This document shows positions 1 through 64,000 of a DNA stretch of 64,000 nt, piece by piece. The notes beneath the pieces were generated by a model. The model was not told where the DNA came from and did no database searches. It saw only the letters and a list, made by a program, of their open reading frames with translations. The position numbers were made by a program, and so were the translations under genes. Source of the DNA: Leucosporidium creatinivorum. Its lineage: Eukaryota; Basidiomycota; Microbotryomycetes; Leucosporidiales; Leucosporidiaceae. The number at the start of each line of letters is the position of its first letter. The first letter of the stretch is position 1. The stretch lies in NCBI GenBank assembly GCA_001600635.1, contig BCKL01000006.1:372001-436000 (forward strand). The letters are read 5' to 3'.

Positions 1-2018
1 TCGATCCTCCACAAGATGAAGTGGCATCGAGTCATCCTCGACGAGGCGCACAACATCAAGGACAGGGCTTCCAACACGGCCAAGGCGGCGTTCGGATTGA
101 GGGCCAGGTTCCGCTGGTGCTTGTCGGGTGAGTCGCGCCTGTTGAGGCGGTGAGGCTGGGAGAAGCGAGTGCTGACTTCGCTCGGCGCACGTAGGCACTC
201 CTCTCCAAAACCGAGTCGGAGAGCTCTACTCGCTCATTCGCTTCGTCGGAGTCGAGCCTCATGCTTTCTACTTCTGCAAGATGTGCGATTGCAAGTCGCT
301 GCACTGGCTCTCCAACAAGGGACCCTGCTCGGTGAGTTGCCTCGTTCTCACTTCGACAGGCTCGGTCGCTGATCCTTCCTCGACTCGACTCGAATAGGAA
401 TGCGGCCACTCGGGCATGCAGCACGTTTGCTGGTGGAATCACGAGATCCTCAAGCCCATCCAGTACGGCGGCATGTCGGGCGGCGAGGGAGAGAAGGCCT
501 TCAAGAAGCTCGCCCTTCTCCTCGCCCGCTTGATGCTGCGCCGCACCAAGGTAGAGCGTGCCGATGACTTGGGACTGCCGCCGAGGGTTGTGGACGTCCG
601 CAGGGACTACTTTACCGAGGAGGAGGAGGAGGTGAGTCCGCTTCGCCGATCTGAGAAGTCACGCCGAGCTGATCTGTCATCGCTACGCAGCTCTACATGT
701 CCCTCTTCAAGGACGTCAAGCGCAAGTTCTCAACCTACGCCAACGAGGGAACGGTGCTCAACAACTACTCCAACATCTTCACCCTCATCACTCGCATGCG
801 TCAGATGGCCGACCACCCCGATCTCGTCCTCAAGTCAAAGACTGCCATGCCTGTCCTCCATGCCGCCGAGGACGCCATCCAAGAGCTCATCACCTGTCGC
901 CTCTGTCTCGACGAGGCCGAGGACCCCGTCAAGACTCAGTGCCGCCACATCTACTGCGTGAGTCGCTCTTCGCTCGGCGTGCGTCTCGCTCGAGGACTCT
1001 GCTGACTTTTTCGACGACCACACAGCGCGAGTGCATTCGCCAGTACATTGAAAGTGCTCTGCAGCTCGAGCCTCAGTGCCCCGTCTGCAACCTCCCCGTT
1101 TCGGTCGATCTCGACCAGGAGGCGCTCGAGCAGGACACGACCGGTCGCCAGGGCATTCTCGGCCGTCTCGACCCTTCCAAGGTCAGGACGTCGACCAAGA
1201 TTGAGGCTTTGTGAGTCTCGCCTGTCGCTCGATTCATGTCGACCATAGCTGATCCTCTCATGCGCAGGATGGAGGAGCTCAGCAAGACGAAGCGCGAGGA
1301 CCACACGCTGAAGACGCTCGTCTTTTCTCAGTTCACCACCATGCTGTACGATCGTTTCTCCGGCCCGATTCTCTCGCGGTTGCTGACTCCCTTGACACTC
1401 AACAGCGACCTCGTCGCCCGTCGTCTCCAGCTCGGCAAGTGGAAGTTCGTCCGCATCCAGGGCACCATGACCCCCACCGCTCGCGACAACACGATCAAGG
1501 CCTTCACCGACGACCCCGAGTGCACCGTCTTCCTCATCTCGCTCAAGGCGGGAGGAGTAGCTCTCAACTTGGTCGAGGCGAACCGGGTCATCATGTGCGA
1601 TCCCTGGTGGAACCCCGCCGTCGAGGTGAGTAAATATATGTTGGCCAGACGAGCTTGTACTGACCCTATATGCACCTCCAACAGCTCCAAGCGATGGATA
1701 GGACGCACCGAATCGGACAGCGTGAGCCTCGAGCGCCGTACTCCTTCTTGCATCACAGCTGACGTGCGCTTCCCTGCTGTAGACCGCCCCATCAACGTCA
1801 CTCGTCTCATCATCGAGAACAGCATCGAGTCGAGGATTATCGCTCTGCAGGAGAAGAAGAGCAACTTGGCCGCCAGCGCTCTCGGCGACGACACTGCTGC
1901 TGCTGGACGCGTGAGTCGGCTTTCCCGATGACCTCAGATCCTTACACGGTATGCTGACATCTTCTGTTTACTCTCACAGCTCACTCCCGAGGATCTGCGC
2001 TTCCTCTTCTCCCTCTGA
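1..2018 (+). CDS. RAD16: RAD16-like nucleotide excision repair SNF2 helicase/RING protein (5' partial)
   Basis: SNF2-family ATPase with a RING finger placed between the helicase lobes; in yeast Rad16 acts with Rad7 in global-genome repair of UV damage and in a ubiquitin ligase. Visible in order: the DEAH box (bases 40-51); a Cys/His-rich segment resembling Rad16 (about 195-480); a C3HC4 RING beginning [10 protein letters not shown] and ending CPVC (about 895-1095); then lobe 2 with VFSQF, the GGVALNL block and the [11 protein letters not shown] motif (about 1690-1722). The last exon ends [12 protein letters not shown], very close to the yeast C-terminus. It is split by at least seven short introns, the first at about 128-194. 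The N-terminal part and helicase motif I lie outside the window. The RING position and the C-terminus favour Rad16 over Rad5 or Uls1, which is an inference from remembered family sequences. Confidence 0.93.
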
Positions 2019-2373
2019 GCCAGCTCGGCGATAGCGTTCGGTCGTGCTCTCAGTTCTGTTTTGCTTGAGTTCTGGCTTGGCGAACTCTCTTGGTGAGAGC
2101 GAGCGTCTGCGATACGTGTCATACACCCTTTTTTACCCACTAGCTTGCAGCAGAGAAGCGAAACGAGAGCAGCGAGCAAGCGATGTCTTCCAAAAACGAG
2201 CTCGTCGAACACTCAGCAGCAAACGTGGTACAACGGGCACTCTGTTTTTGCATCGACCAGCGCAAGCGCCTCGCACATGATGCATCGTCGCTATCCTACA
2301 ACCACGACCGACGGCCGCCAACCCTCGCCGCCCTTTCCCAACTCGCTCTCCCTTCCCGACCTGCACCTCAAGC
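2019..2373. other. Convergent intergenic gap, RAD16 / U1A-like gene
   Basis: About 355 bases between the stop codons of two converging genes. I see only 3'-UTR-like, T-rich patches such as the run near 2130 and no convincing coding or RNA gene. Confidence 0.5.
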
Positions 2374-3596
2374 CTAACCGTGCTTGGCGAACGTAACCTT
2401 GAGCTTGAGACTCGCGTCTCCCTCGCCGTACTTGGTGTTGTGCAGCGCATCGCGAGCCACGCCCGAAGAAGCCTCGTCGGCGAACTCGACGAAGGCGATG
2501 TTCTTCCTCCCTGGGATCGTACGGACCTCGGACAAGTTGGGGTATCTGCGATAGCAAGTCGGGTGAGCTAGAGTACAGGCCTTGTAGAGGTATCGGCACG
2601 AACGGTCGGAAGAGAGCTTCGAGAGCCTCCTTGGTGGTGTCGTCGGGCAGATTCTGAACGAAGAGGATCTTGTTCGGTGGCAGGTACTCGTCGGGCATCT
2701 GGACAATCCTCCGAGCTGCAGCGGCTGCTGGTGCTACTGGTGCTGCCTCTCCGGAAGCAGCGGCGGTGTCGGCAGCTGGGAGGGGAGGGAGGTCAAGACG
2801 CATCAGCTCGGCTCTACGGGCGGTTCGAGCAGCCACAGCTCACCCTTCTTGGCAGCCTCCTTTTGTGCGAGATGCTTGCGGCGCAGAGGGTTGTCCCGTC
2901 GCGAGATCTCTGGCGGAAGCGAGCGAGCAGGGTCAGTACGGCAGCACGGTTCAGCTCGAGGCGCGAAGGGCTCACTCTTCCGCTTCAAACGCTCCTCCTT
3001 GTGCTGGTCCATCTCTTCCGGAGCCACCTTTTTCACCAGAGCGTCTGACCGTGTACGCGCGAAGGTGAGTTGCTGCAGCGAGGAGAGCACAAACATCAGC
3101 TCCGCCGGTCGCGCTCGGGGGAGGGTCTCAAGGCCTGTAGCAAAGTGCTCACCATTGGCTTTCCGTACAGTGGGAAACCCTTGACCTCCTTGACCGCCTG
3201 TGCTGCTGCATCCTTCGAGTCGAGCGTCACGAAGGCTTGCCCCCTCATCCTGATGCTACGGTGAGCCGTTACTCCCAGCACCTTGCCGTATTCCTTGAAT
3301 AGTGTCGTCAACGACTGCTTCATGACTGTAGGTGAGCAGCGTGGTCAGCGAGGACTCAGCCGAGCCTGGAGAGAGGGAGCTGCCGGCTTACCTTCGATCT
3401 TTATCCTCTCGTTGAGGTTGTTGATGTACAGTACCTCAGTGGCCTCGTCTGCTGGCGCGTCTCCTGTACCATCCTCCATCTCTGCATCCTCGGTCGTTGG
3501 TGCTGGGGCTGAAGTGCCGTTGGCAGCGGGAGGGGCAGCTGGAGTCGACGAGGAAGGTCCAGCGACGGGTGCAGCTTCGGCTGCTGAAGTCGACAT
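2374..3596 (-). CDS. U1A/U2B''-type spliceosomal snRNP protein with two RRMs
   Basis: Predicted to bind U1 and/or U2 snRNA loops as part of the spliceosome. The roughly 310-residue product has an Ala/Pro/Thr-rich acidic N-terminus of about 55 residues. RRM1 follows, with RNP2 VLYINNLNERIKI and RNP1 RGQAFVTLD, the classic U1A signature. A charged linker (KEERLKRK, RRDNPLRRKH) leads to RRM2, with RNP2 ILFVQNLP and RNP1 KNIAFVEFAD, ending VTFAKHG, also like U1A. Several short introns interrupt it. A single fungal protein of this architecture may cover both U1A and U2B'' roles; sequence alone does not tell which. The start is the first ATG of the acidic N-terminus. It converges with RAD16 and diverges from the ketopantoate-reductase-like gene. 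Confidence 0.92.
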
Positions 3597-4049
3597 GAGG
3601 GAGCAGGCGAAGTCGACTATAAGGCTACAAGACTGAACTCGGTCGGGCGGCGAAGAGTCGGAAAGGGCTGCTAGAGGGCTCGATTTGGGGAGAAGTCAAG
3701 AGGGCTCGCGAGTCGCGAGCAAGTGCAGTGTTCCACTCCGCTAGTCACTTCGCTTTTCGACTTTCGGCATCAGCACACCTCTGTACCCCAGCAAACGCTC
3801 CTACGCTCGCCTGCACCTCACTACGAGCTTACACCAGCTCTTCTCCCTCCGCGCTCCCCCTTCTCACCACCTCGCTTCGGCCCACTCAAAGCTCAGACTC
3901 GACAAGAGCACCAGCATAGGCCTGCAATAGCTCTACGGTCTCACGTCCAGCTGCTGGCCCTTGCATCAGCATCGTCAGGGAACTCGCGGCGCTCCTCCGT
4001 TTCGCACTTCCCGGAATTGCCTCCGGTCGGTCGAGGGCTACTGAAGGAG
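3597..4049. promoter_or_regulatory. Divergent promoter interval, U1A-like / ketopantoate reductase-like
   Basis: About 450 bases between two divergent start codons. An open frame continues upstream of the reductase ATG, but it has no ATG of its own and is rich in Ser/Pro/Arg, so I read it as UTR. No TATA-like element stands out. Confidence 0.35.
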
Positions 4050-5745
4050 ATGCGTGTACATTGCTTAGGTGGTGAGTCTTCTCGTGACGCTCTCGTTCTG
4101 CTCGCGCTGACTCTACTGTCCCACAGTCGGCTCGATCGGCTCCCTCTTCGCAACCAACTTCGCCCGACTGAGCAATCCGCCCAAGGTTCGGCTGATCCTA
4201 CGGCGCAAGAACCTCGCCAAGGCTCTTCTCGCCGCAGAAGACTCCACCTGGACCTCCCCCTTCCCTCCTTCGGTCTCGCCCGGCCCTCACGTCAGCCTCA
4301 CCCTAGAGCGAGATGCCCTCGCTAGGCGTACAGACGGCTTCGAGGTGGAGACTACCCCTACAGCCTCCGACCGAGCAGAGCTGAGCCGAGTTCTCTCGGG
4401 TGGTGTGCCAGGAGGCAGCGCGAGAGCTATTCGGTCCAAGGTTTTCGGCGATCTCGCTCGCAATGATCCCATCTCCACCCTCATCATCACCACCAAATCA
4501 CCACAAACGATCCTCTCCCTTCGCCCTCTATTACCACGACTCTCCAGCAAAAGCACCATTGTCCTCTGCCAGAACGGAATGGGCGTGCTCGAGGGCCTGC
4601 TGGATCGCTACTGGCCGGACGACGCTGAGGGCGCTGGAGGGGTCTACGGAGCAGGAGGACGGCCGAGCTTCATCTGCGCTACCACCACGCACGGTATCTG
4701 GAGGAAGGACCACAGCCACTTCGTCCACGCTGGGATGGGCGACGTCAAGTTCGGCGTCGTGCCCAACCGGATGGTCCTGTCCTCGCTCGCCAGCGTCCCG
4801 TCGCCATCATGGGGCGATTCCTTCAACAACCCTCTCCTCAACGCTCGCTCCCTCACCCTCCCCACCCTCGAACATCTCCCTCTCACCCCCGACACCGTCT
4901 CGCTCCACGAAACCGTCTCGGCGCTCCTGCAAACCGACCTTCGGGCCAGCTGGCTTCCTCTCCCAACTCTACAAATCGCTCAGCTACAGAAGCTCGCCGT
5001 CAACACCAGCGTCAACTGCCTAACGGGCATCCTCGGGGTCAACAACGGCGCCCTCGTCAAGTCTGGCAAGGCCAAGCGCATCATTCGCTCTGTAGCAGCC
5101 GAGTGCGCGCTCGTCTTCTCCGCCCACATCGCTCGTGAGGAGGGTCGATGGGATCCACCAGCACTCTACAGCGACAACGAGGACGATGCCTCTTCCAGCT
5201 CCTCGTTCCCATCCTCCTCGCCCCTCACCTCCTCCTCCCACCCACCACCACCGCCTCTTCCCGACTCACATCCTCTTTCGGCCTCCTCCCTCGCCGACTA
5301 CACCATCCACGTCTGCTTGGCAACCCAGAACAACCTCTCTTCCACGCTTCAAGACCTCCTCGCCGTCGACCCTGCCAAACCTCATCTTCCCTCGCACACC
5401 GAGATCGACTACATCAACGGCTACGTGGTCGCGCTTGGGAAGCGATACGGTCTCCCTACACCCGTGACCGATACGCTGGGCAACGTGGTGCAGCTCAAGG
5501 AGCAGATGGTCCGAGCTGGCGCCGTCGACCAGGTGCTGGAGACGAGGTTGAGGACCGAGCGGCGGAAGTACCTCGTGCAGCGGCGGAAACCTCGGCTGCC
5601 CATCTTTGTGCAGATGAGGAAGCAGCGGGAGGAGGCGAAGCGGAAGGAGCTCGAGCGGGGCGGTGAGCACTTGGAGCGGAGGAGTGAGCGGTTTGAACGA
5701 GATCGGAGGAGCAGTGTTGAGCGGGCTCGGCGATTGGCTCCTTGA
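4050..5745 (+). CDS. Ketopantoate reductase-like (ApbA/PanE family) with long insertion
   Basis: The family reduces 2-dehydropantoate to pantoate with NADPH for coenzyme A synthesis. Exon 1 (4050-4071) is only 22 nt, and splicing to 4127 creates the Rossmann motif GVGSIG, which fixes the start. Further family marks are TTKSPQT, CQNGMG, TTHGIWRKD, the catalytic-lysine region LQKLAVNTSVNCLTGILG, and the C-terminal EIDYINGYVVALGKRYGLPTP. Of about 546 residues, far more than the usual 300-380, the excess is a Ser/Pro-rich insertion (bases about 5160-5290) between the conserved C-terminal helices plus an Arg-rich tail after about base 5560. It could be a paralogue with a different 2-oxoacid substrate. 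The panB-type gene at the other end of the window acts in the same pathway, but at 58 kb that gives no evidence of clustering. Confidence 0.85.
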
Positions 5746-5929
5746 TAGATAGCTCGCGACCGCATTCGTCCTTCCCTCGCTAGAGTAATGTCGGATTGAG
5801 TAAGATTACACTAGATCACGAGAAGTCGCCGGGTCGAGGGAATGCGGAAAGAGAGCGCTAGCGAAGGGCATAGAACCAATGATAGAGCAAGGTGCTGAGA
5901 GAGAGGTAGTCTGATGGCGAGTCGAAAGC

Positions 5930-7932
5930 TTAAGCGGCCTCCTGGATGCCCTCGCCGTCCTCACGCTTCTTGAGGACGAGCTCGCTGCCCATGGCGCGGC
6001 GCCACACGTCCTTGACGTCGTCGCAGACGGTCCTGTCGGTCAAAACGGTCAGCGAGCGAAGAAAGGCAAGCGACGAGTACGATGCTCACTCGAAGTGGGA
6101 AGTCGAGTCGTAAGAGCGAGTGACAAAGACGTTGTCGTAGCTTCCCGAAGAGGCGGGCGAGAAGATGGGAGCGACCTCGATGAACCTGGAGGAGTGGGGA
6201 GTCAGTGTAACGTTCCAGTAGAGCTAGCAGTCGAGCTCACTTGTCGTAAATGGGTCCGAGAAGCTTGAGTCCGGGCTCGAGCTCAGCCTCGGGGTCATTG
6301 GTCTCGACGACGGTCGACACCATGGCGATGTAAACGTCCTTGGCGCAGACGTTGTGAGTCGACGAGACCTCGGCGATGTAGATGTCTTCAGAGGAAGAGC
6401 ATTAGCGCAAGTCGGACCGAGGCAGTTCGCTCGACTCACCGTGCTTCCGGCCGACCTGGTTCTGAGGGATGATGAGCTGAACACTGTCCGAGTCGTCGGT
6501 GTTGGGAATCGGGTGCTTGAGGATGCAGATTGCGCGAACGACACGGCCCTCGAGGAAGATCTTGTCCTCGCCCTTGCCCTTGCCGCTCTCGTCCGAGAAG
6601 TAGCTGGGGTCGCCGATGACCTTGGCCGCCTTGACGGTCTCTCCTCCGCTCTTGACTCCGACGAACTTGCCCTTGTCATCGTAGACAATCTCCTCGACGG
6701 GCTTGTCGAGCATGTAGGTTCCTCCGTAGATGGCGGAGAGACGGGCGAATCCCTGAGGAAGCTCGCCGAGACCGTAGAGAGGGTAGATATAGGGCGACTT
6801 TCCGTAGCGAGCCATCGAGGAAGTGTAGAGGACGATGCGCTCGTAGGTCTCGCGAGCGGGGCGGGCCATGTAGCTGCGAGGGGCAGCGTTAGCGATTGCG
6901 AAAGTCGAGCGAGCGACAACGCCGACGCACGTATCATCGAGGTGCAGGGACATGGCGTGGCCGATGAAATCTTGGGTTCCAGCCTCGAGTCCGAACTTGT
7001 AGTAGACGTCCTTCATGGGGGTCTTGTCGAGGTCGACGCCTGTAATATGGGAGCTCGGTCAGCTCATGCTCTCCTTCCCCGGCGGGCTTTACATACCTTG
7101 GTGAGTGGCGAGGTCGTCCTCGCGGTAGTTCTGCACCCATTCGAAGAACTTCTTGGCCCTCCTCTTCTCAAAGAGACCCATGAGCGAACTCCTGACGGCT
7201 TCCATCTCGGTCGAGGGAACTTTGGCGATACGGCCATCGCGAAGCACGTAGGATCCAGCAATCTGCTTGAACTCGAGGTAGCGAGTAACGTCGGTGTGGA
7301 CGAGCATGCGAGTCATCTCTCCGTTGGCCATCATGCTGCAGGGGAGGGGGAGCGTCAGTCGTGACCGCTGGAAAGTCGGCTAAACGACGTACAACTTGGG
7401 GATGAGGTCGACGGCGTAGTCACGATCACGTCCAAGCTCCGCTGGAGGCTCCGAGTTGCGGAACCTCTTGTAGAGCTGTGGCCAGGGAGCGAGAGATGAG
7501 CTCGAGGTGGCGGCGGGGCCGTCGCGGCTCGAGAGCTTACTTGGGTCAAGTTGAGACTGGCAGACTCGGCTCCGTAGTAGTCGTTGCTGTTGGTGGTCTT
7601 CTGTCAGCTTTTACATCTCTGCAGAGCGAGCTGCCCAGCCGCCAGCCTCCAGCAGCTGACGTGCGTCTCGAGCCTCGGGCGCGCGTTGCTCGTCTGTTCT
7701 GCTCCGTAGCTCACCGATCCATGTGCAAAACCTTCTTGCCCTCGACAGAGAGCAGTCCCGAGAGGACACATTCGGTCAGGCCAGTGCCGAGAATGATCTA
7801 GAGGAGCGTGTCGTCGCGATTCGAGTGGGAGGTGCAGGAAAGCAGCGAGTGTGGGTTGGGAGAGTCAGTTGAGCTGTGCTCTTGAACGTAAATCAAGCTG
7901 CAAGCACGTACCACATCGTATTCCTCATCCAT
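5930..7932 (-). CDS. GDI1: Rab GDP-dissociation inhibitor
   Basis: Extracts prenylated, GDP-bound Rab GTPases from membranes and recycles them through the cytosol. Exon 1 (7932-7912) encodes MDEEYDV and is spliced to [20 protein letters not shown], the conserved FAD-like fold start. NDYYG, SIYGG-type GGTYML, the Rab-binding [14 protein letters not shown] region and the C-terminal [19 protein letters not shown] all follow. The length is near 445 residues, as expected. At least eight short introns are present. It lacks the large insert of Rab escort protein (REP), so GDI rather than REP. It ends 184 bases from the reductase-like gene, with which it converges. Confidence 0.96.
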
Positions 7933-8370
7933 GTTGAAGCGAGCGCGTTGGTTGAAGTAAGGAAGGGCTGTCGACGATAGGTAGGGTTAGTCTTGCTATC
8001 GAGCAGCTGCTGTCTATGTACAGCTACTGCTGAGTAGATGGGACTTGCGAGAAGAGCGAGGTGAGGTTGAAGCGAGAGAGAGGACAGCGCCTGGCTCGCG
8101 AATGTTGGTCCTCTCGACGTCCGACCTCCTTTCCTGGAGTCCTGCACCGTTGCAGCCGAGTGACCAGGACTTTGAGAAGCTTCTGAGGTGCACTGGATCG
8201 TTTCTTGGCTTGTCTAGCCAGCGCAGACAAAAGCTCGGCGCTCGCGAGTCCCCTCTTCTCTCCTCGCACTTCTCCTTCGCCGAGCCTCACGCGCAAGACA
8301 GCTGAGCGCACTAGGAAGGCTTGCTATTCGATCTTGCTACATGCTAGACAAGCTCGCTCCTTGACATCCA
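7933..8370. promoter_or_regulatory. Upstream interval of GDI1 and 3' end of the next gene
   Basis: About 440 bases that should hold the GDI1 promoter and 5' UTR. Splice-like strings occur on the minus strand near 7970-8040, so a leader intron is possible but not demonstrated. No other gene is seen. Confidence 0.3.
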
Positions 8371-9584
8371 TCATCCCGAACGCTCGGAGCTACTTGATTC
8401 CTCCTCCGCCGAGCCGGGCTGCATCGAGTCTCGGAGCACAGGAATCTTGGCCTCGCCCGACTGCAAGAACCGCAGAAGTCCTAGCAGGGTTCGAGCCGCT
8501 TCCTGCGCTTCTTTGACGTCGGACAAGTCGAATGCGATGGATCGGCGTCGGTGGATGGGCCACAGCGCATCGACAGGAAGTGTGTCGGGGCAGAAAAGGT
8601 CCGAGAGATGCTGGTGATGGAAGTGTATGAAGTCGAAAGTGAGTCTTGCCGGCTTGTCAAGCGACAGTTGGAAGACCTGTAGGAGGCTGAGATCGGCACG
8701 GCGAAAGCGAAAGAGATCGGCGAAGCACTCACATCTTGGATCTCGTACGCCTCGCTCCACTGCCCCTCCTCTGAGGCGCATCCCAGCATGATAGCAAGCT
8801 TTTCCGCGGTGTCGGCGTAGATCTGTGAAGGTGTGGTCTTAGCTCGTTCCTCTTCGTCTCGGAGTAGAAAGCGCCATGCCGCCTGTGAGATGATAGGGAT
8901 GTAGAGGGTTTCGGCGCCCACGGCATTCTCTAGGTAGAAGTATCCGCGAGAGATTGCACCCCACCGATACTTAGACCCTCCCATGTACCAGGATAGCGGG
9001 CCCGTCGAACCGATCCTATGAAAGCGGAGCATAAGCTCACGCCGAGGTGCAACGCCGAGACGAGATCGCTCACATGTGTTGGATGGCGAGATCCTTCCTG
9101 AGCTTGCATTCGGGTGCTCGTCCGACAAAGCCAGCGCAGAAGTGATGGAGGATGTTCTCGCCGCGAATGTGAGGGTCGCCGGAAGGCAGGTCGACCTCGG
9201 CGATGGCTTTAGCGAGGCCGGCGAAAGGCGAGTCGTTCTTGCAGCCTGTGAGCTCGCTCTGCAGACTGTTGCATATGCGCTTGAAGTCTGTTTCTGTGTC
9301 AACGAAGCTCGGTGCCATTCTCGTTGAGCTCGGGGCTCACCAGGATCGTTCCAACCGGGGAGGAAATGAGGCGGTATGATTCGTTCGACCGCTACATCGT
9401 GAGCTGTGAGACATCGCACCAATGCGAGATGCTCTTCTGTCCAGCAGCCGCCTTGCGCGAAAATCGGGTGGTTGGGAGGCCAACGCCGAAGGTCGAACTG
9501 GTACCAGGTTTCTCGAACGATGGCGGCGACTGGATCAGCCTTGAACTGAGCAAACTCTTCTTCCGAAGGCTTGATGTAGGGCAT
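8371..9584 (-). CDS. Hypothetical protein, unrecognised family
   Basis: Four exons join cleanly into about 340 residues. Exon 1 (from 9584) begins MPYIKPSEEEFAQFKADP and contains the Trp-rich stretch WYQFDLRRWPPNHPIF. It splices at the GWNDP/DFKRICNSLQSEL junction, then at IQHM/IGSTGPLSWYMGGSK, then at YEIQD/VFQLSLDKP. Conserved-looking features include paired Cys (GCKN, CAGFVGRAPECK), an aromatic-rich block (KYRWGAISRGYFYLE), FDFIHFHHQHLSDLFC and a Ser/Glu tail. There is no signal peptide, membrane helix or known motif that I recognise. Codon use matches its neighbours. It is divergent from the next orphan gene with only 147 bp between starts. The exon structure is well supported by CTGAC branch sites and the reading frame; the function is unknown. 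Confidence 0.8.
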
Positions 9585-9731
9585 CGCTGTCGAGTGTCGA
9601 AGGTGGAGGAAAATTGTCCAGGAGGGAAAGGAGCAGTGGGCGCCACCGTCGCCGCGGAGCCTTTGGCGCGGGGGAGGGCGACTGTCTCCTCCTTGTTCCC
9701 TTCGTCAATTTTGCCGCTGAATGAGACGAGG
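9585..9731. promoter_or_regulatory. Compact bidirectional promoter between two orphan genes
   Basis: Only about 147 bases separate the two opposing start codons, so regulatory sequence must be shared or overlap the genes. No specific site is recognised. Confidence 0.35.
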
Positions 9732-11559
9732 ATGTTTCCGTGGGTACGTCCATCGTGAGACCAGTGCGACGACACCCGCTGACGCTCTCGCGACTGGCAG
9801 CACCTTCGCAACCCCTTCGCTCCCTCTGAGCGAGAGCCTTCGCGGCGCGTCACGTTTCTGTACCGTCCTGGCAAGAACCTCCATGTACACACACCTATAC
9901 CCATCCATCAACCACCCGCTACCATCCCTCAGCTCCACGAGACCCAGAAATGGCGCGACCTCTACAGCGCCGAGCCGTCTTCTCCACTCCCCAGCGCACT
10001 CAGCAACACGACGTGGCCTTCGGGATCTGGCTGGGGAGTCAAAGAGCTTGCTGCGCTGCATGTGCTGCCTCTGCTGCACCAAGTGCCAGCCGCTGTCCTT
10101 GGCGAGCTTCATCTTCACCCAGGTGAAGGCCATCGAGGAGGTGAGCTGGCAGGCTGCACGAGTCCTTCGAGACCGAACGTTGACCATCAAACAATCAGGC
10201 TATAAGTATCTGGAATATGTCATCAACAACTCGGACGGTCAAGACGAGTCCTTCGCCATTCCCGACCTCCCAACCTCGGCCCAAGTTGCGATGCTGCGCA
10301 CACAACGCCATCCATTCGCGCTCTTCTATAGTCGTCTAATACAGATGAGTGTAGCTAGGCGAGGAGTTGGCTTAAGGACGACTGCCTACAGCACCAAATG
10401 GGATGGAGACCAGCGAGAGGTTCGGCCAGACAGCTTCCCTGCGCCGAATTCGCTCCCGGCTGCACATACGCCGGTAAAGGGTCGGCAATCCCCCACTGAC
10501 TTCGAGAGGGATGATCTGTTTGTCTCCCCGTCCACCCGGCTCGACGGCCTCAACCATCGGCGACCAAGTCCTCCTCCCTTCGCTCGGTCCAGCAGCCCCC
10601 ATCCTTTGCCATCGATGCAGCACCTTCTCCCAACCGATGAAGCGCACACGTGGGCACTCTTCGACACTTTCCTGTCCTCGACGCTCGACATACTCTACGA
10701 GAAGGGCTGGTCGCGCCTCTACGACCATCGCGACGGTAAGGCGCGCTTCTCGTTCGAATACCAGTGAGAGTCTCCCTCATCGTGTCCCTTCTTGCGCTGA
10801 CTCCTTCCACGAAGGCCGAAGCAGCAATCGTTCAAGCTACGACTGGGGCGCAGTTCATGCACGACTATCACGGACGGAGGACTTTGCCTCACGAACAACC
10901 AGATTCTGGCGATTGATTTGGAGCATCCTTGTGCTGTAGTGGAGGTGAGTTAGCGCGAAGGCGTGGAAGCTGCGGTGACTGACAGCTCGGACTTGTCTGT
11001 AGTGCAAGCGACATCATTCCAAGGCTAAGGATGGCGATCTCTTCGCTCAAACCTTCGCCGAGATGCTTGGGGCGGCGCAAGCGCACCGAGCTTTGATTCC
11101 GAAGGCAGCTGGAGCATCCTCCGCAAACCCGGCTACAGACCGAGAAGAAGTGAGCATGACTGCTCGCTCGTTTGGATCGATAAATGACCCTCTCGGCGCT
11201 GGTAAACAGCTCTTCGCCCTCGTTCTCAATGGCTACGACCTCTCCTTCATGCGGGCCGACTTCAGTCACTCCTACCTCCAACACCTCTCCGTCAAAAAGG
11301 ACCTCTCGCCCGACGTCGTGCAGGAGGTCCTCTCCACTGCGCCAGCCAAGCTCTCCCTTCAACTTGGCCGAAGTGCCGCTGTTGACGGCTTAGCGCGACT
11401 CGTGTATTCACTTCGGACAAGGTACACCACATCTTTGTTGCGGGGCTACTTCGACTCGGAGGACCGTGTGGTTGGACGTGAGCTCGACCGATTCCGCTTT
11501 CAAACTTTACGAGTGCCGAGCTCAAATTCTCGTCTACAGTGAGGGATCTCTATTATTAG
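9732..11559 (+). CDS. Hypothetical protein with a possible PD-(D/E)XK-like core
   Basis: Unrecognised gene of about 500 residues. I join a 12-nt first exon (9732-9743, MFPW) over an intron with donor GTACGT to HLRNPFAPSEREPSRRVTF; this start is uncertain. The rest is firmer: an exon to about 10139, then 10199-10767 with DEAHTWALFDTFLSSTLDILYEKG (named in parts), PKQQSFKLRLGRSS, and an exon from about 11002 with CKRHHSKAKDGDLFAQTFAEM. Across one splice the protein reads QILAIDLEHP-CAVVECK followed by a Gln- and Glu-bearing helix, a layout like the D...ExK core of restriction-like nucleases; this is inference only. The final intron probably gives a GLRDLYY end at 11559; unspliced reading would stop at 11542. 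A different frame also looks open at 11466-11702, so the C-terminus is unsure. Confidence 0.65.
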
Positions 11560-11750
11560 TCGGTCTCGGCGGACATCAGGATGCTACCTCACATCCCTCG
11601 CTCTCCCTGCTCGATGTCACAGCGTCGCTCCCCCATTCGCAATTAGACTCCCCCTTCTCGGCGTTCACATTCGCTCGAACGAGGCGCAAAGACAAAGTAT
11701 AGAGCACTGCAAGAAGACTAGTCGTGTCGTAAAAGAAGAGAGAATGTACA

Positions 11751-14700
11751 TCAAGCCAACCTCGCCGCCTTTGCCCTCCGCCTCGTCGTCATTCCCACCA
11801 CGGGAGCCGGCTCGGGCGTCCTCTCCTCATTCGGATCCGATTCAGACGCAGCCGCCGGCGTAGCTCCTCGCGAAGGTCGAGCCGAGCGTCGACGAGGGGT
11901 GGCTGTACTCGCACGAGGAGCGCCGCCCGCCGAGGATCGCCGAGTCGAGCGCTTGGGTTTCGGCGCTTCCTCCTCCTCCTCTTCAGGGGCTTCCTCGTCC
12001 GGTGCTGCTTCCTCGACAACGGCAGGCTCCTCCTTCGACTCGACTTCCAAGACCTTCGACTCGGGGACGGTGGCGAGGTCGAATGGAAGGGATTGCTGAG
12101 GTTCGAGCGGGACGGAGGGAGTTTCGAGCGGGACGGAAGGCGTTGGTAGAGGTGGTACGACAAAGGAAGCGTCGAGCGACATGGCGCTTCCTCCGTTGGT
12201 ACCCTCGCGAGCAGGCGAATCGCCCAGATCCGATTCCGACGAGAAGGCCGAGGCGGGCTGCTTCCGTTTGACGCTCGTTGGCGAGGTCGCCTGGCCATTG
12301 GAGGTGGCACCGTTGGGAGCATCCGACATGACGAGATCGCCGTTGACCGAGGGGAGGTAGGAGAAGGAGTTGGAGTGGCTGATGTTGGGCGTGGGGAGGC
12401 CGACGGTGGAAGCGACGTCGATGGAAACGTCGCCTGCTTCGGTGGCGATGTCCTCGCCGATGCGGTCGGGAGTGGTGATGGAGGCGCTGGCGAGAGATTG
12501 CCGTGCGGGACTTCCAGCGATGCGGAGGTTGTCTGCGGAGTCAAGGAGAGGTCAGTCGCTGTCGCCGAGCAAGCCATCAAGAAGCCGAGCTCACTCATGC
12601 CCTGCGAGTCGACAAACGAGTCGCTAGCGGCAGAGACCGCGGGAGCGAGACTCGACATGTGGCCGCCGCCGTTGTAAGGAAGAGAAGAGACGAGGAGGGG
12701 GAGTGTCGCGGCGTCTGGGTTGGTCTTGGAGGCGAGCCAAGGGTGGTCGAGAGCTTGCTCTGTCCGCTTCGAGTCAGCAGAGAGCGGCGATCCCAAAACC
12801 GAGCAAACGCACTGATGGTCATACGCTTGTTGGGGTCGGCGAGAAGGAGCTTGTTGATGAAGTCGATAGCTGCGGGGAGGGCGACGACGATCAGCTCAGC
12901 TCCTCTTCTTTGCCCCATCAGAGATCAGCAACTCACCCTCTACGCTGACGTTCGCCTCCTGCAGCGGCGAGAAGTCGACTCGGCGAGCCAGCATCCGCTC
13001 GGGCAAGGGCGTCGACTCGCTCTCGTCGAAGGGCGTCTGGTTCGTCAAGCACGAGTAGAGGATCACGCCGACAGACCAGGCGTCGACGACGGGTCCGTAG
13101 CCGGCGTTCGGGTCGTTCTTGAGGATGACCTCTGCGCGAGATGAGCGAGAAGGGAGTCAGTTGCCGAGCGAGACGGTTCGGAATTGAGAGACGAACCGGG
13201 AGCGAGGTAGGTGGGCGTTCCACACATGGTCTTAAGCATGGTCTGTAGCGGGATAGGAGGATTAGCCATTCGAGCGCAAAGGAGTAGCGAGAAACCTCAC
13301 CCCATCGCTGACCATCTTGGCGAGACCAAAGTCGGTGACTTTGCACATTGGTCGCAGTCCCCTCGTGAGCAGCAGGTTCTCGGGCTTGAGGTCGCGGTGA
13401 GCCACTCCTTGCGAGTGAAGGTAGGCGACGGCCTCGCAGACCATGAGCGCAATCTCGCGAGTCTCGCCTTCGGCTGCAGGGATCCGAGAGCCCGTCAGCT
13501 GTGGTCGCGCAGAGCCCAGAAGAGAGAACCGGACACGCACAAAGTCCTTTTCGGTTCATGATGTAGTCAAGAAGATCTCCACCGTCGACGTACTCGAGCA
13601 CGAGCCTGTAGAAAGCGAACGCCGATAGTCAACTTCTGCGTTCGGTCGCCCTGTACTCGTCGCTGCAGCTCACCATATCCGCTGAGCATCCTCGTAGTGG
13701 TCGATACACTTGACGCAGAATTTCTGAGGTAGCGGAGAAGGGTGAGTCCGGCATAGAGGAGAGAAGATGGCAAGGCCGAGCGACAAAAGCGAACGTGGTC
13801 GAGCTTCTTCATGATGTTGACCTCCCGAGTGAACATCTCCATCGTCTTGGGATTCTTGATGAAGCGCTGTACCATCATAACGAGGTGTCAGCTACTCTTT
13901 CCGACCACTCGAGAGCGGATCGCCGAGAACGAACCTGCTTGGCGATGACCTTGATGGCGACGAGGGATCCCGTACTCTTCTGCACGCCCTTATGCACCGT
14001 CGCGAAGCTCCCCTTCCCAATCTGACCAAACACCTCGTACGCCTCGCGCAAGCCTCCTCCATCCGACCCTCCAAACTCCCACGGAGGAGACCGACTCGCA
14101 GCGCCCGACGAGGAGCAGTGGAAGGTGTAGCGAAAGTCGTGGGCAAAATTGGCGGTGGGGGGACCAAAGACGATCGAGTCGCCGTTGTCGAGCACGGTGG
14201 TGTTGCCTTTGCCGACCTGTTTGTAGGGAATCATTAGCTCAAAGGTTCGTAGAGTTCGAGGTGGGTGATCCGTTGCGGGCGGCGCGAGAAGGGTCATCTG
14301 AAGGCGCAGAGCGACGATGAACATATCGGAGAGCCAGCATGCTTATCCCTCTGCAGCTCTGTAGCCCTCTGCTCCCTTCATCGCTCGTCGAAAGTGTTCG
14401 TCCCCCCCGCACTCGGCTCGAAAGCAGACCAGACGAAGGATCCTGTAGCTCACCTTGGAGTCCCTGACCCAAGTGCCATTGGTACTACTATCCTCCAACT
14501 TGACGACCTCCTCCTCCTCGTCCCAAAAGATCCTCGCATGCTTTGCCGAGATCTTGTTGCCCGCGAGGACCAACCCGCTCTTGGGAGCCCTGCCGACCAT
14601 GAGCTCATTCTTGCCCGTGCCGTCGTCCCACGGCAGCTCTATCCGTGCTGGACGTTCGACGTAGGGCAGCTCGGGGATGGCAGAGAGGGATTCGGAGGGA

Positions 14701-14840
14701 GGGGCGAGTGAGACGAGCAGGCCGAAGAGGTGGGTTGGGAAGGAAGGCGGAGTGGGATGCAGCGCTTGCGAGGCGGCGAGCTGAGTTTGCGGCTGCGTTT
14801 GGGTTTGCGATTGCGAGAGGTCGTACTCCGAGTCGGCCAT
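11751..14840 (-). CDS. FHA-domain checkpoint kinase, Chk2/Cds1/Rad53 type
   Basis: Serine/threonine kinase that would relay DNA-damage and replication-stress signals from ATM/ATR-type kinases. About 775 residues in order: an N-terminal cluster of six SQ/TQ sites within residues 9-25; an FHA domain with GRAPKSG, SAKHARI and STNGTWV; then a kinase domain with [34 protein letters not shown] and [10 protein letters not shown]. Subdomain IX-XI residues follow, then a long tail with two near-identical PSVPLE units, an acidic EEEEEE stretch and Arg/Lys-rich sequences that could be nuclear signals. One FHA before the kinase matches Chk2/Cds1 and not the two-FHA Rad53. About ten short introns split it. 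The Met of the SQ/TQ-rich segment is the start, directly preceding a T-poor leader. It converges with the orphan gene upstream. Confidence 0.92.
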
Positions 14841-15191
14841 GGCTGCTGTAGCCTGGTAGAAGCGCTGAGAGGGAAACGCGTGAAGTGGGACGGTCGAAGC
14901 GCGTCGTTGAGAAGTTGTAGGTGTGGTGTGTCACTGGAGGAGAAGGAGAAGCGAAAGAAAGGTGTACAAGAACGAGGCGAGAGGGAGCTCCAGAGAACGA
15001 AGAGAGAAGACGAGGTGATGGCAAGAGCCAGCCCTTGCTGAGCGAGCGCGCAGGAGGCCGTCGATCCTTCGCCCTAGTCGGAGTCAGCCGTTCTCTCTTC
15101 AAGCAGCTCTGTATCTATTCGCGCTGTATTGCTATTCAAGTAGCTTCATTTTCTGCGAGACCTTCTGTACAACGGCCTCTCCTCCTTCCCT
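14841..15191. promoter_or_regulatory. Promoter interval of the Chk2-like kinase, 3' flank of HEM12
   Basis: About 350 bases between two genes on the same (minus) strand. No additional gene is supported. Confidence 0.3.
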
Positions 15192-16696
15192 CTAATCCAA
15201 CTGAACGGTGCCAGGGTTGCCCGAGTTGCCCTCTGGCAGTGGGATCATGGTAGCCTCGTCCTCGGCCTGCGATGTAGTAGAATATAGATCAGCATCCAAG
15301 TCCAAGCGAGAAGTAGGTCTCAATCTGACACACCTCGGTCTCGTCGGCGCTCTTCTTCGCGACCTCGGCGCGGACCCTCTGCAGGAAGTAGCCCATGCCG
15401 TTGACTGGGTCGACTCCGGGGGTGATGCCGTGCCCCAAGTTGACGATCCATCCTCCCTTCAAGCCCTCCTTGGCGCACGTAAGGAACCCATCCTTGCCCC
15501 AAACCAACTCTCGGACCTCGCGCTTGATGCTCTCCCTGCTCGTGTGCAGCACTGGCGGGTCGAGGTTGCCTTGGAGAGCGACGCGACCTTGGGTGGCTTC
15601 ACGAGCAGCGCGAGGAGTGATACCCCAGTCGAGGCCAACGGTCGAGTAGCCGATGGAGGAGAGGGAGGCGAGTTGCGAAGGGGCGTTGGTGCCCTTGGCG
15701 AAGACGGTCATGGGAGGGATGGGGAGGTTGAGGGCGGTGAGCTTGGCCTTGACGAGCTCGGGGAGGAGGGCGAGGTAGGGGAGGATGAAGGTGTTGAAGC
15801 CGGTGGGGGTGAGGACGTCGGCGTTGGTGTCGAAGATTTGGAGGAGCTGTTGAGGGTCGTCGGGGTTAGCTCAAGCCATCAACAGCGAGCTAAAACAACA
15901 CACCTGAGCTCCTGCTTGCACCTGACCCACGAGGTACTCTGCGCTGACCTCGGCGATCCTGCGCAGGACGGCTTTGGCGTTCTCGGGGTCGTTGTAGGTC
16001 CACTTCTTGACCTTCTCCCACGTCTTGCTGCCTCCACCTTCCACCATGTATCCGAAAAGGGTCCACGGTCCCGCGCAGAAGCCAATGAGCGGCACCTCGC
16101 CGTTCAACGTCTTGCGGGTCAACGTAATGGCCGCGAAGACATACTTGAGCTCCTCGAAGACGTCGGTCTTGCGGTCGAGGATGCGCTCCTGGGCATCCTG
16201 GGGCGACTTGAGCGGGTTGGGGAAGTGAGGGCCGACGCCGCCGAGCATCTGCACCTCCATGCCCATGGCTTGCGGCACGACGAGGATGTCGGAGAAGATG
16301 ATGGAGGCGTCGAGCAGGCCCGAGTAGCGGCGGATGGGCTGCATCGTGAGCTCGCAGGCTAGTGCTGGAGTACGGCATACGGTGAAGAAGGAGTGGTTCT
16401 TCCTCACGGCCAAGAACTCGGGCAGGTAGCGGCCTGGAGAGCGAGATCGGAAGCGAGTAGGCGGGTTAAGGCAGTGGGTCAGCTGTTGTAGGGCTGTAGT
16501 AGTAGTAGTGAGAGCTCTACTACACACCTGCTTGACGCATGACCCAGATGGGCGGGTGGTCCAAGTCGAGCGGTTGCTCGTTGCGAGCCGAGCGAAGGAG
16601 CAAGTCGTTGCGGAGGGGAGGGAAGTCGGTAGAGAGGTTGGGGAACTGGTAGTCCACTACAGGCGTAGGGTGATCAATTTGCTCCGTAGAAGTCAT
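15192..16696 (-). CDS. HEM12: Uroporphyrinogen decarboxylase
   Basis: Converts uroporphyrinogen III to coproporphyrinogen III in cytosolic heme synthesis. Four exons give about 430 residues, somewhat longer than the usual 360. Key features are WVMRQA/GRYLPEF with the substrate-binding arginine, SDILVVPQAMGMEV with the catalytic aspartate, YMVEGGGS with the conserved tyrosine, TVGLDWGITP, LQGNLDP and NLGHGITP with the conserved histidine. The GFCAGPWTLF loop corresponds to the GFAGAPWTL loop of other enzymes. The extra length is an N-terminal stretch of about 17 residues and a C-terminal tail EAEDEATMIPLPEG. The start is the ATG at 16696, in frame with the first conserved exon. It diverges from the proteasome gene. 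Confidence 0.97.
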
Positions 16697-17268
16697 CTTG
16701 TAGAGCGAATTGGGGTTGTAACGAGAAATGTAGCGGGAAGGAGACCCTCCTGAAGCGTGCGCGTCTCTCTCGCCCTTGGCTTCTCCCCTCTACCTCGTGC
16801 TCGTATCTCGTACAACTCGTCGTCTCGTTTTCTCTCCTTCGACTTCTAGTACAGACCAGGTGAGTGGTATAACTGCAGGCTCGGAACTCAGGCTTGAGCT
16901 TGCTTCGACCGACACCTCACGCTCTCGCCGTCTCGAGCTCGCGGGACGAGGTCCAGCGGCTCTGCTGCAGTACGGACGGGCAAGGCACAGCTTGAGTAGT
17001 GCTACTCCATTACTCGAGGTGGTATTGGATCTCGTCCGTGCTCCAGCAGAGCCGTCTCAAGGGATGACGACGTCCTCCCCTTGCTGGAGGGCAGCTGCAG
17101 CTCGATACCGGTCTACTACGGTGCAGCGTGGGTACATCGGAGTATTCAGGTGCAGCGGGCAAGACTAGCTCAACACAAATCACATTGGCGCCGAAGCTAC
17201 CGCCGAAATCGAGCTGACCCTGCCGACCTCCCCTCCTGCGCCTCTACAGGCGTCTACAGCACTCCAAG
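16697..17268. promoter_or_regulatory. Divergent promoter interval HEM12 / proteasome alpha-1
   Basis: About 570 bases between divergent starts. It contains several intron-like and GC-rich strings but no frame that resembles a protein. No defined regulatory site is claimed. Confidence 0.35.
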
Positions 17269-18422
17269 ATGTCCCGCACCTCATTCGACCGATCTCTGAC
17301 CATCTTCTCGCCTGAGGGAAGGCTCTACCAAGTCGGTAAGGCTGCAGAACGACACATACGGCCTTCGCTCGAGCTGAGACGCGTCCTTTCCCCCAGAATA
17401 CGCTTTCAAGGCCATCTCGGGAGCTGGACACACCACTCTGGCCATCAGGGGAGATGACTCGACCGTCGTGATCACTCAGAAGAAGGTCCCTGTAAGCCTG
17501 CGCCGGTGAAGACTGAGTCCGAAGCTCAAGCTGACGACGCCCCGCTACGACTCTCTAGGACAAGCTCCTCGACCCCGAGTCCATCACCCACATCTACAAC
17601 ATCACTCCCAACATCGGAGTCGTAATGACTGGTCGCCATGGTGAGTTCTGGCCATCCCCTCGAGGTGCGCCGGAGCTGACCTTCTCCTTCCCACCCCCAC
17701 AGCCGATGCTCGTTCGCAGGTGCAGAGGGCACAGAGCGAGGCTGCTACCTTCCGCTACAAGTACGGATACGAGATCACTCCCGACATGCTCGCCAAGAGG
17801 ATTGCCAACATCAACCAGGTGGGGTCGACTTCGCGAGCACCGAGCAGGTCGCGCTACCCCTCCAGCGCAGACTCGCTGACCCTTCTCGCTTCCTCCCCAC
17901 ACAACAGGTCTACACACAACGTGCGGCCATGCGTCCCCTCGGAATCTGTGCGCTCCCTCTCTCCCACCATCTCGCGGCTCTCCACTGACCCCCCTCTCCC
18001 TTCAAACAGCCATGATCATCGCCGGTATCGACCCCGAACTCGGCCCCCAAATCTTCAAGCTCGACCCGGCGGGGTACTACGTCGGGTTCCACGCGACGGC
18101 CTCTGGGCAGAAGCAGACCGAGGCGATCAACCTGTTGGAGAAGGGGTACAAGAAGGGGTGGAAGTTGGAGAAGGTGGAGGATGTGATTGAGCTGGCGTTG
18201 AGTAGTTTGAGCACCGTGTTGGCGACGGATTTGAAGGCGGGAGAGGTGGAGGTGGGCGTGGCGAGTAAGGGGGAGAGGAGGTTTAGGAAGGTGAGTTTGC
18301 GAGGCTGTTGGCCCGGGGCTGCTAGCGTTCCATTGGACCGTTGCTGACTTCTTCTTCTCGCTACACAGCTGTCGACCGCCGAGATTGACGAGTACCTCCA
18401 GCGGCTGGGAGAGAAGGATTGA
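17269..18422 (+). CDS. SCL1: 20S proteasome subunit alpha-1 (PSMA6/Scl1 type)
   Basis: Structural alpha-ring subunit of the 20S proteasome in cytosol and nucleus. Spliced exons begin [30 protein letters not shown], the alpha-subunit N-terminal signature in the exact alpha-1 form. GADSRV-like [50 protein letters not shown] and [14 protein letters not shown] follow. The product is about 250 residues, normal for the family. At least five introns of about 50-100 nt carry CTGAC branch sites. It starts at the ATG at 17269 and converges with the FRA10AC1-like gene. Confidence 0.96.
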
Positions 18423-18667
18423 GGGGAGGAAGTGTGTCCGAGCCTCTTGCTGTCGAATCTCAATCTGTGTCTCTGCATCGAGCCTTGCGGGCAGTCATGC
18501 GAGAGCTGCCAGCTGCCGACGGACAGCTGTTTGGAAGCGGGCGAGGAGCAATTGGTTGCTCTCGGGAGCGCCAGGCTTCGCAAGCGAGGGCCAGCTGCGA
18601 GACGCGATGACTGCTGAGAGGGTACTATTACGACATGGCAAAACGAAGCACAAAATATCTCCGGCTA

Positions 18668-19573
18668 CTACCGACGCCCTGGAGGAGAGGCGGAACGACG
18701 ACGAGACTCGGAGTTGGGGTGCGAATCGCGACCTTCTCGGCGAGGGTTGTCCTGCTCTGGCGGTCGGGCTGGCCCGTACTCATCCTCGCTCGACTCTTCC
18801 CTACTCCTCCTCGGTGAGGACTGAGACGTCTCCACCCTCCTCTGCTCTTCTTCACCACCAGCCTTCCCCTCCCTCATCTCCTTCGCCTTCTCCCTCCCCT
18901 TCCTCAACTTCCTCTTGCACTCCTCACACAGCACCACCTTCACAAGCGCACTCTTCCTCTCCCCCTCTTCGACATACCCAAACTGCATCTCCTGCTCATA
19001 CAGCCTACAGCGCACCAACGGCTCGGTTGAATCGGGGTCGACTAGTCCCGCTGCTTCGTCCGATTCGAAGGCGGCGACGAGGGTGGGTGAGGGCTGGTGG
19101 TAGGTGCATCGGAGGGAGCCGCAGGTGAGATGGCCGATGCCGGCTAGGAGCTCGGGTTCGGTACGCCAGCGAAGGGCGACCTTTGCAGGGAGCGAGTCAG
19201 CGAAAGCCGAGCTGGGAGAGAGAGGGGAGCAACTGACAGCTCCGCTTCGGTAGTGCTTGAGGTTGACGAGAGCATACTCGCGGAAGAGAGAGTCGTAGTA
19301 CTTGACGGCTAGTCGATCCTCCCAGCTCAGGGTCGAGGGATCTTGGTCGCTGCTCCGGATGAATCTGCTCGGCGAAGGTCAGCTGTGGCCCTGCAGCGAA
19401 GGCGTGACTACTCACTGATGGCGCTCCTTCAGCACATCCAGCTCCGACTTGGTCTTGGGTCTCGGTGGCTGCCTGCCTCGCTTGTAGCTCTCCGCGACGT
19501 AGGAGTAGCGCTGTTGCAGTCGCTCGTGCGCGTTTAAAGGGCGTGTAGTGACTCGTTCGGGGCGTGAGGCCAT
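18668..19573 (-). CDS. FRA10AC1-like protein
   Basis: Homologue of the Fra10Ac1 family, found with spliceosomes in animals; its precise role is unclear. About 260 residues: an N-terminal region with SELDVLKERHQFIRSSD, the core LAVKYYDSLFREYALVNLKHY and ALRWRTEPELLAGIGHLTCG, then a Cys pair and FGYVEEGERKSALVKVVLCEECKRKL. The two Cys pairs could bind zinc. The tail is Arg/Ser/Glu-rich, as in splicing-associated proteins. A loop of roughly 35 residues (bases about 19010-19100) interrupts the core compared with the human protein I remember. It has three or more exons. An upstream leader exon cannot be excluded, since an acceptor-like CAG lies just before the ATG. Confidence 0.88.
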
Positions 19574-19701
19574 CCTGTACGGATGTAGGTGGACGAGCGG
19601 CGAAAGATGTAGTCGAGCAAGCGGCCCAAATGAGGTCGAAGTCCAAGAGACGAGACTCGCTTCTCTCCCTCTTAACCCGCACGCGCTACATCAATTTCAA
19701 C

Positions 19702-20303
19702 ATGGGAGGACACGGAGGATACCGTGAGTGACAGACCTATCGCCCTACAATACAATACTTAGCTGACCCTTGCCGCCTAACAGAACCCGTCAAGGTGCGC
19801 CTCAGCAGCTCAGCGCCAATGGCCTCCCCTCGCTGATCATAGGCTGACCCTCTTCAAACAACAGCTTGACCCCGGAGTAGAGAGCTGGAACTACATGGTA
19901 AGCTACAGCTCACTGCTATACCGTCATACAGCCAGCTGACGCCCTGCTCGTCTCCCCCCCAGCGCGAGAATGTGTGGAAGCACTTCAGGTTCACCAACAG
20001 GACCGCTCGCCTCTCACTGCTATGGGGAGTTCTCGTACCCATCGGAGTCTTCACCATCTGCCAAAAGCAGGACGTACGTCTTAGCTCGCTCGCTCTCTCG
20101 TACAGCTTCAACGGCGCCTCATTTGCTGACCTCTCTCTCGCTTCCCTGGCTGCACCTCTTTACTATCTCCACCTGATACACCGCTACAGCTCAAGTGGGA
20201 CATTCTCGGAGCCAAGAAGGATGCGCCTCTGGCCCGCTGGGGAACCTACGCCGTTCCACCAAGCGAGCGCAACGCCCCGGCTGCCGACGCCGATGAGGAG
20301 TAG
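19702..20303 (+). CDS. Complex I B15-like accessory subunit (NDUFB4 family)
   Basis: Small mitochondrial inner-membrane accessory subunit of NADH:ubiquinone oxidoreductase, by resemblance to fungal B15 proteins. About 96 residues from five exons: MGGHGGY; then an 11-nt micro-exon (19784-19794); then LDPGVESWNYM (19865-19897); then RENVWKHFRFTNRTARLSLL with one hydrophobic helix (LLWGVLVPIGVFTI); then LKWDILGAKKDAPLARWG. The order LDP...W..M, YFR-like KHFRF, one membrane segment and a KWD..AKK motif fits the fungal family. It diverges from the FRA10AC1-like gene with about 130 bp between starts. Short length and few fixed residues make the family call less certain than the gene model. Confidence 0.75.
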
Positions 20304-20675
20304 AGTGTTGCCGCAGGAGGACGAGGAGCCGAGACGGGATAGCTCGGAGTGTAATTTGTGTGGTTTCAGCATCAAGCTACAAGGCCGAAGGAGAGGCCTC
20401 GGGAGAAAGCGAACTGGGCTCGGCGCTGGAGTAGGGGACCAGCCGCTTCGCTGCTCTCGAGGTTGCAGAGAAGCATCGGCTGAGCAGAACATTCGATCAG
20501 TACGGTGATTTGCCGACTGCTGCTCAGCTGAGCGAAGGCGAGACGATCTGTATTACCTTCCTCTCGCGGCGAAAGACTCGAGAGCCGCGAAACTAGCCTT
20601 CCGCCGATCTTGCCTCTCTGCCTCCGTCCTCCCTCTGCTCGTACTCGACCTCAACTCGCCTGCAGCACTACAGAC
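20304..20675. other. Intergenic region upstream of the RGS-LOV gene
   Basis: About 370 bases between tandem plus-strand genes, so it should hold the photoreceptor gene's promoter. No RNA gene or protein-like frame is seen. Confidence 0.35.
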
Positions 20676-23262
20676 ATGGCTGCTGCTCTCTCACCGCCGC
20701 CCAACTTTCCTCTACCACCTACGCCAACTTATGAGGCTAGCGAGAAGTACGACCATGCAGCAGCAGAAGTAGCAGCTGAGTGAGTTCGGTTGGAACGGTG
20801 ACAGGCGCAACAGGGCCTCTGTACAGCTCTGGTTGACCTCTTGACATCGCTACAGAGATCGGCAGGGCTCTGATGGAGAAGGAGGCTCGCCTCGACTCGA
20901 CGGCGGGGTTGAGGACGCAGGTAAGGGCGATGGGGTGGCACCATGGCAGGCAGAGGACTGTTCAGCTCACGCATCTTCGTCTACAGACTCCTCCGACTCC
21001 GATGTAGATCCCAACCCCTCGCCCCGTCGCCCTCTGTCGACTGCTGCCTCGAGCACCGCTCCGCCGACGCCTCGAACGGTCGCAGCCTCGGCAGCAGCTG
21101 CTAGCTCGACCTTGCGACCCGTGAAGCGGCTCTACGTCGATTTGGCAGATTGGGCACCTCTCTCGGACCCTTCCAAGCTCGCCGCGACTCCCCATTACGC
21201 CCACTTGCCCCCTCCCCCTGCCTCGCCAGCTCGGTCGTCGAGCGCTAAATCGACTCGCACAGTCACTGCAGCTCAACCCACCTCGCTCCCTCATGATCAA
21301 CTCACTCCTCTCCAGCTCTCCATCTCCCATTCGCTCAGTCACCTCCTCTCCCTTCCCGTCTTCTTGGAGTACCTCGCAACTCCCCAAGGCTACTCGGCGT
21401 TCCATGGCTACCTCACGACACATGCTGCCTCCCCCTCCACTTCAGCCTCGGCGCTCGAACTCTGGCGAGACCTCCAAGTTCTCAAGGACATCTCCCTCCG
21501 AGCTGGTGTCGCCTCCAGGGGCGTTCGCGATATCTACCTCGTCCCCGAGGCGTCGAAGCAGGTCGAGCTGCCTCTGCCGGCGATGAAGGATTTGGTGGTG
21601 GGGCTGCGAGGGATCATCAATGGTGCGACTGGGTTGGAGAAGCCGTCGAGGGAGCTGTTGCACCAGCTATTCGCTTCCGAGTTTGAGGTGAGCTTCAGCG
21701 CCGAGAAGCTGACGGGGTTGTGCTGACGCTCTTACATACACAGAGCTTTGTAAAGTATCAGCTGCTGCGGTATACAAGCGTGCAGCTCGGCAAGTTCAAC
21801 CTCGATGGTACGGACAGCAAAGGATTGTAAGGCGCCGCTCTTCGGCGATGCTGTTCGAGCTCGTGTCGCTGACATACCGCTACGTGACAGAGGAGAGGCG
21901 TTCGTCTTGACCAATCCTCGACTTCCCGACCAGCCCATCGTCCTCGCCTCGCCTGCTTTCTGCGCTCTCACGGTGAGACGAGTCGTTAACGAACTCCGAG
22001 CGAGCGCTGATTCTCGTTCTGCAGGGCTACGCGCCGGACATGATCATCGGTCGCAATTGTCGCTTCCTACAATCCGAGGCTACTGCTCCCGCTAGCGTCA
22101 AGACGGTCAGGGAGGCCCTCGACAAAGGCGAGGAGGTCACCCAGCTGCTCCTCAACTTCCGACTCGATGGAACACCGTTCTGGAACCTCCTCTGCTGCAT
22201 CCCCCTCAAGAACTCCATTGGAGAGCTTCTTTATTTCATCGGTGGACAGACCAATATCACGGGCTCCATCGCCTCCGGCTCGGGCACCGACCTCTCCTTC
22301 ATCCTCGGCGGCGACGGAGCGGGCGTCTCCTCTTCCCCCGACCTCGACCCTTCCGTCTTCTCGCCCGACATTCGCTCCTACAAGAGGTCATACCATGGCG
22401 ATCTCGACTTTGAGCTGGCACCCCCAACGCCCTCGATTGCTCCTTCACTTCACGAGTCGAGCCAGGACTCGGTCGTTCGCCCGCCGCCAGTCGCCGAGAG
22501 TGGCGGATCGCTGGGCAAGAGGTTTTTGGGAGCGTTCAGGAAGAAGTCGAGCCCGAGTCCAAGGGTCGCTATGCCTTCGTCACAGCTCCTCGCTGGGGCG
22601 GAGCTGCTGAGCGGGACTTCAGCACCTATCGAGGTGAGTCGCCCACGCTCTTCCCCTTGTGGCTCAGAGCTGACCCTGGTCCATACATAGGCGCGCATCG
22701 CCGAGTTCACATCCACTTACGAGAAGCTCGTCATCTTCCAGCCTTCCAGTACGCTCGCTTTCCCCTTCTCCTCTCGCCGGAGCTAACCCCCGCCCTCCGC
22801 AGACCACGAGATCCTCTTTGTCACCTCCCCCTTCCTCCGCTACTGTGGGCTCCCCGGCACCTCCATGCGCGACGTCTACGACTCTCCCCTGCTTCACAAG
22901 GACCTCCTCACCCTGCTCGGCGGCGAGAAGGCGGAAAAGAAGGAGGCGAGGGCAAAGGTCAAGAAGGCGGTTAAGGCAAGGGAGTCAATCAGCATGCAGT
23001 GTTGTCTTCGCTTCAAGGAGAAGGGTGCTTAGTGAGTCCTTCATTGGCTTTCGTTCGGAGGCGCCGAGCTGACCTACGCCGAACTTACGCTCGCAGCGGT
23101 CAAATGCGGACTCTGCCTTCTACTCGCGGAATGATGCATCTTACACCACTCAAGGACTTGCCGGGCGAGGTCGTCGCTTACGTTGCTGTGTGAGTTCTGC
23201 TGATCTCGGCGAGAACGAGCGCCGAAGCTGACCCTTCCGTTCTCTTTCGCAGCTTCGGTTAG
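20676..23262 (+). CDS. RGS-LOV blue-light receptor with C-terminal PAS-like segment
   Basis: Predicted flavin-binding photoreceptor coupled to a regulator-of-G-protein-signalling-like domain. Domains in order over about 700 residues: a Pro/Ser/Ala-rich N-terminus; an RGS-like helical region (about 21290-21790, with LPVFLEYLATPQGYSAFHGY and LLHQLFASEFESFVKYQLLR); a LOV domain (about 21890-22260) with ASPAFCALTGY, the canonical GRNCRFLQ whose cysteine (22058-22060) would form the flavin adduct, LNFRLDGTPFWNLL, and the terminal glutamine in FIGGQTNIT; a Ser/Pro linker; and a second PAS-like stretch (FTSTYEKLVIFQPSNHEILF) without the LOV cysteine. RGS-LOV proteins are a known fungal class, with Botrytis BcLOV4 as the studied example, that moves to membranes in blue light. 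The gene ends in FG and TAG after a last tiny exon. The start is the first ATG at 20676. Confidence 0.9.
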
Positions 23263-23611
23263 AGCTAGGACCCCCTTACATATATATACACATATATATA
23301 CTCAACAGCACTCTGTACTTATGTACCATATCTGTCGCATGTCATCTATCACGCTATTATCCTACAAGTCGGGCCTTCCAAGCGCCGACCAGCTACTCTT
23401 GCTCGGTCGAGGAAACGGCGAACTTCTTCTCGGCCTCCTCGGCTTCCGAGACCTCCACTTCAAAGCTTCAGCCCTCCACAAGGCCTGCCGCTCCTCCGGC
23501 TGGATTACTTTTTTGGTCGTCCCCACAGCGCCCGCCGCCGATATTGCCGTTGACCCTTTTGCCTTCACGCGGTCCCTCTTTGCCTTGCAACTCGCTCTGC
23601 GGTGCACGACA
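23263..23611. other. Intergenic gap with an AT-rich terminator-like tract
   Basis: About 350 bases between two plus-strand genes. A nearly pure TA/CA tract lies at 23277-23300, just 15 bases after the LOV stop codon, in otherwise GC-rich DNA; it may serve 3'-end formation. A frame continuous with the next gene runs back to 23321, but its residues do not resemble a transporter N-terminus. Confidence 0.4.
23277..23300. repeat. TA/CA-rich microsatellite
   Basis: An alternating pyrimidine-purine tract of about 24 bases (CATATATA units) in the 3' flank of the photoreceptor gene. It stands out in a GC-rich window. Confidence 0.7.
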
Positions 23612-26277
23612 ATGCCGACAAGACCAACACTAGACGGCTCGCAACATCTCAGTTTGACTGAGAGTCACCTCAGCATGGAGGCGACCAACTGGGAGCAACC
23701 CCGGCCGGAAGAAGCTCCGTCAGGCGACCGCACGCTGCGAGGGCCTTCAGCAAGCCAGAGTCACAGTGGCGAGACGCTGATAGAGGAGAGGGGCGACTTG
23801 GATATCGTGGAGAGGGTTGATGGTGATGCTGAGAAGGGCGAGATGGGAGCGCCGAAGGGGGAGCAAGCTGAGCTCGAGTCCCCTCCTCTGGCATCGGACG
23901 GTACTCCAGTCATCGTAGTGGATTGGAAGGAGAATGATCCTGCATTTCCCAAGAATTGGTGAGCTTGACGAAGATGAAGCGATGACCCGCTCCAGCTGAT
24001 CTTCTCCCCCTGCCCCTTTCCTTGTTCGCCGAGCAGGTCAAATCGCTCGAGGATGGGAGCTACCTTCATCGTCGCCGCCTTCACCTTCCTATCGTGAGTA
24101 ACTCACTGAACATCTTCAATTGGCCAAGCCCGATGCTCATCCTCTCGTGCTCCTCTCTCTTCCTCGTCTTCTCGTCTTCTCGGCTCTCGCTCTCACTCCC
24201 TCTCCTCATCCTCCCTACGCCCGTTCTCCTCCCATCCTCCATCCGAACATCACAGACCACTCTCGTCCACCATGATCTCGCCAGCAACAAGTCAAATCGC
24301 CGCCAAGTTCAACATCACCGACGCCGTTCTCGAGGTCATGATTACCTCGATCTTTGTCCTGGGCGAGCTGAGGAACTTCCACCTCGTTGAACCTCAAACT
24401 GACCTCCGGTATGTCCCCTACAGCGTACGCCGTCGGCCCTCTCTTTCTCGGCCCAGCTTCCGAAATTTGGGGCCGGACTATCGTCCTGCAACTCGCCAAC
24501 CTCATCTACCTCGGTAAGCAGGCCCTTCTAGCACGAGATATTGCTATCTATACCCCGTCCAGAAGCTCGGTAATGCCGGAAAGCTGACCTTCGCTCGGCA
24601 GTCTTCAACTTCGTTTGTGCATTCGCGCCGAACACGGGCTCTATGCTCGCCTTTCGCTTCCTCGCCGGTCTCGGAGGTTCCGCGCCATTAGCTATTGGAG
24701 CAGTGAGCATACCGAGCGCTCCCTCCGTGCCGACCCCGAGCTGACCGGAGGACTCTCGCTACGCAGGGAGTGCTCGGCGATCTTTGGCGACCGGATGAAC
24801 GCGGTAAGGCTGCTTCATATTATTCCCTCGGGCCGTTGCTCGGACCCGCAGTAGGCCCAATTGCTGGAGGGTGGATCGCGCAACGCCTGCCGAACGATGG
24901 GTACCGCTGGGTCTTCTTTTCGACGACGATCGTGAGTTGCTCGGCTCTCTCCGCCTACCACTCGCCGCTAACCTTCTCCCCACAGTTCTGTGCTCTTGTA
25001 CAAGTCCTAGGACTGATATACCTGAGGGAGACGTATGCTCCCGTCCTTCTCCACCGACAAGCTCTCGCAATCAAGAAAGAGATGGGACTGCCGAAGGACA
25101 GCGACAAGGTGCAGACAGTCTTCGAGCTTCGCGAGAAGAAGACCATGCAACACATTGTCACCCACGGGCTTGTTCGCCCATTCTCCATGTTTGCATCAGA
25201 GCGTCAGTATGCGCCGAACGATTCGCCGAAGCGCTCGCTGACCTCGGTTCTCCCTTGCAGACATCATCCAGGTTCGGCGATCAGCTTCAAGCCTCTCGCG
25301 CAATCCCGGCACTGATCTTTTGCGCGCTACAGGTCTTTGCGGCGTACATGAGCTTGATCTACGTGAGAAGCCGCTCACCGTGACCTTCGCCGAATCGCCG
25401 AATGCTAAGAACCCGTACATCCGCTTGCAGGGCATCATCTACCTCACCATCACCTCTGCAACTCCCATATTCACCCAGATATATGGCGAGAATGTCGGCA
25501 TCGCAGGAACCAACTTCATCGCCCAGGGACTCGGCTTCCTCCTCATGGCCCAAATCCAAGGGCGACTGATGGACGTCTTCTACCGTAAGATGAAGGCGCA
25601 CTACAAGAGCGATGGAAAGCCCGAGTTCCGCTTGCCTCTCAGTAAGCTCATCTCGCCGCTGCCTTTTGAGGCCGGAACTGACCTGCTCGGCCTTCCTCAG
25701 TGATTCCGGCGAGCATCTTCCTCCCCCTCGGCCTACTCCTCTACGGCTGGGGCGCCGAGCACCGTCTGCATTGGATCGTTGTCGATATTGGCATGTTCTT
25801 TATTGCGGCCGGGATGATCGGTGAGCTGCCTTTCGTCACTCGCTTGTCCACGCCGAAGCGCAGTCTGGCGTTGCGAGTCCTCAACCAGGCTTGCTAGAGG
25901 CCCAAAGATGAGCTGGACTTGGCTGACCTCTTTCTATCGTCCATAGGCAATTTTCAAGTCATCAACCTCTACCTCATCGACTCTTATTCGATTTTTGCCG
26001 CCTCGGCGCTGGCAGCGGCAACCTTCTTCCGTTCGCTATTCGGCTTCGGGCTGCCCCTAGCAGCTCCGTACCTATGGGACAGCATCGGATATGGCTGGGG
26101 GTGTACGATGCTGGCGCTGATAGCGATGGGCGTCAGTTGGCCGACGGTGAGTTGAGTTTCCCTTCGACGCCGAGCCAAACTGACCCTGCCCCTGCTCGTA
26201 CTCAACAGATCCCCATTCTCTACCTATATGGCGAGAAGGTACGGAAGACGAGCAAGTACGCGCTCAAGAAGAAGTAG
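23612..26277 (+). CDS. MFS drug:H+ antiporter, DHA1 (12-TM) family
   Basis: Plasma-membrane exporter of drugs, polyamines or similar compounds by resemblance to Tpo1/Flr1/Qdr-type carriers; the substrate is unknown. A hydrophilic N-terminus of about 115 residues (Ser/Glu-rich, ending WKENDPAFPKNW, typical of this group) precedes 12 predicted membrane helices. Motifs: GPASEIWGRTIV (motif A form), FRFLAGLGGSAPLAIGAGVLGDLW, the ERGKA loop, GPAVGPIAGGWIA (motif C) and LRETYAPVLL, the DHA1 hallmark before the central loop. C-terminal FGFGLPLAAPYL and YGEKVRKTSKYALKKK end the protein. About eleven introns split it. I prefer the ATG at 23612 over an in-frame ATG at 23321, because the intervening residues are hydrophobic and unlike the family. 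Confidence 0.93.
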
Positions 26278-28022
26278 AGTGTATAGACCCGTGTAATATA
26301 GACGCTCGGCGGTCGACAGGCTTCGCCGACTGAGGCTCGAGATCTTGGGAGCGGATCGAGAGGGACTCCCTTGGATTCTGACCTTTGAAGTTGCGACCCT
26401 TCAGACCGACGTCGGTTACGGATCACCCGTGTCGGTGGGCTTGCAGCGCACTTTCGCAAGCCGACGTCGTCGAATTTCGGCGAGCGCTGGGAAGCCGAGT
26501 TCGCGCCGGGAAGTCAGGGCAGGGCCGTGGAGCGCATCTGAAGATGAGCGGAACGTCTACAGGTTTTCTGCTGCACAAGCTGCACCCCTCCATCCGAGGC
26601 GAGGACTAGGGAGCTTTGCCAAGCGCCAAAGTTCGAAAACGGCTCGCTTCGCCTCTTTCCTCTCTTTCTCTCCCACCACATCCTCCTGGAGTGAGTCGTT
26701 GCGTGTAGCATCCACAAGCATGGTGCTCTCGCTTTTGCGAGTGCAGGCCTCTGTAAAAGGCTCTGCCACTGGATCAAGGCCCGACTCTTCCTCGCGTGAA
26801 GAGGCCGTCGACCTCCAACCTCTTTCAGCGCAGGGTCGCGGAAGCAGTTGCTCCCGCTCTTGTAGCGTCGGGGAGCATCTCACTCACGATCCTGGGACGA
26901 CCGCTTTGAGCCTCCTAACAGCTCTCGCAGCCTGCTCCTCTAGAGGAGCAAGCTCGAGGCTGAGATTGAGCGCCCGAGGAGCTCGCTTCCCTTTGCTCCT
27001 CTTTGGCGATGGGAAGACCGCTATAGACTTCCCGCTCAACCCCGAGCCATCCTAGTGTGGTGGAGACCCTCAGGCTGCTGTCACCCAGCATGTCTTCGCA
27101 ACGATGAGCCGCGAGCAAAGTGCTCCTCAAGGCGTCGACGGGAGGCGCGCTACAAGTCCTCCCATTGCAGCTTTCGAGTTGCTTCGGCTGTCGAGGGGGT
27201 TACTATTGTAGCGACGAAGCCATAAGGGTGAGTTGCTCTGCCCTGCCTGAGTCCTGGCGCAAGACAGAAGCATCGGAAGGAAGGGGAGAGACCTGAAGAC
27301 GGCACTTGAGGTGCAGCAGATGAGGCTACGATGGAGTCGGGGTGGCAAAGTCGCTCAAGAGGTCTAGTCATGGTGTGCGAGGCTCGGGCGGAGCAGAGTG
27401 TGTCTCCCTCGCCTTCAGCCTGAGAAGTCGCTCGCCTTGGAAGCTCGGCGCTGTCCCCTGTTGGGATCAAATGCTCTCTCACTGCCAGCCAGTCTCGGCG
27501 AGCGCGCTCAGAAGTCTCTCTGCAAAGAGCTGGGTTGCAGAAGGGGTTTAGAGCGCCATGCGGCTCGAGAAGACCAGAGGCGACGCTTTCGCCGAGCTCA
27601 CAAGCGGGCATTCAAAGTGAGGTTGTGCACGGCGGAGCGGGCTCGCTCGTCCGGCAGAAGAGCCCCTTACATCTATTCAGCTCACTGTGGCGGTAGCTCG
27701 CGTGTTTGCGGCGGTTGAGGGAGGCGAGAGAGAGGAGCGGCGGGCTGTCCCGTTTCGTCAACGCCGACAGAGCTAAATGTCTCTTCTCGGTCCCTCCGGC
27801 AGATGGATGCGTAGCAAATGCGCGACGTAGATCTTTGTAGCGTGCGCGCCTGAGCCTTATGAGCAGCGCGAGTGGAGGAAGAGCCCGATAAGAAAGGTCG
27901 GGCGAGCTCGGCGATGCGACAGCGCCGAGATGGTAGCCCTTAAGTACAGCCCACCTGACAGCTATGTATGTGCATCGTATATTGGCAACAGTGTCCTTCA
28001 AGAGCGTAGTAGCGTTCCTCCT
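26278..28022. other. 1.7-kb gene-free interval
   Basis: The largest stretch without a gene I can support, between the converging transporter and arrestin-like genes. Open frames here are short or lack an ATG, are Arg/Ser-rich and show no family resemblance or splice-linked continuation. I see no tRNA, no long repeat and no transposon ends. It could hold an untranslated RNA or a strongly diverged gene. Confidence 0.45.
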
Positions 28023-29938
28023 TTACCGCGCGAGCACCGCCGCCCCACTGCCTCCAGCAATCCCACTGCCGCTCGCTCTTCCCGCATGGTGCAGCTCCCT
28101 TGAGATCCTCCTAGCACTAGCAGAACTCCTTCCTCCGCCGCTCCTCTGTTTTGATAGCCGGAGGTCGTTCGCCATTAGCTTCGGCGCCGTAGGAGCGGGC
28201 GAGGAATCGCGGCTGTCGGCTCCGCAGAGGGCGGCGCCGTCCTCCGAGACGAGGTCTGAAAGCGAAAGAAGGTCAGCGCGGCCTCATGAGGCGCAAATGC
28301 GACGACTCACCCTGCAGTGAGCGGTTACATAAGCAGCGCCGGTGAAAGCCAACCACCGGCTTGTCTGCAGGTCGCTGCTTGACGTAGCCCGGGAGGAGGA
28401 GCGAGTCCTGGAGACAGCAGCAGCTGGCGATGGTGACCTTGGTCGAGCATTCGAGCGTCTTCTCGGCCTTGCTGCCCTTCATGCGGTACCGAACCTCGAC
28501 GACGAGCGAGTGCTTGACTCGGAGGGGAGTCTCGGTGTGCTCGAGAGTGGTCGGGCGAAGGTGGTCGTCGTCCAAGAGTCGGATGATGCGAGAGTAGCTC
28601 CATGCTGATCCGCCTTCGAGTCGAACGAGGGCCTTTGGTCGGCGGCTGCGCGACTCGAGCGAGCCAGGGATGGAGGCGCCACGGCCGACGTTCGCGCGGT
28701 CAAGAAGCTCGTCTGTCGATGCGGCGAGCGGTGTGGTTTGGTCGGCGTAGAAGAGGATCTGCGAGTGGAAGTACAGATCAGCAAGGCCTTGAGAGGGGAA
28801 GCAGCGAGGGCGAGCGCTCACCTTCTTCTGTCGTGGCGGGTGGACGATACCAATGGAAGGGTCCTCGTAGTGGATCGCGAAGGACTGTATGACGTACTGT
28901 GAGAGCGCAGAGAGTCAGCGAAGGGAGCGACGTGGAAGGGGGGCGCCCGCCGCTTCGGCGAAAAGTGGAAGTGCGCCTCTACTTCATTGAAACGCCAAGT
29001 CGAACTCACAGCTCCTACGCTCAAGATCTCCATGTCTGGTGGCGACTCGAAGGTGATGTTGAGGAAGCATAACGATGCGACGGTGAGGTGCGGAGAACTC
29101 AGTTGGAGGGCGAGGGGTCCTATCTCGCCAGAGTTGTCCTTGACAGTCACCTCGAGTCCTGCGAGGAGTCAGAGAGTGATACAGTCAGCGATTACCCTGC
29201 GCGCCTTCCTTCTGGCACCCATGCACTTCGGCCGAGCTCGAAAGACGGCCCTCGGCGTTGACTCGGCGAAGCAAGACAGCGCGCGCGGAGGAGGCGAGGG
29301 AGGGACGGGAGAAGCTCATCACTCACCAGAGGGAAGTTCTCCAGCAGGACAAGGAGAGCCTATGAGCCACACGGGTCTTGGGAACGCCGAGATGGTTCCC
29401 CAGCTCCCCGAGCCTTCGCACCAAGCCTTGACCGTGTGCCGAACCGTTCCGTACTGGCTGCGCTCCTGACACGCAGTTGACGAGGGAATGATGAACGTCC
29501 AATTCCACCTGTGTATCGATCGGATCAGCATGTAATCTGGTCGCCGACTGCTCGCCGCCGGCAACCGCCCTCGGTCTTGCAACTCACGAATGCTGACCCG
29601 CCGAGAGCTTCTCGTCCTTGAGCTCGATCTCGAGGTCCTTCTGCAGTGTCGTGAGCGTCGAGTAGTTGTAATCCGAGAGGATCGAGCAGATCCCCTTCAA
29701 CTGGACCCGAATACTGCTGATGCGCCGCGGCGAGGCCAAGTTTAGAGTGACCGTTCCCCGAAGCGTCTCATCGTGGCCCGGTTCTGAGGGAGAGGATGGT
29801 GGACCGAGGTAGATGGTATCCTGGTAAAGGTCTGTAGCAGATCAGGCGTGTCAGCGAACCGCGTTTGAGTCTCCCGAGGCAGCGAGGACGCTCACCGACT
29901 GTCAACGTCGACTGATGCCTCTTGAAGAGCTGAACCAT
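28023..29938 (-). CDS. Arrestin-like protein
   Basis: Alpha-arrestin-like fold, predicted to act as a trafficking or ubiquitin-ligase adaptor. About 470 residues. The arrestin-N-like part begins MVQLFKRHQSTLTVDLYQDT and includes LGPPSSPSEPGHDETLRGTV, ISSIRVQLKGICSI, LKDEKLSAGQHSWNWTFIIP and TVRHTVKAWCEG, the usual order of the N-terminal beta-sandwich. The C-terminal half has LEVTVKDNSGEIGPLALQL, SFAIHYEDPSIGIVHPPRQK and a Cys-rich stretch (ASCCCLQDSLLLPGYV). The Ser/Arg/Gly-rich end lacks a PPxY motif that I can see, unlike many Rsp5 adaptors. The last exon is joined through NRSLQ to DLVSEDGAALCGADSRD. Several introns are present. Sure of an arrestin-like fold, unsure of subfamily. Confidence 0.75.
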
Positions 29939-30837
29939 GAGGGGCAGCTGCTTTGGTGAAGCTTTTGAGTATTTGCGAGTGACGTCCGAGAGTGTAGGAG
30001 ATGCGCAGGAGCCTGAGAGTCCTTCAGCACGGGAGGAGAGACGCTCAAGCTGACGCTAAGCGGGGAAGCAGAGAGCCGACGGGGTGTTGGTAGACGAGGT
30101 AACGAGGTACAGAAGTCGTCCAGCGTACGACGAAAGCAAAGCTGGGGGTATCGAACGGAGTCGAAGAGGCGCAACAAGGAGGAGGTGGGGAAGGACAAGA
30201 AACGGGGGCGGCTCAGCGTGCTGGGCGAGCTTGGATGGACGCTCGCTCGGTTGTTCGTGCACAGTACAGAGCGAATCGGTGCGCTGATCTTGTCACCTTG
30301 ATACTATGCTACTACTGCTGCTCTCTCTCGCCCCAAGTCGTAGCTGCTGCAGCGCTCTTCCCGTCCGAGGCCATCTTCCGCCGAGCCAAATTGAGGGTTC
30401 GGCTGTTGACTCTTGCGAAGCGAAAGCCGAGGCGTACATCTGGCAGCGCACAGAAATCAGCTCACTCCGAGCCGCTGTAGGCTCTCACGACCCATCCAAG
30501 CTCTGACCCCTCTTCTTCGACCCGAGAGCGCCGAGCCGGGAGTGATTCTGCACCTCAGCAGAGCCGAGCTCAAGACGAGCCAAAACCGAAGCCTCCACAT
30601 TCATCCCGTGATCTCCGCTTTCAGCTCCCAGAGTCCCGCCGAGCCTTCACCCATGGGCAGATCGCTCGGCTCGGCCGTCTTTCGCAGGCGCAGGCAGCCG
30701 ACCCCAAGCCCTCTCCGGTACAACAGCTGATGAGCATGCGAGAGGGAATTCTATATCGCATCATGCTGATTGCCCATTTTTGCGTATCGCTACATCGTTG
30801 GTGAGAGTCGAGAGTCGAGGAGGAGGGGGGCGTCTAT
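29939..30837. other. 0.9-kb interval between arrestin-like gene and CCT7
   Basis: It should contain the arrestin-like gene's promoter and the CCT7 3' flank (both genes minus strand). Small open frames have no recognisable relatives. No RNA gene is evident. Confidence 0.35.
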
Positions 30838-33504
30838 CTACCTTCCGCGACCGCGGCCACGTCCTCCGGGTCCGCCGCGTCCTGGGGGTCCCTGCTGCTG
30901 CTGTGAGTGATGAAGAGAGGAAGTCAGCGTCGGTCCTTGGGGAGCAGAAGGAGGCGAGCGGTGAGGAGAGGGAGAGGAGAGAGAGGAGCCGAGAACGAGA
31001 ACGAGAAGGGTGGAGGGAGAAGAGGGAGGGGGGAAAGCAAACAGGCGATGCCAACTCACCTGCGAGCTCGGGTTGGTAACGGTCTCATCCACACTCAGCA
31101 CCACGCAGGCCGCCTCGGCCGCACCCTCCAGCGCATTAATCTTGACAAGAGCCGGCTCCCAGACAAACTTCTCCATGTTATCGGCAACGCCATCGTTCTC
31201 GACATCGACTCCGGCCCACCTCTCGCCGCGCGCGTGGAGCATGCGCAGCTTGTTGAGCACGTCCGTGGCGTCGATTCCCGCGTTGTCGCAGATTTGACGG
31301 GGGATCACCTCGAGCGCTTTGGCGAAGGCCGAGATGATGAGCTGTTGCTTGCCTTCGATGGTGCGCGAGGTGTCGCGGAGGTACTTGGAGATCTCCATCT
31401 GAGGGAGCGGAATAGAGCGAGGAAGGAGAGCCGAGATGAGGAGAGTTGGCGAAGGAGGTGGGGAAGGGAGGGCGTTCGAGGTGTGAGTAGGTGCAGAGGT
31501 TGAGGGGAGAAGCGGCGAGCCGAGTGAGGAGGGTGGGAAGCGACGGAGTGAATGGGAGAGGCGCGGGAGGAGGGGAAGGGAGAAGAGGGTCAGCGCTGCA
31601 CCTCGTCGCAAGAGACAAGACAAAGACCCACCTCGGTAGCTCCTCCACCAGCGACGACGTGGTTGTTCTTGATGGCCCGCTTGACAATCATGATGGCGTC
31701 GTGCAGACTCCTTTCGACCTCAGAGATGAACTGCTCCGCTCCTCCCCTCAACAGCAGCGTGCACGTCTTGGCCTTGGTGCACCCCTCGAACAAGTTGAAC
31801 CTCTCTCCACCAATCTGCTTCTCCTCGAACCGCTCACACCGTCCCAAATGCTCCTCACGAATGTCGGAGCACGTCGACTGGATCGCTCCTCCCACGGCCT
31901 GGACTACGCGCTTGAGGTCGTCCACGGCGACGCGGCCCGCGCAGAAAATGTCGCGGTCGGCAAAGTATTGGGTCGCGAGGTCGCCGATGGGGAGACGGGA
32001 GAGGACGACCTTGGCGCCGGTGTTGGCGATGGCCTCGAGCTTGGAGTAGATGATGGACCACTCGGCGTCGACGATGGCTTGGTACTCCTGTTGGGGGTGG
32101 GGTACGAGTGATGATGGGGAGTCGTTGTAGTTGAGGAGTGGACGAGCAGGAGGGGCGTTCGGCGGAGGGGAGGGGAGGATGACGAGAGAGGGAGAGAAGA
32201 GGATCAGGGTCAGCGAGCAGCTCGCGGCGGGATCGCAGTCCAACAGACCAGATGAAACGCACCGAGACCTGCTCAATCCTAACCTCGGCGTTGTCCCTCT
32301 CGGCCTTCAACTCGAGCTCGACGTTCAAGCAGCAAATCTTGGGGTCCTTGAACGACTTGGGCTGCTGCTCAAACCCAGCATAACTGAACGTCTTCTTGAA
32401 TGCGACTCCCTGGACCAGGAGCGAGTCCTCCATGCCTCCTCCGGGGATCTTCTTGATGCCGATGAGCGACTCGTCCAGGTCGGCTTGGTCGAGCGTGAGG
32501 ACGGCGTCGACAACCATGTTGCTGAAGAAGGGCTTTTGCGAGTGGATGAGCTTGGACGACATGGCCGTGGAGGCGCACTTGAGGAGCAAGGAGCGGAAGT
32601 CCCTGTGGAGGTGCGTTGAAGGTGAGGTCAGCGTGTGGTTCTCGTTGGAGAGTAGCTAAACGAGCAGAGACGTACTCCTCATTTGTTCGCTCAACGGTGA
32701 CGGCAATCTCCTTGACGCGAGCGACAGCCTGTATGGTGGTAAAGAACGCGTAAAGTTGCGAAGGGAGAGGGTCAGCAAAGCGTTTCGCGTCGCGAGGTCG
32801 TCCAAAGCAAATGCGAGAAAACTCACGAGCTGAGCAGCCTTCCTGTAACCCTTGATGATGATGTGAGGGCTCACTCCATCCTCAATGAAGGCCTTGCTCT
32901 CCCTCATGAGCTCGGCGGCGAGGAGGACGACAGAGGTGGTTCCGTCGCCGACCTCAGCATCCTGGGCGCGCGCAATGTCGACGAGGGTCTTGGCGGCGGG
33001 GTGTACGACTTCGAGGAGCTTGAGAATGGTGGCGCCGTCGTTGGAGATGGTGGCGACGCCGTTGTTGGCGACGATGAGCTTGTCCATGCCGCGAGGGCCG
33101 AGCGTGGTCGAGATGGTGCCGGCAATGGCGAGACAGGCGGCAATGTTGGACAGCAGTTGAGGTGTTCCTTTTAGCAGCAGACAGTGTCAGCTACTGGGCT
33201 GCAGGATCGCTTGTAACGAGGAGAAGCGCGTCCCTGAGGGATGGGATCCTTCTCGAAGCGCGTTGACAAGTGTAGGGGAGTAAGGAAGGTCACTCACCTT
33301 GCGATGAGTCTGTTCCCTCACGCAACACAATCACCTGAGGGTTTCCCTGGTAAGATCGTAAGGGCAGCGCCGAGTGAGAGATGGGAGGAGCGTAGGGCGA
33401 GTTGAGGAAGGTGAGCGGAAAGGGAGAGCAGTTGCTGGTTAGTAGCTGTAAGGGAGTGAGGCTGTAGGAGATTAATTGCTCACCATGGGCATACGTCCTG
33501 CCAT
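30838..33504 (-). CDS. CCT7: Chaperonin TRiC/CCT subunit eta
   Basis: One of eight subunits of the cytosolic ring chaperonin that folds actin, tubulin and WD-repeat proteins with ATP. Exon 1 MAGRMPM is spliced to [17 protein letters not shown], the eta-specific opening. ATP-binding elements are [38 protein letters not shown] and [17 protein letters not shown]. Other eta-like stretches include [21 protein letters not shown] (read in parts) and [12 protein letters not shown]. The product is about 555 residues, normal, with a Gly/Arg/Pro-rich tail (GGRGRGRGR) that is typical of eta. Seven or more introns occur, some unusually long (100-180 nt) for this window. It diverges from CTR9. Confidence 0.97.
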
Positions 33505-33714
33505 CTTGTCCTGTAGTCGAGTACGTAGAAACGAGATGAAAGGGGGAGGAAGCGAAGCTCAAACGCGCCGTGTCCAAGTCGTCGTCAAGTTTCAAATCCA
33601 CTGTCTGCACTCGACTATCATACATCCCTCGTCTCAGCAGTCACCTCTGACTCTGACTTTGAGAGCGAGCGCTGTACCCTTCTACATCGCTCCAACTCCC
33701 ACACACTCTTCAAC

Positions 33715-36700
33715 ATGGCAGCAGCTGGTGCTCCCCTTGCCCTGGTGGACGAGTTGGAAGCGACGAGGACTCTATTCGTTCCTACTCAACAAGGAGAAGA
33801 TTTGGAACTATCCCTCGACGATTTATCCACTACAGACTCGACTCTACAGGACGATCACCTGGTCGAGTACATTTCAATCCTCTCGGGCGAGAAGGCTCCC
33901 CTCCAACTCTGGGTCAGGCTCGCAGAGGAACTATGGAGGTTGGACAGGTTCAAATCTGCCTTCGAGGTATTGGACAAGGGTACAGAAAGTCAGTCACCAC
34001 ATCTCTCTCTCTCTCTCTCTTCCATCTCCTACAGCCCGCCTTTAGCCCGCTTGTTGTTGCTCCAGCTCACTGATCGCTCTCTTTCGTACAGGCCTCGTCG
34101 ACGCTCAAGACCGAGCCATCCTCCTCTGCATGAAAGCCAACTACAACCTCGCCCTCGCCCGTAAAGCTCCCAAAACGGTCCTCACCCGCCCTCGTACGCC
34201 CACCTCGCCCTCTCTCCTACCTCAGCAGCTCCTGTACTGACCTCTTTCGTCCCCGTTCACCATCCCTATTACTTCATCGCTATCATCCACATCACACCTC
34301 TGCTTGCTACAGGCGGCGGAGTCCTCCAGCACTCGACCAACCCTTCGCACCCCGAGTCCAAGGATCCCAACCCCGAGAACCCACCTCTAACCAAGGACGA
34401 CTATTGGAATGCCGCCAAGCTACTGCTGGAACGTGCTGAGAGGGCTGCTGGAGGGGAGATTCAAGTTGGGCAGGACGTCAAGGGTGAGCTCGGTCGAGCC
34501 ACGATTCCGTTGAAACGGGACGAGACGAGCTGACCTTCTGTTCCCCTCGCTCTGCTTCCCTCGTCCTCGATTTCACCTCTGCTACTATTCACTTCCCATC
34601 CATTCTCCCACTCTCCAATCTCACCCTCAACAGCCGCCCTCTTCCTCGCCAGAGGAGCCCTCGATCAGGCCTCCAAGCTCTTCGACACGATCCTGCAGAA
34701 GGAGTCTACCAACCTCATGGCACTAATGGGACGCGTGAGTGCTGTCTCGCCCTCCCTTCGCTTGAGGGCTCGCTGACCTCCCCTCCCCTCCATAGGCTCG
34801 CATCCTCTTCGCTCGCCGCTCCTTCCGCCCCTCACTCAAGGCCTACCAACAGGTCCTCACCCTCGCACCAAATCATCTCCCCGATCCTCGCATTGGTGTA
34901 GGATTGTGCTTCTACATGATGGGAGAGAAGGAGAGAGCTAGGAAGGCCTGGGAGAGGAGTATCGCCGTGGTTCGTCTTGGGCTTTCCATCGCCTCGACGC
35001 TCGAGCTGACGTCGGCCCCACTCCACGCAGAACCCTTCCCACTCGACTACCCCCACTCTGCTCCTCGGCCTCTCGCACCTCAACGCCTCCAAGGATCCGA
35101 CGCTCGCCGGCGGAGAAGACGCTCGCGCTCAAGCATACAAGGAGGGAATCGAGGGCATCTCGGCGGCGTTCAAGCGCGACAACACCCTCGCTGCTGCTAC
35201 TGCTCCTCTCGCTGGTCATTTCTTGCTCACGGGAAAGGCAGGGGTGAGTTTTGGTCTTCTCGATCTCTTCGCTCTTCCTCTTGATCACGGCGCCAATATC
35301 TTTCCTTTTGGCTACAACAGACTATCAAGCTCGCCGAGCGCACCATACAATTCGCCGACACTCGCGTGCTCCTCTCGGAAGGTCATCTCGCCGTCGCTCG
35401 CGCTCTCCATGCTCAAGGAGAAGAGGCTAGCATGTCGGAGTACAAGCTGTCGACCGAAGCCAACCCGGATCAGCTCATCGCGCAGCTGGCCACCGCTCAA
35501 GGATGGCTGAAGAACTGTGAGTAGTGACTGCCCGCGCGAGGGGAGAAGGAGGGCCGAGCTGACCCCCTCCCCTCACTCACTCACTCGTACAGCCGACTTC
35601 CCCCCCGCCATCAACCTCTACGAGACGATCCTCCGTCGCCAACCCCGCTGTATCGAAGCGCTCGTCTCCCTTGCCTCCATCCACACCCACCTTGCCTTCA
35701 CTCTCCGTTCCTCGGTCGACTCTCTCGCCGAGCGCAAAAAGGCCAAAGAGCTATACGATCAAGTGCTGCGCCTCTTTGCTTCGGGCAAGGAAGGCGGACC
35801 GGGCAAGGAGGTCAACAAGTATGTGGCGAAGAGTGAGAGGGTGAGGGATGTGGCGAGGGATGATGAGATGTTTGTCGAGATTGCGAGGTTGTGGAGCGAT
35901 GAGGGGATGGGGGAGAGGAGTCTGACGGCGTATAAGGAGGCTGCGAGGATCAAGGAGGAGGAGGGAGGAGAAGACGGCGAGGAGGCGAGCCAGCCGTCGG
36001 CTAGCCTGCTCAACAATATTGGAGTGCTCCAGTTCCAGCAGGGCAAGTTGGACGAGGCGCAGGCGTCGTTTGAGGGGGCGTTGACGGAGGTGGGAAGGAG
36101 CATCGGGAGGAAGGGAGGTGTGGTCGGCGAGAAGGAGGATGCGGTGCTCATGCCCTGCACCTTCAATCGCGGAGTCGTGCTCGAGGCGTTAGGCGAGACG
36201 AAGCAGGCGGTGGAGTGCTACGAGACGATCTTGAACATGCATCCCGAGTATGTGGAGGGTGAGTATTTCCTTCATCGTCTTCGAGCCTCGGTCCAGGAAG
36301 AGTCGTCGCTGATCTCCTTCCTTCGCACTCAACAGCCAAAGCCCGCCTCGCCCTCATCGCTCTCTCGACGCAAGGCAAGGACCGCAACTCACAGCTCGAC
36401 CGCGCCCACGCTCTCATCAAGGAAGGCCTCACCTCCACCCCGACCCACCCCGAGCTGCGCGCCCTTTACACCTACTTCCTCATCGAGACCTCCTCCCTCA
36501 AGACCGCCCGCGACTTCACCCTCTCCACCCTCAAAGACCTCAACCGCTACGACGTCTACGCCCTCTGCGCCGCCGGACTCGTCACCTACCTCGACGCTCG
36601 CGAAATTCGAGAACCCCCGCCAGATCACCCCGAGTACGAGAAGCTCAAGAAGGATACCTCCAAGGCTCGGCACGGCAAGTTCCTCCGCGCCGCCGAGTAC

Positions 36701-38206
36701 TTTGATAAGGCCCTCCAGCTGTACCCTCAGTGCGCTTTCGCCGCGCAGGGTCTCGCTATCGGCATCGCGGAGAACACGATCGGCACGGGAGTCGAGGGGA
36801 CGGCGCTCGCTCCTGCGGCTGCTCAGCAGAAGAACACGAGGGATGCGCTCAATATCCTCACCAAGGTCAAGGAGAGCGTCAACGATGGGAGCGTCTACAT
36901 CAACATTGGCCACTGCCACTTCCTGCGCGAGGAGTTTGATCGAGCCATCGAGAACGCGAGTCGTTACTGAGTCTAGTCGAGTACTCTCGTGCTCGTGCTG
37001 ATCTTTTTTTCCTCTCCTCACCAGTACGAGACGGCCGCTCACCGCTACAGCAAGGGACGATCCGTCTCGGCGCTCCTCTACCTCGCTCGCGCTTGGTTCC
37101 ACAAGGCCAACAAGGACCACAGCTTCGCCGACCTGCAAAAGGCTCTCGAGTCTTGCAAGGCTGTACGCTTTTCCGCTCTTCGACCCCTTTCGCCTTCTTC
37201 GCTGACGTTGCGACTCGCTTCACAGGCTCTCGACCTCCAGCCCTCCGACCTCGCCTCGCTTTGGAACGTCGCCCTCGTCCAGCAGAAGGGAGTTGAAATT
37301 CTCTTCGCCCTCCCCGCCGAACGCCGTACCCTCGCCGAGATCAGGCTCGCTCTCGCCGACTGCACCGAGTCACAGACGTTCGTCCTCTGCCCTCCTTCTC
37401 GCCTTCGCAACATCGCTGACCATCGCATCTACCTCCAACAGCCTCTTCGAGCAGCTCGCCAGCGACCCCAACCCCAACACTCCCTACCAGAAGGGCATGC
37501 CCGGCCAGCGCCTCAAGTACGGCACCTCGCTCCTCAACCGAGCGGAGGGCATCATCGAGACGCAAAAAGCCTACGAGGAGACCGAGCAAGCCAAGCTCAA
37601 CGCCGCCAAGCGCGCACGCGAGGAGGAGCGCGCTCGCATCGCCGCTGAGGAGGAGGAGCGCCGCGAGGTACAGAGGCGGAGGGAGGAGATGCTGGCGGAG
37701 CAGCGCGAGGCGATGAGGAAGGAGGCGGCGGAGAAGCAGTGGGAGTTGAGTCAGAGGTTTGAGGGCGAGGAGGAGGAGGAGAAGGAGAGGAAGAGTAGGA
37801 AGTCGGAGAAGGCGGCGGCTGGTGGGGGAGGAGGCAAGAAGAGGAGCAAGAAGAGCAAGGCGGATGAGGATGCTTCGGGGAGTGAGGAGGAGGAGAAGCC
37901 GAAGAAAAAGAGGACTAAGGTACGATTGATCGTGTGTGCTGTCTGTCGTCCGAGCTCGCGCTGATCTCGTTCCGCTTGCGCAGGCCAAGGGCAAGTCGAA
38001 GAAGGAGAAGGACGACGATGCTCCCGCCGACGAGATGGACCTCGACGAGGATGGCGAGGAAGCTGTTCGTGGTGGCAACAGGCGCAAGAAGGGCAAGGCC
38101 TTCAAGTCGACGTGAGTTCTGTCGTCTCGTCGTCGAGAGCGCCGAAGCTGACCCTCTCCTGCCGGCTCGCAGAGAGTTCATCTCGGACGAATCCGAAGAG
38201 GAATAG
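33715..38206 (+). CDS. CTR9: Paf1 complex subunit Ctr9, TPR protein
   Basis: Scaffold of the Paf1 elongation complex on RNA polymerase II, needed for histone H2B ubiquitination and H3K4 methylation. About 1,090 residues. The N-terminus MAAAGAPLALVDELEATRTL leads to LEYISILSG-type VEYISILSGEKAPLQLWVRL. Many TPR units follow (for example AALFLARGALDQASKLFDTI, LLNNIGVLQFQQGKLDEAQ, VYINIGHCHFLREEFDRAI). The C-terminus is a long Glu/Arg coiled coil (AAKRAREEERARIAAEEEER) ending in Lys/Glu runs and EFISDESEEE, as in Ctr9. About twelve introns are spread through it; the first contains a CT microsatellite. The tail's acidic and basic runs suit a nuclear chromatin-associated protein. Confidence 0.94.
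34002..34021. repeat. CT microsatellite in CTR9 intron 1
   Basis: About ten tandem TC units just downstream of the intron-1 donor. It may act as part of an extended pyrimidine tract and is likely length-polymorphic. Confidence 0.75.
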
Positions 38207-38627
38207 CTGGAGTACTGAAGTCGGCTGCTGTGCTTGAAGACTTGTTGTACGCTATACGAAGGCCTGGAAAAGGAAGCTCTAGCTGCCCATCACCATCGCC
38301 GAGAGCGATTTTCTTCGGCTGCAGAGTGCAGCTAGCTGAGCTCCTACCCTGGGCTGGATCGTGTAACAGTACTCAACCTTGGCGCGGAGGTCTAATGAAG
38401 AGGCTCAGCTGCCATCGCCGAGCGCGCCGAGTTTGTTCGGCCGAAGTGCGAATCAGTTAATCTGCTGCAAGTCGAGAGTGAGCCACGCTTCATACAAGTA
38501 GCTGTACCCGAAGCAAGCACACCACTTTCATTAGCCTCGAAGAATTCTCAAGAAGCTCGATTGCGAGCTCCTACGCTCCTGCTCACGGCTTGCCTCCCGC
38601 TTCATCTTTCGTTCCGCTTCGACTACG
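38207..38627. other. Intergenic gap CTR9 / F-box gene
   Basis: About 420 bases between tandem plus-strand genes. An open frame reaches back to 38561 in phase with the F-box gene, but the ATG at 38628 fits splicing and a normal N-terminus. Nothing else is seen. Confidence 0.35.
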
Positions 38628-40240
38628 ATGAACAAAGCTTCGGACGAGCAGGACAAAGCTGTGAGCACTCAGAACGAGCTACAGGTGAGTCACCATGCAC
38701 TGGTTCACCTCTTGCGCCCTCCACTCACCCTCAGCGACTCCCGCAGAAGGACCATCTCAGCGGGCTGCCTCCCGAGCTTCTCAGATCCATCTTCCGCCTC
38801 ACGCAGGAGGATGGACCTCAAGCGCTCACTCCCCTCAATCGCTCGCTACTCTCCATCGGCCGAGAGGTGCTGTTCGAGCAGGTTATCATCGACGAAGAGG
38901 AGCAGCTCAAGTCGTTCGTCAAAGCAGTAAGAGCGGGAGCAGTGGGAGAGTACGTCGACCAGCTCGAAATCAACCTTCTGCGAGGAACGGAGGAGGCCGA
39001 AGACGAGATGGCAGCTGAGCTCTTCGACGCCGAAGACAGCGAGGAAGCGCTCGCCAAGTGCTTCGATCAACTCGGCAGGCTCACCAGGATGACGGCTAAG
39101 GGATCGTCTCGAGTCGCCAGCCTCATCCTCTCGTACCGCGTGGCTCGCGCCTGCTTCCCCGGGCTCGAATGCCTCACCCTCGCCGCCTCGTTCAGAGACT
39201 GGCCGAACCCCTTCAATCCCAAACACTACAAGCAGCTCGGGCGATGGGGCGGAAGGACAGGACTCGGCCTCGACTACTTCGACCTCACCATCTTCCGCGA
39301 GCTCGATTCCATCACCGAAACGCCGCCGAGCTCCCCGTTCAACATCCGCCCTTCGTCGACCTCGGGTTCGCGAAGCGGGACGAGCAGCCCAGACTCGACG
39401 GCTGAAGTCAAGCATGATGAGAACGAGCGCACGACTGAGCCGCCTCCACACGAAGACGAAACGGAGGACGGCGAGGAGGACAGCTACTCCTTCACCTCGA
39501 CGGACGATGAGGACTTCGGGGTCGAGCTCCCTCCTCTCGCTGTAGCTCGACTCGCTGGTCCCCTCAGTCACCCACTTGCCCTTGGGCTGGCCGATCTGAC
39601 TCACGAAAACATCGCTACGATGGTCGTCTCGTCGTCTCCTTTGGCCTCCTTCCGCCCCTTCCTCGAGCCTACCGGATGTCCTGAGCTGCTCCGCTCGCTC
39701 ACCTTGATCAGTGATCGTGACGGAGGCGGCTCGGATCCTCTCGACGACCTTCTCCTCTCTTTCACTGGGTTGGAAGAGCTGGAGCTCGCCAAGGGGACCT
39801 TCTCGACGAACTTGTTCAGCGACGTCCTTCCCAAGCTCCACCTGACCCGTCTTACTTTCGGCGTCAAAGCTGAAGTCAACTTCCAGCAACTGAGCGACCT
39901 CATCCGTGGGCCTCGACGCCTCAGCACTCTCGGAACCCTCGTCGTCGATGTAGTCCGAGGTGTCAAGGGAACGAAGGTCGAAGAGGCGGGCATGGGCCCC
40001 TGCCTGGACACGGAGGATTGGCTCTACCCCGACTGGGAGCTTCCCGGCTGGTCTGTAGGGCTCAGTCTTGGCGAGGTGGAGCAGCTCGTCCGCATCGGGG
40101 AGCAGGAGGGTGTCAAGGTCGAGGGGACGATGCTGGAGGCAGCGGAGGTGGAGGAGGCGTACGAGATGGAGTTGGATTGGGTGACTACGATGCGAGTCGA
40201 AAGGTGGTATGAATACGAGGAGAACTCGGACGACGAGTAG
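38628..40240 (+). CDS. F-box-like protein
   Basis: Two exons: 38628-38684 (MNKASDEQDKAVSTQNELQ) and 38747-40240, about 516 residues. The second exon opens with an F-box-like core, LSGLPPELLRSIFRLT, then ALTPLNRSLLSIGREVLFEQVII, the arrangement seen in fungal F-box proteins that recruit substrates to SCF ligases. The remainder has leucine-rich, LRR-like lines (FTGLEELELAKGTFSTNLF, LHLTRLTFGVKAEVNF), a disordered Ser/Glu/Asp insert (about 39350-39520) and an acidic end (YEYEENSDDE). The substrate is unknown. Such proteins are expanded in basidiomycetes, so this is likely one of several paralogues. Confidence 0.78.
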
Positions 40241-40612
40241 GTCGACGATACCGCGGAAGAGGGATAGCTCGCTCGCTCGCAGATGTTGAAATCTTAGCTT
40301 GTGCTTGTCGCTTGAAGCTTGACATCGAGGCTAGGAACAAGGAGAGCTTGGCGCTGAGCGAGCACTACGACGGAGCACTTGCCTGCCGCGCCGAACGAAC
40401 GAGCAGCTTGCTCCATCGCCGAGGTTCGGTTTCCTCTCGTGCGCAGGTCAGATCCCTGCGATCACTGGTTGGCACATTCCTAAAACAGCTTTTAACTACA
40501 CATCGACCTCGCGAGTGTCCCTTGACGACCTGCAGTAGGACAGAGAGGTCAGCTTCGAGATCGGTCGGAGCGCCGAGGGCGAAGCGCGGAGGTGACAGGC
40601 TTACAGGACGAA
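40241..40612. other. Convergent gap F-box gene / golgin-like gene
   Basis: About 370 bases between converging stop codons. The minus strand contains a well-formed intron end (GCTGACC...CTGCAG near 40537-40555), so the golgin-like gene may extend through it to a stop at 40496-40498. Confidence 0.4.
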
Positions 40613-43600
40613 TCACACTACCCACAAATCGCCCTGACAGCACGAACACCACACCAAATTGTCTTGGAGAACAGCACTCCTGGTCCTCTTCCCCGAACCT
40701 CCAGTCGACAGTTGGGGAACGGACAGCTCCTCCTGCATCCTAGCCTTGAGTAAACTGAGGCTTTCTCTCCGCACGTGACGACTGCCCTCGGTGGAAGAAG
40801 AGGTGACGGGGACGAGGGGAGGGGAGGGGAGGGCGCCGCTGGGATGCGAGCGCGAGGTGGGATCGTAGAAGTCTTGCGAAGGGTCGACGTTCTCGCTCAC
40901 TGGAGCGAGGTTGGAGGGATTTCGACGATGGGGGAAGCGTTGAGGGCCGCGAGTAGGGGTGGAGAGGATGGAAGAAGGAGTGGAGGCCGCCGAGGGTTGA
41001 GGTCCGCGCGCATGGCCGTCCGAATCGGCGTGGGAGTGTGAATGAGAGTGGTCGCGGTGATCGTGATCATGGTCGTGGTGGGAGTGGACGTGAGTCGAGT
41101 GGTCGTGGTCGACCGAGGAGCGACTTCGGCCGAGCTTTTCCTTCTCGAGGTCGAGCGCCTCCTGCATACTCTCGACCTGCGACTTGAGGTCGCCGTTGGC
41201 CTTGAGCATCTCGTAGCGAGCTGCCTCCTCCTGGAAGATCTTCTCCTCGAGCGAACGAATCTGAGCGCGGGCGGCGGAGAGATCGAGCTCGTGCTGCTGC
41301 TGGATGCCGTCGACTGTGGAGAAGAAAAGTCAGCTCTCGAGCTACAAGTCGGGTCAGAGTTATTACACACCATATTCTCGGTCGTATGGATGAGTGGAAG
41401 GGTCGGGAGTGTCCTCATCCTCGCCCTCGGCGCGAGCGATCCCTCGACTCGGCGGTGTCGGCCGTGCCCTCATCTCTTCCAGCTCGGCCTCCTTCGTTGC
41501 GAGGTCTTCTTGCGCACTCGAGTAGAGCTCCTGCAGCTCCTCGAGAGCTCGGCTCGCCTCGTCCGTCCCTTGCCGCTGGTGCTCGAGGTCGTGCTTGAGC
41601 GACTCCACCTCGCCGACATTCCGTTCCAGCTCGGTCGTAAGGTGAGCGACCTCGGCCGTCGATCCGGTAGCGCCTGTCCGTAGCCTTGAGATCTCGTCCT
41701 CGAGGCGACCGACCGATGCACGCAGCTTTTCCAACTCGCCAGTCCGTTCGTCGCCCGAAGCCATAATCGCCTTGAGGTCTCGCTCGCTCTTGCTGGCGCG
41801 TCGAACGGCGGCGCTCAGCGCTGCACTGCGATCCCGAGCTTGAGCGTTGACCGATTCGATCTCCTGAGCGACGTTGGCCTCGACCGAGGCGAGGGCGGTC
41901 TCCTTCTCCTTGATGGAGCGCTCCAGCGCCGAAACTTGGTCGGCGAGGCGAGTCTTGTCTGTTTCGAGGTCCTCCGTAGTCGTCCTGAGAGCGGCGAGCG
42001 ATTCCTCGAGCTCCGACTTGGTAAGCTTGGCCTTCTCGGCCTCCTCCCTCGTCGACCTGAGCGATTCTTGCAGAGTCGCCGCCTCGCTGCGAGCCTCTTC
42101 CAACTCGGACTGGAGAGACCCAGTCTGTCCCTCAGCTGCACCCTGCGCCTTGGCAAGCGCCGACTCGACTTCCCGCCTAGCCCTGCCAGCCTCTGCGAGC
42201 TCTGTACGGGCATCCTCGAGCTCCTGCCGTAGCTGCTCGCTTGAGGCAATGGCGGCCGTAGCGGCGGCCTCCTTTTGCTCGAGGGAGACGGTGAGCGCTG
42301 CGGCGCGCTCAGAATGGGAGGAGTGGTCGTTATTGAGGGTGGCGAGACTGGTGCGAAGCTCTTCGAGGGAGGCGTTGAGGGTGGTGTTGGTCGATTCGAG
42401 CTGGGCGCGGGTGGAAGTGACGCGAGCGAGATCCTCCTGAGATATATCGAGCTCGTTCTCGAGGGAGGAGGTGCGGTCGCGGAGGGAGGAGAGGTCGGAA
42501 GTGGCTGCCTCGAGGCGACCTTCCAGCGAGTCGACTTGGTTGCGAACCTTACGAAGCTCGCCCTCGGCCTCGTCCTTGAGGTGGTTGGCGGCTTGCGTAT
42601 CGTACTCGGCCTTGGCGATGTCGAGCTTGACGCGCGAGAGCTCGGCTTGGGCGGCCGAGAGAGCCTGCTTGTGGGCGTGGCGGCTGTCCTCGAGCGTGTC
42701 GTGAAGGTCGCTGGCCCTAGCAGCACTAGCAGCGGCCTGTGAGAGGTTAATGGGAAGTAAGCGAGGTTGTGAGATCGGGGAAGGAAGGAAACGAACCTTG
42801 GCCGTCATGGTGCCCAGCGAGTAGTCCAGCTCTTTATTCCGCGCCTGCTGGCTGACGAGCTCCTCATCGATGGCGACCAACTCCGCCTCCTTCTCGTCCA
42901 CCTCCTTCTCCATCGCCTCGAGCGACTGCTGCAGCGACTCAGTCGTCGACTCTGCAGCCGCCAACTGACTCCTCAACTCGCCAAGCTCCTTCTCCAAGCC
43001 AGCCTTGGTCGTGTTGAGCGCCTGCTCGGCAGTCCTCCTCGCCCTCGACGAAGCCTCGTTCTCGGCCTTACTGCTTGACAACTCGGTGCGAAGCTTGGCG
43101 AGATCGGCGGCGACCTTGACCGCTTCGGCGTCCTTCCTCTCGATCGTCCGAGCGAGCTCTTCGGCGCGTCGAGAATGGCCAGCCGAGGTAGCGATCACGT
43201 CCTTCTGATCGTTGCGCATCTTGTTGATGGTGGCCATCTGAGAGGCGATGCTGGCGGTAGCAGTGGAAGAAGCGGTCTGCGCCTCGGCGAGCGATGTCTC
43301 GAGCGATTCGATCTTGCTCGCCATCGAGTCGTAGTCGGCCTTGAAGCCGTCCCGGGAGGTAGACGTGGCGGAGAGGAGCTCTTGAGCAGCGGCATGTTGC
43401 TCCTCGGCAGCCTGGGCGCGGGCGAGCGTGGGAGCGAGGTCGGCTTGGGCGAGGGCGAGGTCTTTGGTGAGCTGCTCGATCTGCGTCGTCTTGCCGATGA
43501 GAGTGGCGGCCGTGTCCTCGTACTGCTTCTTGGTGGCAGTAAGAGCCTGCTGCACCGTCGTATGCTGCTTCTCGAGGGCGTCGGCGCGGATCGAAGTGGA

Positions 43601-46600
43601 CGAGAGCTGGTTGCGAAGTCGCTCGGCCTCCTCCTCCAACTCCTCGAGCGCACTGGTCGACTGGTTGAGTTGCTCGAGGCCTTCCTCGTGCTCGGTCAAA
43701 AGCTCATCGTGCTGCTCCTGCAGCGATGTGAGCTCCTCCTTGACGACCTTGATGGCGTCGTCCCGAGACTTGCTGGCCGCCTCGAGCTCTTCGATAACGG
43801 CTGCCAACTCCTCCGAACGAGACGTGTGCCGGCCTTCAGAAGCGGTGACGGTGCCGAGCGATGCTTGGAGGTCCGTAATCGTCCGCAGGTGGGCGTCGAC
43901 TTGACTGGTGAGCTCGAGTTTGGCGATCTCGAGCTCGGCGACGGTGGAGGTGAGGGTCTCGATGCGATCCGAGTGGGAAGCGCCAGAAGAGGTGACCGTT
44001 TCCAAGGTCGACTGGAGGCCGGTAACGGTTGACCGAAGGGCGGTAAGCTCATCGTCGAGCGAAGATCTGGTCTGCTCGAGCTCGCTGACCTGAGCAGCAA
44101 GAGCATCGGCGCGAGACGAGTGGAGACCCTCCGAGGAGGTGAGTTCCTCGAGGGTAGAGCGGAGGGTGTCGACAGTCGAGTTGAGGGAGGCGTTCTCCTT
44201 GCTGAGCGAGGATTTGGACTGCTCAAGCTCGTCGATTTGGCTGGCGAGAACTTCGGCGCGAGCTCGATGGGAAGACTCGGAGGAGGTGAGAGTGTCGTGG
44301 GATGATTGGAGAGTGGATATGGTGGAGAGGTGCGCTTGAACGTCGCCCTGGAGAGTGGAGATGGTGGAGATGTGGGTCTGGATGTCCTCCTCGAGTGAGC
44401 GCTTGGCTTCACGAAGCTCCTCGACGGTGGAGGCGAGCTCAGTGGCTTGAAGCGAGTGCGAGGACCCAGTCGAGTTAAGGTCGGCGATGGCGTCCTCGAG
44501 CTGCGAGATTTGGGTGGATTGGAGAGCGAGCTGCTCTTCGAGGCTGGCCTTGGCTTGCTGGTGCTCGTCGATGGAGGCTTCGAGGTCGTTGAGATGGGAA
44601 GTGTGGTGGGCAGCGGCGGATGTAGCGTCGTCGAGACGGCTCTGAAGGTCGGTGAGAGCAGCCTTGTCGGCCTGGGACTCTTCCTGCAGCTCCATCTTGG
44701 CTTTTTCGAGCTCGAGGATGGTCGCGGCGAGAGTTTCGGAGCGAGTAGAGTCGGAGGAATGGGAGGAAGTGAGATTGTCGAGGGTAGCCTGGAGCTCGGT
44801 GATGGTAGCGGCGTGATCCTGAGCCTGAGCGTTGCTGGTATCGCGCTCCTGCTCGAGACTGGAGACGAGGCCTTCGAGCTCGGCTGCACGAGTAGCGTAA
44901 GACGATGCCGATTCGTTGATATCCTCGAGGTCCGATTCGAGCGAAGCGATGGTCGAAAGGTGCCCCTCGACCTCCTTCTCCAGCTCGTGTCGGTAGGCTG
45001 CGCCGGTCCCTGCCTCCTTCCGTGCGGTCGCGAGCGTATCCTCAAGCGCTGCGATCTGCTTCCTCGTCTCGGCGCGCTCCTCCTCGACCTGATCGGCCAC
45101 CAACTGCGCCTCCTCCAACTCGCCCTGGAGCCTCTGGCTCTCCTCCAGCGTAGCCTCGTGCTGGCTCTTGAGCTCGGCAAGCTCGAGCTGTACGGTGGAG
45201 GCCTCGGTGCCCGACGATGCGGCTGCTTGAAGCTCGACGTCCTTCTCGCGGACCTCGCGCTGGAGGGTGGCGTTCTTGTCGGCGATGATGGCCTTCTCGT
45301 TGGAAAGGCTGACGACCTTGCCGCGTAATTCCTCGAGGGACGCCATGAGATCGACGTTCTCCTGCTGTAGGCCGTCGCGGCGAGTTGCAGCGGCAGCGGC
45401 CTTCATCTCCGAGGTTGCGAGAGACTGCTCGACGTGGGCGAGTCGAGTCCGAGTTGCGCTGAGGTCCGACTTGGAAGTCGCGAGGTCGGATTGGGCGGAG
45501 GTGAGGGAGTTGTTGAGGTAGGTGAGTTGATCCTCGTTGGCTTGACGACCTTGCGACGAGGATTGGAGGTCGGTGGTTGCCGATTCGAGCCTAGCTGTCG
45601 CCTGAGCTGCCTGCTCCTTGGCCTCCGCCGCCTCCCGTCTTGCCTCCTCGATCGCTGCTCGAGCCCCCGACGACTCCTTCTCCAGCGCCTCCTTCTCGGC
45701 CTTGGCCTTGCCCCATCCCGCCCGAGCCTTGCTCAGCTCCAGGCCGAGAGCATCAGCGTGATCGCGGGTTGATCGGAGCTTCATGTGGAGGTCGGAGTTG
45801 GAAGAGGGAGCTTTGGTTTCGGAGAGCTGGGCGTGGAGGTCCTTGATGGCCTTGTCGCGCGAGGCGAGTTGGGTTCGGACTTCGAGGACGGCGTGACGAG
45901 AGATCTCCGTGTCGCGCTCCTATGATACAGACAGGCTCTGTCAGCTGACATCTCGAGCTCTAGGACCTATCGCAACTCACGAGCTTGGCTACGAGACCCT
46001 TACTGTCCTGCCCCTCCTGCGCGAGCTTCGCGTGCGCCTCCCTCGACCGCTTGAGCTCGGCCTCACCCTGCTGGACCTGACTGAAGAGCTGCTGCATCTC
46101 TCCCTGCTTGCCCTCACTCTCGCCCACCATCGTCTCGAGCTCCCGCACGCGCGCAGCATAACGCTCCTTGTCGGCCACGAGCAGCTGGATCGTCTGCTGC
46201 TGCGTTTGGATGAGGTCGGCGCTGCCCTCTGCTTCGGTTGGCGATGAAGGAAGCGGTGGTGAGACGACTACGCCGGTGGAATTGGAGTGAGGCGGCGAAG
46301 AGGGTTCAGGAGTGCGTGATGGAGCGGGCGGGGGAGGTGGTGGTGGGACTTGTAAAGGTGCAGGAGGAGCAATGGGGCGAGCGATCGGCGTTGGAGCTTC
46401 TGGCAGCGCCGAGCTTGCTGGTAGAGGCGGGACGGGAGCGCTGGGGATGGTCGGGGCTGCTTGAGGGCTGCTGGGAGACGATGCCGTGTCCGAAAGCGCC
46501 TTGGAGTTCTTCATCGCCTGGAAGCGCTTGAGCTGTAGGGGGATCAGGGAATCAACTAGTGAGCTACAGAGCTATTGCGCGCGCGACTGTACCTTCTCCT

Positions 46601-46634
46601 TGGCCCGAGCCGCTTTAGCTGCTCGTTCGTCCAT
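40613..46634 (-). CDS. Giant coiled-coil, golgin-like protein with His/Asp-rich region
   Basis: About 1,900 residues, most of them heptad coiled coil. The N-terminus MDERAAKAARAKEKLKRFQ resembles the short basic start of golgin/GM130-type tethers; it is followed by a Pro-rich linker (PPPPPPPAPS). From about 46200 to 41400 the sequence is almost unbroken coiled coil with irregular repeats of the type TISTLQxxxx...SSHSxRAEALA..I.ELE. The C-terminal exon has a His/Asp stretch (about 41010-41115: alternating HDHDHDH and HSHSHSH), then Ser/Pro, and ends with a CxxC-like WCSCCQGDL. Predicted role is a long tether or scaffold, perhaps at Golgi or cytoskeleton; this is inference from shape. The stop is 40613-40615 if unspliced, or 40496 with one more intron. 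A longer N-terminus upstream of 46634 is possible, but an acceptor-like CAG sits right before the chosen ATG. Confidence 0.8.
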
Positions 46635-47005
46635 CTGAGAGGAATGACGAGACGCGCTGGAAGCTGTAGGCGAGTACAAGTTAGCTAAGTGAGCAGCTAA
46701 AGGAGGTGACTCAGTTCTCACAAAGAGAAGACGAGAGGAACGCGGTGATGTGGCAGAAGCAGAGCAGCTGGCAGCGTTTCGCAGTTCGGTCGGCGCGTGC
46801 GAAGGAGGTGAGCTCACTACAGGCCTATACCGATTTCATGGGCGCCCTGAACGCACGGACTTGATTTATTAGATACGACACCCTCTTGCGAGCTCCAAGA
46901 CTGCCCTATAGTGACCTACAGCTAATTCTCGGACCCGACGACCCTCGCGCTTTTGCCCAGTCGGCTCTCTCTCTTCCACCACCACCTCTTCCTCTCATCT
47001 TCAAC
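46635..47005. promoter_or_regulatory. Divergent promoter interval golgin-like / adenosine kinase
   Basis: About 370 bases between divergent starts. A leader intron of the golgin-like gene may lie at its left edge. The stretch before 47006 is C/T-rich, as is common for highly expressed fungal genes. Confidence 0.4.
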
Positions 47006-48422
<1,417 letters not shown>

Positions 48423-49654
48423 GCAACTACGCTAAGAGGTTTTATTACTGAGTGTTCATCGGGTCTAGTGACTTGTTGAGCTGACTCGGCAGCTGGGCTA
48501 GGAGGAAGGGAGGGAGAAGGGAGACGCTGGACGTGCTCAACCAAACACCGAACGAAAAGGCTCTCAGTCTGTATCACAGAGCTCAACCTCATCTATGGAC
48601 TTTTAGTAATGCCACACCATACTTTGCATCGCATCGACTTGCTGCTACGAGGAGAGCTGGCGAGATGAGGGCTGAAGAGCGAACGAGAGGATCCGCCGAC
48701 TCGGCCGAGCTAGTCGGCGGTGTCGCTCGTGGTGCAGGCAAGGCATGGGATAAGGGATGGTTGCTGGGCCCCAAAATCTTGCGACTCGCGTCGGCGGAAT
48801 GGTGAGCAGCTCGCCCAGCCAGCCCTCGCCGTCTCGCCAAAGAAGGGGCGACGCCCAACGGCTCGCCTTGCGGCAGCTCTCGCCCTCCTACTCGCCCAGA
48901 TGCCACTGAACCGGAAGCAGAGAGTTGAAATTGAGTCACAAATACGTCTCTTCTGCGTTCGCGTCGACGTAGCGCGCTCCCAGCTTGGTAGCTTAAACCC
49001 AGCTTCAGCGCCGTGTGTTTCAAAGTAAGCGATCCAGTTCGCTCTATGCGTATAGCCGCAGAGCTTTGAGCTCAGTAGTGCTCTTGTATACAGCGTCCTG
49101 CAACACGCCTCTGCTCCTGTCATCAGCGTCTGCTCTCTCGTCAACGAGACCGGTTCTGCTCGGCGCTGGAGGTAGGAGCAGCTCAGAGGAAGCGAGGAAG
49201 AGCAGCAAGAGCTCCCCGATCCTCATTCAAGAATATGAGCTCTCATCTTCACTCTCCTGTGCTTTCAATCCACTGAGCAAGACTCGACGACGACCCTTCT
49301 GTTCATCGCCGAGCCACCTCTCGCCGCTCGGCGCCCTTTCGCCTGGCCCAAGCAGCAGATCCTCTAAGCAACTACGCTAAGAGGTTTTATTACTGAGTGT
49401 TCATCGGGTCTAGTGACTTGTTGAGCTGACTCGGCAGCTGGGCTAGGAGGAAGGGAGGGAGAAGGGAGACGCTGGACGTGCTCAACCAAACACCGAACGA
49501 AAAGGCTCTCAGTCTGTATCACAGAGCTCAACCTCATCTATGGACTTTTAGTAATGCCACACCATACTTTGCATCGCATCGACTTGCTGCTACAAAGAGA
49601 GCTGGAGAGATGAGGGCTGAAGAGCGAACGAGAAGACCCGCTGCCTCGGCCGAG
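48423..49654. other. Convergent interval ADO1 / SWI5 containing a duplication
   Basis: About 1.2 kb made of repeat copy A, a unique 623-bp middle (48713-49335) and copy B. The middle has no recognisable gene, RNA or transposon ends. Short open frames in the copies (such as the one beginning MLNQTPNEKALS) are conserved only because the DNA is duplicated. Confidence 0.6.
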
Positions 49655-49657
49655 CTA
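49336..49657. repeat. 322-bp direct repeat, copy B (abuts SWI5)
   Basis: Second copy, beginning with the last nine codons of ADO1 out of context and ending at the first base of the SWI5 stop codon read on the minus strand (49655-49657). Confidence 0.95.
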
Positions 49658-50185
49658 ATTGTCCTCGATGCCCAGCTTCTCCTGCACCTCGCGTACCGTG
49701 ACGTTTTGCATAGCAGCGAGCTGGGGAAAAGTAAAGGTCAGCTTAGATCAGCTAGCTATGAGCCTGCAGCTCACCTTGCCGATCATGCCTTGAGTAGCGT
49801 CTGCGAGAGTCGCCGAAGGTCAGTGGAAGGCAGGGAGCGAGTCTGCTGGGTCCTCAGATAGCTCACCTTTACGTTCGTTGTACTGGTATATCGCAAAACT
49901 CCAGTGAGTCACAGATCGAGGTCTACTAGAGACGAGAAAGGTAACTTACGAGGTGGAGCAGCTGGATGTGTCGCTTGACGCTGCTCAGCCGAGTAAATGA
50001 GCTTTCTGACAGGCTGTAAGAGATGCATGTAGTGCTCACATGGCGTTGGGATCTTCTCCACTGTGTGGGAGACTGTCAGCGAGCCGGTTTAAGCGAGAGA
50101 GAGACAGAGCTCACTCGAGCTCCTTCTCAAGTTGGGCGATCTCCTGCTTGAGAGCAGCAATCTTGGCGAGTTGGGCGGCACTCAT
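49655..50185 (-). CDS. swi5: Swi5-like recombination mediator
   Basis: Small partner of Sfr1 (Sae3 with Mei5 in budding yeast) that helps load and stabilise Rad51/Dmc1 filaments in homologous recombination. About 87 residues from six short exons: MSAAQLAKIAALKQEIAQLE with a coiled coil, then DGEDPNAILSESSFTRLSSV, KRHIQLLHL, YNERKD, ATQGMIGKLAAMQNVTVREV and EKLGIEDN. The HI.LLH.YNE.KD...GMIGK..A pattern is the Swi5 signature and the length is right. The exon joins are supported by GTGAGC/GTAAGT donors. The small protein and numerous introns make it easy to miss. Its stop codon coincides with the end of the direct repeat. Confidence 0.88.
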
Positions 50186-50787
50186 GCTTTGTAGAGAGGA
50201 GCTGAGATGTAGCTGTAGCTGAGATGCGAAAGGCGAGAGCGAAGAGCGAGGGCGAAGAGTGAGCCAGTCGAGTGAGAGGGAGAGAACCGATTCGATTCCC
50301 TCTCTCCCTCTCCCTCGTCGCTCGTTCTCTGCCTGTCAGCAGACCTCACTACAGCAAGGAAAAAGTGTCAAGATGCACCTCTCCGACCCAAACAATGGAT
50401 GTACGAAACCAGGGCCCTTTGCCTACCTCACTCGGCGAAGGCAAGATGACCTCGTCGCCCGTACGGGCTCATCGCATTGCCACCGGAGACCGAGTGACGT
50501 GGATGGTCAAGCAGTGCACATCACTTCAAGTCGAGCGGAACGGAATCTGTAGCTAGGCAGCGGGTCATGTTCGACCTCGGCGCTCTCTTTCTTCTCTCCT
50601 GGCTCCCGCTCCTCCTTCTTGCTGCCTTCGCAAGTTCGTCCCTCGCCGATCAGGTTTCTCTCGCGGTGTCCCTCGTGCGTGCCTGAACGGAGTAGCCCCT
50701 AGAGGGGATCGACCGCTCTGCACTCCTCTCTCCTTAGGCCGAATTTCCCACCCGTCTCGACTTCGCCTTCGCATCGCTCTTCTCCTC
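50186..50787. promoter_or_regulatory. Divergent interval SWI5 / Ser-Pro-rich gene
   Basis: About 600 bases. It contains a 53-codon open frame (50395-50556, beginning MDVRNQGPLPTSL) and an ATG at 50577 that opens a Leu-rich, signal-peptide-like stretch. Neither joins convincingly to the next gene, so both are only noted. Confidence 0.3.
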
Positions 50788-52503
50788 ATGCTACGACTTA
50801 CCCACGACACTGCAAATCTGCGCACCCTCTCGTGGGAGGGTGGACCAGTCGAGATCAACCTACAGGACGATGAGGGTGCTCTGCGCTCCTTCCAGGTGAG
50901 TTTCCGCTGCTGAGCCGGCGGCCATCGTCTGCAGCGCGATCCGGCAAGGGAGTCAGAACTTGGTTCGTCGCAGAGAGCTGACCTCTGGCCACTACAGAGC
51001 ATCAAAGCAGAACTGGAAGACGAGTTGAGCGATGGCATGCCCCTCGAGTTCCGTCGAGCTTCCTCCGGCTCGCGAATCCTGGCCTCGTCGTGGGCTGTCG
51101 CGGTGCAGGACGCACAAGAGGACATCGTCGTTTCGCTCAAGTCGCCGCTATCGGTCCCAGCTTCGCCAGCACCCGCCTACACACCTCGACCACAGCCGTG
51201 GTTCGCTTCTACGCCCGTGCTTCAGCCGAGCGCCGAGAGGTCAGCGGGAGGAGAAGCGGAGGAGAAGGGGATGAGCGTCGGACGCACAATCAGGAAGGCA
51301 AGGTCAAGCCTCGGTGAGCGGCGTGCTGTGTTGATGTAGAGGAGTAGGCTAAAACTGATCTCAACTCGCCTACAACAGCTCCAGCAGGACAGCCATCGGC
51401 GCCTCTCCGTCACCACCGCTCGTTCACTCAGTCACTTGCTGCTCAGGCTAGCGATGTCCCTACCAGCTTGTTCATCCCACCCTCGTCACCTCCAGCCGAG
51501 GGTATCCGTCGACCTTTCGCCGCTCCTTCTCCCCTCACTTCGTCGACGCTCGGCCCAGCGCAACCGCCTCCGCAACTTTACTCGCCACCTCTCACCCCTT
51601 CTCCTCGCTCGCGAGACCGTAGTCTCTCTCCTCATCTTCGTCACTCACCTCGCATCCACTACACCGCTTTCGACACCCCTCCCGCCACTCGGCGCGGCTC
51701 CCTGGTCGAGGCCGCCTCGGCGAGCGATGCGGCCAAGGCGACGAGACGACTCTCGCACGCCCAATCGGCTTCGGAGTCGCTCAGCGCTGTCTTCCGATCG
51801 CCTTCCTCCTATGGAGACTTCTTCGGAAACTTTCTGCCCGGAGGAAGGGACAGCGAGATCTCGGAGGAGACTGAGCATCAGGCTCTCGAGGACGACCAGA
51901 CTTCGCCGACGTTCAGCCAGACCTCGACCAGTGTGGATCACGTCAGCACTTCTACCTCCCCACCTCCCCGCCCTTCTCCTCCGAATCTCGCCGCTCGTCC
52001 TACGGCGGCAGCTCGACGGCGAGCGAGGATAGCCTGGCCACTCCCGCCGAGCTTGAGGAGTTCCACCAGTTCATCGCCGGCAGGCCTACCAGCACACCTG
52101 CTCTTTCGGCTATGTCGCTGAGCGAGGCTCTCCAGGCGCTGCAGACGAACCCCAAGCAGACTCGCGGCGAGGCGAAGCAAACGGTGGAAGGAGGAGCGCC
52201 GAGGAAGGCTCGTACTTGTGTTGATCGTAAGTTCTGCGTTGTTCGCTTCTGCTAAGCAGTCACTACAAGCTATGACACGTAACACCGACAGTGAACTCGG
52301 CCTACAACCGCAAGACGACGCCCCCTCCACTTCCTTTCCTCGCCTTCTCGGCCGACCCTCTCAACGGCCTTCGACCCGGCACCCCCATCGCTCTACGAAC
52401 TCGGCCTCTCTCAACTGGATACGCTCCTCCACCCCCTCCTCCCACTCGCAACCCATCCAAGGCTACCCTTCGCCCACTCTCAAAGCTCGGCGACTTGGCC
52501 TAG
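50788..52503 (+). CDS. Hypothetical Ser/Pro-rich protein, gene model with a frame conflict
   Basis: Unrecognised. Exon 1 begins MLRLTHDTANLRTLSWEGGP with VEINLQDDEGALRSF, followed after an intron by SIKAELEDELSDGMPLEFRR and a long disordered Ser/Pro/Arg region (SRDRSLSPHLRHSPR) with many possible phosphosites. After about 51940 the coding signal moves to another frame (SRRSSYGGSSTASEDSLATP, LEEFHQFIAGRP, LSEALQALQTNPKQTR). No intron with normal signals explains the change. The last exon (from about 52292) is Pro-rich and ends KLGDLA. The WEGGP motif resembles the extracellular part of a basidiomycete family that normally has a signal peptide and one membrane helix; I see no membrane helix here. 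A sequence error, an odd intron or real gene decay could explain the conflict. Confidence 0.55.
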
Positions 52504-53059
52504 GCGCCGAGTTCATCTCCTCTCGCTGCGTCGAGCTCAAGCACTACCTCTCGCCCTCGAGCTTCAGCTTCTCCTTCTTGTACCCCTTCTAGTCTTACTA
52601 CTCATTCTTTCCCCTCCCACCCATTCTGCTTCGCCTATTCGCTCTTCATCCCAACTTCCTATTTCCCTTGCTGATACGTTCTTCCCTTTCATGGGTTCCC
52701 CTTCCTACCTTTTATTAGACTCACGCTACCGCCGCTGAAAAGTACCATCTTTCCCTCGCAAGCTCGTGAAGGTTGAGCTCGGTCTCGGAGAGAAGGGGAC
52801 GAGCTCGAGAAAGGAGCTGTGCAGCATCGGTCGAGCTTCAAGTTGATGAGCAACACACGTGAGCAGAGAAGCCAAATCGGCGTCGAAGGCAACCTGCAGA
52901 AGGGTCACCCTTCAAGCTTTTGATGCAGATCGCCGGCGCCTATGTCATCGGCGCCCCTACCGAGATGGAAAGTTGGCCAGCGGTGGCAAGCCTCTCTCTT
53001 GCTCGTTCCACATCTTTGCGCTTCTTTTCGCCACTCTCACCTGCTAAATTACTACAGCA
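52504..53059. other. Intergenic gap before the MARVEL gene
   Basis: About 560 bases, C/T-rich at the left end (3'-UTR-like). No gene is supported. Confidence 0.4.
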
Positions 53060-53841
53060 ATGCCTTTCGACACTCACCTCGTGAGCAACTCTTCCCGCCC
53101 TGTAGCTCTGCAGCTCCTGCCCTTGCTGATCTTCTCACGCTCTTCCTCAGAAACGCGGCCACCCCATCGTCTTCGGACTGCTGGCCTTCTTCTCCTTCAT
53201 CCTTATGATCCAGGCGGCCGTACTCGTATCGTCCTACAACCGTCACGACGACTACCCCAGCAACTCGCTCAAGGACAGGTAAGTTCAGAGCTCTCGAAAC
53301 GGCTAGGCGAGCAACAGCGAAGGGACAACGCTGACCCTGCTACACGACAGGATCCGATTCCTCCTCTTCGTCTCCATCTGGACCTTGTTCTTCGCCATCG
53401 CCTACATCGTCGGTGAGTGTTTGCGCATTCTCCCCACCTGCCTCGGCCTCTTTCGCTGACCTTTTTCATACTCGTCCTACTGCTCTGCAGGCTTCGTCAC
53501 CTCGGCCACCTCGTTCCTCTTCTCCATCGCATCCCACGCTGTTTGGCTCTTTATCACCTGGATCTTCTGGTGCGTTTCCTCGAGCTCAGTGCCGTCCGAA
53601 GGAGCAAGCTGACGCTTTCTCGACTTACAGGCTCGCCGGCGCTGCTGCCATCACCAACACTCTCGGCGGAAGGCTCCACTGCGACGTCTACCCCGGCGCT
53701 CACTGCAACCAGCTCAACGCCGCCGAGGCCTTCGCTTGGATCAACTGGGTCCTCGCGACCTTCGCCTTCGGTGTCATCCTCTTTGTCGGCGCTCGCTCGG
53801 CCAGGAGCGGCAACGGCTTCGGCACCGCCCTCATCGCTTGA
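53060..53841 (+). CDS. MARVEL-domain membrane protein
   Basis: Four-helix membrane protein of the MARVEL type, likely in plasma membrane or eisosome-like domains. About 160 residues from four exons: MPFDTHL; KRGHPIVFGLLAFFSFILMI with helix 1; then IRFLLFVSIWTLFFAIAYIV with helix 2; FVTSATSFLFSIASHAVWLF with helix 3; and LAGAAAITNTLGGRLHCD followed by AAEAFAWINWVLATFAFGVI with helix 4. The Cys pair in the last loop (LHCDVYPGAHCNQL) matches related fungal proteins. Introns are short with CTGAC branch sites. It could be Nce102-like; the exact subfamily is not settled. Confidence 0.85.
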
Positions 53842-54234
53842 ACGCTTCCATCGCAGAAGGTGTCGGAGGAGGAGGAGCGGGAGGACGCGAAGGGTGCCCC
53901 TCATCAAGACAAACACGAGCTCTCTATCTACTTAATGTTGCCTGGCCATTACGGCCACTTAATCTATCTATTCGCTTTTCCGTCCCTTACTGGCAACCGA
54001 CGGGTGTAGAGCTGCAAGAATAGCGAGCGGACGACTGAGCGTCTGCGAAGGAGCGCCGAAGGCGTTCCCCTCGAGATGTAGCCATGCCGAAGGGCCGGAG
54101 AGTAGCGGCAGTTGCTCCAGTAGACCTGTAGCAAATGCCAATGCTTCGACAGCTCGCAGCGAACATGCCGACTTGCAGCCAACTCGCGGCGGGCTCCGCT
54201 CCGACCTCTCTCGCTCTTCCCCAAATCTCGAGAA
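53842..54234. other. Intergenic gap MARVEL gene / FAHD1-like gene
   Basis: About 390 bases between tandem plus-strand genes. It includes a short inverted repeat, TGGCC-ATTAC-GGCCA, at 53943-53957 that could form a small hairpin. No gene is seen. Confidence 0.4.
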
Positions 54235-55299
54235 ATGGCTGCCGACTTCGCACGCACCGGACGCAAGGTGAGATTTAACTGCTCTGAGCGTGCTCTGCAC
54301 ACACGCTAACCACTCTGCACCCAGATCCTCGCGATTGGACGGTGAGCGCGCTTCACCACCTGACCTCGCCCCTTGCCTGACTCGACGCTTCTGCTCGACA
54401 GCAACTACGCGGCTCACATCGCGGAGCTCAACAACACCACTCCAATCGAGCCCTTCTTCTTCCTCAAGCCAAACTCGTCTGTTGTCGAGGATCGTGTGGG
54501 TGTGGAAGTGCCGCGGGGCGTTGAGGTGCACCATGAGGGTGAGTTGTCGCTCTGCTGAGCACCGTACGAAGCTGACAGATCTTCTATGATCCTCTACAGT
54601 CGAGCTCGGTGTTGTTATCGGCAAAGGAGGGCGCGACATCTCGAAGGCCGACGCGATGAACCACGTCGCTGGTTACACGCTGGCCATTGACTACACTGGA
54701 AGGAACATGCAGAACCAGGTCAAGAAGAAGGGACTCCCCTGGTCGGCGGCGAAGGGCATGGACACCTGGTGGTGAGTTTCGGCCTTCGGCGCTCTTGAGC
54801 CCCCCTCGCTGACCTTCTTTGCACTCACAACAGCCCCGTCAGCCGCTTCATCGACGCCAAGGAGGTGAAAGACCCTCACGACCTTCTTCTGTGGTATAAG
54901 GTGCGCTTCAACCGTCTTCGGGCGTTTCTCGGATAGCTTTCGACCTCCGCCGAGCTCCGCCAATACGTTCGCTCTGCAGGTCAATGGCGAGATCCGGCAG
55001 AAAGGATCCACCAGCCTGATGCTGCAGGACATCCCTCGACTCATCGAGCACTGCTCGTCCATCATGAGGCTCGACGAGGGCGATCTCATCCTCACTGGTG
55101 AGCCGAGCCCCCTTCTTCCCTCAGCGAGGCGCAGAGCTGACTCCTTACGACTCTCGCAGGTACACCCGAGGGAGTCAGTCGTGTTCTTGTCGGAGACGAG
55201 GTCACTGCTGGACTCGAGCAGAATGGCAAGGAGTTGGCAACGCTCACTCATACGATGATCGCTCGCGAGGGCGGCTATGCCTTCAACACCGACCTGTAG
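54235..55299 (+). CDS. FAHD1-like fumarylacetoacetate hydrolase-domain enzyme
   Basis: Likely acylpyruvase/oxaloacetate decarboxylase, mitochondrial in animals and related to yeast Fmp41. About 250 residues from seven exons. Exon 1 (54235-54267) MAADFARTGRK; exon 2 is only 17 nt (54325-54341, ILAIG-R); then NYAAHIAELNN, FFFLKPNSSVVEDR, the metal-binding HHEVELGVVIGKGGRD, AGYTLAIDYTGRNMQ, KKKGLPWSAAKGMDTW, NGEIRQKGSTSLML and DLILTGTPEGVSRV. The E.E pair and the RNMQ...KG.PW...KG.D motif are the family's active-site frame. No obvious mitochondrial presequence; the basic N-terminus is short. Confidence 0.92.
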
Positions 55300-55492
55300 A
55301 CGTCTCACAACCCAATCAAAAGCCTTCGCTACTTGCAGTACTCCTCCTTGCGTGATGATCAAGTGCGAAAACGGTTGCAAGATGCGAAGAGAGAGCTAAG
55401 GTCTAGAGAAAAGAGGAGAGGGAAGGGCCAGGTGATATGAAAGGGCCGTATACAACATGCTTCGAGAGCACTACGAGACAAGACAGCTAGTA

Positions 55493-58400
55493 CTATGCAC
55501 TCCTCTCCCCCTCGACCTCCTCCACAAGATCCGTTACAACCCGCGCCGCCTCAAGATGCCACGCCATCCTCCCGCTCGTTCCCCACCTCGTCTGTCCCAG
55601 AGCTGCGAGCTCGACAAAGCTCTGTCGAACATCCTGCACATGCTGATCGAGCGTGATGCTCAACGACGACGTCTTGGAGTGGTGCGCCATGAGGAAGTGA
55701 AGGCCGAGGACCGAGACGAGCGGCGAGGAGGCCATGAAGGGGTCGATGGAGGTATGCGCAAGAGATGCGATGCGAGGGACGTGAATGAGAAAGGTGCTGG
55801 CGGGAGTGACGAGGTTGCACTCGGCTCCGAGGGCGAGCGGTTCGGCGGGAGTGAAGGCGAAAACGGAGGGCTGAGTGTCGAGGTGAGGGGGCTTGCGGGT
55901 GGAGGTGACCGAGGTGATGGACGAGGCGACCTCGCCCTCTTCGGATTGCGCCTGCGAGACGGAGGGAGAGGATGCGGTCGCCTGAGGTTGCTGCTGGATG
56001 ACCGAAACGGGAGGGGCGGTATCGACGCCGACGAGCGTCACGTGGAGAGGGCGTTTCGTAGCAGCGAGGGCTTCCTTGAGCTGCGTATCCCAAGCTGTGA
56101 AAGATGAGCCGAGTCAGCGCAAAGCGCGAGCAGCAGCAGCACAGGCGAACTCACCCTTAGCCTCGGCCTTCGATGGCACGCCCAGCTTGCTGATGATGAC
56201 CCTCCACTCGACATCGGCCGTCTCGATCAGCATCTTGCAGATGCTCCACACCACCCTCGCCCGCAGCACCTCAACCGGCCCCGGCGGATACCTCAGCAGC
56301 TTCGGCACCGTCTTCCAAATCTCGCCCTTTTCATCCACGCACGACACTACGATCCACTCCAGCCGTTCCTGCGAATGTGCCGGCGAGCAAGCATACGCAA
56401 TGTGCAGCAGGCGGTGCCGGTGCATGACTTCGAGGCTCGAAGGCGGCCAGTTGAGCTCAAACTCGATCTTGGCGTCGCGCGAGGGCGACATGGTGATGGC
56501 GGGGCTCTGGAAGAGGCGAAGAGGCGGGCCAAGAGATTGCGCGCGGGCGAGATTGGCGGAGGGGAAGGTCTCGGGCATGGGGAAGGCGAGGGTGGAGACG
56601 GGGACGAGGAGCTGGTCGTAGACGGAGAAGGCGAGGTGGTCGAGGCGCTTGGTGGACAAGTCTCCGGCGACGATGGTGCGCCAACGCGAGATGCTCGAGA
56701 TGGGGAGAGGGTAGGTGACCCAGGAGACGTGGCTCGCTCGACTCTTGATCTTGAGGACTTGCTGTAGGGCGAGGACGATGGGCGAGGCGGGCGAAGAAGT
56801 GTAGGCTTCCGAGGGGGCGAGAAGGTAGACGACGACGTGCTTGCGGGATCGGGTCGCTTCGACGAGATGGGAAGCTGTGAGGTAGCCGAAGGTCAGCGAT
56901 CGTCGCCGAGCAGCTTCGACTCCAATGCGACTTACCGAGACCGTTAAGCTCATCGCGAGACCTTGGAGCGGAGAGAACACCGACTGGAACGACACCGAGA
57001 CCATCCTGGACTCCAGCAAAAGTGCTAGTTGCGGGAACGGACCCCGGCGTGTGCTTGCCGAGACGAGAACCCTGCGAGGGAGCGAAGAAGGGTCAGCGAG
57101 GCTCTTTCGACGAATCACAAGCGACAACTCACCTCGTAAGTCTCTCCCACCATCTTCAACCACGCCGCGACAGCCCCGTTCAACTCTGCTCCTCCCTCCT
57201 CATAAATCGCAAACGCCGTAACGTCCTTGCCGCCCGCGAGCGGCTCGAATCCCATGGGACGCCAGTACGAGGTAGCAGCGGTACTGAGCTCCATGATGGA
57301 TTGCTGAGCGCGAAGGAGGATGGCGGGCGAACGTTGTGCGAAGAGGGAGGGGAGGGCGGTCTCCTTCAGAGAGGGAGTGATGGCGGCGATGGACTTGGAG
57401 GTGAGGGAGGAGATACGAGCGCTGACGAGTTGAATGGCGTGGGGTGAGACTGTAACGAGCCGAGTTAGAGGGTCAGCTCTCGATTCGAGGAGCGAAAAGC
57501 AAGGAGGCAGCTCACCAATCGTGGTAGTTGACGACTTGAGCAAGCTGGCGCTGGTCGACCTCGTGCGAAAGTCGGGATTGTACATCGTCTGATCGGCAAC
57601 AAGGGAGAGAGCCTGCTCGAGCTGAGTATCGGCCGCTTGCAGCGCCTTGGTGATGGCGACGGCGACTCCTGGCGCCTTCTGCTTGCCAGCGAGCAGGGTG
57701 CCGAGGTGCTGACGAAGAAGAAGGAGTGCCGCTCCAAAGGTGTAGCTGATGGGCGGGACGCCAGCGACGTAGTGATCCGAGAGCGAGATGTCGTCCCCTG
57801 GCGCGCCGAGCACGCTGACCTCATCCAGATCCATCGCCTCATCCTCCGACTCGTCCTCGCCGTACTCGCTATCCGCCTCCTGAGTGATCCACTCGCGCGA
57901 GCGGACTCGAGCGGCCTGCTCGCTCGACGACGAGGAGGTCTTTCGAGCTTGCACAGCGAGCTTGGCGAGCGAGGGGGTCCGCTTGCGCTTAAGCTCGTTG
58001 GCGGCGGTGACTCGAGGGTCGCAGACGGTGGTGAACCATGGCGCTGAGGCGAGCGGGAGAGGTCGACGATCCACGCCCGTTCCCGAGTTGGAGGTAGTCG
58101 AGGAAGACGAAGCGCCTGCTGCCTGATCGCGCTCCCAGTCGGGGCTAGGAAGGCCGAACTTGCCCTTCCTCGGATCGTACTTGTCGTCGCACAGGGCGTG
58201 CGAGTTGCCAAAATGGATGGCGTCGAACTTGCCCGAGCGGCGAGAAGAGAGAAGGAGCGAGTTGGCGGGAGTGCCGGCGATGGAGACGGTGGGAGCGGGG
58301 AAGCCTGCAGGTGTCTCGTGGTCGTCGGTGATCTCGACGAAGGGCGAGTAGGGCGTCCGAGGCGTCTTGAACGGCGAGTAGCCCTCGCCATGGAGGGGAG

Positions 58401-61345
58401 CTGGCGTCGAGCCGAGTCCGAGAGCGTTCTGCGCTGGGTCGAAGCCGAAGTGGACGAGGTTGGGCGAGGCGTGTTGGTGCAGATGAGGGGAAGGGTGGCC
58501 GAAGGGAGATGTAGGTGAAGCAGCAGAGGCGAATGGCGTCGTTCCCGTGAGGTGCGAGAAGTGATCGACAAACTTGGGGCTCGGTCCAGAGGACTGAAGG
58601 CCGCCAAAGGTGTTCATGGGGAGGGAGACGGGGAGGGGAGGAGGGTCGTCGAAGAAGGAGAAGTCGTCGTCGGTGAGGCCCATCATCATCCCATCGTCGA
58701 AATCCTGTCCTTGACCAGGCATGTTGCCCGGCCCGCCCATCGCGCCGTGCGCGAAATCCTCGCCCCAGTCAAAGTCGGGGAACGAGTGGTCGACTGGAGG
58801 CTCTACCGTCGACATCGGCTGATCTCCTCCTCCCATCGCCCCTCCACCCATCGCCTCGAGCGCCCCACCTCCCATGACCTCGCTCGGCGAAGGGTAAAGA
58901 TGGTCCATCTCGGCGTTCTTCGTCCCTCCCACCGGCTCCGTCGTTCCTCCTCCTGCAGCAACACCAACTCCATACCCTCCCAACGCCTGCATCAATCCCC
59001 TCTCGGCACTGGCAAACCCATCCGCCGGACTCGGCGCCTCGGTCGAGCTCCCTCCCAACGAGATCGGCGTCCTCATATTGATAGGGGCGCCTGCTAGTCC
59101 CCCTCCGGTCATCGCGCTGGAGGTAGGAGGAAGTCCCGCGATGGAGGGAAGAGGGATGCCCGCTTTGCTCATCTCCATCGACGAAGGCGTCGGCGGGACA
59201 GCAACGGGAGTGGCTTTGAGGGCCGCTTCCGCTGCTTTCTCCGCCTGCTGCCTCTGTAGACGCTCCTCCGCTTGTTCCTCCAGCATGATCCCTACTCGCT
59301 CCGCGCGAGAAGAGATGGGATCGCGGTAGATTGGGTCGGTCGTGGATGCGAGACCGCGCCGAAGGACGGAGGCGAAACGGCGGCGGGTGGAGGTGTCGAG
59401 GGGAGGGAGGATGAGGCGGTCGGAGGAGGGGAAGTAGGAGGAGGTACTGGCGGTAGGAGGAAGGTTGGAGGGGGAGGGAAGAGCGCCGGAGGCGAGCTCG
59501 GGAGGCTTGATTCGGGGAGGGGTGTTGACTGGCGAGCGAGAGGGTTGGGGTTTCGTGCCGTCGAGAATGCAGAGGCTTGCTGGCCAGACGACTTCGAGAG
59601 GTTCGGGTGGTGGTAATGGGGGAGGGAGAGCATCGTCGGGCGTTGGGGGCGAGGTGGAAGAGGGCAAGTCGATCCGACAGAGCACCCATGCCTCCGCCTC
59701 GCCCAACCGCAATCCTGTCCCTTCTAGCAGGCCCTTCCACTCCTCCTCCATCACCAGAGCAGTAGCTCCGCGCTTGGCTTCTGGTGGGAAGACTTTGACG
59801 AATTGAGCTGGAGTGCTGAAGGGAGCGAGGAGGAGCGGCGAATTCGGCGGAGGCGGCGAAGGGACGGGAAAGGCTCGGTAGGGGAGATCTTCAATGGTCG
59901 TTTGGATGAGGATACCGCTACGTTGTAACGAGAGGTGTAGAGTCGTCTTGACGGCATCCGAGGTGACTCTGCGAGAGGTCGATCCGAACGACTCGCTCGG
60001 CGGTGGGAGGTAGACGACGGCCAAGTCGAGGCGGGTGGAGGAGGTATGGCGTGGACGAGAGGTAGCGTTGTCGGTGAGGAGAGCGACTGTGAGGGCCTCA
60101 GAAGCAGCAGCGAGGAAGGCCTCGAAGGGTGCCTTGATCCGCGATTGAGGATGGGAGGGCGCCTGACCAGTGCTCGCTGAGCTCGCGGCGGTGGGGGCGA
60201 GATCCGAGTGGAACTCGGCGGAGAGGGCGAGGGCGGACGGGAAGGAGGATGCGGATAAAGTTGAGGGAGAGACGTAGGGCGCGTGATGGGAGGACGAGGA
60301 GGATCCCGAGCTCGTGGGTTCGGGATAGAGTGTGGGGAAGAGGTCGTGGTGGGAAAAGTGGCCCTTGCCGACGCCTGTGGACGAGTAGGAGAGGTCAGCA
60401 CGATACAGCTTCTCCTAGTCCGAGCTACGTACAGGTCAACTCGGGAAACTCTAGCGAGCTAAGCTGCGCTCGCGACGAACCGCCGTCGCTGCCGTCGCCC
60501 ATTTGCGTCCCTCGGCGCAAGCTGAAGACCCACAGCATCCTCGCCGCCGGGTCTTCGTCTTCTGAGCGCTCCTTCTCCTTGCCCTTGCCCTTGCCATGCT
60601 CCCCCTTGCCCGCTGCGACGCGCACAAGTCCGAATAAGCCGAGCAGCTGGCCTCCGCTCCCGCTCGTCGCGGAAGGCTGACCGAGGCGCAAGACCTCCTT
60701 CCTCGCGAGTTCCACGGGGTCGGCGGCGAACGAGAGCTGCTGGAGCGACTGTAGCTTGTCCTTGAGCGGCGGAGCGGCGCTAGTCGAGGCGACCGAGCCT
60801 TCGTCGACCTCCGCCATCATTTCGTCGAACGCAGTCGGCTTGGGTCGCTTGGCTGGTGGCGGGTCTGCACCTCTTGCGTTGGCGGAGGAAGCGTTGGAGC
60901 TGAATGTAGCTAATGGGTCGTACTTGGCGGTGTTGGAGTCGGATCTGGAGCTGGTCGGCGTAGGATTGCTGGCGGAGGAGAGGAGGGGTGGACCGCGCCA
61001 TGCTCGCCAATGGACCTTCCAGCCTTGACCGAGTTGTAGGAGATCGCAGTTGGTCTTGAGATGATCCTTGTCGAGCGCCTTGCGTGCTTGAGCGACGGGT
61101 TCTTCCGCAGGAGCGTTGGGCTTGGGCGAGCTGGCGGCTTGATACGAGAGGTAGGTCGAAGTGGAAGGGGAAGGGCGAGGGGAAGCTGGTTGCGGTGAAG
61201 AGTAGAAGGAAGGAGGTCGAGGCAAGTTGAGCCCGCCGGGCGAAGGGAGCCCTCCTGCTCCTGCTGCTGGTCCTGGTCGAGCTGGGGCAGGGTGCGCGTG
61301 CGAGGTGGTCGGGCGGGGAGGCAGCGGGTGATTGATGGCAGGCAT
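55493..61345 (-). CDS. SSN2: Mediator kinase-module subunit MED13 (Ssn2/Srb9)
   Basis: Large bridging subunit that links the CDK8 module to core Mediator and regulates RNA polymerase II transcription. About 1,850 residues from six exons. Exon 1 (MPAINHPLPPRPTTSHAHPA) carries Pro-rich sequence, then LLQLGQGWKVHWRAW and MLWVFSLRRG. The long second exon has VYLPPPSESFGSTSRRV, AEAWVLCRIDLPSS, VVWPASLCILDG, an acidic-aromatic DDDFSFFDDPPP typical of MED13, and LPSPDWERDQ with a following ELKRKRTPSL basic patch. C-terminal exons contain PFMASSPLVSVLGLHFLM, like the last conserved MED13 block. The family call rests on these patches and the size; the middle is low complexity. Confidence 0.82.
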
Positions 61346-61704
61346 GGCGTGTAGCAGACGAAGCCTTACAGCCTATTGCTGTAAGAAGGTGTGTGTATCA
61401 CTGGTAGGATGTAGTCCTTTAGGCGGTGGCGAAGCGAGCTGAACCGGTCATCTTTCGAGGTGAGGAGCTGAGAGTTCGGGAGACGGGACGAGGGGGAGCT
61501 GCTAAAGTGTAGGCCGATCAGCAGCTGTAGCAAGGTAGATAGCAGTGAGCTGCTTACAGCTTGGGAAGTCCCTCTCTATTGAAGAAGAAAAGCCGAGTCG
61601 AGCTGCAGAGGTGTGGTAGAAGCCAACCCACTTCGAGCGCTCCCGCGACGACTCGCTCGCCCACGAAGCTCAAGAGGTTGCTTTCCGCTCAATTTCTTGG
61701 CCTC
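61346..61704. promoter_or_regulatory. Divergent promoter interval MED13 / hypothetical gene
   Basis: About 360 bases between divergent starts. No element or RNA gene is recognised. Confidence 0.35.
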
Positions 61705-63574
61705 ATGACCGAGCTCACTACAATCACTCTGTAGGTCTCTAGAAATCCTCTATCAACGTATCTAATCACTCAAACTACCCTCCTACAGCTCAGCCAACGG
61801 CGTCAGCGCCTCATTCTCGGCTCGCAACGATCTACGCCGGCCGAGAATCCTCCACCTCACCAACACGGACGCTACAGCTTCGAGCGCCTCGGCTTCAGCT
61901 ACTACAGATTTCCACAGCGAGAATCAGTGGGTCATTACCTGGCAGGACAGCGTGCAAGGGCGTCAAGGATTGGCTCGCCTCTGCGCCGACGGCAAGGTGC
62001 TCGATTTTGAGCCGGAGTGGTGCGAGGGCGAGTCAGACGGCTTCTATCTCGTCACAGGACAGTGCAGTGAGCTCGACCTTGCTCCCAGAGGCTGAGACGA
62101 GGGCTCACTCGAGCTGAAGAGCTGACTCGCGCTCATCTCGCTTCCGCCCTCGCAGGCCTCGCCGACTCGAATGGCGTTCTCCGCCTCTCGCTCGAGCTCT
62201 TCCGCCCTTCCCACATCGCTTCCCCCTCCTCCGCCACGCGCTCCGAGCCCTATGCCTGCTTCGACTTCACACTCGTTTCGACTCTCGCTGCGCCACAGAT
62301 CTGGAGCTCGCCCGAGCTGTCGGCTTCGCTCGTCTGTGAGGCCGGTGAGAGACCCTCCGGGAAAGCTGGGGAACCGGATGAGGAGCAGTCGGGCGAGAAG
62401 GATAAGCAAGAGCGTGGACCTTTGGTCGTCAAGCTCAGAATCCCGCCGAGGAGAGCTCAACCCCTGCCGCCTCTCGTGCTCTTCGAATCTGACGACGAAG
62501 ACGACCAGAGTAAGTTGCCCTGTTCTGACACAGTATCTCAAGTAGCTAGCTGATCTCTGCGCCCCACAGTGGAGCGCAGCATCCTCTCCCCCATCTCCGA
62601 AGTGACCGAACCTCCCACTTCTCCTCCCGCTCGTCCGCCCTCTCCCAACCCACCTACCTCCGCCGCTCCCCTCCAGACTACATACAGCCACGATCAAACC
62701 CTCAAGCGCCCGCACTGCAAAGTCGACGACACCCCTGCGGCCCTCCCCGGTTCGAACAGCGCCGAACCGCCTACGAAACGCCCTCGAACTCGCTCGCCCT
62801 CCCTCTCGCAAGCCCCCGTCTCGTCCGCACAACCGAGCATCTTCAAGCCCGCTCCTATCGCCGAGGTCATCCCTCCTCAGCCTCAGCAGCAACCTCACTG
62901 CCCATCCTCTTTTCTCGGCGTTGCCACCCCTGCTCCTCGTCGACCTCTCTCGCCTCTCGATCTCTACGGTGGTGCACCTTGGATGGACTTGCAGACGATA
63001 CTAGGAAGGAACGCACAGCTTCAGGCGAGGTTGAAGACCGCTGCTGAGATGAACGGACACTACATGGTGAGTCGACGTCGTGCTCGGCGATCTGAGCGAG
63101 GCGGAGGGAAAGCTCGAGAGCTGAGCTGGCCGTCTCTCCTCCCCCTTCGACACACTACAGGATACGGCAACTCTGCTCCTCAACCGTCTCCCTCCCCGCG
63201 AGGTCGCCGAGCACCTGAAGGAGCAGCTTAGGAACCCGAACTTGGCGCCCGAGCAGAGGGTCGAGAGTGAGTCCTGCTTGCTCTACGTCCCCGCTGTCAG
63301 TGGATACCGACCATCTGTTCTCTCACTTTACTCCCTGCGCACAGTCGCCCTCGCCAAGCAGCGCGCCATGGCTGCGACGAAGAGTTTGGCGAAGGTCGAG
63401 GTGGACGCCGAGGTGCGCAGCTTGCTGGGGATTTGGACGTCGTTGGCGAGTCTTCTCTTGTTCTGCCAGTTGGGAGCACAAGCTGAGACACCTTCTATTC
63501 CCAGTCGTAACTCGCTTGGAATGGGGAGGTGCTGGTCGGCTTGGGTCTCGCTTGAATCTCGTTCGCTCGTGTAG
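61705..63574 (+). CDS. Hypothetical protein with disordered Pro-rich middle
   Basis: Unrecognised. Six exons give about 520 residues. MTELTTIT is spliced into LSANGVSASFSARNDLRRPR, then WVITWQDSVQGRQGLARLCADG (in parts) and EPEWCEGESDGFYLVTGQ. A charged segment follows (GEKDKQERGPLVVKLRIPP), which looks like a globular domain of about 200 residues. A Pro/Ser-rich disordered region (62580-62950) contains a candidate nuclear signal (PPTKRPRTRS). Near the C-terminus are helical stretches: LDLYGGAPWMDLQTILGRNA, LLLNRLPPREVAEHLKEQL, VALAKQRAMAATKSLAKVEV. The nuclear signal suggests a nuclear protein; function unknown. The final exon may be shortened by one more intron before 63574. Confidence 0.72.
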
Positions 63575-63698
63575 CGCTTCACGGGTCGCTATCGTCTTGC
63601 AACTCATTCTATCCACTCTCCGTTGCGCGAGAGCAGTGCTAGCAGACATTTTCGTCTTGAGCAAAAGCTAGCAAGGTCTACGACTTCGGCGCTGGGCT

Positions 63699-64000
63699 CT
63701 ACTTCCTCGGCTTCTGCTCTACAGCCTCGAGAAACCCCTCCCACTCCTGATCTTCAATAGGATAGCCGTGGACCTCATCATGAGGGAACGACCCCTCCCT
63801 CACCTCCTTCACATACTCCTCGATCGCACTCGTCGCCTTGCGCTCCATGTCCTCGAACCGCTTGAGGAATTTGGGCCCCCTCTCGAGGCTGTTGACTCCC
63901 AGCATATCCAGCTGCACCAACACCTGTCCATCGGCTCCCGCTCCCGCTCCAATTCCAATCGTCGGGATCTCGAGGCGCTCCGACATCCATCGACCGAGGC
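63699..64000 (-). CDS. ECM31: Ketopantoate hydroxymethyltransferase, C-terminal part (runs off window)
   Basis: PanB-type enzyme making ketopantoate from 2-oxoisovalerate and methylene-tetrahydrofolate, the step before ketopantoate reductase in pantothenate synthesis. The visible part reads SERLEIPTIGIGAGAGADGQ, VLVQLDMLG, then GPKFLKRFEDM and ATSAIEEYVKEVREGSFP, ending EQKPRK. IPTIGIGAG and DGQVLV.DMLG are diagnostic of the family's C-terminal active-site region. The 5' part lies outside. The gene converges with the hypothetical gene upstream, 124 bases apart. Confidence 0.93.
   Translation of the reverse strand, partial: LGRWMSERLEIPTIGIGAGAGADGQVLVQLDMLGVNSLERGPKFLKRFEDMERKATSAIEEYVKEVREGSFPHDEVHGYPIEDQEWEGFLEAVEQKPRK

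Follow-up and report, generated by a model that had tools for sequence, protein, structure and literature searches.

LOV proteins that carry an RGS domain have been reported from Magnaporthe, Botrytis and Fusarium, while Aspergillus and Neurospora are reported in the same source without them (PMC10056346). BcLOV4, from Botrytis, binds membrane lipids directly and in a light-dependent manner and serves as an optogenetic tool (PMC12941744, PMC8993538), with translocation described as complete within about one second, and clustering described as well (PMC12941744). According to one review, the suspected lipid binder is a polybasic amphipathic helix in the linker, after which comes a C-terminal domain whose function is given as unidentified; the review says of the RGS domain that it 'seems to inhibit' the binding of lipids in darkness, and it calls the unmasking of this helix 'speculated' (PMC8993538). 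MoRgs5 of Magnaporthe oryzae, with an N-terminal RGS domain and a C-terminal PAS/PAC part, is described as the only protein of this kind among the eight RGS proteins of Magnaporthe (PMC3248559). No basidiomycete RGS-LOV protein was found described in the open literature that we searched; the main RGS-LOV paper lies outside that scope, so absence is not proven.

Here we describe an RGS-LOV gene in a 64,000-nucleotide stretch of DNA from Leucosporidium creatinivorum, which we refer to as the window, and we compare its predicted product, protein A, with two paralogues encoded in the same genome and with the systems above.

Results

Gene model and domain order of protein A

The gene lies on the plus strand at positions 20676-23262 of the window and was spliced by hand into one open frame of ten exons, encoding 677 amino acids plus the stop. 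The first in-frame ATG is at 20676 and the stop codon, TAG, at 23260-23262. All nine introns are of the GT-AG type and 52-76 nt long, and the phases fit at every one of them (9/9). An initial annotation of this DNA had given the same outer coordinates, and was right in these. The order of parts in protein A is a low-complexity N-terminus, an RGS-like domain, a LOV domain, a linker with a basic amphipathic helix, and a PAS-like C-terminus, and the features are located in the window as follows.

20676-20779, 20856-20920, 20987-21687, 21744-21826, 21891-21972, 22025-22633, 22691-22748, 22803-23031, 23097-23189 and 23253-23262, plus strand: whole coding region of protein A, spliced at GT-AG borders
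20899-21009, plus strand, crossing the intron 20921-20986: acidic tract, aa 50-64, in the low-complexity N-terminus; most acidic 15-mer of A, net charge -7
21136-21159, plus strand: aa 107-114, reading VDLADWAP, an N-terminal motif that aligns with ADLANWAP in paralogue C
21358-21767, plus strand, crossing the intron 21688-21743: RGS-like domain, about aa 181-298, assigned from paralogue profiles and hhalign, with a low-confidence all-helical single-exon model
21825-22267, plus strand, crossing the introns 21827-21890 and 21973-22024: LOV domain, aa 318-426, Pfam PAS_9 E 3.1e-17
22058-22060, plus strand: codon of the adduct cysteine, Cys357 in GRNCRFLQ, conserved in paralogues B and C
22247-22249, plus strand: codon of the terminal-strand glutamine, Gln420 in FIGGQ, conserved in B and C
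22511-22546, plus strand: LGKRFLGAFRKK, aa 508-519, predicted to be a basic amphipathic helix and situated in the linker that joins LOV to the C-terminal domain, with counterparts in B and C
22691-23259, plus strand, crossing three introns: C-terminal PAS-like domain, aa 549-677, assigned by a profile-profile match to PAS and homologous to the C-terminus of B
22928-22981, plus strand: strongly basic stretch, aa 610-627, net charge +7; top charge-weighted 18-mer of A, above the amphipathic helix, with a low moment
23131-23259, plus strand, crossing the intron 23190-23252: aa 656-677, a PAS-like beta hairpin that closes the protein with FG; of the C-terminal domain, this much is still recognisable in C

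Paralogue B reads ALANWN, which is similar to VDLADWAP by eye and lies outside the alignment there. As to the surroundings of the gene, its upstream neighbour (19702-20303) is an NDUFB4-like, complex I gene (Pfam NDUF_B4, E 1e-4), a frame on the minus strand at 18668-19378 matches the Fra10Ac1 family (Pfam E 2.4e-34), and a downstream frame at 24707-25312 matches MFS transporters (Pfam MFS_1, E 1.6e-9).

Two paralogues in the same genome

When protein A was searched against its own genome (27.7 Mb in 63 contigs), 21 exon-level matches were obtained, and those beyond A itself comprised other LOV genes and two places where the match extended beyond LOV, the paralogues B and C. Spliced by hand, paralogue B has 900 aa in 13 exons, with one GC-AG intron and a long glycine-rich linker, and lies on contig C9 (locus L023, 1828-5281), while paralogue C has 606 aa in 11 exons and lies on contig C6 (676500-683500; locus L024, 1672-4384), about 0.29 Mb downstream. 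Common to A, B and C are a low-complexity N-terminus, an RGS-like region, a LOV domain, a linker and a C-terminus, and the three proteins end in YVAVFG, FVAVFG and FVAIFG. The position and phase of the last intron are identical in all three, as are those of the intron preceding the C-terminal domain in A and B.

In paralogue C only the last strands of the C-terminus are recognisable (LHVSPLIDRDGVVEAFVAIFG), most of the PAS-like domain being missing and the helix kept. The intron found at that point in C is 116 nt long, whereas the missing remainder takes up 287 nt in two exons of A, more than this intron could conceal. With three predicted copies in one genome, the known RGS-LOV family gains a new member that occurs in multiple copies.

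Further PAS or LOV-like genes were seen in the genome. One, on contig C8 near 432500 (L026), has GRNCRFLQ and a second PAS match and resembles WC-1 by eye; another, on contig C16 near 489950 (L025), reads GRNCKF; and on contig C1 near 1431500 (L004) a PAS frame is followed by a GATA-type zinc-finger-like stretch, which by eye resembles WC-2. A G+C content of 59-62%, densely placed short introns and a phenylalanine ammonia-lyase exon whose nearest PDB entry is 1t6j (E 5.7e-41), the Rhodotorula/Rhodosporidium enzyme, are consistent with a basidiomycete yeast without proving it.

RGS-like and LOV parts in one predicted polypeptide

The N-terminal RGS-like region and the LOV domain lie in one predicted polypeptide, in the same order in three genes. 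It could be argued that the two parts belong to separate genes, wrongly joined by the splice model, which was built from DNA alone: in A the joint coincides with an intron (21827-21890), and C likewise has an exon border between the RGS-like and LOV parts, the LOV-opening exon starting just after the last RGS-like helix, so that C is not decisive on this point. In B, however, a single open exon encodes aa 340-451, which begin inside the RGS-like region, take in much of that domain and extend to the first LOV strand. Together with the fitting phases at 9/9 introns of A and the recurrence of the same order in three genes, this makes separate genes scarcely credible.

The LOV domain

On its sequence, the LOV identity of aa 318-426 is beyond doubt. 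Among the best 60 of the 149 PDB sequences matched at E ≤ 1, the best solved relatives are phototropin LOV chains (8qi9, E 4.2e-32; 1n9l, E 1.3e-30). Asn389 and Asn399 are present beside Cys357 and Gln420, matching phototropin LOV, and we take these four residues to have the flavin-site roles that they have in other LOV domains. The initial annotation had proposed an intact LOV photosensor, and this held, with both NCRFLQ (Cys357) and FIGGQ (Gln420) found intact. In paralogue C, NCRFLT replaces NCRFLQ.

A diverged RGS-like domain

Searches of Pfam and the PDB with single sequences gave no indication of an RGS domain in protein A. Pfam RGS was matched neither by the whole protein nor by its RGS region at E ≤ 1, nor by the region at E ≤ 10, where DUF5932 (0.058) and DUF4973 (0.22) were listed, both below their cut-offs; phmmer found no PDB match for the region, and when the whole genome was scanned with Pfam RGS, the four places that matched all lay outside A, B and C. 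The RGS region of C alone matched no RGS chain in the PDB (0 matches, and in a second search one chance match, the HigB toxin, E 1.4). Against the spliced proteins B and C, the Pfam RGS model aligned over positions 2-112 of 117 with E 0.071 (B) and 0.0027 (C), the scores of 13.9 bits in B and 18.5 bits in C lying below the curated cut-off of 23.9 bits and A giving no match.

These misses do not refute an RGS domain, because a profile of the three paralogues finds it. The RGS-like region of A is homologous to those of B and C (pairwise BLAST E 2.9e-12 and 1.1e-11), and the A/B/C profile of the region matched 13 distinct PDB sequences at E ≤ 10, every one of them RGS (best E 0.0031). When A was left out, the profile of B and C gave five matches, again all RGS (best E 0.13). 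In hhalign, the region aligned with six RGS rows at a probability of 88.0 over 111 columns, a score that 0 of 100 column shuffles reached. Protein A alone scored 6.6 bits against an RGS profile of five rows from which B and C were absent, the shuffles scoring 3.1 at most (0/500 reaching the observed value), with the columns of that profile derived from an alignment that had included A. On the strength of these profile comparisons we accept that protein A contains a putative RGS-like domain, too far diverged for Pfam. A single-exon model of the part was all-helical, with a mean pLDDT of 48.8, too poor for fold searches to count. The RGS-like domain that the initial annotation had placed before LOV was thus borne out through the paralogue profiles (13/13 PDB matches) and not through Pfam of A; more generally, a Pfam search of the spliced protein recovered the LOV domain (PAS_9) and missed the RGS and C-terminal PAS assignments, both of which came out with profiles.

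Residues which we take to be Gα contacts are missing from this domain. In a joint alignment, the Glu-Asn motif was present in 5/5 comparison RGS rows and in 0/3 of the paralogues A, B and C; the Asp and Arg of the last RGS helix were present in 4/4 rows covering the position and again in 0/3 paralogues; and the position equivalent to RGS4 Asn128 was Asn in three of the five rows and in none of the three paralogues. In A, Glu-Asn is replaced by Ser211-Ala212, the Asn128 equivalent by Glu250, and the equivalents of Asp163 and Arg167 by Ser287 and Ser291 (RGS4 numbering, with the contact roles of the Glu-Asn, Asn128, Asp163 and Arg167 positions taken to be those of canonical RGS domains). This count left out one RGS row, L028, an RGS gene of the same genome that scored 45 bits in the Pfam RGS genome search; it also lacks the Glu-Asn motif, so the loss is not special to RGS-LOV proteins. 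Since the joint alignment spans distant sequences, the missing contacts are evidence against GAP activity and not proof. Among the folded parts, of which there are three, conservation is also lowest in the RGS-like domain, with pairwise identities of 25, 26 and 30% versus 61% for each pair in LOV and 38% (A-B) in the C-terminus. We consider that the RGS-like domain is probably a structural clamp or a protein-binding module, not a strong Gα GTPase-activating domain.

A basic amphipathic helix in the linker

Of the 667 11-mer windows of protein A, the one with the greatest hydrophobic moment is LGKRFLGAFRK (aa 508-518), in the linker; its net charge is +4, and its counterparts at the same place are FGGVGKTLRKV in B and FKGLLRALTGK in C. 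When the linkers were shuffled, the observed moment at a net charge of at least +3 was reached in 13/2000 shuffles for A, 1/2000 for B and 58/2000 for C, whose helix is the weakest of the three and only weakly above chance; the criterion was fixed after the helix in A had already been seen. In both B and C a different 11-mer of the protein slightly exceeds the moment of the helix, and when windows are scored with charge weighting, A and B both peak in the basic stretch of the C-terminal domain, not in the helix.

As a sequence feature, protein A therefore has what is described for BcLOV4, a polybasic amphipathic helix between LOV and the C-terminal domain. This predicted helix was absent from the initial annotation, whose membrane branch it strengthens. 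The acidic N-terminal tract was also considered as a mask for the helix. The net charge of the N-terminus is -6 in A (with the tract at -7) and -7 in B, but 0 in C, and masking by the tract was therefore not adopted.

The C-terminal PAS-like domain

The C-termini of A and B are homologous (pairwise E 2.3e-13). No Pfam family matched the C-terminal segment, and PDB sequence searches with it gave five chance matches (E 1.2 or worse) and, in a second search, none. A LOV-only profile, which is too narrow, aligned with the C-terminus over 20 columns at a probability of 14. The single C-terminal sequences of A and B scored 3.6 and 2.3 bits against a PAS profile, the value of A being reached by 1/50 shuffles and that of B by 0/50. 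The only clear PAS test is the profile-profile comparison with 196 PAS domains, taken from prokaryote loci (8 of the 30 seed loci were dropped for a stop in the extended stretch). There, hhalign aligned the A/B C-terminus with PAS at a probability of 83.7 and a score of 32.3 over 96 columns, which 0/200 column shuffles reached (best 18.0); the reversed alignment scored 11.2, the RGS alignment 14.1 and the LOV alignment, as positive control, 133.7. A single-exon model of the C-terminal part contained helices only, single-exon folds being poor. By eye, the basic stretch at aa 610-627 lies near the expected F-alpha helix of PAS, and the C-terminus of B has a +5 stretch.

The initial annotation had described this part as an extra, cysteine-less PAS-like C-terminus. 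Its PAS-like character stood (probability 83.7), as did the lack of the LOV adduct motif, NCRF being absent from the aligned C-termini of A and B; the segment in A does contain cysteines, namely Cys582, Cys634 and Cys635, so that 'cysteine-less' applies to the adduct position alone. Nor is it an extra, since BcLOV4 is itself described with a C-terminal domain after the polybasic linker helix (PMC8993538).

Discussion

We think it likely that in protein A we have a fungal RGS-LOV photoreceptor with the mode of action of BcLOV4, light-gated membrane binding. Darkness would be the masked state, with the basic amphipathic helix covered by the RGS-like domain and by the PAS-like C-terminus or, at a minimum, the terminal hairpin of the latter. 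Blue light would form a flavin adduct at Cys357, and the change would be relayed via Gln420 to the element after the LOV core, releasing the helix to bind anionic plasma-membrane lipids within seconds; on return to the dark, the helix would be masked again. What the sequence shows is the gene model, the order of the domains, the intact LOV residues, the helix as a sequence feature and two paralogues built alike; that protein A binds flavin, runs a photocycle, masks its helix and binds membranes, and what its RGS-like domain does, we infer.

The initial annotation had left two outlets for the light signal, G-protein signalling or membranes. The membrane branch gained from the basic helix in A, B and C, while the G-protein branch emerged weaker, with the contacts absent and the RGS-like domains only 25-30% identical. 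In its full form, this second branch would make A a light-controlled G-protein regulator, an active RGS GAP for Gα brought to or released at the membrane, through which light would dampen Gα and cAMP signalling. The genome does encode Gα proteins, at about 11 places grouped from 42 exon-level matches on contigs C3, C4, C12, C15 and C23, and the RGS domain of MoRgs5 alone was reported to bind MoMagB and MoMagC in yeast two-hybrid, deletion of the gene raising cAMP 2.2-fold (PMC3248559). In the same report, however, all Magnaporthe RGS proteins bound MoMagC, 8/8 deletions raised cAMP, the other seven also doing so to some degree, and the MoRgs5 deletion had no visible phenotype, its authors allowing for a G-protein-independent role of MoRgs5 (PMC3248559). 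Against it also stand the absence from A, B and C of the Glu-Asn motif found in 5/5 rows and of the last-helix Asp and Arg found in 4/4 covering rows, and a paralogue identity in RGS well below the 61% of LOV. We regard such a regulator as unlikely. With the Gα-contact motifs missing from 3/3 copies, light-gated membrane binding appears better supported than direct G-protein control.

The light response might alternatively be self-association, that is clustering or dimerisation via the LOV and PAS-like domains with membrane binding as a secondary effect, and PAS domains often dimerise. Clustering of BcLOV4 at the membrane in light has indeed been reported (PMC12941744). Paralogue C speaks against this, having lost most of the PAS-like domain and still carrying the basic amphipathic helix, so that at least one copy does without the PAS core; we hold self-association as the primary response to be rather improbable. 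Neither the G-protein reading nor the clustering reading need exclude membrane binding.

Going beyond light-gated membrane binding as such, RGS-LOV proteins might be three-part electrostatic switches, composed of an RGS-like clamp freed from Gα, a LOV sensor, and a basic helix whose C-terminal latch derives from PAS. The PAS core would be optional in such a switch, and only the FG-ended beta hairpin would be needed with the helix. This is a tentative proposal, and one that we would sooner doubt than adopt. If it were true, the three paralogues would amount to a deletion series made by nature, its members perhaps adapted to different membranes or intensities of light, and the C-terminal domain of BcLOV4, of unidentified function, would be suggested to be a degenerate PAS.

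The more interesting part of these findings lies beyond positions 20676-23262, in the three predicted copies, in a C-terminus assigned to PAS in two of them, and in a copy that naturally lacks the bulk of its C-terminal domain. As a set of diverged proteins, one of them so reduced, the three are candidates for new optogenetic tools. They also offer a direct route to learning what restrains the helix in darkness and whether the RGS part still touches Gα, which is of value given that the role of the RGS domain in BcLOV4 is described tentatively in the review cited (PMC8993538).

Among known systems, the LOV domain of A has phototropin LOV1 (1n9l, presumably from Chlamydomonas) among its best solved relatives (E 1.3e-30, among the best 60 of 149), and phototropin differs from A in having a second LOV domain and a kinase and no RGS domain. 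RGS domains, including those of RGS16, RGS10 and RGS17, are the sole kind of protein that the A/B/C profile matched in the PDB (13/13), and canonical RGS domains differ from A, B and C in the Gα-contact motifs, which are missing in all three. By description, MoRgs5 and LovB of Fusarium fujikuroi are like A in combining an RGS domain and a PAS/LOV part in one protein (PMC3248559, PMC10056346); the RGS domain of MoRgs5 binds Gα in yeast two-hybrid (PMC3248559), whereas the RGS-like domain of A is known from sequence alone. The comparison with BcLOV4 that the initial annotation had drawn is supported by the order RGS, LOV, polybasic amphipathic linker and C-terminal domain, in which the two proteins are alike as compared by description only (PMC8993538). 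They differ in that the genome of A holds three copies, that the RGS-like domain of A lies below Pfam detection, and that the C-terminal domain appears PAS-like in A and B and is reduced in C.
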